Shown: in pieces, positions 1-47,332 of the stretch
Position numbering within the stretch: the stretch's first letter is position 1
Layout of the letters: the number at the start of each line of letters is the position of its first letter
DNA from: Bacillota bacterium
Lineage (GTDB): Bacteria > Bacillota > Clostridia > Saccharofermentanales > UBA5734
Assembly (NCBI GenBank): GCA_029548445.1
Contig: JAKPNJ010000250.1
Coordinates: forward strand, 1 to 47,332
Reading direction: 5' to 3'
Length of the DNA stretch: 47,332 nt
Translations under genes and position numbers: made by a program
The notes under the pieces: generated by a model
What the model saw: the letters and a program-made list of their open reading frames with translations, nothing else
Database searches by the model: none
What the model was told of the DNA's origin: nothing

Positions 1-1065
1 AAGTTCCTCTTCCTGTTCACGGCCATCGCCGTGGTGTGTACCGGCCTGCTGTTCTTCGTCGGCGAGGGGGATGTCTTCACCGGCGTGCTGTTCTTCGTCC
101 TGGCCGAGATCGGGTACCGGGCCGCCCAGGTGTTCTATGACGCACTCCTGACCGACGTGTCCACCCCCGAGACGATCGGAACCGTGTCCGGCCGGGGCTG
201 GGCCGTCGGCATGGTCGGCGGCATCGTCGCCCTGCTCCTGGTCCTGGTGCCGATCCAGCTCCTCGGCAACGACATGATCCACATCGCCTTCCTGATCACG
301 GCGGTCTTCTACCTCGTCTCCTCCATCCCGACTTTCCTGTGGGTCCGGGAATTGCGCGAACCGGAGCGGATTCCGGAAGGGGAGTCGACGATCCGCCTCG
401 CATTCCGGAAACTCCAGCAGACCTTCCGCTCGGCCCGCCACTACAAGGAGTTCATCAAGTACACCATCGCCTTCCTGATTTACAACGACGGCATCATGAT
501 GCTCATGGACTTCGCCGCCATCATCGGGGCGACCCTGTTCGGCATGCAGCAGACGCAGCTGATCCTCTTCGTCATCCTCATCCAGGTCGCGGGGGCCGTC
601 GGCTCCCTCCTGTTCGGCCGCATCTCCGACCGCATGAGCAGCAAGGATGCCATCCTGATCTCCCTGATCGTCCTGATCGTGTCCATCACCGGCCTGTTCT
701 TCATCAAGGACATCACCCTGTTCTTCGTGATTGGCTTCTTCGCCGGGTTCTCCCTGTCCGGGGCCCAGGCCGTGAGCCGGACCATGGTCAGCCAGCTGGC
801 GCCCGTAACGAAGACGGCGGAGTTCTACGGATTCCTGTCCGTCGCAGGCCGGACATCCACTTTCATCGGTCCCCTGGTTTTCGGGACCATCTCCTACCGG
901 GCCAACCGGTGGTACCTGGCCCAGGGGCTGGATGCCGTGGCGGCAGAACAATCCGGCCTGCTCTGGGCCATCGGCTCGATCCTCGCCTTCCTGGCGGCGG
1001 GCCTCCTGGTCCTGCTCCTGGTCCGGCGGGTGACCTCCCGGGATCCCATGGTCTATCCGTCCTGA
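1..1065 (+). CDS. MFS transporter, UMF1/Atg22-like (5' truncated)
   Basis: This is the 3' part of a major facilitator membrane protein; the reading frame is open at base 1, so the start lies outside the window and 354 residues are visible. Hydrophobic segments alternate with short loops. The stretch EIGYRAAQVFYDALLTDV followed by VSGRGWAVGMVGG resembles the signature region of the UMF1 (Atg22-like) branch. A typical MFS loop, FGRISDRMSSKDA, lies in the C-terminal half and the protein ends soon after the last helix. UMF1-like bacterial proteins are usually annotated as efflux or solute carriers without known substrate. The stop is 35 nt before a substrate-binding lipoprotein gene on the same strand, so the two may be cotranscribed. 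The family call is fairly sure; the substrate is unknown. Confidence 0.85.
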   Translation, partial: KFLFLFTAIAVVCTGLLFFVGEGDVFTGVLFFVLAEIGYRAAQVFYDALLTDVSTPETIGTVSGRGWAVGMVGGIVALLLVLVPIQLLGNDMIHIAFLITAVFYLVSSIPTFLWVRELREPERIPEGESTIRLAFRKLQQTFRSARHYKEFIKYTIAFLIYNDGIMMLMDFAAIIGATLFGMQQTQLILFVILIQVAGAVGSLLFGRISDRMSSKDAILISLIVLIVSITGLFFIKDITLFFVIGFFAGFSLSGAQAVSRTMVSQLAPVTKTAEFYGFLSVAGRTSTFIGPLVFGTISYRANRWYLAQGLDAVAAEQSGLLWAIGSILAFLAAGLLVLLLVRRVTSRDPMVYPS

Positions 1066-1100
1066 CGAACCGGCCGCAACCTGTCGAGGAGGAACGTCCC

Positions 1101-2054
1101 ATGCATGCAGCCGTCCGCGCTTCGACCCGGTCCGGTGGGGCGTTCCGCATGGCCCTCACCCTGGTCCTGGCCGCCGTCCTGTCGGCCTTCGCCTGCGGAT
1201 GCGCCCCGGCCACTCCCGGCCCGGGCGATCCGTCCCTGTCCCTCTCGGTCGGCGTGATGCCGGCGGTCGATTCGGCCCCCATCCTGCTGGCCGATCAGAA
1301 AGGGTATTTCGGGGAACTGGGCCTGGTTGTCGACGTGCAGGTCTACACCAACGCCATGAACCGGCAAAGCGCCCTCCAGAGCGGCGGGCTGGACGGGGCC
1401 ATGACCGACGTCGTCGCCCTGGTCAACAATGTGGAGAACGGATTCGACATCCGGATCACGACCAGCACCGACGGCGTCTTTCCCTTTCTCATGAAGGAGG
1501 ACCTCACGGGCCGGACCGAGATCCGGGCCGGCATGATGGAGATCAGCGTGACGAACTACCTGTCGGACCGGCTGCTGGGGGACCGGTTCGAGCTGGAGAA
1601 GGTCTATATCAACGAGATTCCAGCCCGGCTGGAGATGATCGGGAAGGGAGCCCTGGACCTGGCGGTGGTGCCCGAACCGATGGCGTCCCAGGGGGAACGG
1701 AACGGGCTGCTCAAGGTGCTGTATCCTAATAACGATCCGTTTTCGCCGGATGTCATGGTCTTTGCCGGCAAGGCCATCCGGGACAAGCGGGAAGCGCTCC
1801 GCCGGTTCCACCAGGCCTACAACCGGGCCGTGGACGAGATCAACGCCGACGACGGGGAAGCCCGGGACCTGCTGATCTCCGTTCTTGGCCTCGACCCGTC
1901 GATTCGCGACCGGATCCTGATGCCCGACTACCACAGGGCCCGGGTGCCGGACGAGGCCTTTCTCCGGCAGGTCATGGAATGGAACGAACGGGTTCTGGGC
2001 AAGCGGACCGACCTGGCGTATGCCGACCTGGTCGACGACTCCTTTGTCGGATGA
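1101..2054 (+). CDS. ABC transporter substrate-binding lipoprotein, SsuA/NMT1-like
   Basis: A 317-residue periplasmic-type binding protein anchored outside the membrane. The N-terminus has a hydrophobic signal (about residues 17-33) ending in AFACGCAP, with C32 or C34 as the lipidated cysteine. The mature part begins VGVMPAVDSAPILLADQKGY, typical of the NMT1/SsuA/ThiY fold (nitrate, sulfonate, taurine, pyrimidine precursors). The GAMTDVVALV segment fits the ligand cleft of this fold. The start at 1101 is chosen for the GAGGAGG ribosome site about 9 nt upstream; an in-frame ATG at 1149 would shorten the signal peptide. It overlaps the ATPase gene by ATGA, so binding protein, ATPase and permease form one transporter. 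The sequence alone does not decide the substrate. Confidence 0.88.
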   Translation: MHAAVRASTRSGGAFRMALTLVLAAVLSAFACGCAPATPGPGDPSLSLSVGVMPAVDSAPILLADQKGYFGELGLVVDVQVYTNAMNRQSALQSGGLDGAMTDVVALVNNVENGFDIRITTSTDGVFPFLMKEDLTGRTEIRAGMMEISVTNYLSDRLLGDRFELEKVYINEIPARLEMIGKGALDLAVVPEPMASQGERNGLLKVLYPNNDPFSPDVMVFAGKAIRDKREALRRFHQAYNRAVDEINADDGEARDLLISVLGLDPSIRDRILMPDYHRARVPDEAFLRQVMEWNERVLGKRTDLAYADLVDDSFVG

Positions 2055-2839
2055 CGGAAGTGGACGCGCGGGGAACGGGTGAATCGGAAACAGCCGCCCC
2101 GGCCGGACCCATGATCGAGGTGGACCGCCTGCGGGTGTCCTACGGGACGGAGACGGCCCTCCAGGACGTATCCTTCTCCGTGGAACGGCGCGCCAGCTGC
2201 GCGGTCATCGGCCCTTCGGGCTGCGGAAAGACCACCCTGCTGTATGCCCTGGCGGGCCTGCTGAAACCCGACGAAGGACGCATCCGGATCGACGGGGCGC
2301 CCCTGGAGGCGATCCGGCCGGCAACGGGCCTGATTCTCCAGGAGTACGGGCTGCTGCCCTGGAAGACCGTCCGGGACAACATCGCCTTCCCGCTTCGGTC
2401 CCGGGGCCTGGACCGGCACCGGCGCCGGGAGCGGACCGATGCGATCCTGGGCGACCTGGGCATCGGGGACCAGTCGGACAAGTTTCCCGGAGAACTCAGC
2501 GGAGGCCAGCGGCAGCGGGTCGCCATCGGGCGGGCCCTGGCCCTGGAGCCCGACCTGCTGCTCATGGACGAGGCGTCCTCGGCCCTGGACGCCATGACCC
2601 GCGAACGAATCCAGAACCTGGTCCTGGGGATCTTCCGGAAGCGGCCTGTCACCCTGCTGCTGGTCACCCACAGCATCGAGGAAGCGGTCCTGCTGGGCGG
2701 TTCGATTCTTGTCATGGCCCAGGGCCGGATCCGGAGCCGGGTCGATAACCCATGTTTCGGTTTGCCCGATGCCCGGGATGCCCAGGCATTCCACGACCTG
2801 TGCCGGATCATCCGGCGGGAGCTCCATGAGACGGCCTGA
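2051..2839 (+). CDS. ABC transporter ATP-binding protein, SsuB/TauB-like
   Basis: A 262-residue nucleotide-binding subunit on the cytoplasmic side of the importer. Walker A is GPSGCGKTT, the Q-loop is LILQEYGLLPW, the signature is ELSGGQRQRVAIGRAL, Walker B is LLLMDEASSALD and the H-loop is LLVTHSIEEAV. The PW after the Q-loop is characteristic of the nitrate/sulfonate/taurine group. After Walker B the protein reads EASSALD rather than the usual EPFSALD; catalytic residues are kept. The ATG at 2051 overlaps the stop of the binding-protein gene by 4 nt, which favours it over the longer upstream frame. The permease starts 14 nt before this gene ends, so the three are translationally coupled. 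Confidence 0.92.
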   Translation: MTEVDARGTGESETAAPAGPMIEVDRLRVSYGTETALQDVSFSVERRASCAVIGPSGCGKTTLLYALAGLLKPDEGRIRIDGAPLEAIRPATGLILQEYGLLPWKTVRDNIAFPLRSRGLDRHRRRERTDAILGDLGIGDQSDKFPGELSGGQRQRVAIGRALALEPDLLLMDEASSALDAMTRERIQNLVLGIFRKRPVTLLLVTHSIEEAVLLGGSILVMAQGRIRSRVDNPCFGLPDARDAQAFHDLCRIIRRELHETA

Positions 2840-3617
2840 CGGACCGGCGCGGGTCCCCCGGCAGCGACCCTTTGCACCCCTCCTCCGGACGGTGTACGCC
2901 GTCCTGTGCCTCCTGGCCTCCTGGACGATCCTGCATGTCGCCATCGGCTCTGCCATCGTCCCGTCGCCCTGGGTAACGGCGGCGGCCTTTGTCGACCTGC
3001 TGCCCGGCGCCCTGGGTCTCCATCTCCTGTCGAGTCTCGGCCGGATCCTGGCGGCCCTGTCCGCCTCCCTCCTGCTGGGCGTCGTCGTCGGCCTGTGGAC
3101 CGGCCTCAGCGCCCGAAGCGACCGGTGGATCGCCCCGATCGTGTACCTGCTGTATCCCCTGCCGAAGATTGCCTTCCTGCCCATCCTGATGATCCTGTTC
3201 GGCCTGGGAAACGCCCCGAAAATCCTCCTGATCGTGTTCATCCTCGTCTTCCAGGTCCTCCTGGCCGTCCGGGACGGGGTTCGGGAAATTCCCGCCGAGT
3301 GGTTCCTGTCCGTCCGGTCCACCGGCCTGGGGCGGGGCGGGCTGCTGGTCCACCTGGTGCTGCCGGCCATCCTGCCAAAACTCCTGACCGCCGTGCGGAT
3401 CGGCATCGGGATCGGCCTCTCCGTCCTGTTTTTTGCGGAGAGTTTCGCGACAACCTACGGCATCGGCTACTTCATCATGAACAGCTGGCTCCTGGTCGAT
3501 TACCCGGACATGTATGCGGGCATCCTGGCCATGAGCCTCATGGGCTGGATGCTCTTCAGCCTGGTGGACCTGCTGGAATCCCGGGCCTGCCGATGGGTCC
3601 GGGTCGGGAAGACCTGA
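2826..3617 (+). CDS. ABC transporter permease, SsuC/TauC-like
   Basis: A 263-residue integral membrane subunit of the same importer. About six hydrophobic helices are visible. The sequence LLYPLPKIAFLPILMILFGL and the EAA-type loop (AEWFLSVRSTGLGRGGLLVHLVLPAILP) match the BPD_transp_1 permeases of the nitrate/sulfonate/taurine family; the loop docks on the ATPase. The start at 2826 lies inside the ATPase gene (14-nt overlap). Downstream, a TATAAT at 3642 probably begins a new transcription unit. Confidence 0.9.
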   Translation: MRRPDGPARVPRQRPFAPLLRTVYAVLCLLASWTILHVAIGSAIVPSPWVTAAAFVDLLPGALGLHLLSSLGRILAALSASLLLGVVVGLWTGLSARSDRWIAPIVYLLYPLPKIAFLPILMILFGLGNAPKILLIVFILVFQVLLAVRDGVREIPAEWFLSVRSTGLGRGGLLVHLVLPAILPKLLTAVRIGIGIGLSVLFFAESFATTYGIGYFIMNSWLLVDYPDMYAGILAMSLMGWMLFSLVDLLESRACRWVRVGKT

Positions 3618-3641
3618 TCGTCCAGGTTCCGTCCCGCCTGT

Positions 3642-3647
3642 TATAAT
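3642..3647 (+). promoter_or_regulatory. Candidate -10 box for the zinc-ribbon protein gene
   Basis: A consensus TATAAT lies 25 nt after the permease stop and about 85 nt before the next ATG. No good -35 hexamer is seen 16-18 nt upstream (CGTCCA at 17 nt), so this is either a weak promoter or chance. Confidence 0.4.
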
Positions 3648-3732
3648 TGGGTTGTCCTCATATTGCCGGTACCGCCCGCTCCCGCGCTTCCATCCGAAAC
3701 GGACGGCACACGACCAAGGGAGGGAGATCAGC

Positions 3733-4755
3733 ATGTTTTGCCGGAGTTGTGGAAATCCCATCGAAACCGACACCCGCTTTTGTCCCCATTGCGGCCAGGC
3801 CGTTTCCGGTCCGGAGGCACCTGGTCCGGACGCCCCTGCTCCTGCCGCCCGGCCGACGGAAGCCCCGGGGGCGCCGGCCCCATTTCCGCCTGCGGCCCCC
3901 ATGCCGCCGCCGGCTGCCGCTTTGCCGCCGGCTCCTGCTCGAAGGAAGAAGCGCCACGGCTGCCTCATCGCGTTTCTCGTGATCCTGGCCCTGCTGGTCG
4001 CCGGGGCGGTGGCCGTCTACTTCCTGCTCCCCGGCCTGTTCCGGCCCGTCGACTTGGGCGTCCATTACACGGAGCGCGATTACGAGAGCGTCCTGGAGAA
4101 GCTGGGGTATGAAAAGGACGAAGCGCCCCAGTCCGGGACCCGCCAGGATTACAAATACGAGTATGGTCCCGTGGTCCCGGTGGAAACGCGGCTGTCCGCC
4201 GCGGAGGTGACCGCGTTCTTCAACCTGAACCGGCCGTCCTATTTCCCCTTGAAGGATGTCCAGATCAGGATCGGAACCCAGCCGGAGATGGGAATTGGCG
4301 GCTGGTCATACTGGGCGGCCCTGTCGTTGGGGTCCCTGCCTGCCACATCGGACCTGCCCATTGAGGTTTCGGCCAACGTGGACCGGGACTATGCCCTGGA
4401 CAGCCTCCTGTCCGAGTACTCGCGGGAAGAGATCCAGGAGGCCCTCGCCTCCATCGGCATCCTCGACCTCATTCCGGAGCGGGTCAATGGGTATGCAAAG
4501 GTGAGCGGCCGGATCGAGAACAACAAGGTCGTCGACCTTCGGCTCTACGCCGCGTCGGTCATGGGCGTCGCGGTTCCCGCGGACATCGTGCGGTCCGCGG
4601 ACGCCCACACGATCGTCGCCGGCCTGATCGACAAGCTGCTGGAAAACTACCACGAGGAATCCGGCGCGGTTTTCGTCACGATTCGGGCGGAGAACGGCGA
4701 GATCCTGCTGGAAGGGGAGCTTCCGTCATCCCTGACCCGGACCCCGCTGCCGTAA
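3733..4755 (+). CDS. Zinc-ribbon membrane protein of unknown function
   Basis: A 340-residue protein that I cannot assign to a function. It opens with a zinc ribbon (C3, C6, C17, C20 in MFCRSCGNP and FCPHCG), followed by a Pro/Ala-rich linker (about residues 27-70), a basic stretch RRKKRHG, one transmembrane helix (about 77-99) and an extracytoplasmic domain of about 240 residues. The zinc ribbon would be cytoplasmic. The outer domain has no motif I recognise. The start at 3733 is set by the GGGAGGGAG ribosome site and by the ribbon beginning right at the methionine. Its last 80 nt overlap the end of the convergent MFS gene. Zinc-ribbon/TM proteins of this layout are common in Bacillota. Confidence 0.75.
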   Translation: MFCRSCGNPIETDTRFCPHCGQAVSGPEAPGPDAPAPAARPTEAPGAPAPFPPAAPMPPPAAALPPAPARRKKRHGCLIAFLVILALLVAGAVAVYFLLPGLFRPVDLGVHYTERDYESVLEKLGYEKDEAPQSGTRQDYKYEYGPVVPVETRLSAAEVTAFFNLNRPSYFPLKDVQIRIGTQPEMGIGGWSYWAALSLGSLPATSDLPIEVSANVDRDYALDSLLSEYSREEIQEALASIGILDLIPERVNGYAKVSGRIENNKVVDLRLYAASVMGVAVPADIVRSADAHTIVAGLIDKLLENYHEESGAVFVTIRAENGEILLEGELPSSLTRTPLP

Positions 4756-5968
4756 GGAACAGGACCGCCATCCCCGACGCAACCAGGACCAGGTTCAGGA
4801 CGAAGGGCAACCGGGCGTCCAGGCCCGACAGCAGGCCGGCAATCCAGCCGAAGGGCGAACTCAGGGCCAACAGGCAGACATAGAGGATGGACATGATCCG
4901 GGCCCGTTCCTTCGTGTCCACCAGGACCACCTGCATCGAGTCCAGCAGGGGGCTGATGGTGGCCAGGGCCAGGCCTTCCAGCAGGATGCTCGGAAAGAGG
5001 GCGACCGGTCCCAGGCTGGAAGCAGCCAGCAGCAGGGCCTGGCTCGCACCCAGCAGCAGCAGGCCGGCCAGCATGGGCCTGCGGAAGCGCAGCGCCCGGA
5101 TGCCGGGCACGAAGGTGAAGAAAGCGAACAGCATGACAATGGACCGGACAAAGGGGAGGATCCCGATCCAGCGGGCCTCGACGCCGACGGTGCTGGTGGC
5201 GTAGACCGACCAGAATGTGGTGTTGACCAGGGTGCAGATGGCCGTGACCAGCATGAGGAAAAGGGTCAGGAGGGTGCCCGGGGCCCGCAGGATCTGGCCC
5301 AGAACCCCCCGATAGCCGGACAGCAGCGTCCGAAGCGGCACATGCCGCGTCTCTGCCATCCGGGCCAGGCCGTGCCGCGTTTCTGTGGAAAAAACGTACA
5401 GGAGGACGAACTTCGCCGTCATCAGGACGAAGGCCAGCAGGTAGAGCCAGCGCAGGGTCGTCACCAGGCCGAAACCGCCCACCAGCAAGCCTGCCAGGGG
5501 GGCGAAAAAGGCCGACACCACCCCCGCCACGTAGATCCAGGCATAAATGTGGATCAGCTGGGCATGGTCGCTGTCCTCCACCAGCAGGCATCCCCAGGAG
5601 TTCACGGCGATGCGGTTCACCGCATTCAGGAGGGCTGCGGCCACGAACCACCCGATGTCCCGGGCAAAGGCCCACAGCAGGCAGGGGACGGTAAAGGAAA
5701 TGAGGTCCACGACGAAGGTGGTGCGCCGGCGGCCGAACTTGTCCGTCAGGGCACCGCTCAAAAGAGCGAACAGGATCTGGGCTGCCAGGCCGATGCTGGC
5801 CACCAGGCCGATTTCCTGGGCCGATACCCCCAGGGCCAGCATGTACAGCGACGCGTACGGAATGAACAAATTGTAGGGGATTCCCCACAGGGGCTCCGTA
5901 TAGACGCAGGCCCGGGGATTCCCCCGAAGGCCCAGGAGGGTTCGGATCATCGCGTGGTTTTTCGGCAT
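4676..5968 (-). CDS. MFS transporter
   Basis: A 430-residue, about 12-helix major facilitator protein. The loop between helices 2 and 3 reads GALTDKFGRRRT, close to the classical MFS motif (G-x3-D-x2-G-R-R). It begins with a cytoplasmic stretch containing PKNHAMIRTLLGLRGNPRACV, as in several clostridial MFS proteins of unknown substrate. The start at 5968 has GGGAGG a few bases upstream. The C-terminal 26 residues are polar and are encoded in the overlap with the convergent zinc-ribbon gene. Transport direction and substrate cannot be read from the sequence. Confidence 0.87.
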   Translation of the reverse strand: MPKNHAMIRTLLGLRGNPRACVYTEPLWGIPYNLFIPYASLYMLALGVSAQEIGLVASIGLAAQILFALLSGALTDKFGRRRTTFVVDLISFTVPCLLWAFARDIGWFVAAALLNAVNRIAVNSWGCLLVEDSDHAQLIHIYAWIYVAGVVSAFFAPLAGLLVGGFGLVTTLRWLYLLAFVLMTAKFVLLYVFSTETRHGLARMAETRHVPLRTLLSGYRGVLGQILRAPGTLLTLFLMLVTAICTLVNTTFWSVYATSTVGVEARWIGILPFVRSIVMLFAFFTFVPGIRALRFRRPMLAGLLLLGASQALLLAASSLGPVALFPSILLEGLALATISPLLDSMQVVLVDTKERARIMSILYVCLLALSSPFGWIAGLLSGLDARLPFVLNLVLVASGMAVLFLTAAGSGSGMTEAPLPAGSRRSPPES

Positions 5969-6038
5969 GGGGCCTCCCGTCGGACGCGGTTGGACGATGA
6001 CTCCACTATCGCCAAAAGCGGCCGATTGCGCAAGCAGG

Positions 6039-6067
6039 TTGACGGCCCCGCGGCGGTCGCCTATTCT
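6039..6067 (+). promoter_or_regulatory. Sigma-70-type promoter
   Basis: TTGACG at 6039-6044, a 17-nt spacer and TATTCT at 6062-6067 form a near-consensus promoter. The expected transcription start (about 6074) leaves a short leader carrying the GGAAGGAGG ribosome site of the gene at 6097. Confidence 0.7.
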
Positions 6068-6096
6068 GCAGGCAGGAACGGAAGGAGGCGGTCGCC

Positions 6097-6765
6097 ATGG
6101 CCGACGGGCAGGACATCCGGCTTCGCAATCCCGAACTCCTCCACCTGGAGGACGCGAACGGGAACCTGTCCCATGGATTCAACCAGGAGTGGTTCGGATC
6201 CGAGTGGCAGCGCCGGGCGGGGTGCGGCCCCTGCGTCGCCGCCAATCTCCTGCTGTACCTGCACCGGACCCGCCGGCTGGAGCTCCCCTTTGCCCTGGAC
6301 AGCCGGGCGGATCTCCTGGCGTTCATGGAGGCGGTGTGGGTCCATGTCACGCCCACCGCCATGGGCCTCCATACCCTGAAGCGATTCTGCGGCGGCGTCC
6401 ATGCCTTCCTGCACGCCCATGCGGTTCCCCTGGACTGCAGGACCTTTGGGGTAGCCCGGCGTCGCGGGGCGCGGCCTCCCTTCGAGGCGCTGGCGGGATT
6501 CATCGCGGAGGGCCTGCGCAGCGACAGCCCCGTGGCGTTCCTGAACCTGTCCAACGGAACGGTCCGAAACCTGGAACCCTGGCATTGGGTAACCCTTGTG
6601 GCCGTCGGGGATGGCCCGTCCGCGGACGCGTTCCCGGCGGAGATCTACGACGGGGAGCAGGCGATCGGGATGGACCTGCGGCAGTGGTACGACACGACAA
6701 CCCTGGGCGGAGGATTTCTGTACCTGGCGGGCGGATCGGGGAAACCTGGCTGTACCGCAGGATAA
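6097..6765 (+). CDS. C39-like (papain-fold) protein
   Basis: A 222-residue protein without signal peptide or membrane segment. The sequence WQRRAGCGPCVAANLLLYL (Q38, C43) resembles the oxyanion Gln and catalytic Cys of C39/papain-like peptidases, and EPWHWVTLVAV (H163) followed by YDGEQ (D185) resembles the His and the acidic residue. The length fits a single catalytic domain. It has its own strong promoter and a good ribosome site and stands alone between an MFS gene and a flavoprotein gene. No bacteriocin or export gene is nearby, so a role as a leader-peptide protease is not supported; a cytoplasmic hydrolase or transferase of this fold is equally possible. Family call by motif only. Confidence 0.6.
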   Translation: MADGQDIRLRNPELLHLEDANGNLSHGFNQEWFGSEWQRRAGCGPCVAANLLLYLHRTRRLELPFALDSRADLLAFMEAVWVHVTPTAMGLHTLKRFCGGVHAFLHAHAVPLDCRTFGVARRRGARPPFEALAGFIAEGLRSDSPVAFLNLSNGTVRNLEPWHWVTLVAVGDGPSADAFPAEIYDGEQAIGMDLRQWYDTTTLGGGFLYLAGGSGKPGCTAG

Positions 6766-6771
6766 CCGATT

Positions 6772-6796
6772 ATTTTGAAAATCAAAATATTTTGAT
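6772..6796. promoter_or_regulatory. Overlapping palindromic operator, FabT-like
   Basis: Two palindromes share a half-site: ATTTTGAAAATCAAAAT (6772-6788) and ATCAAAATATTTTGAT (6781-6796). It is a short AT-rich island in GC-rich DNA, 116-140 nt before the flavoprotein ATG. The first palindrome has the arms TTTGA and TCAAA of the FabT (MarR-family) operator known from lactic acid bacteria, differing in the two central bases. The island may also contain promoter elements (TTGAAA, GATATA), but spacing is not ideal. No regulator gene of this type is in the window. Confidence 0.55.
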
Positions 6797-6911
6797 ATAC
6801 AGGTCGTCTCCGGCGTGCTACCATCGGACAATGAACTGCCGTGCTTCCGGGACCGCCGAACCGGGATGGATGCAGCCATGCGGATACCGGCGGCGAGGGA
6901 AGGAGACGCCC

Positions 6912-7859
6912 ATGAAAATCCCGTCATTGACAATCGGAAAGCTGACAGCCTCCCTGCCCATTATCCAGGGCGGGATGGCGGTCCGCATCTCGACCTCCCG
7001 CCTTGCGGCCGCTGTGGCCAATGAAGGCGGGATCGGCGTTATCGCGGGAACCGGCATGGAGCCCGAGGAACTGCGCAACGAAATCCGGGCCGCCCGGCGC
7101 CTGTCGGACGGCATCATCGGGGTCAACGTGCTCTTTGCCGTCAACCAGTTTGCCGAACTCGTCCGAACCGCCATTTCCGAGAAGATCAGCCTGGTCATTT
7201 CCGGAGCGGGTTTCTCCCGGGACATGTTCGGCTGGGGGAGGGAAAGCGGCACCCCCATCGTTCCGGTTGTCTCGTCGGCCCGCCTGGCGGTGCTTTCCGA
7301 GAAGCTGGGCGCGTCGGCCGTCATCGTCGAAGGCGCGGAAGCCGGCGGCCATCTCGGCACCGACCGCCCCATGCTGGACATCCTCCCGGAAGTCAGGACA
7401 GCGGTCGGCATTCCGGTCATCGGCGCCGGGGGGATCCTCGACGGCCAGGATATCGCCAGGGCCCTCCGGTCGGGAGCGGACGGGGTCCAGATGGGCACCC
7501 GGTTCGCCGCCAGCGAGGAGGCAAACGGATCCGACGCGTTCAAGCGGATGTATGTCGAGTCGAAAGCGGACGATGTGACCTTGATGCACAGCCCGGTGGG
7601 ACTGCCCGGCCAGGCGCTGCGCAATCGGTTCCTGGACAGCGTGGAGCGGGAAGACCACGAGGAGAACGAGCCATGCATCGGGTGCCTGAAACGCTGCAGC
7701 CACAGCTTCTGCATCATGCGGGCCCTCAACAACGCCCTGCCCGGCGGCGTGTCCGAACGGGCCCTGGTGTTCTGCGGAAGCCAGGTTCACAGGATTCGCG
7801 AGATCCTGTCTGTCCACGAGATCTTCCGCCAGCTGAAGGCGACGCTCCTGGCGATCTGA
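6912..7859 (+). CDS. FMN-dependent nitronate monooxygenase / enoyl-ACP reductase II-like
   Basis: A 315-residue TIM-barrel flavoprotein of the FabK/nitronate monooxygenase family. Visible signatures are PIIQGGMAVRIS at the N-terminus, the substrate-site GGHLG (H147), the phosphate-binding GIPVIGAGGILDG, and GADGVQMGTRF. FabK members reduce enoyl-ACP in fatty-acid synthesis; others oxidise nitronates. The sequence does not decide between them, though the FabT-like palindromes upstream would favour a lipid role. Near the C-terminus is a cysteine cluster, CIGCLKRCSHSFC (C255, C258, C262, C267), which could bind metal. The start at 6912 follows GGAAGGAG; the frame is open further upstream but without similarity. 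It converges with the glycan locus 16 nt downstream. Confidence 0.8.
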   Translation: MKIPSLTIGKLTASLPIIQGGMAVRISTSRLAAAVANEGGIGVIAGTGMEPEELRNEIRAARRLSDGIIGVNVLFAVNQFAELVRTAISEKISLVISGAGFSRDMFGWGRESGTPIVPVVSSARLAVLSEKLGASAVIVEGAEAGGHLGTDRPMLDILPEVRTAVGIPVIGAGGILDGQDIARALRSGADGVQMGTRFAASEEANGSDAFKRMYVESKADDVTLMHSPVGLPGQALRNRFLDSVEREDHEENEPCIGCLKRCSHSFCIMRALNNALPGGVSERALVFCGSQVHRIREILSVHEIFRQLKATLLAI

Positions 7860-7874
7860 ACGGCGTCCGGCCCC

Positions 7875-9587
7875 TTATGCATCCAGGTCGACCGTACCCT
7901 CCATTTCCGTTCCCGAAAGACCCGTGACCCACACCCAGGTCCCGCCGCGGCTGCGTTCGATCCGGGCGGTATCGGTCTCCCGGAAGGCCAGGCGGGACGG
8001 GAAGGGACCGATCCGAACCGCTGCGTCCGGAACGGGAATCGACGTTCGGATACTCAGGGACGCCTTCCGGAGCCAGCGCTCATGCTCCAGGACATACTCG
8101 ATCCGGCCTGCCTGTCCGTCCCCCAGGATGAACGGGAAATCCCGGACCTCGATCCGGTCCCAATGCCACGGAAGGCGAGGGAGGATTCGGAGTTGGCCCG
8201 GCCGGCTGTCGTCGATGCCGGCCATCAGGGTCATGGCCTTCAGGGCCTCGGCCTCCTGGACCAGGTTGCCCTCGTCGCCCGGGTTGTCCATGATCCCGTA
8301 CCGGCCTTCGCCCAGGACCCCGAAGGTGTGGTCCAGTCCCTCCTCGAAGTTCTGGTAATTGAAGCACTCGTGAAATACCCAGGGATTCATGTCGAAAGCC
8401 AGGGGCCTGACCACGTCGCCGTCGTAGGCCAGCCGGGCCATCCCCTCGACCAGCCGGGTATAGGTGTTGATGTCGTCCATCAACAGGGCGGCCTGGGTCA
8501 TGAGTCCCTGGCCGTACCCGCACATGGTGTCGTCGTGCCGGCCCCCCATGCCGGTCCAGGCCGTGTTGCTGACAAATCCGTACTTCCGGAAGAACCGGCT
8601 GCGGCACATGCCTTCATGCAGGTAGTCATAGCTGCCCTGCTGGACGCTGCGGAACTCGTCGTCTTCCACACCCAGGCGGCCGAGGTCGCTGTCGAAGACG
8701 AACGGAACCTGCCTCGTCCAGCGATACACGGGCCAGGACGTGCCACCCCATTCGGAAAACAGATGTTCCCGACCGTTTCTTCCGTCGATTCCGTTGATCC
8801 AGCACCCGGGCGGAACAGGCGATGGCTGCTCGTATCCCGTCTGAGCGCCAGATTGGTGCCATGCGCCCTTTCCGGAAACGAGCCAATCGAGAATGGAGGC
8901 TGACAGGCGGTCATGCAGGTCGGCCAGCCGGGCGGCCTCCCGGGTGAGTCCCGATTCGCGGGCCATGCCGGCGAGACCGGCCAGGGCCGTTCTCATGCCG
9001 TAGTTGGGATAGATCGCGTAGACCAGGGAGTCGGACTCGGGATTGCCCGACATCTCCGAGACGCTCGGCAGGAGGCATCCGTAGGGCGACCCCTCCATCT
9101 CCCGGCGCACCCACTCGAGGACGGGCCCGGCGCCCTCGAGGAATTCCCGGGCCAGGGACCGGGACTTGCCGCCGGCCTTCCAGGTGCCGACCAACCCCAG
9201 GAAGGCCAGGGCGTTCCCGTCGGTTTCGCACCGCATGAAATCCATCAATAACTCGTCCTTGCGGGCCCCCTTGTCGATCATCCGACCCCAGTGATCCCCA
9301 TAACTGATATGGTCCAGGAAGTGGCGGGAGACCAGGAGGGCCTCTTCCGCAAACCCCAGCCGGGCCAGCTCGACCAGCCCGCGGCCGGCGTCCCGGGACC
9401 ACATGTGATCGTAGTAGCAGGTCCCGTCGTGGGGAACGGTCGAGGTATGGAAGAACCCTGCCCCGTAGGGGCCGTTCTCCGTCCGCTCCACCTTGGCCAG
9501 GAGATCCTGCAGGTTCTCGGCAAAGATCCGGCCCATCTGGCCGGCGCTGTCGGCCCCGGCGAAGCGCATCCGCGGGAGGGTCGTCAT
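7875..9587 (-). CDS. Six-hairpin (alpha/alpha-toroid) glycosidase-like protein
   Basis: A 570-residue cytoplasmic protein with no signal peptide. Motifs such as YYDHMWSRDAGRGLVELARL, many Trp/His/Asp/Glu residues in short helical repeats, SEWGGTSWPVYRW, and a beta-rich C-terminus match the general look of (alpha/alpha)6-barrel glycosidases (clans with GH15, GH37, GH63, GH78). I cannot place it in a numbered family. It is the last gene of the minus-strand glycan locus. Its ATG overlaps the stop of the beta-helix gene (ATGA), so both are made together. It probably removes one sugar from an imported oligosaccharide; candidate acids are the SRDAG and RCETDG aspartate/glutamate residues, but this is a guess. 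Confidence 0.65.
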   Translation of the reverse strand: MTTLPRMRFAGADSAGQMGRIFAENLQDLLAKVERTENGPYGAGFFHTSTVPHDGTCYYDHMWSRDAGRGLVELARLGFAEEALLVSRHFLDHISYGDHWGRMIDKGARKDELLMDFMRCETDGNALAFLGLVGTWKAGGKSRSLAREFLEGAGPVLEWVRREMEGSPYGCLLPSVSEMSGNPESDSLVYAIYPNYGMRTALAGLAGMARESGLTREAARLADLHDRLSASILDWLVSGKGAWHQSGAQTGYEQPSPVPPGCWINGIDGRNGREHLFSEWGGTSWPVYRWTRQVPFVFDSDLGRLGVEDDEFRSVQQGSYDYLHEGMCRSRFFRKYGFVSNTAWTGMGGRHDDTMCGYGQGLMTQAALLMDDINTYTRLVEGMARLAYDGDVVRPLAFDMNPWVFHECFNYQNFEEGLDHTFGVLGEGRYGIMDNPGDEGNLVQEAEALKAMTLMAGIDDSRPGQLRILPRLPWHWDRIEVRDFPFILGDGQAGRIEYVLEHERWLRKASLSIRTSIPVPDAAVRIGPFPSRLAFRETDTARIERSRGGTWVWVTGLSGTEMEGTVDLDA

Positions 9588-11536
9588 GACGGGTCTCCCT
9601 TCTCCAGGAGATGCCTGTACGCAGGCGGCAGCCCGGCCTGCTCCGCCAGGCCGGCGGGGAATCGGGGGTCATCGGGCGGGATGTTGAAATGGTTGTCATG
9701 GATCCGGTTGGTCCGGAATCGGCCGTTCATGCCGACATCGTGGTAGTTGAAGGCAACGGCCACATGGTAGACGATGTTCTCCGACACATCGAAACCGCCG
9801 CTGGCCTCATCCAGGTAAATTCCGCCCGGGAACCCCTTGAGGGTTTCAACCTGCTTCAACGTTTCCTTCGGCAGGGTCAGGCCGCTTCCCACCAGCATGT
9901 CCTGGTCGAACCGATGGCCGTCGAAGCGGCCGTTGTCGTGGACATGGTTGCCCCGGATGACCGAGTCCGGCTGCAGGGACAGGGTGTAGATGCCCCCGCC
10001 GTCATGCAGCTTCTCCAGCACATGGTGGACATGATTCCGCTCGATTCGGTTCCCGGAGGCCACCGTCGGCACGCGGAAGCGCGGATAGTCCGCCGGAGGC
10101 TTGTAGGTCAGCCGGTCGTCGGACGATTCGTCCCAGTATCCCCATCCCCACCCGACCGAGATGCCGGTATACGAACAATCGTGGATTTCGTTGCAGGAAA
10201 TCCCGGTCCGTCGCACGAAGCCGGCCAGGATGGCCACGCCGCCCCGGTATTCGACCCCGATCCCGTGGAACAGGTTTGCGGTGATGGTGTTGTCCGACAC
10301 GATGCGGCGCGGGTCGTCGGGATGGGCGTCCGGGATGTTGAATCCCCCAAGCTGGATGCCCGTTCCGGAGATGTCCGCCAGTTCGCACCCCCGGACGATG
10401 TTGCCGCAGGCGCCGTGGTCCATGTCGAGGGCGGTGCATCCAAGGGAGCGGAACTCGCAGGATTCGAAGGCGATGCCATGGGCGGCGGACAGGGTGACGG
10501 CCGCCTGGGGCTTGAGGAAGCAGGAATGGGGAAGGGCGCGGTCGTCGGGATTCCGGTACAGGTTGGCCTGGGTTTCCGCGTGGCCGTCGCGGGAGGGTTT
10601 CAGCCAGGTGGTATGGCGGAAGGCCAGCCCCTCGAACGTGATGTCGGAAATCGGCGCGTCCAGGGTCCCCTCCAGGGACAGCAGGCACTCGACCCGCGGG
10701 AGAATGGCCTCGACGTGGTTCATGTCCTGGCCGTCCATGGCGATGCAATACAGCATGCGGTCCGTCCGGTCGAAATACCAGTCGCCGGGCTCGGCCAGCA
10801 GCTCGAAGGCATTCTCCATGTAGTTCGGACTGCCGACCTGGACGCCCCCCTTGACCTGGCAATCCCGGAAACAGGGCATCCGCATGCGGATGAACGCGCT
10901 TTCCCCGTCCGGGTTCGGGATGATCTCGTCGACCGGGCAGATGGAGTGCGTCCAGCCCACATCGTAGACGAACTCGAGATCCTGCGGCCGGCGCCAGTGG
11001 AGGAGGTCCATCCGGGTTGTCCGGTATCCCTCATGGACGGGCAGGACCCCGAGATAGCAGCTGTATCGCTCGATCTCCCGGTCCAGGACCATGTCCGGAT
11101 CCTGGAGTACGCTCCAGCCTTCCGAGGCCTTTTCCGGACTCCGGGCCCGCCGGGCCCGGCGGCCATCGAGATAGAGGTGGCGCGTGCCGGCTACGTGGGG
11201 GAGATGGACCTTCCAGAGAGTGGGAAGGCCGGGCTCCGGAGCCCGCTCCCATCCGGAGAGGCGCAGGCCGCCGCTCAGGACCGGCGTTTCACCGGGAGCC
11301 GCCCGGTAGACGACCCGGTGGCCGTTTCGCCCGGAGTCGCCGGCCGTGAACCGGAGGGGTTCCTCCACCGGATACAGGCCTCCCCGCAGGAGGATGACAT
11401 GATCGCACCCCATTTCGGACAGCCCCGGCCGGACGGCGTCCCGGGCCGCCTCCAGGGTCCGGAACGGGTCGCCCGCCGTTCCGGCCGCCTGGTCCCGACC
11501 ATCGGGCGACACATGACACACCACGCGTTCCTTCAT
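9584..11536 (-). CDS. Right-handed parallel beta-helix glycan-active protein, GH141-like
   Basis: A 650-residue protein that starts VSPDGRDQAAGTAGDPFRTL followed by EAARDAVR, the opening typical of large beta-helix enzymes (pectin-active lyases/hydrolases and the GH141 fucosidase/xylanase group). From about residue 280 onward there are many short repeats ending in N or H turns, such as ISDITFEGLAFRHT, GISCNEIHDCSYTGISVGWG and GNRIERNHVHHV, which are coils of a parallel beta-helix. There is no secretion signal, so it acts in the cytoplasm. It overlaps both neighbours by ATGA, tying it to the TIM-barrel gene before it and the toroid gene after it. Assignment to the fold is sure; GH141 activity is an inference from layout and length. 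Confidence 0.72.
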   Translation of the reverse strand: MKERVVCHVSPDGRDQAAGTAGDPFRTLEAARDAVRPGLSEMGCDHVILLRGGLYPVEEPLRFTAGDSGRNGHRVVYRAAPGETPVLSGGLRLSGWERAPEPGLPTLWKVHLPHVAGTRHLYLDGRRARRARSPEKASEGWSVLQDPDMVLDREIERYSCYLGVLPVHEGYRTTRMDLLHWRRPQDLEFVYDVGWTHSICPVDEIIPNPDGESAFIRMRMPCFRDCQVKGGVQVGSPNYMENAFELLAEPGDWYFDRTDRMLYCIAMDGQDMNHVEAILPRVECLLSLEGTLDAPISDITFEGLAFRHTTWLKPSRDGHAETQANLYRNPDDRALPHSCFLKPQAAVTLSAAHGIAFESCEFRSLGCTALDMDHGACGNIVRGCELADISGTGIQLGGFNIPDAHPDDPRRIVSDNTITANLFHGIGVEYRGGVAILAGFVRRTGISCNEIHDCSYTGISVGWGWGYWDESSDDRLTYKPPADYPRFRVPTVASGNRIERNHVHHVLEKLHDGGGIYTLSLQPDSVIRGNHVHDNGRFDGHRFDQDMLVGSGLTLPKETLKQVETLKGFPGGIYLDEASGGFDVSENIVYHVAVAFNYHDVGMNGRFRTNRIHDNHFNIPPDDPRFPAGLAEQAGLPPAYRHLLEKGDPS

Positions 11537-13212
11537 CTCGTTCCGCTCCTTCCTTCCACCCTCGTCACCTCATGACGGAGCGTCACGCCGTCGCCGGCCG
11601 CATCCGTCCATCGGACTTCAAAATCGCCGAAGCGCTGCATCCAGACGCCCTCCTCGCCGAGGAAGGGCGCCGCCGCCTCCGCCACCCGGTCGCATTCCAG
11701 GTCCTCCACCACGATCCACCGGCCGTCCCCGTCCTTCCGGTCCCGGTCCCATCCGTCCGGGAGGAGCCAGCGGAGGGCCACGCAGGTCGCGCCGCCCCGT
11801 ACACGATCCGCCACCGCCTGCAGGCAGTCCGGCGTCATCCGGGTCCCGGCGAGGAAGATCAGGCCGGGATCTCCCAGGGCCTTCCCGCCGGCGCGTTCAT
11901 CCAGGACCAGCAGGTTGGGCAGGGGATGGAAGAGACGGTGGGTCCGGGTTCGCAGTCCGGGATCCACGCCCTGCTCCAGCGGGAGCCGCTTCACGGTTCC
12001 GTCGTCCCGGGGCCAGAGTCCCGCGTGATACGTGTATTGCGGCAGGAAGGTCATGAGGCCGTTGGGCGGGATCCGGCCGCGGCTCATGAGGCTGAAGACC
12101 TTGAAGGGGGTCCGGGACCGGTAGTCGAACGAGAGGGCCTGGTTCCCGTACGGGTGGGTCTCAAGACCCCACTCGGTATCGTCCGACCGGATCAGGACGA
12201 CGTCGGGATCCGCCTGGGCATGGCCATATGCCAGGGGATGCGCCGGGACAAAGCGCTGCGTGAATTCCTCCAGGACGGCGCCGAATTCCGTCAGGCGGAA
12301 GCCGGCATCGGTATGGCGGGCCAGGACATCCGCGTTCTCCGTGAACAGGAGGTCCGGCCCCATGAGATAGGCCAGCTCCAGGGCCGACCGGTACTCCGCC
12401 GGCGAGTGGCCGGGGAACCCCCAGATCCGGGTGAACCAGTCCCCCACGTCCTGGCCCCAGAAATCCACGCAGAAGCCCAGCTTCCGGCCATACTGGCGGG
12501 CCGCGCCCAGGGCGGTGGCCACCTGCACGGAGGCGAATTCCTCCTTCAGCAGCTTGGGACAGGGATTCATGCCGCCCCTGGCGAGGGCGTGGTACATGAC
12601 CGGGAACACCTGCTCGGACCACAGGTCGACCCCGCCGCCATAGCCGGCCACCCGTCGGCGGACGGCCTCGGCGACGGCGTCCTCCGATTCCTGGAGCGAC
12701 AGGCCGTCGACCGCTGCCCACTGGTGCCGGCGCGGATTGCGGCCCGACTCCCCGGGATGGTAATCCAGGTACATGGACGGGTGAAGCTGCAGATGCTCCG
12801 TCTCGTCGTACAGGAGGCCCAGGCAGCGCCCGGTGGCCGCCGCCCGTTCCGCGACGGCCTCGGGGATGTCGAAGCGGTTTTCGGTCTCCCCGAAGGGACC
12901 GTTGATGTTGCCGTATTCGTTGCCAAGCAGGAAGTCCAGGCCGGCGGCGGCCATGTCGTCGATGAGCCGGTCGATGCCGCTGTCGCCGGGCATGGCATGG
13001 TGCAGGTAAAAATCGGCGCCGAGGGTCCGGAGGAGGGCCACGAATTCACTGGCCGAGGGCGACGAATCCTGGGGGCCCAGGACCCGGCCCTCGCCGGTCC
13101 GCATGAGCGTCCGGCTGCACTCGGGATGCCAGGGATCCAGCCATCCCATGACACTGCCCTGGACCCCGATGCGGGGACCGGAGGCCTTCCCGTTTCTATC
13201 GAACGAACGCAT
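11533..13212 (-). CDS. Putative TIM-barrel glycosidase with GATase-like C-terminal domain
   Basis: A 559-residue protein of no family I recognise. The N-terminal two thirds look like a beta/alpha barrel: DFYLHHAMPG, DFLLGNEYGNINGPFGETEN, LLYDETEHLQLH, KLGFCVDFWGQDVGDWFTR, GPDLLFTENADVL. Several strand-end acids (NEYG, DETE, VDFWGQD, FTEN) could be catalytic. The C-terminal part (NLLVLDERAGG, GLIFLAGTRMTPDCLQAVADRVRGGATCVAL) resembles the glutamine-amidotransferase-like domain following the barrel in GH42-type galactosidases. The start at 13212 is chosen because AAGGAGGGG precedes it; the open frame extends 116 codons upstream, but that part is arginine/tryptophan-rich shadow of the preceding gene. 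The stop overlaps the beta-helix start by ATGA. No signal peptide. Confidence 0.6.
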   Translation of the reverse strand: MRSFDRNGKASGPRIGVQGSVMGWLDPWHPECSRTLMRTGEGRVLGPQDSSPSASEFVALLRTLGADFYLHHAMPGDSGIDRLIDDMAAAGLDFLLGNEYGNINGPFGETENRFDIPEAVAERAAATGRCLGLLYDETEHLQLHPSMYLDYHPGESGRNPRRHQWAAVDGLSLQESEDAVAEAVRRRVAGYGGGVDLWSEQVFPVMYHALARGGMNPCPKLLKEEFASVQVATALGAARQYGRKLGFCVDFWGQDVGDWFTRIWGFPGHSPAEYRSALELAYLMGPDLLFTENADVLARHTDAGFRLTEFGAVLEEFTQRFVPAHPLAYGHAQADPDVVLIRSDDTEWGLETHPYGNQALSFDYRSRTPFKVFSLMSRGRIPPNGLMTFLPQYTYHAGLWPRDDGTVKRLPLEQGVDPGLRTRTHRLFHPLPNLLVLDERAGGKALGDPGLIFLAGTRMTPDCLQAVADRVRGGATCVALRWLLPDGWDRDRKDGDGRWIVVEDLECDRVAEAAAPFLGEEGVWMQRFGDFEVRWTDAAGDGVTLRHEVTRVEGRSGTR

Positions 13213-13294
13213 GGGGTACCCCTCCTTGTTGCCGCCCGGCGCCTTCCGACAGCGGGGGCGATGATCGGCCAATTCGTCCATCATACCGCTTCCG

Positions 13295-15562
13295 TCATGC
13301 CGGATCGATCCCCCCGGTCGTCCTGGAAACCGACAGGAGGCAGACGGCGCCGGCCGGGATGTCCGCCACGGGCCAGTCCAGGCAGGCGAGACGATCCAGG
13401 GGCATCGCCATCCCGGCTCGCGTTTCCGCCAGAACCCGTACCCTGGCGTCGAAGGGCGTGGGATTCGCCACTTCCAGCACCAGGCGATCCGGGTCCGTGG
13501 AGGCGACCCGGACGTCCACCTGGTCGAACACCGTGACCTGGTCCGTGTCCAGCAGGACATGCAGGCCGGGAAGGTCCAGGAAGGTCAGCATCAGGGAGAC
13601 TTCGCACCAGCAGGACCCGTGGAAAATTTCTCCAATGGGCTCCAGCCAGTCGCTCATTTCCACGCGTTCGTTCATCCAGCCGGGCGGCATGGCCCTGCCG
13701 TCCGGGGACCCGATCGGCCGGTCCTCCCGGGACAGGTACTGGGGAAGGCTGGCGGCGATGTCGCGGAGCAGCTCCAGGAAACGCGACTCCCCCGTGGCGC
13801 GATACAGGCGGAGGAGGGAGTCCCCGGACAGGGTGCAGATGCCGGGAGCGCTGTGCTTGTTCTGGACACTGGCATACACGGTGCCGGTGGTCCGCATGTC
13901 CAGTCGGCCGAACGTGGAGTCCGGAGGGAACCGGTAGTCGTAGGAAACGCACCAGGTCGCGCAGAGGTCCGCCTGCCGGCAGGCTTTCTCCAGCCAGCGG
14001 GCCTCCCGGGTCTCCTCGTACAGGGTCACGAAAGACTCCAGCAGGCCGAAGGCGGATTCGCTGTCCGGGCACTGGAGGATTTCCCCGGGCCCCCCGGTGG
14101 TGAAGCCCCGGAGGGTATAGTGGGCATCATATGCGTCTGCGGCAGCCGAGGCCACCGCGAGATACCGGGGGTCTCCCAGGACCCTGGCGGCGAGGGCGAG
14201 GCCCGCCGGTGCGATGGCGGCCGACGCGGAGCCGCCCACCAGGAGGTCGCCCGTATCCGTGTTGACGAACTGGCCGAACTGTCCGCGGGTCTCCCACAGG
14301 CGGACAAAGGCGTCCGCCACCCGCCGGGTTCCCTGGAGCCACCGGTCCGGAAGGGGTTCCTGCGGCCGGGCCTTCCGGAGGTACAGGAGATGGCGGGCCA
14401 GGAAGCAGAGGGCGTCGGCGCTCTTGCGGACCAGGTGCCACGGCTTGCCGGGGTCGTCGAAATGGTCACCGAACACGCGATGGGGATCGGCGCATCCGTG
14501 GAAGAATCCGGAGGCCGACTGGCCTTCGCCGAACGCGAAATCCAGGTTGCGGCCGGCACGATGGACGGAAAGCGGGGATCCTGCCGCGAGAAGGGGCAGG
14601 GTGGCCATGAGCCCTCCCACCCATCCGACCTGCCAGTTTTCGTCGACCCCGACGCCGTAGTACCCCTTCGCCTCGACCCAGTTGTCCCGGTTGTACTTGT
14701 CCTCCAGGAGGCTCCAGGCCGCCGACAGGGGGATCGAGGGCCGTCGGAGGGCTGGGGGCGAAAGGTCCTTCCGGATGGCGGAGAAGACCTGGAACAGGTC
14801 CGGAAGGGACGGGCAATCGAACCGGATGATCCGGAGCCGAATCGCAATCGATTCGCCCTCTTCCAGGTCGACACCCCGGTCGTCGCAGGGATGGCCCATG
14901 TCGCAAATCGTGTAGCGCGTCGGGTACCGGATGCCGGGAGCCGTGACGGAGAGCACCGCCTGGCTGCGATCGGGACTCTCCTCGATCTCCAGTCCCGAGT
15001 CGCCGGCCCGGGTCGCCGGGTCGGCCAGGAGCCAGAAGCCCCTGTCGCGCTGCCCGTGGAGAAACCCGATGGCCGGGGTCGAAAGGTCCCGGGTCATCAG
15101 CTGGATGCGGGACGGACCCGAACCGGGCGACAGGCGGGGGATGTCCGTGATCACCACCGGCAGGTCGGGACGCAGATCATCCGGATCGCGGAAGATCGGG
15201 GGATAGGGCATCGTTCTCGTCTCGAACCGGTTCCCGTCGTAGGCGCCGGCGGGCATCAGGACAAAATGCCCTTCGGACCAGTCCCTGAAAACAAGGCGAA
15301 CGGCGGCCTGCACACCGGCGGCCCGACCCCTGGCCAGGAGGAAGCGGATGTCCAGGTCGATGGCGTCGGGGCGGGATGGCGGCCCGTCGACAGCCTGGAC
15401 GGAAACCGTCCAGGCGTGTCCGTCGAGGGCCAGGGACAGGGCTTCGGCCGGATGGAAACCGACGGACCGAAAGGTCCCGGCAATCGGCAGGCAGCCGTCA
15501 AACCGCGTGACGCCGACCTGCAGGTCGGCCCCTTCCGCCATCCATTGCCTTCGTCCTTCCAT
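13295..15562 (-). CDS. Large six-hairpin glycosidase-like protein
   Basis: A 755-residue cytoplasmic protein. Residues 1-270 look beta-rich (a sandwich domain), residues about 280-660 are helix-rich with toroid-type repeats (NRDNWVEAKGYYGVGVDENW, GQFGQFVNTDTGDLLVGGSA, YDAHYTLRGFTTGGPGEILQ, CPDSESAFGLLESFVTLYEE), and the end is again beta-rich. This layout is common to several (alpha/alpha)6 glycosidase and lyase families, but I cannot name one. The start at 15562 follows GGGGAGGAAG; a second ATG seven codons later is possible. It sits 75 nt after the UroD-like gene and 82 nt before the TIM-barrel gene. Confidence 0.6.
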   Translation of the reverse strand: MEGRRQWMAEGADLQVGVTRFDGCLPIAGTFRSVGFHPAEALSLALDGHAWTVSVQAVDGPPSRPDAIDLDIRFLLARGRAAGVQAAVRLVFRDWSEGHFVLMPAGAYDGNRFETRTMPYPPIFRDPDDLRPDLPVVITDIPRLSPGSGPSRIQLMTRDLSTPAIGFLHGQRDRGFWLLADPATRAGDSGLEIEESPDRSQAVLSVTAPGIRYPTRYTICDMGHPCDDRGVDLEEGESIAIRLRIIRFDCPSLPDLFQVFSAIRKDLSPPALRRPSIPLSAAWSLLEDKYNRDNWVEAKGYYGVGVDENWQVGWVGGLMATLPLLAAGSPLSVHRAGRNLDFAFGEGQSASGFFHGCADPHRVFGDHFDDPGKPWHLVRKSADALCFLARHLLYLRKARPQEPLPDRWLQGTRRVADAFVRLWETRGQFGQFVNTDTGDLLVGGSASAAIAPAGLALAARVLGDPRYLAVASAAADAYDAHYTLRGFTTGGPGEILQCPDSESAFGLLESFVTLYEETREARWLEKACRQADLCATWCVSYDYRFPPDSTFGRLDMRTTGTVYASVQNKHSAPGICTLSGDSLLRLYRATGESRFLELLRDIAASLPQYLSREDRPIGSPDGRAMPPGWMNERVEMSDWLEPIGEIFHGSCWCEVSLMLTFLDLPGLHVLLDTDQVTVFDQVDVRVASTDPDRLVLEVANPTPFDARVRVLAETRAGMAMPLDRLACLDWPVADIPAGAVCLLSVSRTTGGIDPA

Positions 15563-15637
15563 CGCTTCCTCCCCGGGAGCGGCAACCGTCCAGCCGATGC
15601 CCGTCGATCCTGGCCCCCTGCAGTCGCGTCGTCTCCC

Positions 15638-16741
15638 TTAACCCTCGATCCGCCGAAGGGCGGTCTCGCTCCATCGCGCCACCTGGTCCAGCAGGTCCCG
15701 GGCCTCGGCTTCGGTGCCACAGGACGTTGCGACATAGAGTCCCGCCGGCGAGATCGCATCCAGCAGGGGTTCGATCCGGCGGGGGTCCCGGCAGGACAGG
15801 ACCAGGAGCTTGCCGGCGGCCTGGATCTTCCGGTACAGCGGGTACCAGGCGGGATCCATTTCATCGGGAGCCCCCGCCCCAGGGACCCACTGGATCCCGG
15901 TCAGGCGGTCCATGGCCAGGAGGTGGTCCAGGTGGACCAGCTGGCCGGGTCCGTCCAGGTGGTAGATCGACCGGTCCAGGAAGGCCGCCTGGCGCTCCAG
16001 GGACGGCAGCGCGAACTGAAGGAAATGGTCGGGGGAGATCATCGCCGACAGGTCGCATTGGATTGGATAATACCGGCCCCGGCACCACAAGGGAAGCCAG
16101 GCGGTGGTTCCTTCCTGGTGGGGCGACAGCAGGGCCTGCAATTCACGATAGCATTGGAGCCAGATCCGGTCTACATCCTCGACCAGCGATAGGACGTCGT
16201 CGGGACGGTCCAGGAAATCCGTGAGCAGGTTTTCCGTCCCCCGCAGGGAGGCCAGGATGTCCAGGGTCCCGCCCAGGTCCGGCAGGGCGACGCAGAAATC
16301 CCCCCCTGACCGGGACACCCACTGCTCCGTCATCCGCCGGATGACGGTCCATGGCAGGGATTCGCGATCCAGCTGAATGGGGGGCATCCGGTCCCAGTCC
16401 CGGAGGATCGGGTCCCGGTCGAACCAGACCGTGTCCTCCGCCAGCCGGAAGGGCGACCCCATGAAACCCGCCACCACGCCGGGTCCCAGGTTGGGAAAGA
16501 AATTGGGAAACGACTCGCCGCCCAGGAAGACCTGCCCGCATCCGGCCAGGAGGTTGTGGAAGATCCGGTCGGCGTTCATCCACCGGTCCTCCAGCGACCC
16601 GTACGCCTGGAAGGACAGGTCGGAGGGGAGGGGGGTCTGTCTCGGGGCCGTCACGGCGACGAGACACCGGTCCGTCGGGCCCCCGGACCAGAAGGCGTCA
16701 AACCGGGCCTGGCAGGCCGCCCAATCGTCCTTGTACTTCAT
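15638..16741 (-). CDS. Uroporphyrinogen decarboxylase-like protein (glycan-locus paralogue)
   Basis: A 367-residue protein of the UroD/cobalamin-methyltransferase fold, also lacking a signal. Recognisable parts are LAGCGQVFLGGESFPNFFPN, LPDLGGTLDILASLRGTENL, SIYHLDGPGQLVHLDHLLAM and the C-terminal CGTEAEARDLLDQVARWSE. The motif HxC-G that carries zinc in MtaA/CmuA methyltransferases is replaced by VLSCRDP, so only one of the usual ligands is evident. Members of this family are often found beside sugar-degradation genes in Clostridia; their reaction there is unknown. The ATG overlaps the stop of the GH78-like gene by 4 nt, and AAAGGAG precedes it, so it belongs to this operon and not to haem synthesis. 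Confidence 0.75.
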   Translation of the reverse strand: MKYKDDWAACQARFDAFWSGGPTDRCLVAVTAPRQTPLPSDLSFQAYGSLEDRWMNADRIFHNLLAGCGQVFLGGESFPNFFPNLGPGVVAGFMGSPFRLAEDTVWFDRDPILRDWDRMPPIQLDRESLPWTVIRRMTEQWVSRSGGDFCVALPDLGGTLDILASLRGTENLLTDFLDRPDDVLSLVEDVDRIWLQCYRELQALLSPHQEGTTAWLPLWCRGRYYPIQCDLSAMISPDHFLQFALPSLERQAAFLDRSIYHLDGPGQLVHLDHLLAMDRLTGIQWVPGAGAPDEMDPAWYPLYRKIQAAGKLLVLSCRDPRRIEPLLDAISPAGLYVATSCGTEAEARDLLDQVARWSETALRRIEG

Positions 16742-18576
16742 GGGGAACTCCTTTCAGGGTCCGGCCCGAACCGGGTCTCCCCCGGCCCAATCCGGAATTC
16801 CCGCCCGGGGATGCCGGGCGAACCGGGCAGGCGGACCAGGCCGGTGACGCCTTCCGGCAACAGGATGAACCCTTCGAGCCGTTGCGGATCCGAGTCTGCG
16901 GACGCGTCCCAATGGACAAACACATCTCCCTGGGGTGTCGGCAGGGTCCCTTCGGCCCAGGCCAGCCCTCCCGGATCGGGCGCGACCAGGACCGACCGGA
17001 ATCCGGGCGAGAGGGGACGGATGCCCAGCACATAGGCCGGCAGCAGGGCTGCGGGGCCGCCGGACCAGCCATGACAGCGGCTGAGCAGGGCGTCCTCCAG
17101 GATCGTGTCGGCCCGGCCCGGCACGAGCTTCTCCCAGAACGTCGAGGCGCCGCGGTCCAGCATGAATCCGTAATAGGACCGCATGTCCGCCAGGGCCATG
17201 GCCACGAGCCCGGACTCCATCATCGCCCGGTGAACCCAGTACGCCATGAACCCTGCCATGGGCCGGGCCTCGTCCTCCAGGCCTGCGGCCCGCTCCAGCA
17301 GGAGCCGTCCCTCCCCGGGGGATGCCGCCAGGCCGGCGAGAACCGCGAAGGCGTTGGCGTGGAGGCTGGAGGAGGGCGCTTCGGCGGAGCCTACGGGGAA
17401 GTCGGAATAGACGCCCGTCTCCGGATGCAGATGCCGGGACCGGAGCACCTCCCCGATCGCCCGGCCCGCCTGTCGGAACCGCGCCACGCCGGCCTCCCGG
17501 CCAAGCCGGGCCGCCATCCGGGCCATGTCGTCCGCAGCCATGGCGAACTGGGACAGGAAAACCGCCGGGGAAGCCCACCAGGTATCCGGAGCCCTGCGGT
17601 TCTCGTCGGTGATGAACCGGCCGGGCTCGACGGCGTCCGGTCGGACGGTCGCGGCCAGGTAGTCCAGGGTTCGTTCCGCGTAGGGGAAGAGGGCAGCCAG
17701 GGTCTCGTCGTCGCCGGTGGCCTCGTGGTACTCCCGCAGCATGCCGATGAAATCGGTGCAGTAATTGTCGAGAATCCAGCGGCCGACCCCGTCGGTGACG
17801 CCCGGCATGTAGTCAATTCTGTGCGGATGCTGGTGGCCGCCGGCACGGGATGCGCAGGCGGGGAGGGACCCGTCTTCGCGCTGGGTGGCGGCGAAGAGTT
17901 GCAGGGACCGGCGGGCCAGGGCCCGATCCCCGAACGCCGCATAGCCGACCAGGGCTTCCACCCGGGCATCGCCGATCCACAGGAGGCCGTCCCGCTTGAT
18001 GCCGTCCTCATAATACCGGTGCATGCACAGCCGCACCGTATGGGCCGCCACGTCGTAGATCCGGTTCAGGAGCGGATCCGGACACCGGAAACTGCCGCGG
18101 AACTCGACCGGGTACAGGGCCTGGATACAGGACAGGGAGGACAGGTGCAGGTCGCCGCCCGCCGCCAGGAGCCGGACGAAGCGGAAGGCCCGTCGCCCGC
18201 CGCTCCGGAGACGGGCTGGCCCCGGCCGGAGATCGAAACGGTCCCGGGGAAACCGGAACCAGGGCAACTCCGTCGAGGGGTCCGCGAACGCTTCTTCGAA
18301 GGTTTCCCCGTACCGGACGAGAAGGTCGGCGTTCGCAGAGGCTTCCAGCTCGAGGGACAGGTCGCCCACCCGCTCCTCGCCGAAATCCAGCACCAGTTCC
18401 GCCGGACCGCGGCTGCCCAGGAGGATCGTGGAGCCGGAATGCCCGCAGAGGGCATCGGGGTGCAGGACCCGGCGGGCCAGGACGGACCTGGCGGGCCGGA
18501 CGACGGTTTCTTCCATCGTCGGCTCAGGCGGGGAAAAGGCACCCAGGTAGGGAGAAGCCGGCTCCGGTCCTGTCAT
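16738..18576 (-). CDS. Alpha-L-rhamnosidase-like glycosidase (GH78-type)
   Basis: A 612-residue cytoplasmic protein. An N-terminal beta domain (about 1-155) is followed by an (alpha/alpha)6 domain that opens FRGSFRCPDPLLNRIYDVAA and contains EDGIKRDGLLWIGDAR (about residues 190-203), the GH78 signature where the Asp/Glu residues bind the sugar and activate water. The end has SRCHGWSGGPAALLPAYVLG and IRPLSPGFRSVLVAPDPGGL, typical of the C-terminal beta domain of rhamnosidases. I chose the ATG at 18576 because AAAGGAAA lies upstream at good distance; a start at 18594 would add six residues. It is the first enzyme gene after the transporter genes, behind a long stem-loop. L-rhamnose release is inferred from family. 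Confidence 0.8.
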   Translation of the reverse strand: MTGPEPASPYLGAFSPPEPTMEETVVRPARSVLARRVLHPDALCGHSGSTILLGSRGPAELVLDFGEERVGDLSLELEASANADLLVRYGETFEEAFADPSTELPWFRFPRDRFDLRPGPARLRSGGRRAFRFVRLLAAGGDLHLSSLSCIQALYPVEFRGSFRCPDPLLNRIYDVAAHTVRLCMHRYYEDGIKRDGLLWIGDARVEALVGYAAFGDRALARRSLQLFAATQREDGSLPACASRAGGHQHPHRIDYMPGVTDGVGRWILDNYCTDFIGMLREYHEATGDDETLAALFPYAERTLDYLAATVRPDAVEPGRFITDENRRAPDTWWASPAVFLSQFAMAADDMARMAARLGREAGVARFRQAGRAIGEVLRSRHLHPETGVYSDFPVGSAEAPSSSLHANAFAVLAGLAASPGEGRLLLERAAGLEDEARPMAGFMAYWVHRAMMESGLVAMALADMRSYYGFMLDRGASTFWEKLVPGRADTILEDALLSRCHGWSGGPAALLPAYVLGIRPLSPGFRSVLVAPDPGGLAWAEGTLPTPQGDVFVHWDASADSDPQRLEGFILLPEGVTGLVRLPGSPGIPGREFRIGPGETRFGPDPERSSP

Positions 18577-18640
18577 GTGGCGTTTCCTTTCCATTCCGTT
18601 CCAGCAGGCCTGGCCGGCGATGCGCGGCCGTGCCCCGGCT

Positions 18641-18678
18641 CCGGAAAGGGGCCGCCGGAGATCGGCGGCCCCTTCCGG
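18641..18678 (-). terminator. Long GC stem-loop between importer and enzyme genes
   Basis: CCGGAAAGGGGCCGCCG (18641-18657) pairs with CGGCGGCCCCTTCCGG (18663-18678), leaving one bulged base and a 5-nt loop. It lies about 50 nt downstream of the binding-protein stop. No T-run follows on the minus strand, so it may be a partial terminator or an mRNA-stabilising structure giving more binding protein than enzymes. Confidence 0.6.
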
Positions 18679-18730
18679 AGGGTGTGGGATTCATTCGTGT
18701 CGGATGCAGGGTTCCTGCACCCGCGGGGGA

Positions 18731-20329
18731 TCAGTTGCCGCGGAACGTCGGATAGGACTGGACATCGTCCACGACTTTGCCCGCAGCCGCTTTCCAGCTG
18801 GCCACATAGGCGTCCCACTCGGCATCGATATCGAAACCGGGCTTCGTAACGGCGTTGACGTAGAACTCCGCCGGGAGCGTGAACCAGGCGGCGAAGTCGG
18901 CGGTAGGATCGTTCTGCGCGGTGAATTCCGCAAATTCGCTGTTGATGATGTTCTTGAGGATGTTGACCTGCTGCATGAGGGCGTTGGCCTGGTCGACAAC
19001 CGTCTTCCCCCGGTACATGATCTGCTTCGCATCGGTATCCAGGGACATCGGGACAAAGAGGCCGATGCCGCGATCCACGGCGACGACGCCTTCCTTGGCG
19101 ACGGCGACGCCGTCCTCGTTGACGGTGTAATCGACGCCTTCCTCACCGAAGCGGACGATCTTCCACAGGTCGAAATCGGATTCCATGGCCTCGATGATCT
19201 GCATGGCGCGGATCATCTTCTCGTCGGAGGTCTCGGCGCCGAAGCCGAAGGCCCAGGAGAGCTGGCCGTAGGACCAGGTGCCGCTGAGGCCGGTGGGCCC
19301 CGTGAGCTTGGCCATGACGGCCCAGGTCGCTTCCGGGTTCTTCTCCGTCGTCAGCACACTGGTATCCCAGGAGGCTGTGTAGTCGGAGGCCATGTTGAAG
19401 GTGGCCCCGAGCTTGCCGTCGACGATCTTGGCGTTCATGATGGCATACTGGTCAGTGAAGGCCTCCGGGTCGATCAGGTCTTCGGAGAACCACTGGCGGT
19501 AGGTCTTCAGCATTTCCTTGTAGCGGTTGCTGACATAGGAATTGACGATCTTGCCGTCTTCCTCGATCCACTGGTTCGGAACCCAGCCGAAGGCGCCGTT
19601 GGTCTGGGCCCAGAAATAATTCCATGCCCAGTGGTCCCGGCCGCCGCCGTAGACATAGGTGTCCTTGACGTTGTTCCCGTCGGGGTCCTGCTCACGGAAC
19701 GCCTTGGCCAGCAGGTAGAACTCATCGAGGGTTTCCGGGACCTTGGTGATCCCCACCTTGTCCATCCAGTCCTTCCGGAGCAGGGTGATCCAGGGGGCGT
19801 CGCCGATCTTGTTGAGGCCGAAGACCCAGATCAGGCCGCCGGTCCGGTAGCTCTTGCCCATGGTCCAGGCCCGGTCGCCTTCCTTGTCCATGTTGGCGGC
19901 GCCGGTCGGCCAGTATTCCCGCACCATTTCCTCCGGGATTTCCCGGATGATGCCGTCCTCGAAGTACTTCTGGTGGGCCCAGCGGGCGAAGACATCGGGC
20001 AGCAGGCCGCCGGCGATGGTGACCGAAAGCTTGTCCTCTTCCCACGTATTGATGGGCATGACCTTGAGATCGACGTTGAAGCGGGTCTCGATCTCGGTTT
20101 CCACAAAGCTGCCTTCCTTATAGGCAGAGTAGTCGGCCGGCATGACCCATACCAATTCCAGTTTCTCGGCGAAGGGGTCCTCCGTGGGGGCGGTGGTCGG
20201 CGTGGTGTCGGTCGTGGGGGCGGCCGTGGGGGCGGTGGTCGGCGTCGCTTGCTGGCCGCAGCCGGTAAAGACGGCTCCGACAAGCAGGGCGAGGACCAGC
20301 AGCAGGGTGACGGTTCGGACTCGGTTCAT
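18731..20329 (-). CDS. Carbohydrate ABC transporter substrate-binding lipoprotein, LplA-type
   Basis: A 532-residue extracellular solute-binding protein. The signal peptide ends in VFTGC with lipidated C24, followed by a Thr/Pro/Ala linker (about residues 27-48) that spaces it from the membrane. The mature domain has GGLLPDVFARW, GKSYRTGGLIWVFGLNKIGD, LRKDWMDKVGITKVPETLDE and FYLLAKAFREQDPDGNNVKD, typical of the LplA/YtcQ oligosaccharide-binding group. The start at 20329 follows AAAAGGAGGAA; the much longer open frame upstream is a shadow of the permease gene. It follows two permease genes and precedes the glycosidases, so the ligand is probably an oligosaccharide that those enzymes split. 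No ATPase gene is here; these importers usually share an MsmK-like ATPase encoded elsewhere. Confidence 0.9.
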   Translation of the reverse strand: MNRVRTVTLLLVLALLVGAVFTGCGQQATPTTAPTAAPTTDTTPTTAPTEDPFAEKLELVWVMPADYSAYKEGSFVETEIETRFNVDLKVMPINTWEEDKLSVTIAGGLLPDVFARWAHQKYFEDGIIREIPEEMVREYWPTGAANMDKEGDRAWTMGKSYRTGGLIWVFGLNKIGDAPWITLLRKDWMDKVGITKVPETLDEFYLLAKAFREQDPDGNNVKDTYVYGGGRDHWAWNYFWAQTNGAFGWVPNQWIEEDGKIVNSYVSNRYKEMLKTYRQWFSEDLIDPEAFTDQYAIMNAKIVDGKLGATFNMASDYTASWDTSVLTTEKNPEATWAVMAKLTGPTGLSGTWSYGQLSWAFGFGAETSDEKMIRAMQIIEAMESDFDLWKIVRFGEEGVDYTVNEDGVAVAKEGVVAVDRGIGLFVPMSLDTDAKQIMYRGKTVVDQANALMQQVNILKNIINSEFAEFTAQNDPTADFAAWFTLPAEFYVNAVTKPGFDIDAEWDAYVASWKAAAGKVVDDVQSYPTFRGN

Positions 20330-20379
20330 CTGGGTTCCTCCTTTTCTTGGTGGGACTCCGGGTGGAACAATGATCCTGC

Positions 20380-21270
20380 TCAGCCCTTGACGGCGCCGAG
20401 CATGATGCCGCGGATGAAGTACTTCTGCAGGAACGGGTAGACGATGATGATGGGGGTGATGGTGAGGTAGAGGAATGCAGCCTTCAGGGATTCGGGAGAG
20501 CGGATCGTCTTCAGGCCGGCCATGTCGGCGAACCGCTGGATGTCCTGCTGGCTGGATTCGATGAGGAGCTTCCGGAGCATCAGCTGCACCACCTGCTTGT
20601 CGGGGCTGGAGGTGTAGAGCATGGCCTGGAACCACTCGTTCCAGTGCCCGACCATGGACCAGAGGGCCACTGTCGCCAGCACCGGCTTGCTCAGGGGGAT
20701 GATGATCTTCCAGAAGATGACCAGGGGATTGGCGCCGTCGATCTGGGCGACCTCTTCCAGGGAGATGTCGATGACGGCCATGATGTAATTGCGGATCAGG
20801 ATGATGTTGAAGACAACGGCCACGGAGGGGAGGATCAGGGCCCAAAGGCTGTCGATCAGGCCGAGGTTCCGGATCAGGAGATAGGTCGGGATCATGCCGC
20901 CGCTGAAATACATGGTGAACACCATGTAGAACAGGATGCCGCGGCGATAGGGGAGATGCCGCTTGGAAAGGGGATAGGCGGCGGCGGTGCAGACGAGGAC
21001 CATCAGGACCGTTCCGACCACGGACCGGAAAATGGCGTTGGTATAGCCGGTGAGAATCCGGCCTTCCTTGAAGATGGTCACGTAGGCGTCGGTCGTCAGC
21101 GAATCCCAGTCGGGTACCAGGGTGAAGCCAAGCTTCATGGCGTCCGCCGGGGAGGAGAACGACGTAATCAGCATATCCCAGAAGGGATAGAGAATGCTGA
21201 AGCACAGCAGGAGCATGAACCCGCCGTTGACGATTTCAAAGGGACGAATCCGGGGCATGCGGAGCTTCAT
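20380..21270 (-). CDS. Carbohydrate ABC transporter permease, LplC/YtcP-type
   Basis: A 296-residue membrane subunit with about six helices. The N-terminus FEIVNGGFMLLLCFSILYPF and the segment MYFSGGMIPTYLLIRNLGLI are characteristic of the LplC/YtcP branch, and the EAA loop reads EEVAQIDGANPLVIFWKIII followed by PLSKP. It starts 12 nt after the partner permease, with GGGGGG as ribosome site, and ends 50 nt before the binding-protein gene. Together they form the translocation path of the importer. Confidence 0.92.
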   Translation of the reverse strand: MKLRMPRIRPFEIVNGGFMLLLCFSILYPFWDMLITSFSSPADAMKLGFTLVPDWDSLTTDAYVTIFKEGRILTGYTNAIFRSVVGTVLMVLVCTAAAYPLSKRHLPYRRGILFYMVFTMYFSGGMIPTYLLIRNLGLIDSLWALILPSVAVVFNIILIRNYIMAVIDISLEEVAQIDGANPLVIFWKIIIPLSKPVLATVALWSMVGHWNEWFQAMLYTSSPDKQVVQLMLRKLLIESSQQDIQRFADMAGLKTIRSPESLKAAFLYLTITPIIIVYPFLQKYFIRGIMLGAVKG

Positions 21271-21282
21271 GGCGCTGCCCCC

Positions 21283-22200
21283 CTACCAGAAGGAATAGTC
21301 GCTGAAGCGACGGACGATCCGGTTGGAGAAGTACAGCAGCGTGAATCCCACCACATTCTTGAAGAGGCCCACGGCGGTCGCCAGGCTGTAGTTGGTGCCG
21401 CCCACGTCCCGGAAGGCCAGCCGGTACATGTAGGTGTCGATGATGTCCGCCACCCTGTAGACGGACGGGTTGTAGAGGTTGAAGACCTGGTCGAATCCCG
21501 CGTTCAGGATGTTGCTGATGGTCAGCATCAGGGAAATGATGATCATGGGGTACATGCCGGGCAGCGAGATGTACCGAGCCTGCTGGAGACGGGAGGCCCC
21601 GTCGATGTGGGCCGACTCGTACAGCTCCCGGCTGATGCCCGCCAGGGCGGAGAGATAGATGACGCTGCCCCAGCCGACGCCCTGCCAGATGCCCGACACG
21701 ATCAGGACCACCATGAACCAGAAGGGATCCCCGATGAAATTGATCTTCTGTCCCCCGAACAGGTCGATCAGGGCATTGACGAGGCCGCGCTGGGAGAGGA
21801 CCTGGATGACCATGCCGGACACGATGACCCAGGACACGAAGTAAGGAAGGTAGGAGACGGTCTGGACATATTTCTTGAAGCGGCCCGGCCGCATCTCGTT
21901 GATCAGCAGGGCGAAGAGGATCGGGGCGGGGAAGGAGAAGGCCAGGCGGAGCAGGCTGATGACGACGGTGTTGGAGAGGGCGGTCAGGAAACTGGGCTTG
22001 TTGAAGAGGGACAGGAGGTTGGTCAGCCCGACCCACTCGCTGCCCCAGACGCCCTTGAGAAGCTTGAAATTCTGGAAGGAAATGACGATTCCATAGATCG
22101 GCATGTAATTGAAGACGAACAGCAGCACGATGGCCGGCACCAGCATCAGGTAGAAGTACCTGTAGTGCACGAGGTTGCCCGCAAGGGATCGCTTCGCCAC
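21283..22200 (-). CDS. Carbohydrate ABC transporter permease, LplB/YteP-type
   Basis: A 305-residue membrane subunit with six helices. YYLMLVPAI-like N-terminus (YRYFYLMLVPAIVLLFVFNY), MPIYGIVISFQNFK and the EAA loop ELYESAHIDGASRLQQARYI mark the LplB/YteP group. I chose the GTG at 22200 because AAGGGAG stands 8 nt upstream and the protein then begins VAKRSLAGNLVHYRYFYLML as in the family; a GTG at 22269 would add 23 unlikely residues. It is the first gene of the minus-strand locus and is divergent from the AraC-type response regulator, which probably controls it. Confidence 0.9.
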   Translation of the reverse strand: MAKRSLAGNLVHYRYFYLMLVPAIVLLFVFNYMPIYGIVISFQNFKLLKGVWGSEWVGLTNLLSLFNKPSFLTALSNTVVISLLRLAFSFPAPILFALLINEMRPGRFKKYVQTVSYLPYFVSWVIVSGMVIQVLSQRGLVNALIDLFGGQKINFIGDPFWFMVVLIVSGIWQGVGWGSVIYLSALAGISRELYESAHIDGASRLQQARYISLPGMYPMIIISLMLTISNILNAGFDQVFNLYNPSVYRVADIIDTYMYRLAFRDVGGTNYSLATAVGLFKNVVGFTLLYFSNRIVRRFSDYSFW

Positions 22201-22292
22201 GGCCGGGTCTCCCTTCCTGCTTCCTGTGGACCCGTCACGGAGCATTCCCGTTTCGGACCCGAAACCCACTTTGAAATCAGTGAACTGACTTT

Positions 22293-22298
22293 ATTATA
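22293..22298 (-). promoter_or_regulatory. Candidate -10 of the glycan-import operon
   Basis: On the minus strand TATAAT is found at 22298-22293, about 93 nt before the GTG start of the permease gene. No -35 hexamer fits upstream, as expected for a promoter that needs an activator such as the adjacent AraC-type regulator. Confidence 0.5.
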
Positions 22299-22319
22299 TG
22301 GTCCGATGCACAGGATTCG

Positions 22320-22348
22320 TTGTACGCATTTTGGTCGGAACTGTACAA
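22320..22348. promoter_or_regulatory. Inverted repeat between divergent promoters
   Basis: TTGTAC (22320-22325) and GTACAA (22343-22348) form an inverted repeat with 23 nt between equal positions. It lies upstream of the minus-strand -10 and of the plus-strand -35, where an activator serving both operons would bind. Candidate site only. Confidence 0.4.
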
Positions 22349-22373
22349 TTACCATGCGAGACCCTGTTTCACA

Positions 22374-22402
22374 TTGCAGGGGCTGCCGGTCGGCCATATA
22401 AT
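22374..22402 (+). promoter_or_regulatory. Promoter of the two-component operon
   Basis: TTGCAG at 22374-22379, a 17-nt spacer and TATAAT at 22397-22402 give a good sigma-70-type promoter about 70 nt before the response-regulator ATG. Confidence 0.65.
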
Positions 22403-22472
22403 GATCCCGAGACGCACCGCATCCTCCGAACGGATTTCGGGACCGGAAAACGATCGGCAGAGGGGCCGAACC

Positions 22473-24071
22473 ATGTACAAACTGCTCATCGTCGACGACG
22501 AGGAGATCATCCGCACCGGTCTCCAGCAGGGGATCGACTGGGAAGCCATGGGCTTCGCGCCTCCCCTGACCGCCGGCAATGGCCAGGAGGCCCTGGGCAT
22601 CATCGCCGGGGAATCACCCCACGTGGTGCTGACCGATATCCGGATGCCCGGCATGGACGGGCTCGAACTGCTGGCACGGATCCACAGGGAGTATCCCCTT
22701 ATCCGGACCGTTATCCTGAGCGGGTACAACGACTTCGAATATGCCCGGCAGGGCATGGCGTTCGGCGCGGAAACCTATCTCCTGAAGCCGACCACGAATC
22801 GGGAAATCCTGGAAACCTTCACCCGCCTGGGTGACGATCTCCGCCAGGAGGAAGGACAGCGCCAGCAGCAGGAGGAATGGCGCCAACGGAGCCTGCAGGT
22901 CCATTCCCTGGAACTGGACCGGTTCTTCCGCCGCCTCGTGCAGGGAGACCTCCACGAACCCGGGCGTTTCGACGAGGAAGTGCGCCATCTCCAGCTTCGC
23001 ATCCCCTCCCGGTGGTCCTGTGGGTTCGTGCTGGAGCCCTGCGGAGAGAAACCGGGAACCCTCCCGGAGGACCTGGCGGAGCGGCTCCAGGCCCGTCTCG
23101 AATCCGGTCCGGGAGGCAGCGGGGAAGGCGGGAGGCTGCTTCTCCGGGTACTCGCCCAGGATGCGAACAGCCTGGCGATTCTGTTGTTCCAGGAGAACCC
23201 GATCTCCCTGGCGCAGCTGGATCGCCTGGCGGGACTGGCGGTCCGGGAGGCGAGCCAGGCCTCCGGCCAGGCGTTCGCCTGCGGCGTCGGCCCTCCCGCC
23301 AGCCCGTCCGGCCGCGTGGCGGAATCCCTGGCCAAGTCAAGGAAAGCCGTTCGCATGGCGTACTATGACGATGCACCCCATCTCTATCACTGGGATCGGA
23401 TCGTGATCGGCCCCGTGACGCCGGACCTGGAGGAGTCGGTCCGGAAAACGGGGGACGAACTGCTTGCTGCCCTGCGGCAGAGCCGCGAGGAACCGCTTGC
23501 GACTGTCCTGGATGCCTATTTCGGCCGCATGCGGAAATGGAAGCCCGATCCGGACTGGCTCGTCGAGACCACCGTCCTGCTGATGAACCGCTGCATCCAG
23601 TTGTTGGAGGACCTGTCCGCCGACGCGGGCGGCATCCGGGAGTCCGCCTCCTTCCGGTCCCTGTCCCGGTGCGCGACCCTGACCTGCCTGAAAAACAAGG
23701 TGTCGGACCAGTGCCGGATCATCCAGGCCCGCCTCGGCGAAGAGCTGGGCAGCGAAGTCGTCCGCCGGGCCATCGCATACCTCCGGGAAAACCTTGGGAG
23801 CCGGGTTCGCCTGGAGGACTACGCCGCCTCCCAGTTCCTGAACGCGTCCTACTTCAGCGCCCATTTCAAGGAGAAGACCGGGATCAGCTTCACGGCCTAC
23901 CTCAACAACCTCCGGATCGAGCAGGCCATGCGGCTCCTGGCCCGACACGACCACCACATCAGCGAAATCGCCGAGCAGGTCGGGTTCTACGATACGGCCC
24001 ACTTCTGCCGCGTCTTCAAGCGAGTGGTCGGACAGACCCCGCTTGAATATCGGAAGCGGCAATTCCTGTGA
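22473..24071 (+). CDS. YesN-type response regulator with AraC DNA-binding domain
   Basis: A 532-residue cytoplasmic transcription regulator. The receiver domain (about 1-125) has the acidic pair D8/D9, the phosphorylated D55 in VVLTDIRMPG, and K105 in LLKP. A middle region of about 300 residues with weak similarity follows, as in other YesN proteins. The last 105 residues hold the double helix-turn-helix AraC domain (LEDYAASQFLNASYFSAHFK; ISEIAEQVGFYDTAHFCRVF). It overlaps the kinase gene by 4 nt (GTGA) and is divergent from the LplB-type permease, so it most likely activates the glycan locus when the kinase senses a sugar or an occupied binding protein. Confidence 0.93.
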   Translation: MYKLLIVDDEEIIRTGLQQGIDWEAMGFAPPLTAGNGQEALGIIAGESPHVVLTDIRMPGMDGLELLARIHREYPLIRTVILSGYNDFEYARQGMAFGAETYLLKPTTNREILETFTRLGDDLRQEEGQRQQQEEWRQRSLQVHSLELDRFFRRLVQGDLHEPGRFDEEVRHLQLRIPSRWSCGFVLEPCGEKPGTLPEDLAERLQARLESGPGGSGEGGRLLLRVLAQDANSLAILLFQENPISLAQLDRLAGLAVREASQASGQAFACGVGPPASPSGRVAESLAKSRKAVRMAYYDDAPHLYHWDRIVIGPVTPDLEESVRKTGDELLAALRQSREEPLATVLDAYFGRMRKWKPDPDWLVETTVLLMNRCIQLLEDLSADAGGIRESASFRSLSRCATLTCLKNKVSDQCRIIQARLGEELGSEVVRRAIAYLRENLGSRVRLEDYAASQFLNASYFSAHFKEKTGISFTAYLNNLRIEQAMRLLARHDHHISEIAEQVGFYDTAHFCRVFKRVVGQTPLEYRKRQFL

Positions 24072-26881
24072 GACAGCGGCGGCCCAGGGGATCCCCGACG
24101 GGGTGGCTGGCCGGCACCAGCATGCATGGCGCCATCCTGGCCCTCTCCATCCTGACCGTCGCCATCGTGATGGCCCTGGTCGGGACGATGTCCTACATTG
24201 GCGGCGTGAACCTGGTCCAGGACAATCTCGACGGCGTGTATCGCAGCGAGCTGGTCCAGTTCAACAGGAAGCTCGTTTTCCAGATGCGGGAAATCGGGAA
24301 GGCGTGCCAGCTGGCCGCGGCGGATGCCCGCCTGGCCACCCTGCTCGAGACCTATGAGCGACAGGTCCGGGAAGGCGAACTGGCGGGAGCGGTCCGAACC
24401 GGCACCTCCCTCGAGGCGATTCTCACGCAATACAAGCTCTACAGCGACAATATCGAGTCCATCGTGCTCATCGGACAAAGCCATGTGTTCGCGGCCGGCC
24501 CGGTTCTCTTCTACAACAACCCGCTGGACTCGATCCGTGCGAATGAAGCCGTGTATCGCCCCATGAAGGAGTCCCCGGCGGCGCCCGTCCTGTTCCCGAC
24601 CATTTATGGGGTCACGCAGGAGACCATTATACCTGGGGTGCACGTATCCCTGAATGTCCTGTTTTCCAGGCCGTCCTACGGGAGTCTCGTGACCAGGCCT
24701 CCCGACGGCAGGGAGCTCGCAGCCGTTTTCGTCATCACCAAGCCGGAGTTCCTGTCCGGCGTCATGGACAGCGGCGTCGAGATCCAGGTCCTGGACCAGG
24801 GGAACCAGGCGATCTGGAGCAACCGGGAACCGGCCCGGCCGGTCGGGGATTTCCAATTCACGCAGCAGGCCAGCGACAGCACCGGTACCGTCTACATGCG
24901 GCCCGGGAGCCGGTCGATCGCAGGGTACTTCCTGAATTCGGAAATCGGCGGCTGGCGCATCGTCCTGATCAACCGCATCGAGGATTTCCGGCAGCGGCTG
25001 GTCCAGGTCCGGAACCAGGTCCTGCTGTCGGTTCTCGTGACGATCCTGGTCGCCGGCGTCCTGTCCCGCTTCCTGCTGCGCGGCACCCTGCGGCTGCTGG
25101 AAATCCTGGTCGAGCGGCTGAGACGCTTTCGCCGGGATCGGGACATGGACGACCGGGATACCATCGAGGTCCCGACCACGGGCTTCCCTTCCTTCCGGAC
25201 CAGGCTGCTTCTTTACTTCACCACGATCCTGCTGTTTCCGGTACTCGTTTTCTCGCTGGTTTTCAGCGCCTTCTTCACCAATCTCATGGAGAGGGAGGTC
25301 GAGTACTCGATCCGGACAAACTACACGCGGCTGAAGGAGAATGTCAACACCCTGGTCGAGTCCCAGAAGAACATCCTGCTCAGCATGGTGTTTGATCCGG
25401 CCATCCAGTCGGCGGTCATGGGAACGGTCGATGACGAAACGAAAGTCCGAATCGAGGGCTTGCTGGAAAACAAGATGCGAATCGGCCAGTATCATGACTC
25501 GGTCAGCCTGTTCGACCGGGAGGGACGAACGATCCTCCAGGGCTTCGGGTACCGGGACACGGTCCTGTCTCCGGACCTGGTGGAAATGGCCCGGACAGCC
25601 GGGGGACAGGTCGCGTTCGCCGCACCCGAGCCCAACGAGTTCAATCGGATGCAGGTCCGGATGGTCGCCCTGATCTCCCCCCGTTCGCCGGAGCGACAGG
25701 GATTCATCCGCGTGGCGTTCGACGAGGAGGACGTGGAGCGGATCTACCGGGACTCCCTGGGCGCCGGCGTCTCGATCCATGTGGAGTCCGCCGACGGGAT
25801 CGTCCTGTCCCATGTGGACAAGCAGCGGATCGGCCTTCCCCCGGCCGAGTCCGGCACCTCGGGAACGTACGACCTTAGGGAATCCCTGTCCCAGGCTCCC
25901 TGGCAGGTGGTTCTCCGGTATAGTTACGAGAGCCTCCGGGCGGGAACCCGCCGGTTCTTCACGAACCTGGTCCTGGCGACCACGGGGGTGTCCCTGTTCT
26001 TTCTCCTGGTTCTCTTCTACCTGTCGACGATTTTCATCCGGCCCCTGAACCTCCTTCGGCATTCCATCGCCACCACGGAAAGCGCCCTGGAGCCGACCGG
26101 CACGCAAGGGTACTATTTTTCCGAGATCAACGCCCTGGTCCAGGCCTACAACGACATGATCCTCCGGATCAATTCCCTGATCGACGAGGTGCTGGTGGCC
26201 AAGATGGCCGCCCATTCCCTCGAGGTTCAGAAAAAGGACCTGGAAATGATCGTGCTCCAGGCCCAGATCAATCCGCACTTTCTCTGCAATACGCTGGAGT
26301 CCATCAAGTGGATCGTCGTCCGGAAGGATACCGAGAAGGCCATCGGCATGATCGAAAGCCTGAACAACCTCTTCCGGTTCGGCATCAGCCGGATGGAAAA
26401 CATCATCCGGGTCCGGCAGGAGATCACCTACGCCCAGTCCTATACGGACATCATCCGGTTGCGGTACAGCCGCCGGATCGAGTTCCGGTGGGATGTGGAC
26501 GAATCGGTCCTGGACGACCGGACACCGAAGCTGATCCTGCAGCCCATGATTGAAAACGCGATCCATCACGGTGTCGAGCCCATGGAGCAGGACGGCGTGG
26601 TGGAGGTGTCCTGCCGGGCCGACGGCCACGACCTGGTGTATTCGGTATCGGACAACGGAATCGGGATGGAGCCGGACCGGCTGGACGAATTGCGGCGCCA
26701 GATCATGAGCACCCAGCCGGACAAGATCGGACTCGCCAACGTCAACGCCCGGATTCGGCTCTACTACGGACCCGAATACGGCGTTCGGATCGAAAGCCGG
26801 AAAGGCGTCGGGACGACGGTCATGATCCGGATCCCGCGGAATGGATCCGACGGGGAGGCGAAGCGGGGCATGGCAGGATGA
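24068..26881 (+). CDS. YesM-type sensor histidine kinase with two sensor modules
   Basis: A 937-residue membrane kinase, much longer than the usual roughly 600. Four membrane segments are seen near residues 17-42, 318-338, 378-403 and 632-658, enclosing two outer domains of about 275 and 228 residues. The catalytic part is standard: phospho-acceptor H737 in QAQINPHFLCNTLESI, N830 in MIENAIHHG, and D862 in DNGIGM. The usual Tyr after HFL is Cys here. The start is the GTG at 24068 overlapping the regulator stop; an ATG at 24122 just before the first helix is the alternative. The gene overlaps the acyltransferase gene by ATGA, so that gene may be cotranscribed. It probably phosphorylates the regulator encoded just upstream. 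Confidence 0.92.
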   Translation: MRQRRPRGSPTGWLAGTSMHGAILALSILTVAIVMALVGTMSYIGGVNLVQDNLDGVYRSELVQFNRKLVFQMREIGKACQLAAADARLATLLETYERQVREGELAGAVRTGTSLEAILTQYKLYSDNIESIVLIGQSHVFAAGPVLFYNNPLDSIRANEAVYRPMKESPAAPVLFPTIYGVTQETIIPGVHVSLNVLFSRPSYGSLVTRPPDGRELAAVFVITKPEFLSGVMDSGVEIQVLDQGNQAIWSNREPARPVGDFQFTQQASDSTGTVYMRPGSRSIAGYFLNSEIGGWRIVLINRIEDFRQRLVQVRNQVLLSVLVTILVAGVLSRFLLRGTLRLLEILVERLRRFRRDRDMDDRDTIEVPTTGFPSFRTRLLLYFTTILLFPVLVFSLVFSAFFTNLMEREVEYSIRTNYTRLKENVNTLVESQKNILLSMVFDPAIQSAVMGTVDDETKVRIEGLLENKMRIGQYHDSVSLFDREGRTILQGFGYRDTVLSPDLVEMARTAGGQVAFAAPEPNEFNRMQVRMVALISPRSPERQGFIRVAFDEEDVERIYRDSLGAGVSIHVESADGIVLSHVDKQRIGLPPAESGTSGTYDLRESLSQAPWQVVLRYSYESLRAGTRRFFTNLVLATTGVSLFFLLVLFYLSTIFIRPLNLLRHSIATTESALEPTGTQGYYFSEINALVQAYNDMILRINSLIDEVLVAKMAAHSLEVQKKDLEMIVLQAQINPHFLCNTLESIKWIVVRKDTEKAIGMIESLNNLFRFGISRMENIIRVRQEITYAQSYTDIIRLRYSRRIEFRWDVDESVLDDRTPKLILQPMIENAIHHGVEPMEQDGVVEVSCRADGHDLVYSVSDNGIGMEPDRLDELRRQIMSTQPDKIGLANVNARIRLYYGPEYGVRIESRKGVGTTVMIRIPRNGSDGEAKRGMAG

Positions 26882-27693
26882 CATCGGCCCGTTTCCGTCC
26901 CGAGGTGGGGTCCGTTACCCCGACCGGCCGGCACCCCCTGTGGTTCCGCTTCCTCGAGGGGATCCTGCGCCTGTTCTACCCCCGCCATGAGGTGATCGGC
27001 CTCGGGCGGGTGGACCGGAGCCGGCCCGCGGTCTTTGCCTGCAACCACGCCGAGACTTACGGCCCCATTGTCATGACCCTGCGCTTCCCCCTGCCGTTCC
27101 GCCCCTGGGTCCACGGCAACCTGGCGTCCCGGGAGCGGTGCCTGGAGCACCTGGAAATGGATTTCACCCGTCGCCTCCTGCGGCTCCGGCCTCCCGCCAG
27201 CCGATGGCTCGCGGCCCTGATTACCCCGGTCTGCATGGGCCTGATGCGGCAAATCGGCGCGATCCCGGTCTTCCGGGGCGAAATGGCCATTCGGGACACC
27301 TTCCGCATGAGCCTGGACACGCTCCGGGCCGGCCACTCCCTGGTCATCTTCCCGGAGGCCCGGGAACGGCCCCATTCGGAGCAGCTCCGCGATTTCCGGA
27401 TCGGCTTCGCCCACCTGGCCTGGCTGTACGGCGGCGAAACCGGGCAGGCCCTCCGCTTCCATCCCGTCTGGATCGACCGGAAGGCCCGGCAAATCGTCAT
27501 CGGGAGCGCCCTGGAGATGGATCCTGCGGAAAGGAATCCGCGGCTGGCCCGGGAGCGGCTGGCCCGGGCGCTCCGGGACGCCGTCCAGGGGATCGCAGCA
27601 GGGGGCGATCCCGAGAACACGGACCAGGGGATCGCGTCAAAGGGCGATCCCGAGAACACGGACCAGGGGATCGCATCAAAGGGCGATCCATGA
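26878..27693 (+). CDS. PlsC-like acyltransferase with repeat tail
   Basis: A 271-residue protein of the lysophosphatidate/glycerol acyltransferase superfamily, expected at the inner face of the membrane. The first motif reads NHAETYGP (H57): the usual H-x4-D aspartate is replaced by G62, while E59 could take its place. The third motif is FPEARERPH. Between them is GLMRQIGAIPVFRGEMAIRD, matching motif II (the substrate Arg is retained). The last 35 residues are an in-frame tandem repeat (DPENTDQGIASKG), not part of the fold. It overlaps both the kinase gene and the nuclease gene (ATGA each). Acceptor and pathway are unknown; phospholipid synthesis is the default inference. Confidence 0.75.
   Translation: MTSARFRPEVGSVTPTGRHPLWFRFLEGILRLFYPRHEVIGLGRVDRSRPAVFACNHAETYGPIVMTLRFPLPFRPWVHGNLASRERCLEHLEMDFTRRLLRLRPPASRWLAALITPVCMGLMRQIGAIPVFRGEMAIRDTFRMSLDTLRAGHSLVIFPEARERPHSEQLRDFRIGFAHLAWLYGGETGQALRFHPVWIDRKARQIVIGSALEMDPAERNPRLARERLARALRDAVQGIAAGGDPENTDQGIASKGDPENTDQGIASKGDP
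27585..27690 (+). repeat. 39-bp tandem repeat with internal palindrome, in coding sequence
   Basis: Units start at 27585, 27624 and 27663 (about 2.7 copies, nearly identical). Each contains GGGATCGC and GCGATCCC as inverted arms around an 8-nt loop, so the transcript could form two or three small hairpins just before the stop codon. In frame it adds DPENTDQGIASKG units to the acyltransferase. Confidence 0.85.
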
Positions 27694-28595
27694 ACGACTC
27701 CCGCAGCATGCCCCGGTTCCTTTCCGGGCTCCTTCCCCTGGTCCTGGCCGCCGGCCTGCTGGCGGGCGGCTGCATCCCGGCCCCCCTGCACACGCCTTTG
27801 CCATGGCCCACGTCCCCGACAGGCCCCGGGACGGAAGACGCCCGGTCCGTCGGCAGCCTGGCCGAAGCGGAAATGGACAGCCGGGTCTCCATCGAGGGGG
27901 AGCTGACCGAGGCGATCCGGCTCTCCAACGGATCCATCCGCCTCCAGGTCCGGGATGAAACAGGCACCATCCAGGTGTTCGCAGACGATTCCCTCGAGCC
28001 GGACCTGCTGGGATTCGCCGTTGGGGGGCGCGTCCGGGCCGCCGGCCGGCTCCAGCGGTATCGGGGGATCCTCGAGGTCTTCTGCCTGGCGCCCGGCGAC
28101 TGCGTCCCCGTTGGCCTGCCGCCCTTCGAAGCCGTCCGGGTGGAGGAAGTCGTGGATGGCGACACGATCCGGATCAGGACCTCCGGGGGACAGGTTGTCC
28201 CGGTCCGGCTCATCGGCATCGACACCCCGGAACGGGGACGGGAGGGTTCGGCTGGAGAACCGTTCGCGGAAGAGGCGACGGCCCGCCTGGAAGCGCTTCT
28301 GCGGGAAGGGACCGTCTACCTGGAGCGGGAGAATGCCGAGACCGACGCCTATGGCCGGCTGTTGCGCCATGCCTGGCTGTCCCGGCCGGACCGGATCGAT
28401 GCGGAGGCGGCAACCCGGTGGAACACGGGGGCCATCCTGGCGGCCGAGGGACTGGCGGAGGCCATCGCGGTGGGAACGGACGTCAAGTACTTCGGCCTGT
28501 TCCGGGCTCTCGAGACAGCCGCCCGGGAGGGAAAGGCCGGGATGTGGGGCGACGGATCGGACGCCGCTTCCGGGAATGCGTCAGGAACCGGATGA
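27690..28595 (+). CDS. Thermonuclease-like lipoprotein with N-terminal OB-fold
   Basis: A 301-residue extracytoplasmic lipoprotein: the signal ends in LLAGGC with C28. Residues about 60-130 (VSIEGELTEAIRLSNGSIRL, VRDETGTIQVF, VGGRVRAAGRLQRYRGILEV) look like an OB-fold nucleic-acid-binding domain. Residues about 150-290 are a staphylococcal-nuclease domain with VVDGDTIRI, VRLIGIDTPE, DAYGRLLRHAWL and AAREGKAGMW, keeping the metal-binding Asp residues and the Arg of the active site. It would cut DNA or RNA at the cell surface, for nutrient use or DNA turnover. The ATG overlaps the repeat-tailed acyltransferase stop. The last 15 nt overlap the convergent reductase gene. Confidence 0.85.
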   Translation: MNDSRSMPRFLSGLLPLVLAAGLLAGGCIPAPLHTPLPWPTSPTGPGTEDARSVGSLAEAEMDSRVSIEGELTEAIRLSNGSIRLQVRDETGTIQVFADDSLEPDLLGFAVGGRVRAAGRLQRYRGILEVFCLAPGDCVPVGLPPFEAVRVEEVVDGDTIRIRTSGGQVVPVRLIGIDTPERGREGSAGEPFAEEATARLEALLREGTVYLERENAETDAYGRLLRHAWLSRPDRIDAEAATRWNTGAILAAEGLAEAIAVGTDVKYFGLFRALETAAREGKAGMWGDGSDAASGNASGTG

Positions 28596-29561
28596 CCCGG
28601 ATCCCGGATCACACCGCACCGCAGGGGTTGCCGGGCGGCGGGCCAGGCCACGGCGCTCCATATCCAGGAGCCGGTCGTACAGGTCCCGGTTGACAGGGGT
28701 TGGAACGCCGTGCTTCCGTCCCAGGGCCAGGACGGTGCCGGCGAACAGGTCCAGTTCCGTTTTCCTCCCGGCCTCCAGGTCCTGCCGCATGGAGGGCTTG
28801 CCGCCCGGATCGAGACGGTCCAGGACGGCCAGCCAGCGAACCAGGTCCTCTTCCGACAGGCCGACACCTTCCCGGTCGGACAGGGCCAGCACCTCCCGCA
28901 TGGCGGCCACCATCCGGTCCCGGGCGGGACCGGGCTCCTGGATCAATCCGTAGTCCCCCTCCAGGGCCGCCACCACCTGGTTGACCCCCACGTTGGTCAT
29001 GAACTTGCCCCACATCTGCCGCCGCATGTCCGTGGACAGCTGGTGGGGGACCTCCATCCGCCGGAAGAACGCCTCGACCCGGAGGCACCGCTCGGTCACC
29101 AGGCCGGGTTCCCGCTCGCCGAAGGTGATGGATCCCATGTTGCGGTAAGTCAGCCGAGAGCCCTCCCGGACCGCGTCCATGCCCTGGGAGGTGCAGTCGA
29201 GGACCCGATCCCGGCCGTAGGCCTCTGCGACCATATCCTCGCTTTCGATGCCATTGAGCAGCGACAGGATCAGGGTGTCCGGTCCCACCTGGTTCCGGGC
29301 GGTCCGGATGGCGTCCGGAAGGTCCGGGAACTTGACGGCGAAGAGCAGCAGGTCCGCCGGACGGCAGGGGGCATCGTCCGGTTGGTAGTGGAAGGCACAT
29401 GGCGTGCCGTTGCAGAAGACGCCGTCGCGCCGGTACCGGGCGATCCGGTCCCGGTCCGCCACGATCCGCAGGTCTCGGCGGGGCATGCGGGACGCCAGGT
29501 GGTGGCCGAAGAGGATGCCCAGGGCGCCCAGCCCGACCAGGGAGACAGTGCGGATTTCCAT
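28581..29561 (-). CDS. Ketopantoate reductase-like protein (PanE/ApbA family)
   Basis: A 326-residue NADP-dependent reductase. The Rossmann motif is LVGLGALGILFG at the N-terminus, LLFAVKFPD contains the conserved Lys, LLNGIESED follows, and WGKFMTNVGVN carries the catalytic Lys and Asn of the ketopantoate reductase C-terminal domain. These enzymes make pantoate for coenzyme A, but many paralogues act on other 2-oxoacids, and no pantothenate gene is nearby. The start at 29561 is chosen over 29660 because AAAGGAG precedes it and the Rossmann fold begins directly. Confidence 0.83.
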   Translation of the reverse strand: MEIRTVSLVGLGALGILFGHHLASRMPRRDLRIVADRDRIARYRRDGVFCNGTPCAFHYQPDDAPCRPADLLLFAVKFPDLPDAIRTARNQVGPDTLILSLLNGIESEDMVAEAYGRDRVLDCTSQGMDAVREGSRLTYRNMGSITFGEREPGLVTERCLRVEAFFRRMEVPHQLSTDMRRQMWGKFMTNVGVNQVVAALEGDYGLIQEPGPARDRMVAAMREVLALSDREGVGLSEEDLVRWLAVLDRLDPGGKPSMRQDLEAGRKTELDLFAGTVLALGRKHGVPTPVNRDLYDRLLDMERRGLARRPATPAVRCDPGSGSSGS

Positions 29562-29615
29562 GGCGACAGGCCGCTCCTTTCGGATGAATGTCCGGACAGG
29601 GCCGGTGTCTTCCCC

Positions 29616-29621
29616 AGTATA
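29616..29621 (-). promoter_or_regulatory. Candidate -10 box of the reductase gene
   Basis: On the minus strand TATACT lies about 55 nt before the ATG at 29561. The -35 region is poor (ATCCCG at 17 nt), so support is limited. Confidence 0.35.
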
Positions 29622-29659
29622 CCGGATGGACCGGGGTCCGGGATCAGGGGGCATCGTCA

Positions 29660-29688
29660 TTGAAACGGGCGGATGGAAGGGGTATCAT
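29660..29688 (+). promoter_or_regulatory. Promoter of the potassium-uptake operon
   Basis: TTGAAA at 29660-29665, a 17-nt spacer and TATCAT at 29683-29688. The predicted leader of about 80 nt shows no structure I recognise as a riboswitch. Confidence 0.65.
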
Positions 29689-29778
29689 CGAAGACAGCGC
29701 CCGGCCGGCGAATGCTCCGAAACTCCGTTCGAAGCCCCGTTTCGGCGGGATCCCCGGCGGCATCCAGGAGTCCCGTCC

Positions 29779-31149
29779 ATGAAAATTCTCATCGTAGGCG
29801 ACGGCAAGGTCGGATACACCCTGGCGGAGAACCTCTCCAGGGAAGACAACGACGTCACCATCATCGACAAGAATCCCGAGGCACTCCGGAAAGCCAAGGA
29901 AAACCTGGATGTCATGTGTATCCGGGGCAGCGGCGTCAGCGTCAGTGTCCTGCTGGAGGCCGGCGTCCGGGAGGCGGACCTCCTGATTGCGGCGACCTCC
30001 AGCGACGAGATGAACATGGTGGTGACCCTGACGGGCAAGAAGCTGGGCGCCCGGAGAACCATCGCCCGGATCCGGGACCCTGAATACGCCAATGAACTGT
30101 CCCTCCTGAAACTCGAGCTCGGACTCGACCTGGTCATCAACCCGGAACAATCCGCCGCCAATGAGATGGCCCGGATACTCCATTACCCGGCGGCCGTGAA
30201 TGTGGAAAGCTTCGCCAAGGGACGGGTGGAACTGGTCGAGATCCGGATGACCGGCGACGAACCCATCGTCGGGATGAAGCTGCGGAAGATCTCCAGCCGG
30301 CTGCTGTCCCCCATCCTGATCGGGGCCGTGGAGCGCGACGGGGACGTCGTGATCCCGGACGGCGAATGTGACATTCGGGAAAACGACATTCTCCACGTGG
30401 TCGGCCGAACGGCCAACACTGTCGATTTCTGCAAGGCCATGGGGAAGTGCGAACTCCGGATCCGCAACGTGATGATCGTCGGCGGGGGCCGGATCGCCTA
30501 CTATCTCGTCCGCATGCTGACGAACCTGGGGCTGCGGGTCAAGATCATCGAGATCGACCGGAACCGGTGCCTCGAACTGGCGGAGCTACTGCCGGGCGTG
30601 CTGGTCATCCAGGGAGACGGCACCGACGCCGACCTGCTCCAGTCGGAGAACCTGGGGGACATGGACGCCTTCGTGGCCATGACAGGCCGGGACGAGGACA
30701 ACCTGATCCTGTCGCTGATGGCCCGGAAAGCCGGCGTCCGGAAGATCATCGCCAAGGTCACCCGAATGAATCTCGCGGGGCTGGTCGAGTCGCTGGAACT
30801 GGACAGCATCGTAAGCCCCCGCCTCATCACCGCCAACCATATTCTGCAGTATGTGCGGGGCATCCGGAACGCCACCGGGGAACGGATCGAGGCCTTGCAC
30901 CGGATCGTGGACGGCAAGGCGGAGATATTGGAATTCCTGCTCCAGGAACGCCGCTGGTACCTGGATACCCCCCTGAAGAAGCTGGGCGCCCGGAAGGGAT
31001 TCCTGGTGGCCGCCATCATTCGGAATACGGAAGTGATCATACCCCATGGCGACGACGTCCTGAAACTCCATGACCGGGTCATCGTCTTCGCCAAGACCCG
31101 CGCGCTGAATTCCCTGGACGAAGTCTTCCGGCCGGGCGCCGCGCCATGA
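29779..31149 (+). CDS. trkA: Trk potassium uptake regulatory subunit TrkA
   Basis: A 456-residue cytoplasmic gating subunit with two RCK/TrkA repeats. The first NAD-binding motif is VGDGKVGYTLAENL, followed by the acidic DKN that contacts the ribose and a TrkA-C domain (about 140-220). The second repeat has VGGGRIAYYL, in which the last Gly of the GxGxxG is Ala, and a second TrkA-C domain to the end. The length equals classical TrkA. It overlaps trkH by ATGA. The ring of TrkA subunits sits under TrkH and opens it in response to nucleotides. Confidence 0.95.
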   Translation: MKILIVGDGKVGYTLAENLSREDNDVTIIDKNPEALRKAKENLDVMCIRGSGVSVSVLLEAGVREADLLIAATSSDEMNMVVTLTGKKLGARRTIARIRDPEYANELSLLKLELGLDLVINPEQSAANEMARILHYPAAVNVESFAKGRVELVEIRMTGDEPIVGMKLRKISSRLLSPILIGAVERDGDVVIPDGECDIRENDILHVVGRTANTVDFCKAMGKCELRIRNVMIVGGGRIAYYLVRMLTNLGLRVKIIEIDRNRCLELAELLPGVLVIQGDGTDADLLQSENLGDMDAFVAMTGRDEDNLILSLMARKAGVRKIIAKVTRMNLAGLVESLELDSIVSPRLITANHILQYVRGIRNATGERIEALHRIVDGKAEILEFLLQERRWYLDTPLKKLGARKGFLVAAIIRNTEVIIPHGDDVLKLHDRVIVFAKTRALNSLDEVFRPGAAP

Positions 31150-32597
31150 ACCGAAAGGCGGTCCTGCGCGCCCTGGGTATCGTACTCGTCTGCGAAGCGG
31201 GGTTCATGCTCCCCTCCCTCTTCGTCGCCTTCCATTATCGGGAAGGCGAGTCCGCCGCCTTCCTTACGACCCTTTTTCTGCTGCTGTCCGTCGGCCTGCC
31301 CCTGACCCGGATCCGGGTCCGGATCCGCGAGCTCTACGCCCGGGACGGATTCGCCATCGTGGCCTTCGGCTGGCTGTCCATGGCGTTTTTCGGCGCGCTG
31401 CCCTTCGTATTCAGCGGTACGATTCCCGGTCTCGTCGACGCCCTGTTTGAATCCATGTCCGGGTTCACGACCACCGGCGCCAGCATCCTCCCCGTCGTGG
31501 AGGGCCTGCCCCGAAGCATCCTCTTCTGGCGCAGCTTCACCCACTGGATCGGGGGCATGGGCGTCCTCATGCTGACCCTGGCCATCCTCCCGCTGTTCGG
31601 GGCCGGTTCCCTCCACATTCTCCGGGCCGAGAGCCCGGGACCTTCAACAGGAAAGCTCGTTCCCAAGATCGGACAGACGGCGAAGATCCTGTACGGGCTC
31701 TATGTCGGGTTGACCCTGGCGGAAATCATCGCCCTGAAGATCGCGGGCATGTCCTGGTTCGACGCCCTGATCCACGCCTTCGGCACCGCCGGGACCGGCG
31801 GCTTCTCCAACCGGAATGCCAGTGTCGGGGCCTATGGCAGCCTGGCCATCAACCTCATCATCGGGGTTTTCATGTTCCTGTTCGGCATGAACTTCACGCT
31901 CCATTACCAGATCACCCGGCGCAACTGGCGATTTGTGCTCAAGGACGAGGAACTTCGCTTCTACGTCGCCATGGTGGCCGGCGCCACCCTGTTCATCGCC
32001 GCGGACCTGTGGGTCAATTCGCTGTTCTCCCCGGGTCCGGCCCTGGAGCACGCCTTCTTCCAGGTGTCCTCCATCACCACCACCACGGGGTTCGCGACGG
32101 CGGATTTTCACGGGTGGCCGGTGTTCAGCAAGGTCACCCTGCTGGTGCTGATGATCGTCGGCCCCTGCGCCGGGTCCACCGGCGGCGGCATGAAAAGTAT
32201 CCGGGTCCTGATGGCGCTGAAGATCATCCGGCGGGAGCTGGTCAAGATGAAGCATCCCCAGTCGGTCCACACGGTTCGAATCGGCGGCCGGAACGTGGAC
32301 GACGAAACGCTGGGCGGCGTCACCGCCTTCATCCTGTTCTACCTGGTCCTGATGGTCCTCGCCATCTTCCTCGTCGCCATGGACTCCCATGACCTGGAGA
32401 CCGCCTTCTCGTCCGTCGTGGCGTGCCTCAGCAACATCGGCCCCGGATTGAGCGTCGTGGGTCCCATGGGGAACTATTCCGGGTTCCATCCCCTGAGCAA
32501 GGTGGTCCTGTCCCTGTGCATGGTCATCGGGCGCCTGGAGATCTTCCCGATCCTGCTCCTGGCCATGCCCTCCTTCTGGCGCCGGGTCAGCATCTGA
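31146..32597 (+). CDS. trkH: Trk potassium uptake membrane subunit TrkH
   Basis: A 483-residue membrane protein of the SKT superfamily. The selectivity-filter loops appear in order: SGFTTTGASIL, GTAGTGGFSNRN, ITTTTGFATADF and LSNIGPGLSVVG, each with its conserved Gly; CAGSTGGGMKSIR follows the third. About ten or more hydrophobic helices surround them. It forms the K+ pore and works with the cytoplasmic TrkA from the overlapping gene. No further subunit is encoded here. Confidence 0.95.
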   Translation: MNRKAVLRALGIVLVCEAGFMLPSLFVAFHYREGESAAFLTTLFLLLSVGLPLTRIRVRIRELYARDGFAIVAFGWLSMAFFGALPFVFSGTIPGLVDALFESMSGFTTTGASILPVVEGLPRSILFWRSFTHWIGGMGVLMLTLAILPLFGAGSLHILRAESPGPSTGKLVPKIGQTAKILYGLYVGLTLAEIIALKIAGMSWFDALIHAFGTAGTGGFSNRNASVGAYGSLAINLIIGVFMFLFGMNFTLHYQITRRNWRFVLKDEELRFYVAMVAGATLFIAADLWVNSLFSPGPALEHAFFQVSSITTTTGFATADFHGWPVFSKVTLLVLMIVGPCAGSTGGGMKSIRVLMALKIIRRELVKMKHPQSVHTVRIGGRNVDDETLGGVTAFILFYLVLMVLAIFLVAMDSHDLETAFSSVVACLSNIGPGLSVVGPMGNYSGFHPLSKVVLSLCMVIGRLEIFPILLLAMPSFWRRVSI

Positions 32598-32645
32598 CCC
32601 CCGCCGTTCCATGTGGGAGGGAGATGTGCCTGGCGGCCGGGACGC

Positions 32646-33743
32646 CTAGCGGACCGTCACCAGCTCGTACGCCTGGGATCCCAGCCCGACCTTCTCCAGC
32701 TCATCCAGCTGGCCGAAGGGATCCTTGCCATGGATCTGCCGGAACAGGTGGCCCTCCCCGGACAGGGCGAGCCCCTTTGGCAGGCCCACGGGGATCAGGT
32801 CCTCCGTCCGGATCGCGTCCAGGGAGGCCCGCTCGATGGCAACCAGGTCCTCGCCGGCCAGGATCCCGATGTCGGGCACCAGGGACGGGGTGGTCAGGCC
32901 CCAGCAGTCGCAGAGGGCCGTGATGGAAACCAGCATGTTGATGTAGTACACGCTTCCGGGGGAGAAGGTGTCCAGGACGGCCTTCGTACAGAGGGCCATG
33001 CCGGTCTGGAAATCGCCGTAATCATGGGCATCCAGGGAAATGGAGCCGGTGGGGCAGACCTTGACGCAGTGCTGGCAGAGGGTGCAATGGTGGTAGAACA
33101 CCCTGTACTCCCCGGTGTTGCCGGGGCCCGTGAAACTGTTGGCGTTGTGGTTGCAGGACTGGATGCACTTGCCGCAGTGGGTGCACGTCGCGGCGTCCCA
33201 GGCGAGGCCGCCCTCGAGGCCGTGGATTTCCCGCCGGGTCCGGTCGGTGACGCAGCCCATGGCGATGTTCTTGCAGGCGCCGCCGTATCCGCAGGCCCCG
33301 TGGCCCTTCACATGGGAGAAGTCGATCATCATGTCGGCGTCGTGGATGAGGCCCGCCACGTCCACATGCCGGAAGGTCCGGAAGGAGACGGGTTTCGTAT
33401 AATAGTATTTTCCGAGATGGCCACAGGCTTCCAGGATGGGACAACCCAGGTTGGACTCGGTGTATCCCCAGTGCTCCGGGTGGCGGCCGTGGACGTAGTG
33501 GTCCACGATAAAGCAGTCGGCGCCATGCTCCTGGAGAAACGACACCAGTTTCCGGACGAAGACCGGGGGGATGGTGGAGTAGGAGACCCCGGACCCCACA
33601 TGCATCTTGATGGCCACGGTCTTCTTCGCGACGTTCTCGGCCAACCCGCTCTTCTTCAGCAGCCGGGCGAACTTCTCGGGCAGGGTCTGGGTCGCTTCGT
33701 ACCGGGAAAAGGCCATGGGGGCGAACAGGATTTTGCTGGACAT
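32646..33743 (-). CDS. DUF362 domain protein with 4Fe-4S motifs
   Basis: A 365-residue cytoplasmic protein. The DUF362 core includes VAIKMHVGSG, DCFIVDHYVHGRHP, MMIDFSHVKGHGACGYGGAC and KNIAMGCVTDRTR. Two ferredoxin-like cysteine sets follow, CTHCGKCIQSC and CTLCQHCVKVCP, each fit for a [4Fe-4S] cluster (the second lacks no ligand if the following Cys is counted). The family is common in anaerobes; no reaction is established. It has a strong AAGGAGGTG ribosome site and an extended -10 upstream and is transcribed alone, divergent from the TetR regulator. Confidence 0.88.
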   Translation of the reverse strand: MSSKILFAPMAFSRYEATQTLPEKFARLLKKSGLAENVAKKTVAIKMHVGSGVSYSTIPPVFVRKLVSFLQEHGADCFIVDHYVHGRHPEHWGYTESNLGCPILEACGHLGKYYYTKPVSFRTFRHVDVAGLIHDADMMIDFSHVKGHGACGYGGACKNIAMGCVTDRTRREIHGLEGGLAWDAATCTHCGKCIQSCNHNANSFTGPGNTGEYRVFYHHCTLCQHCVKVCPTGSISLDAHDYGDFQTGMALCTKAVLDTFSPGSVYYINMLVSITALCDCWGLTTPSLVPDIGILAGEDLVAIERASLDAIRTEDLIPVGLPKGLALSGEGHLFRQIHGKDPFGQLDELEKVGLGSQAYELVTVR

Positions 33744-33788
33744 GGGACACCTCCTTGGGGGTGGGAACGGCAGGCTTGCCTGGGTTTC

Positions 33789-33797
33789 ACTATACCA
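33789..33797 (-). promoter_or_regulatory. Candidate extended -10 promoter of the DUF362 gene
   Basis: On the minus strand the sequence TGGTATAGT gives an extended -10 (TG-N-TATAGT) about 45 nt before the ATG at 33743. No -35 is evident, as is common for extended -10 promoters. Confidence 0.45.
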
Positions 33798-33823
33798 TAG
33801 CGTTCCGGTCGGGACGGCGGGGC

Positions 33824-33852
33824 TTGACAGGCGTCATCGGCCGCGCTAGCAT
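33824..33852 (+). promoter_or_regulatory. Promoter of the tetR-ABC operon
   Basis: TTGACA at 33824-33829, a 17-nt spacer and TAGCAT at 33847-33852. It directly abuts the two operator palindromes, so a repressor bound there would block transcription. Confidence 0.75.
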
Positions 33853-33853
33853 G

Positions 33854-33883
33854 TGACCATACGGTCATATGACCGGACAGTCA
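33854..33883. promoter_or_regulatory. Two tandem TetR-type operators
   Basis: Two 14-nt sites of the form TGACY-N4-RGTCA lie 2 nt apart: TGACCATACGGTCA (33854-33867) and TGACCGGACAGTCA (33870-33883). The gap between them also makes a perfect CGGTCATATGACCG palindrome (33862-33875). They cover the expected transcription start and lie 19 nt before the TetR-type ATG, suggesting autoregulation. Confidence 0.72.
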
Positions 33884-33901
33884 TGTGGAAGGAGTCGGGC
33901 C

Positions 33902-34603
33902 ATGCCGAAGGAGACCTTCCTGAACCTGCTGCCGGACAAGCGGAGCCGGATCGAGGAAGCCGCCATCGACGAGTTCATCGCCTATCCCTACGATGCCGCG
34001 GGCATCAACCGGATCGTGGAGAAGGCCGGCATCCCCAAGGGCAGCTTCTACCAGTACTTCGAGGACAAGAAGGATCTCTATCTCCACCTCCTGGGCCGGA
34101 TCGTCGAGAGGAAGCTGGAGTACCTGGCCCCGGTCATGGAAAACCCCTTCCAGAAGGAATTCTTCTCCCTTCTCCGGGAGATCTACGGGGCGGGCCTCCG
34201 GTTCGCCCTGTCGAATCCCAGGCTGCAGCGGATCGGGACCCGGATCCTGGCCGACCGGAACAACCCCGTCCTCCTGGAGTTCCTGGCTGCGAGCCGGGGT
34301 AAGTCGGACGTCGTCTTCCACCGCCTGCTGGAGGCGGCCATCGCCCGGGGGGAGATCCGGCGGGATATCGACATCCCCATGTCCGCCCACCTGATCTCGG
34401 AACTGAGCCAGTCCGTGGCCGACTATTACCTGGAACGCGAAGGGGCCCGGTATGACGAGTCGTACATGGAGTATGTGGATCGGATGATCGATTTCCTGCG
34501 GAACGGAATCGGCGTGCCGCCCGACCGGGGCGGCCAGGGGGACCCGGGGGAGAGGCATCAGAAGCCGGATCCCCCGACAGCGGAAGGGAAGGATGCCCGA
34601 TGA
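33902..34603 (+). CDS. TetR-family transcriptional regulator
   Basis: A 233-residue repressor-type protein. The N-terminal helix-turn-helix is in IEEAAIDEFIAYPYDAAGIN and IVEKAGIPKGSFYQYFEDKK; the rest is the helical ligand-binding and dimerisation domain. The start at 33902 has GGAAGGAG upstream; the in-frame codons before it cover the operator. The stop overlaps the ATPase gene (ATGA), so regulator and ABC exporter are one operon, probably derepressed by the exported compound. Confidence 0.92.
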   Translation: MPKETFLNLLPDKRSRIEEAAIDEFIAYPYDAAGINRIVEKAGIPKGSFYQYFEDKKDLYLHLLGRIVERKLEYLAPVMENPFQKEFFSLLREIYGAGLRFALSNPRLQRIGTRILADRNNPVLLEFLAASRGKSDVVFHRLLEAAIARGEIRRDIDIPMSAHLISELSQSVADYYLEREGARYDESYMEYVDRMIDFLRNGIGVPPDRGGQGDPGERHQKPDPPTAEGKDAR

Positions 34604-35457
34604 TCGATGTAACCGGCCTGTTCTACTCGTATACCCATGACGACCGCTATGCCATCCGGGAGGTGGGATTCCAGGTCGACAAGGGAGAGGTCTTCGCCCT
34701 CCTGGGACCCTCCGGGGCGGGAAAGTCGACGACCCAGGGGGTCCTGACCGGGCTCCTGCCGCTGCAGAAGGGAACCGGCCAGGTGGCGGGCTTCCGGCTG
34801 GGCCACATGAACCGGGACCTCTTCAACCGGATCGGCGTCTCCTTCGAGCAGTCCAATGTCTACGGCAAGCTGACCGCACGGGAGAACCTGGCGTTCTATC
34901 GCCGGCTGTTCGACGTCCCCACCCGGGATCCCATGGAGCTGCTGAAACTGGCCGGCCTGGACCAGGTGGCGGACAAGCGGGCGGAAACCTATTCGAAGGG
35001 AATGAAACACCGGCTGACCTTCGTCCGAAGCATGATCAACAACCCTGACCTGTGGTTCCTGGACGAGCCGACCACGGGGCTGGATCCGGCCATCGCAAGC
35101 CAGATCAAGGAAATCATCCGCAGCCGGAAGGAGCAGGGGACCACCACCCTGCTGACGACCCACAACATGTTCCTGGCGGACCAGCTCAGCGACAAGGTCG
35201 GCTTTATCGTGGACGGGCGGCTGGTCCTGGTGGACACGCCCCGGAACCTCAAGCTGCAGTACGGGGAACGCCTGGTCCAGGTGGATTACAAGGAGGACGG
35301 GGGCCTCCGGTCCGAGCGGCTGTCCCTGGTCGACGAACGGGACCGGCAGCGCCTCGCGCTCCTGCTCTCGGAGCGGGAGATCGAGACGATGCACACGAAG
35401 GAGGCGACCTTGGAGGAAATTTTCATCAAGGTCACCGGCAGGGGGTTGGAAGGATGA
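34600..35457 (+). CDS. ABC-2 type transporter ATP-binding protein
   Basis: A 285-residue cytoplasmic ATPase. Walker A is GPSGAGKST, the Q-loop ISFEQ-type segment is GVSFEQSNVYGKLT, the signature is TYSKGMKHRLTFVRSM (SKGM replaces SGGQ, as in many exporters of this kind), Walker B is LWFLDEPTTGLDP and the H-loop is LLTTHNM. The C-terminal 60 residues form the extra domain seen in CcmA/NatA-like exporters. It overlaps the regulator before it and the permease after it by 4 nt each. Confidence 0.92.
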   Translation: MIDVTGLFYSYTHDDRYAIREVGFQVDKGEVFALLGPSGAGKSTTQGVLTGLLPLQKGTGQVAGFRLGHMNRDLFNRIGVSFEQSNVYGKLTARENLAFYRRLFDVPTRDPMELLKLAGLDQVADKRAETYSKGMKHRLTFVRSMINNPDLWFLDEPTTGLDPAIASQIKEIIRSRKEQGTTTLLTTHNMFLADQLSDKVGFIVDGRLVLVDTPRNLKLQYGERLVQVDYKEDGGLRSERLSLVDERDRQRLALLLSEREIETMHTKEATLEEIFIKVTGRGLEG

Positions 35458-36500
35458 GATTCCTGGCATCGTTCCAAAAGGACCTGGCCCTGGCCTTCCG
35501 CAGCCTGTACGCCTATATCGAGATCCTCATGGCCGTCCTCATCGTCATCGTCCTGGTCTTCATCGTGCCCGAGGACGCGCCGCGGCAGACGCCGGTTTTC
35601 GTTCACCTGGGCGTGGAGGGAGCCCTCCGGGAGAAGCTCCTGGAAGTCCTGGAGGAGGAATCGGCAGCCGGCGCGACGACACTGACCCTCTCGGATCGGC
35701 CGGAGGATGTCCGGGCCGGGCTGGAGGCCGACCGGTCCGCCGTGGGCCTGCTGGTCTCCCTGGAGGACGGGAAGGTCCGCTATGAGTTTGTCCTGCAGGG
35801 GTACGAGAGCGACCAGGTCCGGAACACCCTCCAGACCGGGTTCCTGTCGGAAATGGTCCGGTCGGTGCCGGGCTTCGTGGACGAAACCCGGGTCACCGTC
35901 CTGGACAGGATCGTCGAAAAACTCCCCACCCGGCTGGACCTGCTGCCCATCCTCCTGGTCATGAACTCGGCCTTCGTGGGCCTCTTCATCATTTCGGCCT
36001 ACATCTTCATGGACAAGGAGGAGGGCTCCATCAAGGCCTTCGCGGTGACCCCCGCCCGGATTTGGGAGTACCTGCTGAGCAAGGTCGCCATGATGCTGGG
36101 CATGGGCCTCGTAACGGGCCTTTTCACGGTGCTCGCCGTTACGGGGTTTCGGGTCCATATCCTGCTGTTCCTGCCGCTCCTGGTCGCCTGCAATCTCTTC
36201 GGGTCGGCCCTGGGCCTGCTGATCGCAAGCTTCTTCGACACCATGACCAAGTCCCTGGGCGCCCTGTATGTCGCCATCATCGCTCTTGGCCTGACAGCTG
36301 TTTCCTACTTCATGCCGTCGTTCTCCCCTTTCTGGATCACGCTGCTGCCCACCTACCCCATGCTGTTCGCCATGCGGGAAACCCTGCTGGCCAAGCCGGA
36401 TTCGGCCTACGTCCTGGCCTGGTCCGGGGTGTTCCTCGTCCTGTCCGTGGGGCTTTTCCTGCTGTCCGACCTGCGCTACAGGCGGACCCTGACGGTATAG
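35454..36500 (+). CDS. ABC-2 type transporter permease, first subunit
   Basis: A 348-residue membrane protein: one N-terminal helix (about 22-38), an outer domain of about 140 residues, then five or six helices from about residue 165 on (NSAFVGLFIISAYIFMDKEE, GSIKAFAVTPARIWEYLLSK). This is the ABC2_membrane_3 layout. The ATG at 35454 overlaps the ATPase stop. It pairs with the next permease as a heterodimer; the substrate is unknown, with drugs, peptides or lipids being usual for the family. Confidence 0.88.
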   Translation: MRFLASFQKDLALAFRSLYAYIEILMAVLIVIVLVFIVPEDAPRQTPVFVHLGVEGALREKLLEVLEEESAAGATTLTLSDRPEDVRAGLEADRSAVGLLVSLEDGKVRYEFVLQGYESDQVRNTLQTGFLSEMVRSVPGFVDETRVTVLDRIVEKLPTRLDLLPILLVMNSAFVGLFIISAYIFMDKEEGSIKAFAVTPARIWEYLLSKVAMMLGMGLVTGLFTVLAVTGFRVHILLFLPLLVACNLFGSALGLLIASFFDTMTKSLGALYVAIIALGLTAVSYFMPSFSPFWITLLPTYPMLFAMRETLLAKPDSAYVLAWSGVFLVLSVGLFLLSDLRYRRTLTV

Positions 36501-36513
36501 GGGGGGCGCAGCC

Positions 36514-37521
36514 ATGAACATGCTGAGGCGGATCCTGTCCATCGCACTCCGGGACCTGAAGAGCGGCATCCGGGATTTCATGGTCCTGTTCATCCTGGTC
36601 ATGCCGATCCTGCTGGCCGTCCTGCTCAAGTCCTTTGTCCCGTCGGTGGGGGCGGCCGTCCTCCACGCAGTGGTCCCGGAGGGTACCGATCCGGCCTTCG
36701 TGGACATGCTCGAGCGGCACGGCCGGGTCGAGACCGTGGCTGGCCGGGACGCCCTGGTCCGCCGGGTGGCAGCCAAGGACGACGTGGTCGGATTCGTGGA
36801 ATCCGCCGGGGAAACCGAGATCCTGGTCGGCGGGAACGAGGCCCAGGGGGTCCCGGAGCTGGCCGAGTCGGTGGCGGTGCTGTGGCGGAACCGGGACCTG
36901 GATCTGCCGGTGACCGTTGCGGTATCCGATGTGGGATGGCTCCTGTCGCCCCTCATGCGTTTCGGGGCGGACTTCCTCCTGGTCTTCATCTCGGTGTTCG
37001 GCGGCATGGTCGTCATGCTGAACCTGGTGGAGGAAAAGCAATCCAACACTCTCTCCGCCGTCAACGTGACCCCGGTCCGGCGGTGGGAGTACATCGCGGG
37101 GAAAGGGCTCCTGGGCTTCGTCCTGCCCATGGTCAATGCCTTCGCCATCCTGCTGGTCCTGGGGTTCACAGGCGTCGATTTCCTGATGGTGTCACTGGTG
37201 ATCCTGTCCATCGCCCTCATCGGCCTGATCGTCGGCTTCGCCATCGGCATCCACAGCGACAACCAGATGACCGCCGTCGCCTCCATGAAAATGATGTTCC
37301 TGCCGATCTTTGGCTCCATCCTGGGCGGGATCTTCCTTGCGGAGAAGTGGCACCCCCTGCTGTACTGGTCCCCGTTCTACTGGGCGTTCCGGTCCATGGA
37401 CGCCATCGTCCTGGACCAGGCGGCGTGGTCCGATATCCTTGTGAACAGCGGGATCATCCTGCTCCTGACCGCTGTCGTGTTCCTGTCGATGTGGAAGCGG
37501 ATCCGCAGGGGATTCGACTGA
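36514..37521 (+). CDS. ABC-2 type transporter permease, second subunit
   Basis: A 335-residue membrane protein of the same layout as its neighbour: helix at about 22-40, an outer domain of about 120 residues, then FLLVFISVFGGMVVMLNLVE, EKQSNTLSAVNVTPVRRWEY and four further helices. It starts 13 nt after the first permease, with GGGGGGCG as ribosome site. The two permeases differ in the outer domain, which suggests a heterodimer rather than recent duplication. Confidence 0.88.
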   Translation: MNMLRRILSIALRDLKSGIRDFMVLFILVMPILLAVLLKSFVPSVGAAVLHAVVPEGTDPAFVDMLERHGRVETVAGRDALVRRVAAKDDVVGFVESAGETEILVGGNEAQGVPELAESVAVLWRNRDLDLPVTVAVSDVGWLLSPLMRFGADFLLVFISVFGGMVVMLNLVEEKQSNTLSAVNVTPVRRWEYIAGKGLLGFVLPMVNAFAILLVLGFTGVDFLMVSLVILSIALIGLIVGFAIGIHSDNQMTAVASMKMMFLPIFGSILGGIFLAEKWHPLLYWSPFYWAFRSMDAIVLDQAAWSDILVNSGIILLLTAVVFLSMWKRIRRGFD

Positions 37522-37632
37522 CACGGGCCTGGCGGATGGCGACGGTTCACGTCGCGAAGAAGGTCCCCCAGTGGGACGCAGACGGGCGGACACCCGAAGA
37601 GGATCCGCCGAAGAAAGGAAAGGAGCCGCATC

Positions 37633-37836
37633 ATGGGGTGGCCGCTGCTGGGGCTCGTGCTGATCGCCTACGCCGCTTTCGTCGTTTATCTCAACGTGAA
37701 AAAGCCGGAGAAGATCTGGGACATGGCCAAGATCCGCATGTTCCGCAAGGTCCTGGGGGAAAAGGGGACGGTCATTATGTTCTATGTCTTCGCCGCCATC
37801 GCCCTGGGATTCGGCGTCTGGCTCCTGACCCTCTGA
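37633..37836 (+). CDS. Small two-helix membrane protein
   Basis: A 67-residue protein preceded by a clear GGAAAGGAG ribosome site. It has two hydrophobic helices (about 3-20 and 45-66) joined by a basic loop KKPEKIWDMAKIRMFRKVLG. I do not recognise a function. It lies 111 nt after the ABC permease on the same strand and may be the last gene of that operon, or an independent small gene. The window of DNA between them shows nothing else. Confidence 0.65.
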   Translation: MGWPLLGLVLIAYAAFVVYLNVKKPEKIWDMAKIRMFRKVLGEKGTVIMFYVFAAIALGFGVWLLTL

Positions 37837-37870
37837 GTTCCTGCCGGGAACTGGATCTCCTGGCATGAAA

Positions 37871-37904
37871 AACCGGAAGGCCTGCCGCGACAGGTCTTCC
37901 GGTT
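37871..37904 (-). terminator. Intrinsic terminator of the heliorhodopsin gene
   Basis: A 14-bp stem (AACCGGAAGGCCTG with CAGGTCTTCCGGTT, one G-U pair) closes a 6-nt loop. On the minus strand it is followed by five T residues, 35 nt after the heliorhodopsin stop. It may also slow transcription coming from the plus-strand small gene. Confidence 0.85.
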
Positions 37905-37938
37905 CGTGCCCTTTCGGGGACTGGAGGGTGCCGGACGG

Positions 37939-38724
37939 TTACTGGGGCTGCATGACGCCGGCGAATACGAGCCAGGCCAGGACCGACTTGGCCACCAGGC
38001 TCAGGACGATGTAGGCCCGCTCGCCATACAGGTAGTTGGACCAGCGGCCCACCTTTTTGTACTGCAGGAACATGTTCACGGGGAACAGGTTGAAGAAGAA
38101 GAAGTACGAGAAGGTAATGGCAAAGACGAACCATGGGATTTCGCCCAGGTCGGAGTTGCCGAAGGCGTTCAGGGCCACCACGATCCAGGGACCGAGGCCG
38201 GCGATGCTGCCGAAGACGAAGGAGGACCAGCTGGTCTTCGCCGCCCCCTGGTTGACCTTTTCCATGGCGTACCCGAAGAGGTTCATGGACGCGTTCAGCA
38301 GGAAGATCGCGATCAGCGTATCCACGGCGAAGACGCCGAAGAGGTTCGCGATCAGGACGATCATCACGGAGGAGCTGAGGGCATACTCATACCAGCGGAA
38401 CGGGTTCATGCCCCGGAGAATGTTTTCGTTGTAGACCCGGTTGGTGCCGGGGGCCGCAATGACGAAGTGGGCCAGGGCCGAAAGGAAGAGGAAGCTGGAG
38501 ACCAGGATGCCGAAGGGCAGGGTGCCGGCCTCCTTCGGCTCGGTGACGAGCCGCATGAGATTCGTATCAAAGGTCAGGAAGTAGGTGCGGAGCGGGGTCC
38601 GGAAATCCTTGATCTTGTCGACGGTCAGGCTGAAAACGAGCATCAGGGTTCCCTGGATCAGGTGGAGGGCGCCCATCAGCCAATTGAAACGCCGGAGGGA
38701 AGGAAGGGTGATGTCCTTGCGCAT
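37939..38724 (-). CDS. Heliorhodopsin
   Basis: A 261-residue seven-helix retinal protein. Family marks: LRRFNWLMGALHLIQGTLML at the N-terminus (H21), LSALAHF (H86), PFRWYEYALSSSVMIVLIAN in helix 3 with the expected counter-ion E113, GPWIVVALN, and YGERAYIVLSLVAKSVLAW in helix 7 with K246 as the retinal Schiff-base lysine. The order and spacing match heliorhodopsins and not type-1 pumps, which lack the helix-3 RWxEY and the N-terminal RRFN. The family has its N-terminus inside, opposite to other rhodopsins. Function is unsettled: light sensing or modulation of a partner enzyme has been suggested. The start has GAGGAGGAAA upstream. An AraC gene precedes it by 101 nt on the same strand. No retinal or carotenoid gene is visible here. 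Confidence 0.95.
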   Translation of the reverse strand: MRKDITLPSLRRFNWLMGALHLIQGTLMLVFSLTVDKIKDFRTPLRTYFLTFDTNLMRLVTEPKEAGTLPFGILVSSFLFLSALAHFVIAAPGTNRVYNENILRGMNPFRWYEYALSSSVMIVLIANLFGVFAVDTLIAIFLLNASMNLFGYAMEKVNQGAAKTSWSSFVFGSIAGLGPWIVVALNAFGNSDLGEIPWFVFAITFSYFFFFNLFPVNMFLQYKKVGRWSNYLYGERAYIVLSLVAKSVLAWLVFAGVMQPQ

Positions 38725-38825
38725 GGCGATTTCCTCCTCATGATTTCGTTCGAGCTCGGGGTCTTGATCCTATCCTACTCCCGAAACGCAAGTGGAATGG
38801 GAACCCGTGTGACCAATTGGAACGA

Positions 38826-39683
38826 TCATCCGTAGAGGCGGCGGCGGAACGGGAGGGGGGCGATCCCCGCGTACTGCCGGAACTGGTGCGTAAAGGTCGC
38901 CGTATCGGGGTATCCCAGGCTCAGGGCCACGGACTCCACGCTGTGGCCGGGATCGGCCAGCAGGACCCGGGCCCGGGACATCCGGCGCAGGATCATGTAA
39001 CGGTGGGGCGGGACGCCGGCCTGGGCCCGGAATCGCTTCCGGTAGGTCTCGACACCGAGCCCGGCCTCGTCCGCCGCCTCTTCCAGGGAGACCCGACCGT
39101 CCGGTCGAAGGGAAAGAAGCCGGTCCAGGCGCTCCGGCAACCGGTCCGGGGCGGCGGCCCGGCGGTCCGCGTCCAGCTGCAGGGCGAGACACACCAGGGA
39201 CACTGCGTCGGCCAGGCAGGAAGCAGAGGGGGTCTCCCGCGCACCCAGGCGGCCGTGGAGGGCGACAAAGCGCTGGACCAGGCCGGGATCCAGGCCCGGC
39301 GCCAGGACCGGTTCCCCGATTCCCGGAATCCCGGCGGCCAGGAGGCTTTCGTAGATCGGCCGGCCAAGGCAGACATAGCATTCGAGCCAGCCGGAATCCG
39401 GGTCCACCGGAGTTCGGTGCCGGATTCCCGGTCGACGCTGGATGAAGCAGCCAGGCGCCAGGGGAACGGAACACCCGTCCGGCCCGATGTAGCGGCCGGT
39501 TCCGCGAAGCAGCAGCAGGGCGCCATAGTAGGTGAAGGTGAGGACCCGGTCCGGGTCCGGGGGGCTCTCGGGGTAGGAAAGGAATCCGACGGACAGGATG
39601 GTTCGATCCTGGTCCGTGCCGAACTGGCGATGGACCCCGTTCGTCCGTCGCAGGGCTTCCGGGAGAAGGGAAACCACATCCAT
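38826..39683 (-). CDS. AraC-family transcriptional regulator
   Basis: A 285-residue regulator. Residues about 1-160 form a cupin-like sensor (LTFTYYGALLLLRGTGRYIG, PLAPGCFIQRRPGIRHRTPV), and residues about 185-285 the two helix-turn-helix units (LEEAADEAGLGVETYRKRFR; VESVALSLGYPDTATFTHQF). The ATG at 39683 has GGAGGT upstream. It is divergent from a UroD-like gene, its most likely target, and 101 nt upstream of the heliorhodopsin gene on the same strand, with which it could be cotranscribed. The sensor domain suggests a sugar-like ligand. Confidence 0.9.
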   Translation of the reverse strand: MDVVSLLPEALRRTNGVHRQFGTDQDRTILSVGFLSYPESPPDPDRVLTFTYYGALLLLRGTGRYIGPDGCSVPLAPGCFIQRRPGIRHRTPVDPDSGWLECYVCLGRPIYESLLAAGIPGIGEPVLAPGLDPGLVQRFVALHGRLGARETPSASCLADAVSLVCLALQLDADRRAAAPDRLPERLDRLLSLRPDGRVSLEEAADEAGLGVETYRKRFRAQAGVPPHRYMILRRMSRARVLLADPGHSVESVALSLGYPDTATFTHQFRQYAGIAPLPFRRRLYG

Positions 39684-39840
39684 GCGGACCTCCGTTTCGG
39701 GCGGGCGGCTCCCGCGACCAGCGATACGGCCTTGACCGGAAAAGACAAATCAATTGCCGGTTCTGCCATGGATCATAGCCCAGGAATCAATAAAATGAAA
39801 GAATAAGCCAGTCCGCGTGAACTGGAAGGAGAGCGAAAAT

Positions 39841-40908
39841 ATGACAAATCGCGAGAATGTCCTGTCCCTCTTCCGGCGAACCGGGGTCGAGCGGGCACCG
39901 GTGGATTTCCAGCTCTGTCCCCACCTGGAATCCGTTTACAGGGAGAGGACCGGCAGCGCCATCCCGTATTGGGAATATTTCGATTTTCCCATGCGTTTCC
40001 TTCCCGGCCTCCCTTGCAGCCGCGCCGACGATGCGGCCTTCGCCGCCTGGTATCCGGAACCCCTGCGGCCGGGCACCGGCTTCGACCTGTTCGGCGTGGC
40101 CCACGAGCCCGGCAGCGCGGCCGCCATGCACATGACCCGCATGCGCCATCCCCTGGCCGGCGTGGACAGCCTGGACCGGATGCGGGAGTTTCCGTTCCCG
40201 TCCTTCGACTTTGGGGGCATCCCGGACCTCCGCCTGGCGGCCGACGCCCTCCATGCCGCAGGCTGCGCCTCCATGTTCGGCCTGACCTGTACCATTTGGG
40301 AGACCGCCTGGTATCTGCGCAGCATGGAAGACCTGATGGTGGACATGATCCAGGAGGATCCCAAGGCCGAGTTCCTGCTGGACCGGGTGACGGACCTGGC
40401 CTGCCTCCGGGCGGACGCCGCCGCGGAAGCCGGGGCCGACCTGCTGTTCCTGGGCGACGATGTGGGCATGCAGCGCACCCTCCTGATGAGCCGGGAACTC
40501 TATCGAACCTGGCTCCTGCCCCGGCTCACCCGGGTCATCGCGGCGGCCCGGGCGAAGAAGCCCGACATCCTGGTCATGTACCATTCCTGCGGCTTTGTCG
40601 AACCCCTCGTCGGGGACTTCCTCGAAGCCGGGATCGACATCCTGGACCCGGTCCAGCCGGAATGCATGGACGTGGCGGCCCTCCATGCGGCGTATGGCGA
40701 CCGGTTGTCCTTCCACGGGACCCTTGGCACCCAGACCACCATGCCCTTCGGCACCCCCGACGACGTCCGGCGGACCGTCCGGCGCAGCCTGGACTTGGCC
40801 GGGGCGGCGGGCGGGATGTTCTGCGCCCCCACCCACATGCTGGAACCGGAAGTACCCTGGGAAAACGTCCTGGCCTATGTGGAGGCCTGCCGGGACTGGC
40901 GTCCCTGA
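39841..40908 (+). CDS. Uroporphyrinogen decarboxylase-like protein with HxC motif
   Basis: A 355-residue UroD-fold protein. It has MTNRENVLSLFRR at the start, LLFLGDDVGMQRTLLMSREL, YHSCGFVEPLVGDFLEAGID, and LDPVQPECMD near the end. YHSCG corresponds to the HxC zinc site of MtaA/CmuA corrinoid methyltransferases, with C in PECMD as a possible third ligand, so methyl transfer is more plausible than uroporphyrinogen decarboxylation. The ATG at 39841 is chosen for GGAAGGAGAG upstream; the GTG at 39817 is less likely. It is divergent from an AraC regulator. No corrinoid protein gene is in the window. Confidence 0.8.
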   Translation: MTNRENVLSLFRRTGVERAPVDFQLCPHLESVYRERTGSAIPYWEYFDFPMRFLPGLPCSRADDAAFAAWYPEPLRPGTGFDLFGVAHEPGSAAAMHMTRMRHPLAGVDSLDRMREFPFPSFDFGGIPDLRLAADALHAAGCASMFGLTCTIWETAWYLRSMEDLMVDMIQEDPKAEFLLDRVTDLACLRADAAAEAGADLLFLGDDVGMQRTLLMSRELYRTWLLPRLTRVIAAARAKKPDILVMYHSCGFVEPLVGDFLEAGIDILDPVQPECMDVAALHAAYGDRLSFHGTLGTQTTMPFGTPDDVRRTVRRSLDLAGAAGGMFCAPTHMLEPEVPWENVLAYVEACRDWRP

Positions 40909-40951
40909 ACCCGCCACCCGGCGAGCCCTTTCGCCGCATCCCGGACGGGCC

Positions 40952-40957
40952 TATAAT
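40952..40957 (+). promoter_or_regulatory. -10 box directly before a start codon
   Basis: TATAAT ends 6 nt before the ATG at 40964, with TTTCGC 17 nt upstream as a weak -35. Transcription would begin at or next to the ATG. Confidence 0.45.
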
Positions 40958-40963
40958 GGAGGC

Positions 40964-41551
40964 ATGGACGATCGCGACCGGTTCCTGCAGGCTTTCCGAT
41001 CCCTGGACCGGGCGGATTTCCTCGAAGGCCCCGTCAAGTCCATGGCCGACGAGGACCACCCCCTGCCCATCGGATACGGCCAGACCATCTCCCAGCCGAG
41101 CCTCGTGCTGCTCATGACCCGGCTCCTGGATCCGCGCCCCGACGACAAGGTCCTGGAGATCGGGACCGGGTCGGGATTCCAGGCCGCCCTCCTGGCGCAA
41201 TTGGCCGGCACGGTCCACACCATCGAGCGGATTCCGCAGCTGTCCGCCGCCGCGTCGGCCCGGCTGGAGCGGCTGGGCTGCCGGAACGTCGTCTGCCATG
41301 TGGGCGACGGCAGCGACGGCCTGCCGGGGGAGGCTCCCTTCGACCGGATCATGGTGACGGCGGCGGCGGCCCGGATGCCCGACGCGCTCCTGGACCAGCT
41401 GGCACCGGGGGGTCGGATGATCCTGCCGGTGGGACAGCGCTGGCTCCAGGACCTCCGGATCGTGGACAAGACCCCGGACGGCCGGGTGTACGAGCGAAAC
41501 TACGAGTCGGTGGTCTTCGTGGAATTTGTGGGACGATACGGGTTTGGATGA
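40964..41551 (+). CDS. Protein-L-isoaspartate O-methyltransferase-like
   Basis: A 195-residue SAM-dependent methyltransferase. LPIGYGQTISQPSLVLLMTR is the family signature; VLEIGTGSGFQAALLA is the SAM-binding motif I, and PFDRIMVTAAAARMPDALLD with LAPGGRMILPVG are motifs II-III. PCMT enzymes methylate damaged isoaspartyl residues in proteins, starting their repair. The protein matches the family over its whole length but is slightly short at the N-terminus. GGAGG is only 1 nt from the ATG and a TATAAT stands right before it, so translation may be leaderless. Confidence 0.85.
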   Translation: MDDRDRFLQAFRSLDRADFLEGPVKSMADEDHPLPIGYGQTISQPSLVLLMTRLLDPRPDDKVLEIGTGSGFQAALLAQLAGTVHTIERIPQLSAAASARLERLGCRNVVCHVGDGSDGLPGEAPFDRIMVTAAAARMPDALLDQLAPGGRMILPVGQRWLQDLRIVDKTPDGRVYERNYESVVFVEFVGRYGFG

Positions 41552-41570
41552 CGGACCCTTCCGGAACGGA

Positions 41571-41576
41571 TATAAT
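41571..41576 (+). promoter_or_regulatory. Candidate -10 box of the deacetylase gene
   Basis: TATAAT at 41571-41576 is 56 nt before the ATG; ATGACG stands 17 nt upstream as a possible -35, overlapping the end of the methyltransferase gene. Confidence 0.5.
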
Positions 41577-41632
41577 GGCATCCTGCACGAGGACTCGGCG
41601 AGCCGGGTCCACTTCATTGCCGGGAGGACCCC

Positions 41633-42856
41633 ATGAGCCGCCGCCAAAACCCCCGCTCCCCCGCCCACCTGCCGACGTTCGCCCTGGTTGTCGCCCTGGC
41701 GATGGTCCTGCTGCTCGCCCTGGTCCTGCCCATCCTCCTGACCGGATGCGGCGCGGTTTCCCCCACCGGGGTACCCAGCGACGGTGCGACCCCCACCGAC
41801 GGCGGAACCCCCGGCGCCCCGACGGAGCCGCCGAATCCCACCGAGCCCGTACCAACGGAGGATCCGGGGCCAACACCGGTGCCCACCGAGGGGCCTTCCC
41901 AGCGGCCCGGCGCCCTGGTGCGGACGGATTACGCGGCTTTCGGGGCCAATGAGTCGGGTCGTGTGCCCATCCTGATGTTCCATCGGTTCGTCGAGGCGTA
42001 CGACGGGAAGATCGATCCCACCTACACCACGACCTTCGACGAGTTCGAAGCCCTGCTGCCTACCCTCTACGAGAAAGGCTACCGGCTGGTCCACCTGGAG
42101 GACTTCATGGCCGGGCGCATCGACGTGCCCGCCGGCACCCATCCGGTGGTCTTTACCTTCGATGACGCAACCGCCGGCCAGTTCCACCTGCGGCAGGGGG
42201 CGGAGGGCCTGGAGGCGGAACCCCGGACGGCAGTGGGGATTCTCATGGCCTTCCAGGCGGAGCACCCGGACTTCGGCCTGGCCGGGACCTTCAACCTGAA
42301 CATGGACGTGGGGACCAATGTATTCAAGGGCGAGGGGGACGTGGCCACCCGCCTCCAGTGGATGCTGGACCACGGCTTCGAGCTGGGCAACCATACCTGG
42401 GGCCATGTGGATTTTACGAAAATGACCGACCCGTCGCCCATCCAGGAGGCCATCGGCCGGAACCAGAAGGCCCTGTCGGCCCTCCTGCCCGGCCAGGTGT
42501 TCCGTTCCCTCTGCCTGCCCTTCGGCAGCCGGCCCAAGGACCAGGCCCTCCGACCCTACCTGGCCGAGGGGGAGTGGGAAGGAATCGCCTACCGCAATAC
42601 CAGCATCCTGGCCGTGGGCGCCGAACCGGCCCGCCCGGTCTACCATCCGGAATTCAACGCCGCCTACATCCCCCGGGTCCGGTCCCAGGGCAAGGAACCG
42701 GTGGAGGCCGACCTGACCTGGTGGCTGGAGCGGATGACGCCGAAAACCCTCTTCGTCAGCGACGGCGATCCCCGGACCATCGTGGTGCCGTCCGGGTCGG
42801 CGGGCAGCGTCGATATGGAAAAGATCGACGGGAAGGAACGGGTCCTTTACGACTGA
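41633..42856 (+). CDS. Polysaccharide deacetylase lipoprotein (CE4-like)
   Basis: A 407-residue extracytoplasmic lipoprotein. The signal ends in ILLTGC (C39), followed by a 50-residue Pro/Thr/Gly linker that reaches through the wall. The catalytic domain has VPILMFHRF, VFTFDDAT with the metal/catalytic Asp pair, NHTWGHVDF with the H-x3-H metal site, and LCLPFGSRP. Such NodB-like enzymes remove acetyl groups from peptidoglycan or exopolysaccharide. The start follows CGGGAGG. The last 10 nt overlap the convergent regulator gene. Confidence 0.87.
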   Translation: MSRRQNPRSPAHLPTFALVVALAMVLLLALVLPILLTGCGAVSPTGVPSDGATPTDGGTPGAPTEPPNPTEPVPTEDPGPTPVPTEGPSQRPGALVRTDYAAFGANESGRVPILMFHRFVEAYDGKIDPTYTTTFDEFEALLPTLYEKGYRLVHLEDFMAGRIDVPAGTHPVVFTFDDATAGQFHLRQGAEGLEAEPRTAVGILMAFQAEHPDFGLAGTFNLNMDVGTNVFKGEGDVATRLQWMLDHGFELGNHTWGHVDFTKMTDPSPIQEAIGRNQKALSALLPGQVFRSLCLPFGSRPKDQALRPYLAEGEWEGIAYRNTSILAVGAEPARPVYHPEFNAAYIPRVRSQGKEPVEADLTWWLERMTPKTLFVSDGDPRTIVVPSGSAGSVDMEKIDGKERVLYD

Positions 42857-43512
42857 GGATCCGGCACGGCGGAGGGATCGGTGACGAGGTTCCCTCCTGC
42901 AGCGGCATCCCCGCCGATGGACCCCGCGCGAAGGTCGCAGCCTGCAGCGGCATCCCCGCCGATGGACCCCGCATGCAGGTCGCAGCCGGCCACGGCATCG
43001 CCCCCGATCGTCCCGTTGCAGTGCAGGTCGGCTCCGGCCTGGGCGTCGCCCAGGATCTCCCCCTGGTGGTTCAGGTTCCCGCCGGAAGAAGCGTCCCCAC
43101 GGATCGTCCCGAGCACGACCAGGTTTCCCTCCGACACGACATCCCGTACCGGGCCGGACAGGTGGATCACGACGGGCTTCCAATCCCCCGGCGATATGGT
43201 CCGGTAGGGCTGGCCATCCACCAGGAGCCGGATTTCCAGGTTGCCGGGAACATCCACATCGATCGGGTCCGACCCGGACCCGGCGGAATCCGTGACGACC
43301 TGGGGCCCGTCCTCCTCCCGCCCCAGCAGGGAATCCACCGTGGTCCCGAAGATGTCGGCCAATTTCGGCAGAAGCAGGATATCGGGCAGGCAGGACCCGG
43401 TCTCCCACTTGGAGACGGCCTGGTAGGTGACGCCCAGGCGGGTCGCAAGCTCGTCCTGGGTCATGCCCTGTGCCTTGCGCAGGCTGGCGATCCGATCCTT
43501 GAATCCGTCCAT
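42847..43512 (-). CDS. XRE regulator fused to a bactofilin-like beta-solenoid
   Basis: A 221-residue protein of two parts. Residues about 1-66 are an HTH_3/Cro-type domain (FKDRIASLRKAQGMTQDELA, TRLGVTYQAVSKWETGSCLP). After a linker, residues about 118-215 contain six turns of 15-16 residues, of the form GDA-x-AG-x-DL-x-x-G-x-I-G, such as GDAQAGADLHCNGTIG and GDAVAGCDLHAGSIG, which should fold as a right-handed beta-helix like bactofilins. It should bind DNA and self-associate through the solenoid. The start at 43512 follows AGGAGG at good spacing; the GTG at 43518 is too close to it. No membrane segment. Whether the solenoid polymerises is unknown. Confidence 0.82.
   Translation of the reverse strand: MDGFKDRIASLRKAQGMTQDELATRLGVTYQAVSKWETGSCLPDILLLPKLADIFGTTVDSLLGREEDGPQVVTDSAGSGSDPIDVDVPGNLEIRLLVDGQPYRTISPGDWKPVVIHLSGPVRDVVSEGNLVVLGTIRGDASSGGNLNHQGEILGDAQAGADLHCNGTIGGDAVAGCDLHAGSIGGDAAAGCDLRAGSIGGDAAAGGNLVTDPSAVPDPQS
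42898..42987 (-). repeat. 45-bp direct repeat in the beta-solenoid coding region
   Basis: Two nearly identical 45-nt units start at 42898 and 42943; each encodes one 15-residue solenoid turn (AGSIGGDAAAGCDL type). A weaker copy precedes them. This looks like recent duplication of single turns. Confidence 0.75.
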
Positions 43513-43593
43513 GGACACCTCCTGGAGATGGGGATGGATCCATCGTACCGGAAGGGGCCCCGCCCGTCCATCGAGCCGTTGGAGAGGCGAAAT

Positions 43594-43608
43594 TCAACCA
43601 TGGGTTGA
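43594..43608. promoter_or_regulatory. 15-nt palindrome upstream of the XRE-solenoid gene
   Basis: TCAACC-ATG-GGTTGA is a perfect inverted repeat about 82 nt before the ATG. On the minus strand it overlaps a possible -35 (TTGAAT, 17 nt, then TCGATG). It would suit an autoregulatory XRE operator; support is by position only. Confidence 0.45.
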
Positions 43609-43624
43609 GACGTTGGCCTGGGCA

Positions 43625-44569
43625 TCACGCCCGTCGGCAATATTCGTCGAACAGGATCTCGTAGCTCTCCAGGGGCATGCCCGCGAAGATGCAGTTGGAT
43701 GTGGAGAAAATGTATCGGCCGCCGGGCTTGCCCACGTCCAGGCAGTGGCGGACCGTGTCCCGGATCAGGGCTTCGTCGGGCTCCTGGAGCAGGGCGGTCC
43801 GCACATTGCCCATGAGGATCAGCCGATCCCCGTACTCCTTCTTGACCTGGGCCAGGTCCATGTTCCCCTGGGGATCGATGGACTGGTAGCCGTCGATGCC
43901 CGTGGACACCAGCTGGTCCAATATTTTCCGGAGGTCCCCGTCCGAGTGGAGGATCGCCGGAATGCCCTCGTCATGGATGGCCGCGACGATCTCCGCCAGG
44001 TAGGGGGTCACGAATTCCGCGAACATCTCCGGGCTCAGGAAGGGTCCCGCGTTGAAGCCGTAGTCGCTGTTGATGACGATGAAGTCCGCTCCGGACGCCG
44101 CCTGGCGCCGGGCCAGGGCGATGGAGTCCGCCGCCTTCCGGCGGGCCAGGGCATGGGCCTCCTCCGGAGAATCGAAGAAGAGGGCGTAGAAGTCCAGCAT
44201 GTCGTGGCCGGAGGGCATCCAGAAGGTCCCGTCCCCATTGAAGTCGAAGACCAGGGCCCGGTCGCCGAACCGGTCCTTCGCCTCCCGGACCAGTTCCCCG
44301 GCATAGAACCCGCCCAGGGTCTCCGGGATCTGGACCGCAGACCAGCCGAACCGGTCCAGGATCGCTTCCCAAATCGAGAAATACCGCTCCCGGAGCCGAT
44401 CCCGCTCCGCCGGGGAAGCCTTCACAATCTCTTCCCAGCCGGGCCATCGCAGGCCGAAGGCTTCCTGCTCCAGCTGGAAGACCAGCTCGAAGTGGGGAAC
44501 CTTGGCGGGTACGCCGCCCCGCAGGACGGTCCGCAGGTCTTCCCGGGTTCCGGGGCTCGGACGGGTCAT
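43625..44569 (-). CDS. Uroporphyrinogen decarboxylase-like protein (third paralogue)
   Basis: A 314-residue UroD-fold protein. It contains FIVINSDYGFNAGPFLSPEM, AILHSDGDLRKILDQLVSTG, IDGYQSIDPQGNMDLAQVKK and GDRLILMGNVRT, typical of the clostridial UroD-like group. The zinc motif reads HSDG, with Asp in place of the Cys of HxC. The ATG at 44569 follows GGAGGAAAAA; the long open frame above it shadows the ADP-ribosylglycohydrolase gene. It comes last in the minus-strand group after ADP-ribosylglycohydrolase and GH38, 89 nt downstream of the former. Confidence 0.78.
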   Translation of the reverse strand: MTRPSPGTREDLRTVLRGGVPAKVPHFELVFQLEQEAFGLRWPGWEEIVKASPAERDRLRERYFSIWEAILDRFGWSAVQIPETLGGFYAGELVREAKDRFGDRALVFDFNGDGTFWMPSGHDMLDFYALFFDSPEEAHALARRKAADSIALARRQAASGADFIVINSDYGFNAGPFLSPEMFAEFVTPYLAEIVAAIHDEGIPAILHSDGDLRKILDQLVSTGIDGYQSIDPQGNMDLAQVKKEYGDRLILMGNVRTALLQEPDEALIRDTVRHCLDVGKPGGRYIFSTSNCIFAGMPLESYEILFDEYCRRA

Positions 44570-44615
44570 GGCTTTTTCCTCCGTTCGATCGATGGGCCGT
44601 GTTCGCTCGCGGCCT

Positions 44616-44636
44616 CCGGGGACGCGACATCCCCGG
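44616..44636 (-). other. Small RNA hairpin between two genes
   Basis: CCGGGGA (44616-44622) and TCCCCGG (44630-44636) form a perfect 7-bp stem with a 7-nt loop, between the ADP-ribosylglycohydrolase stop and the UroD-like start. No T-run follows, so it is not a plain terminator. Confidence 0.4.
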
Positions 44637-44658
44637 GAGCCTCCGGGCCCTTCAGGGG

Positions 44659-45756
44659 TTACAGGGCCTCCAGGGCGTCCAGGGCTACCAGGGTCCGGCG
44701 CCTGGCCGCCTGTTCGCTTCGGACGATGGCCAGCAGGCCGTCCGCCAGGGATCGGAACGAGGGCGGCGGGCAGGCGGCTTCCACCAGGCGGATCCAGTCC
44801 GGATCGAGGGCCGGCGCGCCCCGGTAGGCGCCGGCCACGGCTCCGGCGACACAGGCGGAACTGTCGTTGTCCCGGCCCAGGTTGACGGCGTACCGGATGG
44901 TGTGGCCGGGATCGCCTTCCGCCAGGACGAAACAGGCCAGGGCCAGGGCCAGGGTTTCGGCCCCGTCGGCGAAGAACTCCATCCGAATGGCCCCCAGCAG
45001 CTCGGTCCGGAAGGCGTCGTCGTACCGGCCGTGCCGGAGGGCAATCTCCACCGCGGTTTCCAGGGCCTGTTCGGATTTGCGGGCGATGCCGGCATACATC
45101 CCGCTGCCCCGCCACAGGGGTCCGTCCACCCGGGCCTTGTGGCGTGCCACAGCCTGCAGGGACGCCTCCACCACCTCCAGGGGCGAGAGTCCCGGGATCA
45201 TGGCGGCCGAGACCGCCGCCGCGGCCATGGCGGCCGCATGACGCGCGTACCCCTCGGTGGTGGCCAGGGCGTCCAGGGCGCCCCGGAAGGCCCGGTCCGG
45301 ATCGCAGGGCGCCACGGCCCCGAAGGGCGCGATGCCCATGATGGCGCCGTTGGTGGGCTGTCCGCCGAAGATCCGCTTCTCGTCCCGATACAGGTGTTTC
45401 AGGTAATATTCCTCCAGGAATCCCCGCTCCAGGTCGCTGTCGGCCCCGTGGTACCGCGCGGCGAACGTCCGGGCCAGGTCCCCGGTGGTGGGCATGCCGC
45501 CGCAGGCCAGCATGGCCTCGCAGAACAGCCGGGCCATCCGGGTGTCGTCCGTGAAGCACCCGGCCTCCAGCCCCCAGGGACCATGTTCCGACACGGCCGA
45601 GTGGCGGTATGGCAGCAGCCGGTCGACTTCGCCGTAGGCTTTCCGGATATCCTCCCCGTCCCAGAGTTCCACGGGTCCCCCCATGGCGTCGCCGATGGCG
45701 GACGCCACGAGGCACCCGAAGATCCGATCCGAAAGGGAAGGGGCGGCCGCGCCCAT
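44659..45756 (-). CDS. ADP-ribosylglycohydrolase family protein
   Basis: A 365-residue protein of the ADP-ribosylglycohydrolase (DraG/ARH-like) fold. Magnesium-binding motifs are present: IGDAMGGPVE at residues about 21-30, CFTDDTRMA (about 67-75) and NLGRDNDSSACVAGAVAGAY near the end. Members remove ADP-ribose from proteins or, in sugar loci, may cleave related N- or O-glycosidic bonds. The stop of the upstream alpha-mannosidase gene lies 10 nt before its ATG, so the two are cotranscribed; this context suggests a catabolic role rather than protein de-ADP-ribosylation. No ADP-ribosyltransferase is seen. Confidence 0.87.
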   Translation of the reverse strand: MGAAAPSLSDRIFGCLVASAIGDAMGGPVELWDGEDIRKAYGEVDRLLPYRHSAVSEHGPWGLEAGCFTDDTRMARLFCEAMLACGGMPTTGDLARTFAARYHGADSDLERGFLEEYYLKHLYRDEKRIFGGQPTNGAIMGIAPFGAVAPCDPDRAFRGALDALATTEGYARHAAAMAAAAVSAAMIPGLSPLEVVEASLQAVARHKARVDGPLWRGSGMYAGIARKSEQALETAVEIALRHGRYDDAFRTELLGAIRMEFFADGAETLALALACFVLAEGDPGHTIRYAVNLGRDNDSSACVAGAVAGAYRGAPALDPDWIRLVEAACPPPSFRSLADGLLAIVRSEQAARRRTLVALDALEAL

Positions 45757-45766
45757 GGCCGGGACC

Positions 45767-47332
45767 CTATTCCCCGAACTCGACTCGGAGGGTCAGGACG
45801 GAGAACGCGCCCACGGGGCACTCGACCCGGTCGCCGGCAATGCGGATCCCGGCGGCTTCCGACGCAGCCAGGGGCCGCTCCAGCAGGTCGGTGGGCTTCA
45901 CGGACCGGACGGGCCGGGAGAACCGGAGAAGGGCGGTGGTGTCCTTCCCCTCGATTCCGTATAGCCGGACGATCCAGCCAAGCCCGGACACATCGCCCTC
46001 CGGCAGCTTGACGGCCGACAGGAACACGCCGCCCTCCACCGACAGGAAGGAGCCGGAACCGGGCCGGGTGCCGGCGTGCCGGGATCCCGGAACCGGCAGG
46101 GCCGGGTGGCAGAAGTCATGCGCCGTCCGCAGCAGGCCGACCCGGTCGTCGGGATTCGCCACGGCCATCAGGGCGAAACGGAACCGGTGCTCCCCAAACT
46201 CCGGCGTCGGGTCGGGATCGTGGGAGGACCGGATCAGGGTCAGGGCGATGCCGTCCTCGACGCCCCGGAAGCCGTATTTCGTCGCGGCCACCAGGCCCAG
46301 GGCCGGCGACCCGGCCTCACCCGGCACGCCCAGGATAAAGCTGTTGCCCGGCACGTCCATGTCCACGGGCTCCCGGTCGATGAGGCCGAAGGGGATGTCA
46401 TACCGATACGAGCGGCAGCCGTAGCCCAGGGGGGCGTGGAAGTTCAGCTGGGGGATGGACTGGCCCACGACGGCGGTTTCCCGGAAATCGCAGGTCACGT
46501 TGAATTCCAGGCGATCCGATCCGGCGGCCAGGGAGGCCGCCACCTTCAGGGAAGACCCCCGGAACCGGGCGGTCCATTCCAGGACCTGCCGCAGGGCGCC
46601 GGGCTCCCCCTGCACCGGCTTCATCCGGACCTTGTCGGCCACGGGCTCGATGGCCATGTACCGGCCGATCACCCAGGCGGTCATGCCCCGGGCGTCGTCC
46701 TCGTCGATCAGGCGAAATCCCGCCGCCGCCCCCGGCCGGAGCAGTTCCCGGCCCGTGCGCTTGTCCACCAGGGACCGGAGCCCTGCCGTCACGGGGTCGA
46801 AATCCGCCCGGAGCACCTCGTTCTCCAGGACAGTGGGATCCAGCACCTCGACCCGGGGCTCCCGGATCTTCGGGTCCGGCCCGGGAATGCCGCTCTCCCG
46901 CAGGACATAGGTTGCGTACCCGAACGGGGGGAGGTCGCCGGCCAGCGACAGGGTGAAATACTCATGGCCCCAGTAGTGGCCCTTCCCGAAGAAGGCGAAG
47001 TCGCTCCCCGGCTCGACCTGGAACGGCACGATCTTCCCGGCCTCGTCCACGATCTCGATGCGCTTCCGGTCTCCCGGCCAATCCCAGACGGTGGCGGACA
47101 CCGTTTCCCGACGGGGATGCGGGGACGGGTTGAAGAAATGGAGAATCCGGACCTTGCCGGTGCCACGCTCCGGCTGGGGCACCCCGAAGTCGCCCACCGC
47201 AAAGCCGACACCGCCGCCTTCCGAAATCGACCAGCGGAGATCCTCGGCCGACTCCGTCCGGGCGTCCTGCACCCCGGGCAGGGAGGCCGTGTCCACCTCT
47301 GCCGCGATGCCCCGGATCGCCCGGGCAAGCCC
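45767..47332 (-). CDS. Alpha-mannosidase, GH38-like, C-terminal part (5' truncated)
   Basis: The frame is open to the window end, so only the last 521 residues are seen. The segment LENEVLRADFDPVTAGLRSL followed by VDKRTGRELL is the usual opening of the GH38 C-terminal beta-domain, and GLVAATKYGFRGVEDGIALT with LIRSS, then GEHRFRFALM continue it. The catalytic Asp lies in the missing N-terminal half. No further assignment of linkage is possible. It probably heads or precedes the ADP-ribosylglycohydrolase/UroD-like genes and would release mannose-type residues in the cytoplasm. Confidence 0.85.
   Translation of the reverse strand, partial: GLARAIRGIAAEVDTASLPGVQDARTESAEDLRWSISEGGGVGFAVGDFGVPQPERGTGKVRILHFFNPSPHPRRETVSATVWDWPGDRKRIEIVDEAGKIVPFQVEPGSDFAFFGKGHYWGHEYFTLSLAGDLPPFGYATYVLRESGIPGPDPKIREPRVEVLDPTVLENEVLRADFDPVTAGLRSLVDKRTGRELLRPGAAAGFRLIDEDDARGMTAWVIGRYMAIEPVADKVRMKPVQGEPGALRQVLEWTARFRGSSLKVAASLAAGSDRLEFNVTCDFRETAVVGQSIPQLNFHAPLGYGCRSYRYDIPFGLIDREPVDMDVPGNSFILGVPGEAGSPALGLVAATKYGFRGVEDGIALTLIRSSHDPDPTPEFGEHRFRFALMAVANPDDRVGLLRTAHDFCHPALPVPGSRHAGTRPGSGSFLSVEGGVFLSAVKLPEGDVSGLGWIVRLYGIEGKDTTALLRFSRPVRSVKPTDLLERPLAASEAAGIRIAGDRVECPVGAFSVLTLRVEFGE

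Follow-up and report, generated by a model that had tools for sequence, protein, structure and literature searches.

An intact heliorhodopsin in an apparently anaerobic clostridial host with no recognisable route to retinal

The window, as we call the whole 47,332-nucleotide stretch of DNA analysed here, encodes an intact heliorhodopsin (HeR) in a host that looks to be an anaerobic monoderm with no known route to retinal. The reading that we favour, with a probability of roughly 60%, is that the protein serves as a non-pumping photosensor or regulator that uses scavenged retinal, in a monoderm anaerobe of the Clostridia with no known retinal route of its own. The HeR family itself is already published, as are HeRs from strictly anaerobic Firmicutes (reported in 2021; PMC8612252) and rhodopsins in genomes with neither blh nor diox1, Firmicutes included (PMC7734400); a heliorhodopsin accompanied by missing retinal genes has also been described in Bathyarchaeota (PMC7110647). 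What is new here is the controlled absence of the searched carotenoid, retinal and oxygen-respiration genes from a genome in which the HeR gene is intact and constrained.

Identity and layout of the gene

An earlier note, made from the letters of this DNA, had called the open reading frame a heliorhodopsin, and that assignment is borne out by two family profiles and by alignment to the HeR of a Thermoplasmatales archaeon (TaHeR); to it we add that the gene lies on the minus strand. The Pfam Heliorhodopsin profile PF18761 is matched over its whole length (E = 3.8e-96; 321.6 bits against a cut-off of 26.7) and is the only family found in a Pfam search of the protein, while the NCBIfam equivalog NF038020 ('heliorhodopsin HeR') scores 305.9 bits against a cut-off of 100. 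All six solved-structure sequences that match the protein are heliorhodopsins. The segments RRFNWLMGALH, RWYEY and LVAKSVLAW, which the note had picked out, were each found where they had been placed.

The reading frame begins with ATG, has a third-position GC content (0.90) in line with the other genes, and sits intact within a 47-kb contig. The terminator that had been ascribed to it is a minus-strand hairpin at 37870-37905, ahead of a T run, with a folding energy of −28.7 kcal/mol (z = −4.0), which none of the shuffled sequences matched; a simple consensus scanner for terminators did not list it. The neighbouring TetR/ABC-2 cluster ends on the opposite strand ahead of this hairpin. Coordinates are collected in Table 1.

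Table 1. The heliorhodopsin gene, its signals and its closest neighbours in the window.
Feature	Position	Strand	Basis
Heliorhodopsin (HeR), 261 aa, complete	37939..38724	-	PF18761 and NF038020 profiles, alignment, model
Ribosome-binding site GAGGAGG-aaatcgcc, just 5' of the HeR ATG	38725..38739	-	Read from sequence
Intrinsic terminator hairpin and T run, 3' of HeR, in the gap to the convergent small-membrane-protein gene	37868..37905	-	Folding
AraC-family regulator, 5' of HeR, same strand, 101-bp gap	38826..39683	-	HTH_18, E 9e-18
67-aa membrane protein, no family, convergent with HeR; last gene of the TetR/ABC-2 cluster (33869-37836)	37633..37836	+	
TetR regulator, ABC ATPase and two ABC-2 permeases, convergent with HeR	33869..37521	+	

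Active-site residues, fold and predicted absorption

In an alignment of 86 homologues together with TaHeR, K246 falls at TaHeR Lys238, and E113, which sits in helix 3, falls at TaHeR Glu108 (6is6), the residue mutated in 7clj (E108D). We take Glu108 and Lys238 to be the published numbers of the counter-ion and the Schiff-base lysine, the TaHeR chain numbering being offset by 6, as confirmed by the E108D entry. The earlier note had assigned K246 and E113 to these same two functions and had proposed the alignment as the check on them; both positions match TaHeR. Seven residues (K246, S117, H86, R110, W166, W180 and F211) are invariant in the 86 aligned homologues and E113 is conserved in 97% of them, while the window HeR departs from the positions with at least 85% consensus at one site only, where S229 replaces Lys. 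The SxxxK motif of helix 7 is represented by S242-LVA-K246, and H21, H86 and S117 are present as well.

The AlphaFold model (pLDDT 91.2) contains seven helices and a long AB-loop beta hairpin with strands at residues 42–53 and 58–70. It superposes on TaHeR with a TM score of 0.89 and on 48C12 with 0.86, well above any type-1 rhodopsin: type-1 structures are about 10–16% identical to the protein with TM scores of about 0.6, and its Pfam search gave no match to the type-1 family (Bac_rhodopsin). A cytoplasmic N-terminus (inverted topology) would fit the charges of the short loops, whereas those of the long AB loop are mixed.

TaHeR (PDB 6is6, 7u55) has the same fold, counter-ion glutamate and Schiff-base lysine as the window HeR, along with H21, H86, S117 and the SxxxK motif, but is about 41–43% identical to it, comes from an archaeal host and lies on a distant branch of the tree. 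48C12 (PDB 6su3, 6uh3) aligns over the whole length with the same fold (TM 0.84–0.86) at about 42% identity, but its Gln148 and Gln213 are both replaced by Met in the window HeR, predicting a bluer maximum. When 48C12 numbers are converted using the offsets at the conserved Glu and Lys, residues M154, M218 and A245 of the window HeR stand at the positions of Gln148, Gln213 and Ala240. Mesotoga, Dehalogenimonas and Thermococcus are anaerobes. Purified HeRs of a random set that includes theirs have visible spectra at 530–539 nm, and in the group absorbing below 540 nm these three positions are Met, Met and Ala, the last being Ser in Thermococcus (PMC7807009). Since M154, M218 and A245 are the combination found in that group, we predict that the window HeR absorbs below about 545 nm. 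The MORN-HeRs of strictly anaerobic Syntrophomonadaceae (PMC8612252) resemble the window protein in being heliorhodopsins of anaerobic Firmicutes but differ in their N-terminal MORN repeats; the window HeR has none and starts at the family core, matching PF18761 alone.

Absence of genes for retinal synthesis and oxygen respiration

The source genome (3.03 Mb in 359 contigs, 97% complete, 3.2% contamination; the window is its contig C47) was searched by family for a supply of retinal and for the respiration of oxygen, and genome-wide absences are to be read as the outcome of these family searches. No match was found in it to the Brp/Blh dioxygenase (BCD; positive control Aquiluna, 2.5e-30; the search covered this genome, G001 and the named genomes), to phytoene synthase (PSY; 7 positive controls matched), to RPE65-type oxygenases (2 matched), to the haem-copper oxidase COX1 (8 matched) or to cytochrome bd subunit I (10 matched). 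RPE65 was absent from all 25 genomes tested. PSY, BCD/Blh, RPE65, COX1 and bd oxidase are also missing from three isolates, Clostridium frigoris, C. psychrophilum and C. lacusfryxellense. One such absence in an incomplete genome could be due to chance; that all five families should be missing together by chance, and again in the isolates, is unlikely.

A route to retinal is thus not recognisable in this genome. We know of no carotene cleavage that does without oxygen, and oxygen is apparently not respired by this host. The earlier note had seen no carotenoid-cleavage or retinal gene in the window, and the genome-wide search that it asked for extends this to PSY, BCD/blh and RPE65; the puzzle that it saw in oxygen-dependent retinal formation by an anaerobe stands too, with neither COX1 nor bd oxidase found genome-wide.

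PSY-type genes occur in four of the 11 HeR-bearing relatives of the order that were searched (G201, G202, G212 and G215) and are absent from the other seven. For the matches of G201 and G215, the top-scoring family is that of HpnD-like squalene enzymes. In G212, a member of the window's family, a phytoene-synthase-like gene adjoins a crtI-family desaturase (L126:7149-9613), so that carotenoid synthesis appears patchy in this family of anaerobes. Matches to BCD in Alkalibacterium were rejected as blh, being weak and falling, as judged by eye, in a ZIP-like protein and a YidC/OxaA-like ORF.

The host also looks monoderm, as is usual for HeR hosts though not a strict requirement, because Omp85/BamA gave no match in the source genome or in eight relatives (7 positive controls matched) and the nearest HeR relative is titled 'Clostridia bacterium'.

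Distribution, selection and mobility

HeR is carried by nine of the 23 genomes of the window's family, the source genome included, in several genera, and by 12 of the 188 genomes of the order at scores above the family cut-off. The nearest relative, from the metagenome-assembled genome (MAG) just mentioned, is 75% identical; it appears to be the same record as L114 (from G211:C59, in the window's family), which gives the same HeR match. The next nearest, at 61–64%, come from Alkalibacterium, Clostridium frigoris, C. psychrophilum, C. lacusfryxellense, Lactovum and an Oscillospiraceae MAG. The window HeR shares a clade with the Bacillota HeRs, those of Alkalibacterium, the Clostridium frigoris group and Lactovum and presumably TfHeR of Trichococcus flocculiformis; identity was measured to the Alkalibacterium and Clostridium HeRs (61–64%). 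TfHeR differs in lying in an operon with photolyase (PMC9769723), whereas none of the genes identified next to the window HeR is a photolyase.

The HeR gene is under purifying selection: dN/dS is 0.14 between the window and L114 (dS 1.25) and mostly 0.03–0.16 for other pairs, with values of 0.24–0.47 for two pairs from very GC-rich genomes. The window HeR groups with that of L114 (support 100/99), and the two nest in a Bacillota clade (94/92), while other members of the window's family form a second HeR group with family f4; the wide view of all 86 HeRs is a quick tree. Horizontal transfer into the window's family is suggested by the tree, but placing all sequences of the order in one clade is not rejected (p-AU 0.235). 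Bin contamination was dismissed as the source of the gene, whose GC content matches that of other genes and which relatives in the family and order also carry, and so was a phage or viral origin, no relative having been found in phages or IMG/VR.

A HeR 62.6% identical to that of the window sits beside an IS6 transposase on a 10.5-kb mobilizable plasmid of Lactococcus petauri (L127:5592-6368), so the gene can move among Bacillota. Two copies are decayed, and HeR is therefore dispensable in some lineages: in G048 an in-frame N-terminal part is missing (L115:7895-8518; third-position GC above that of its surroundings), and in Alkalibacterium putridalgicola the gene is split by an in-frame stop (L005:5980-6786). 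HeR appears duplicated in G201 and G205; the contigs carrying the copies are collinear, with 86–90% DNA identity, so the copies may come from two strains binned together and not be paralogues.

Gene neighbourhood

Across 21 Bacillota loci (the window and 20 others), HeR is the only gene common beyond one genus, and neither the link to the AraC gene nor the adjacency to the TetR/ABC-2 genes is kept in relatives. Since no neighbour recurs, the gene looks like a single unit with its partner encoded elsewhere. The sugar-degrading surroundings described in the earlier note are real, comprising an alpha-L-rhamnosidase, GH38 C-terminal domains, a beta-helix protein, a sugar-type ABC permease and a sensor kinase, with the sugar-degradation genes farther from HeR than the AraC and TetR/ABC-2 genes; as a clue to function they fail, because with no neighbour conserved the sugar, AraC and ABC-transporter genes say little about what HeR does. 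No link between HeR and the 67-aa membrane protein is evident. Recurring antisense ORFs and URO-D matches were rejected as partners, not being syntenic.

In relatives, the genes beside HeR include a nitroreductase at L114, a PAP2 phosphatase with a DUF1508 protein at L110, a GTP-type PEP carboxykinase with an SDR oxidoreductase at L109, and a trans-2-enoyl-CoA reductase at L113. The HeR gene of Clostridium frigoris is followed after 50 bp, on its own strand, by a gene of the Staygreen family, which in plants is chlorophyll dechelatase-like (L004:6001-7375); C. psychrophilum (L006) has no such gene at that position.

Possible roles and sources of the chromophore

The protein is a membrane protein of seven helices, its N-terminus probably cytoplasmic. 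We infer that it would bind retinal on K246 with E113 as the counter-ion and, pumping no ions, would serve as a slow photosensor or regulator whose conformational change would be passed to a partner protein. Because the host cannot make retinal by any known route, the chromophore would probably be retinal or a close retinoid scavenged from outside, with plant- or animal-derived organic matter and aerobic neighbours as candidate sources. Related HeRs pair with photolyase, glutamine synthetase or an ABC transporter in a light-dependent way (PMC9769723, PMC9529153, PMC11109279). Against a photosensor stand the lack of any partner gene kept beside HeR in relatives, the decayed copies in G048 and A. 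putridalgicola, and the label of the nearest relative, Go_SlDig, which perhaps denotes a slurry digester, a site that would be dark. A scavenged chromophore, if confirmed, would show that a cell's ability to sense light can rest on an environmental vitamin, while endogenous retinal would mean an unknown pathway; C. frigoris, C. psychrophilum and C. lacusfryxellense are cultured counterparts in which the source of retinal for the rhodopsins of anaerobes becomes testable.

It is possible, though unlikely, that the anaerobic lineage keeps HeR under selection through an unknown oxygen-independent route to retinal or as a retinal-free opsin, for example a sensor of another ligand. A HeR that is mainly apo-protein in the clostridial lineage, or holds a ligand other than retinal, would fit a genome with no known retinal supply that nevertheless keeps the gene under purifying selection, yet the retinal-binding lysine and counter-ion are retained across the clostridial clade, as would hardly be expected of a protein that never binds retinal, and we consider this improbable. 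Slightly less probable still is that the host makes its own retinal by an unknown pathway, oxygen-independent or micro-oxic perhaps, leaving HeR fully charged in vivo; the PSY-like and crtI-family pair in G212 speaks for it, as does Aurantimicrobium minutum, which makes retinal without blh or diox1 (PMC7734400). A. minutum, however, has carotenoid genes, whereas the source genome has not even PSY, as is the case for seven of the 11 HeR-bearing relatives searched, and two of the other four matches are the HpnD-like ones. The oxygen requirement of carotene cleavage, as generally understood, also weighs against it.

Two further readings concern the gene's history and its neighbours. That HeR is a recent acquisition, a relic with no current function or a contaminant of the assembled genome would accord with its patchy distribution in the order, its decayed copies, its presence on a mobilizable plasmid and the two HeR lineages within one family; we hold it to be very unlikely, given an intact gene of matching third-position GC, under purifying selection on a 47-kb contig, its occurrence in other genera of the same family and a test of two origins that was not significant. 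The least credible proposal, to our minds, is that HeR modulates the adjacent TetR/ABC-2 transporter as OcHeR does OmrDE (PMC11109279): adjacency and that precedent favour it, but the genes are convergent rather than co-transcribed, a strong terminator separates them and the pairing is absent in relatives.

Other observations

A PADLOC match to mad2 at 40595-41551 proved to be an ordinary PCMT methyltransferase, a protein-isoaspartate methyltransferase with an extra N-terminal stretch of about 120 aa (from a putative start codon); the mad2 match covers the methyltransferase part only. At 32646-33743 the window encodes a DUF362 protein whose ferredoxin-type 4Fe-4S domain accords with an anaerobic host, and at 44659-45756 an ADP-ribosylglycohydrolase family protein beside a protein with a GH38-type C-terminal domain. 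In G215, of the window's family, HeR is followed after 25 bp, in the same orientation, by the start of a Tocopherol_cycl-family protein (L106:735-2550); this protein possibly has an isoprenoid-binding lipocalin-like fold and could be a retinoid-handling partner.
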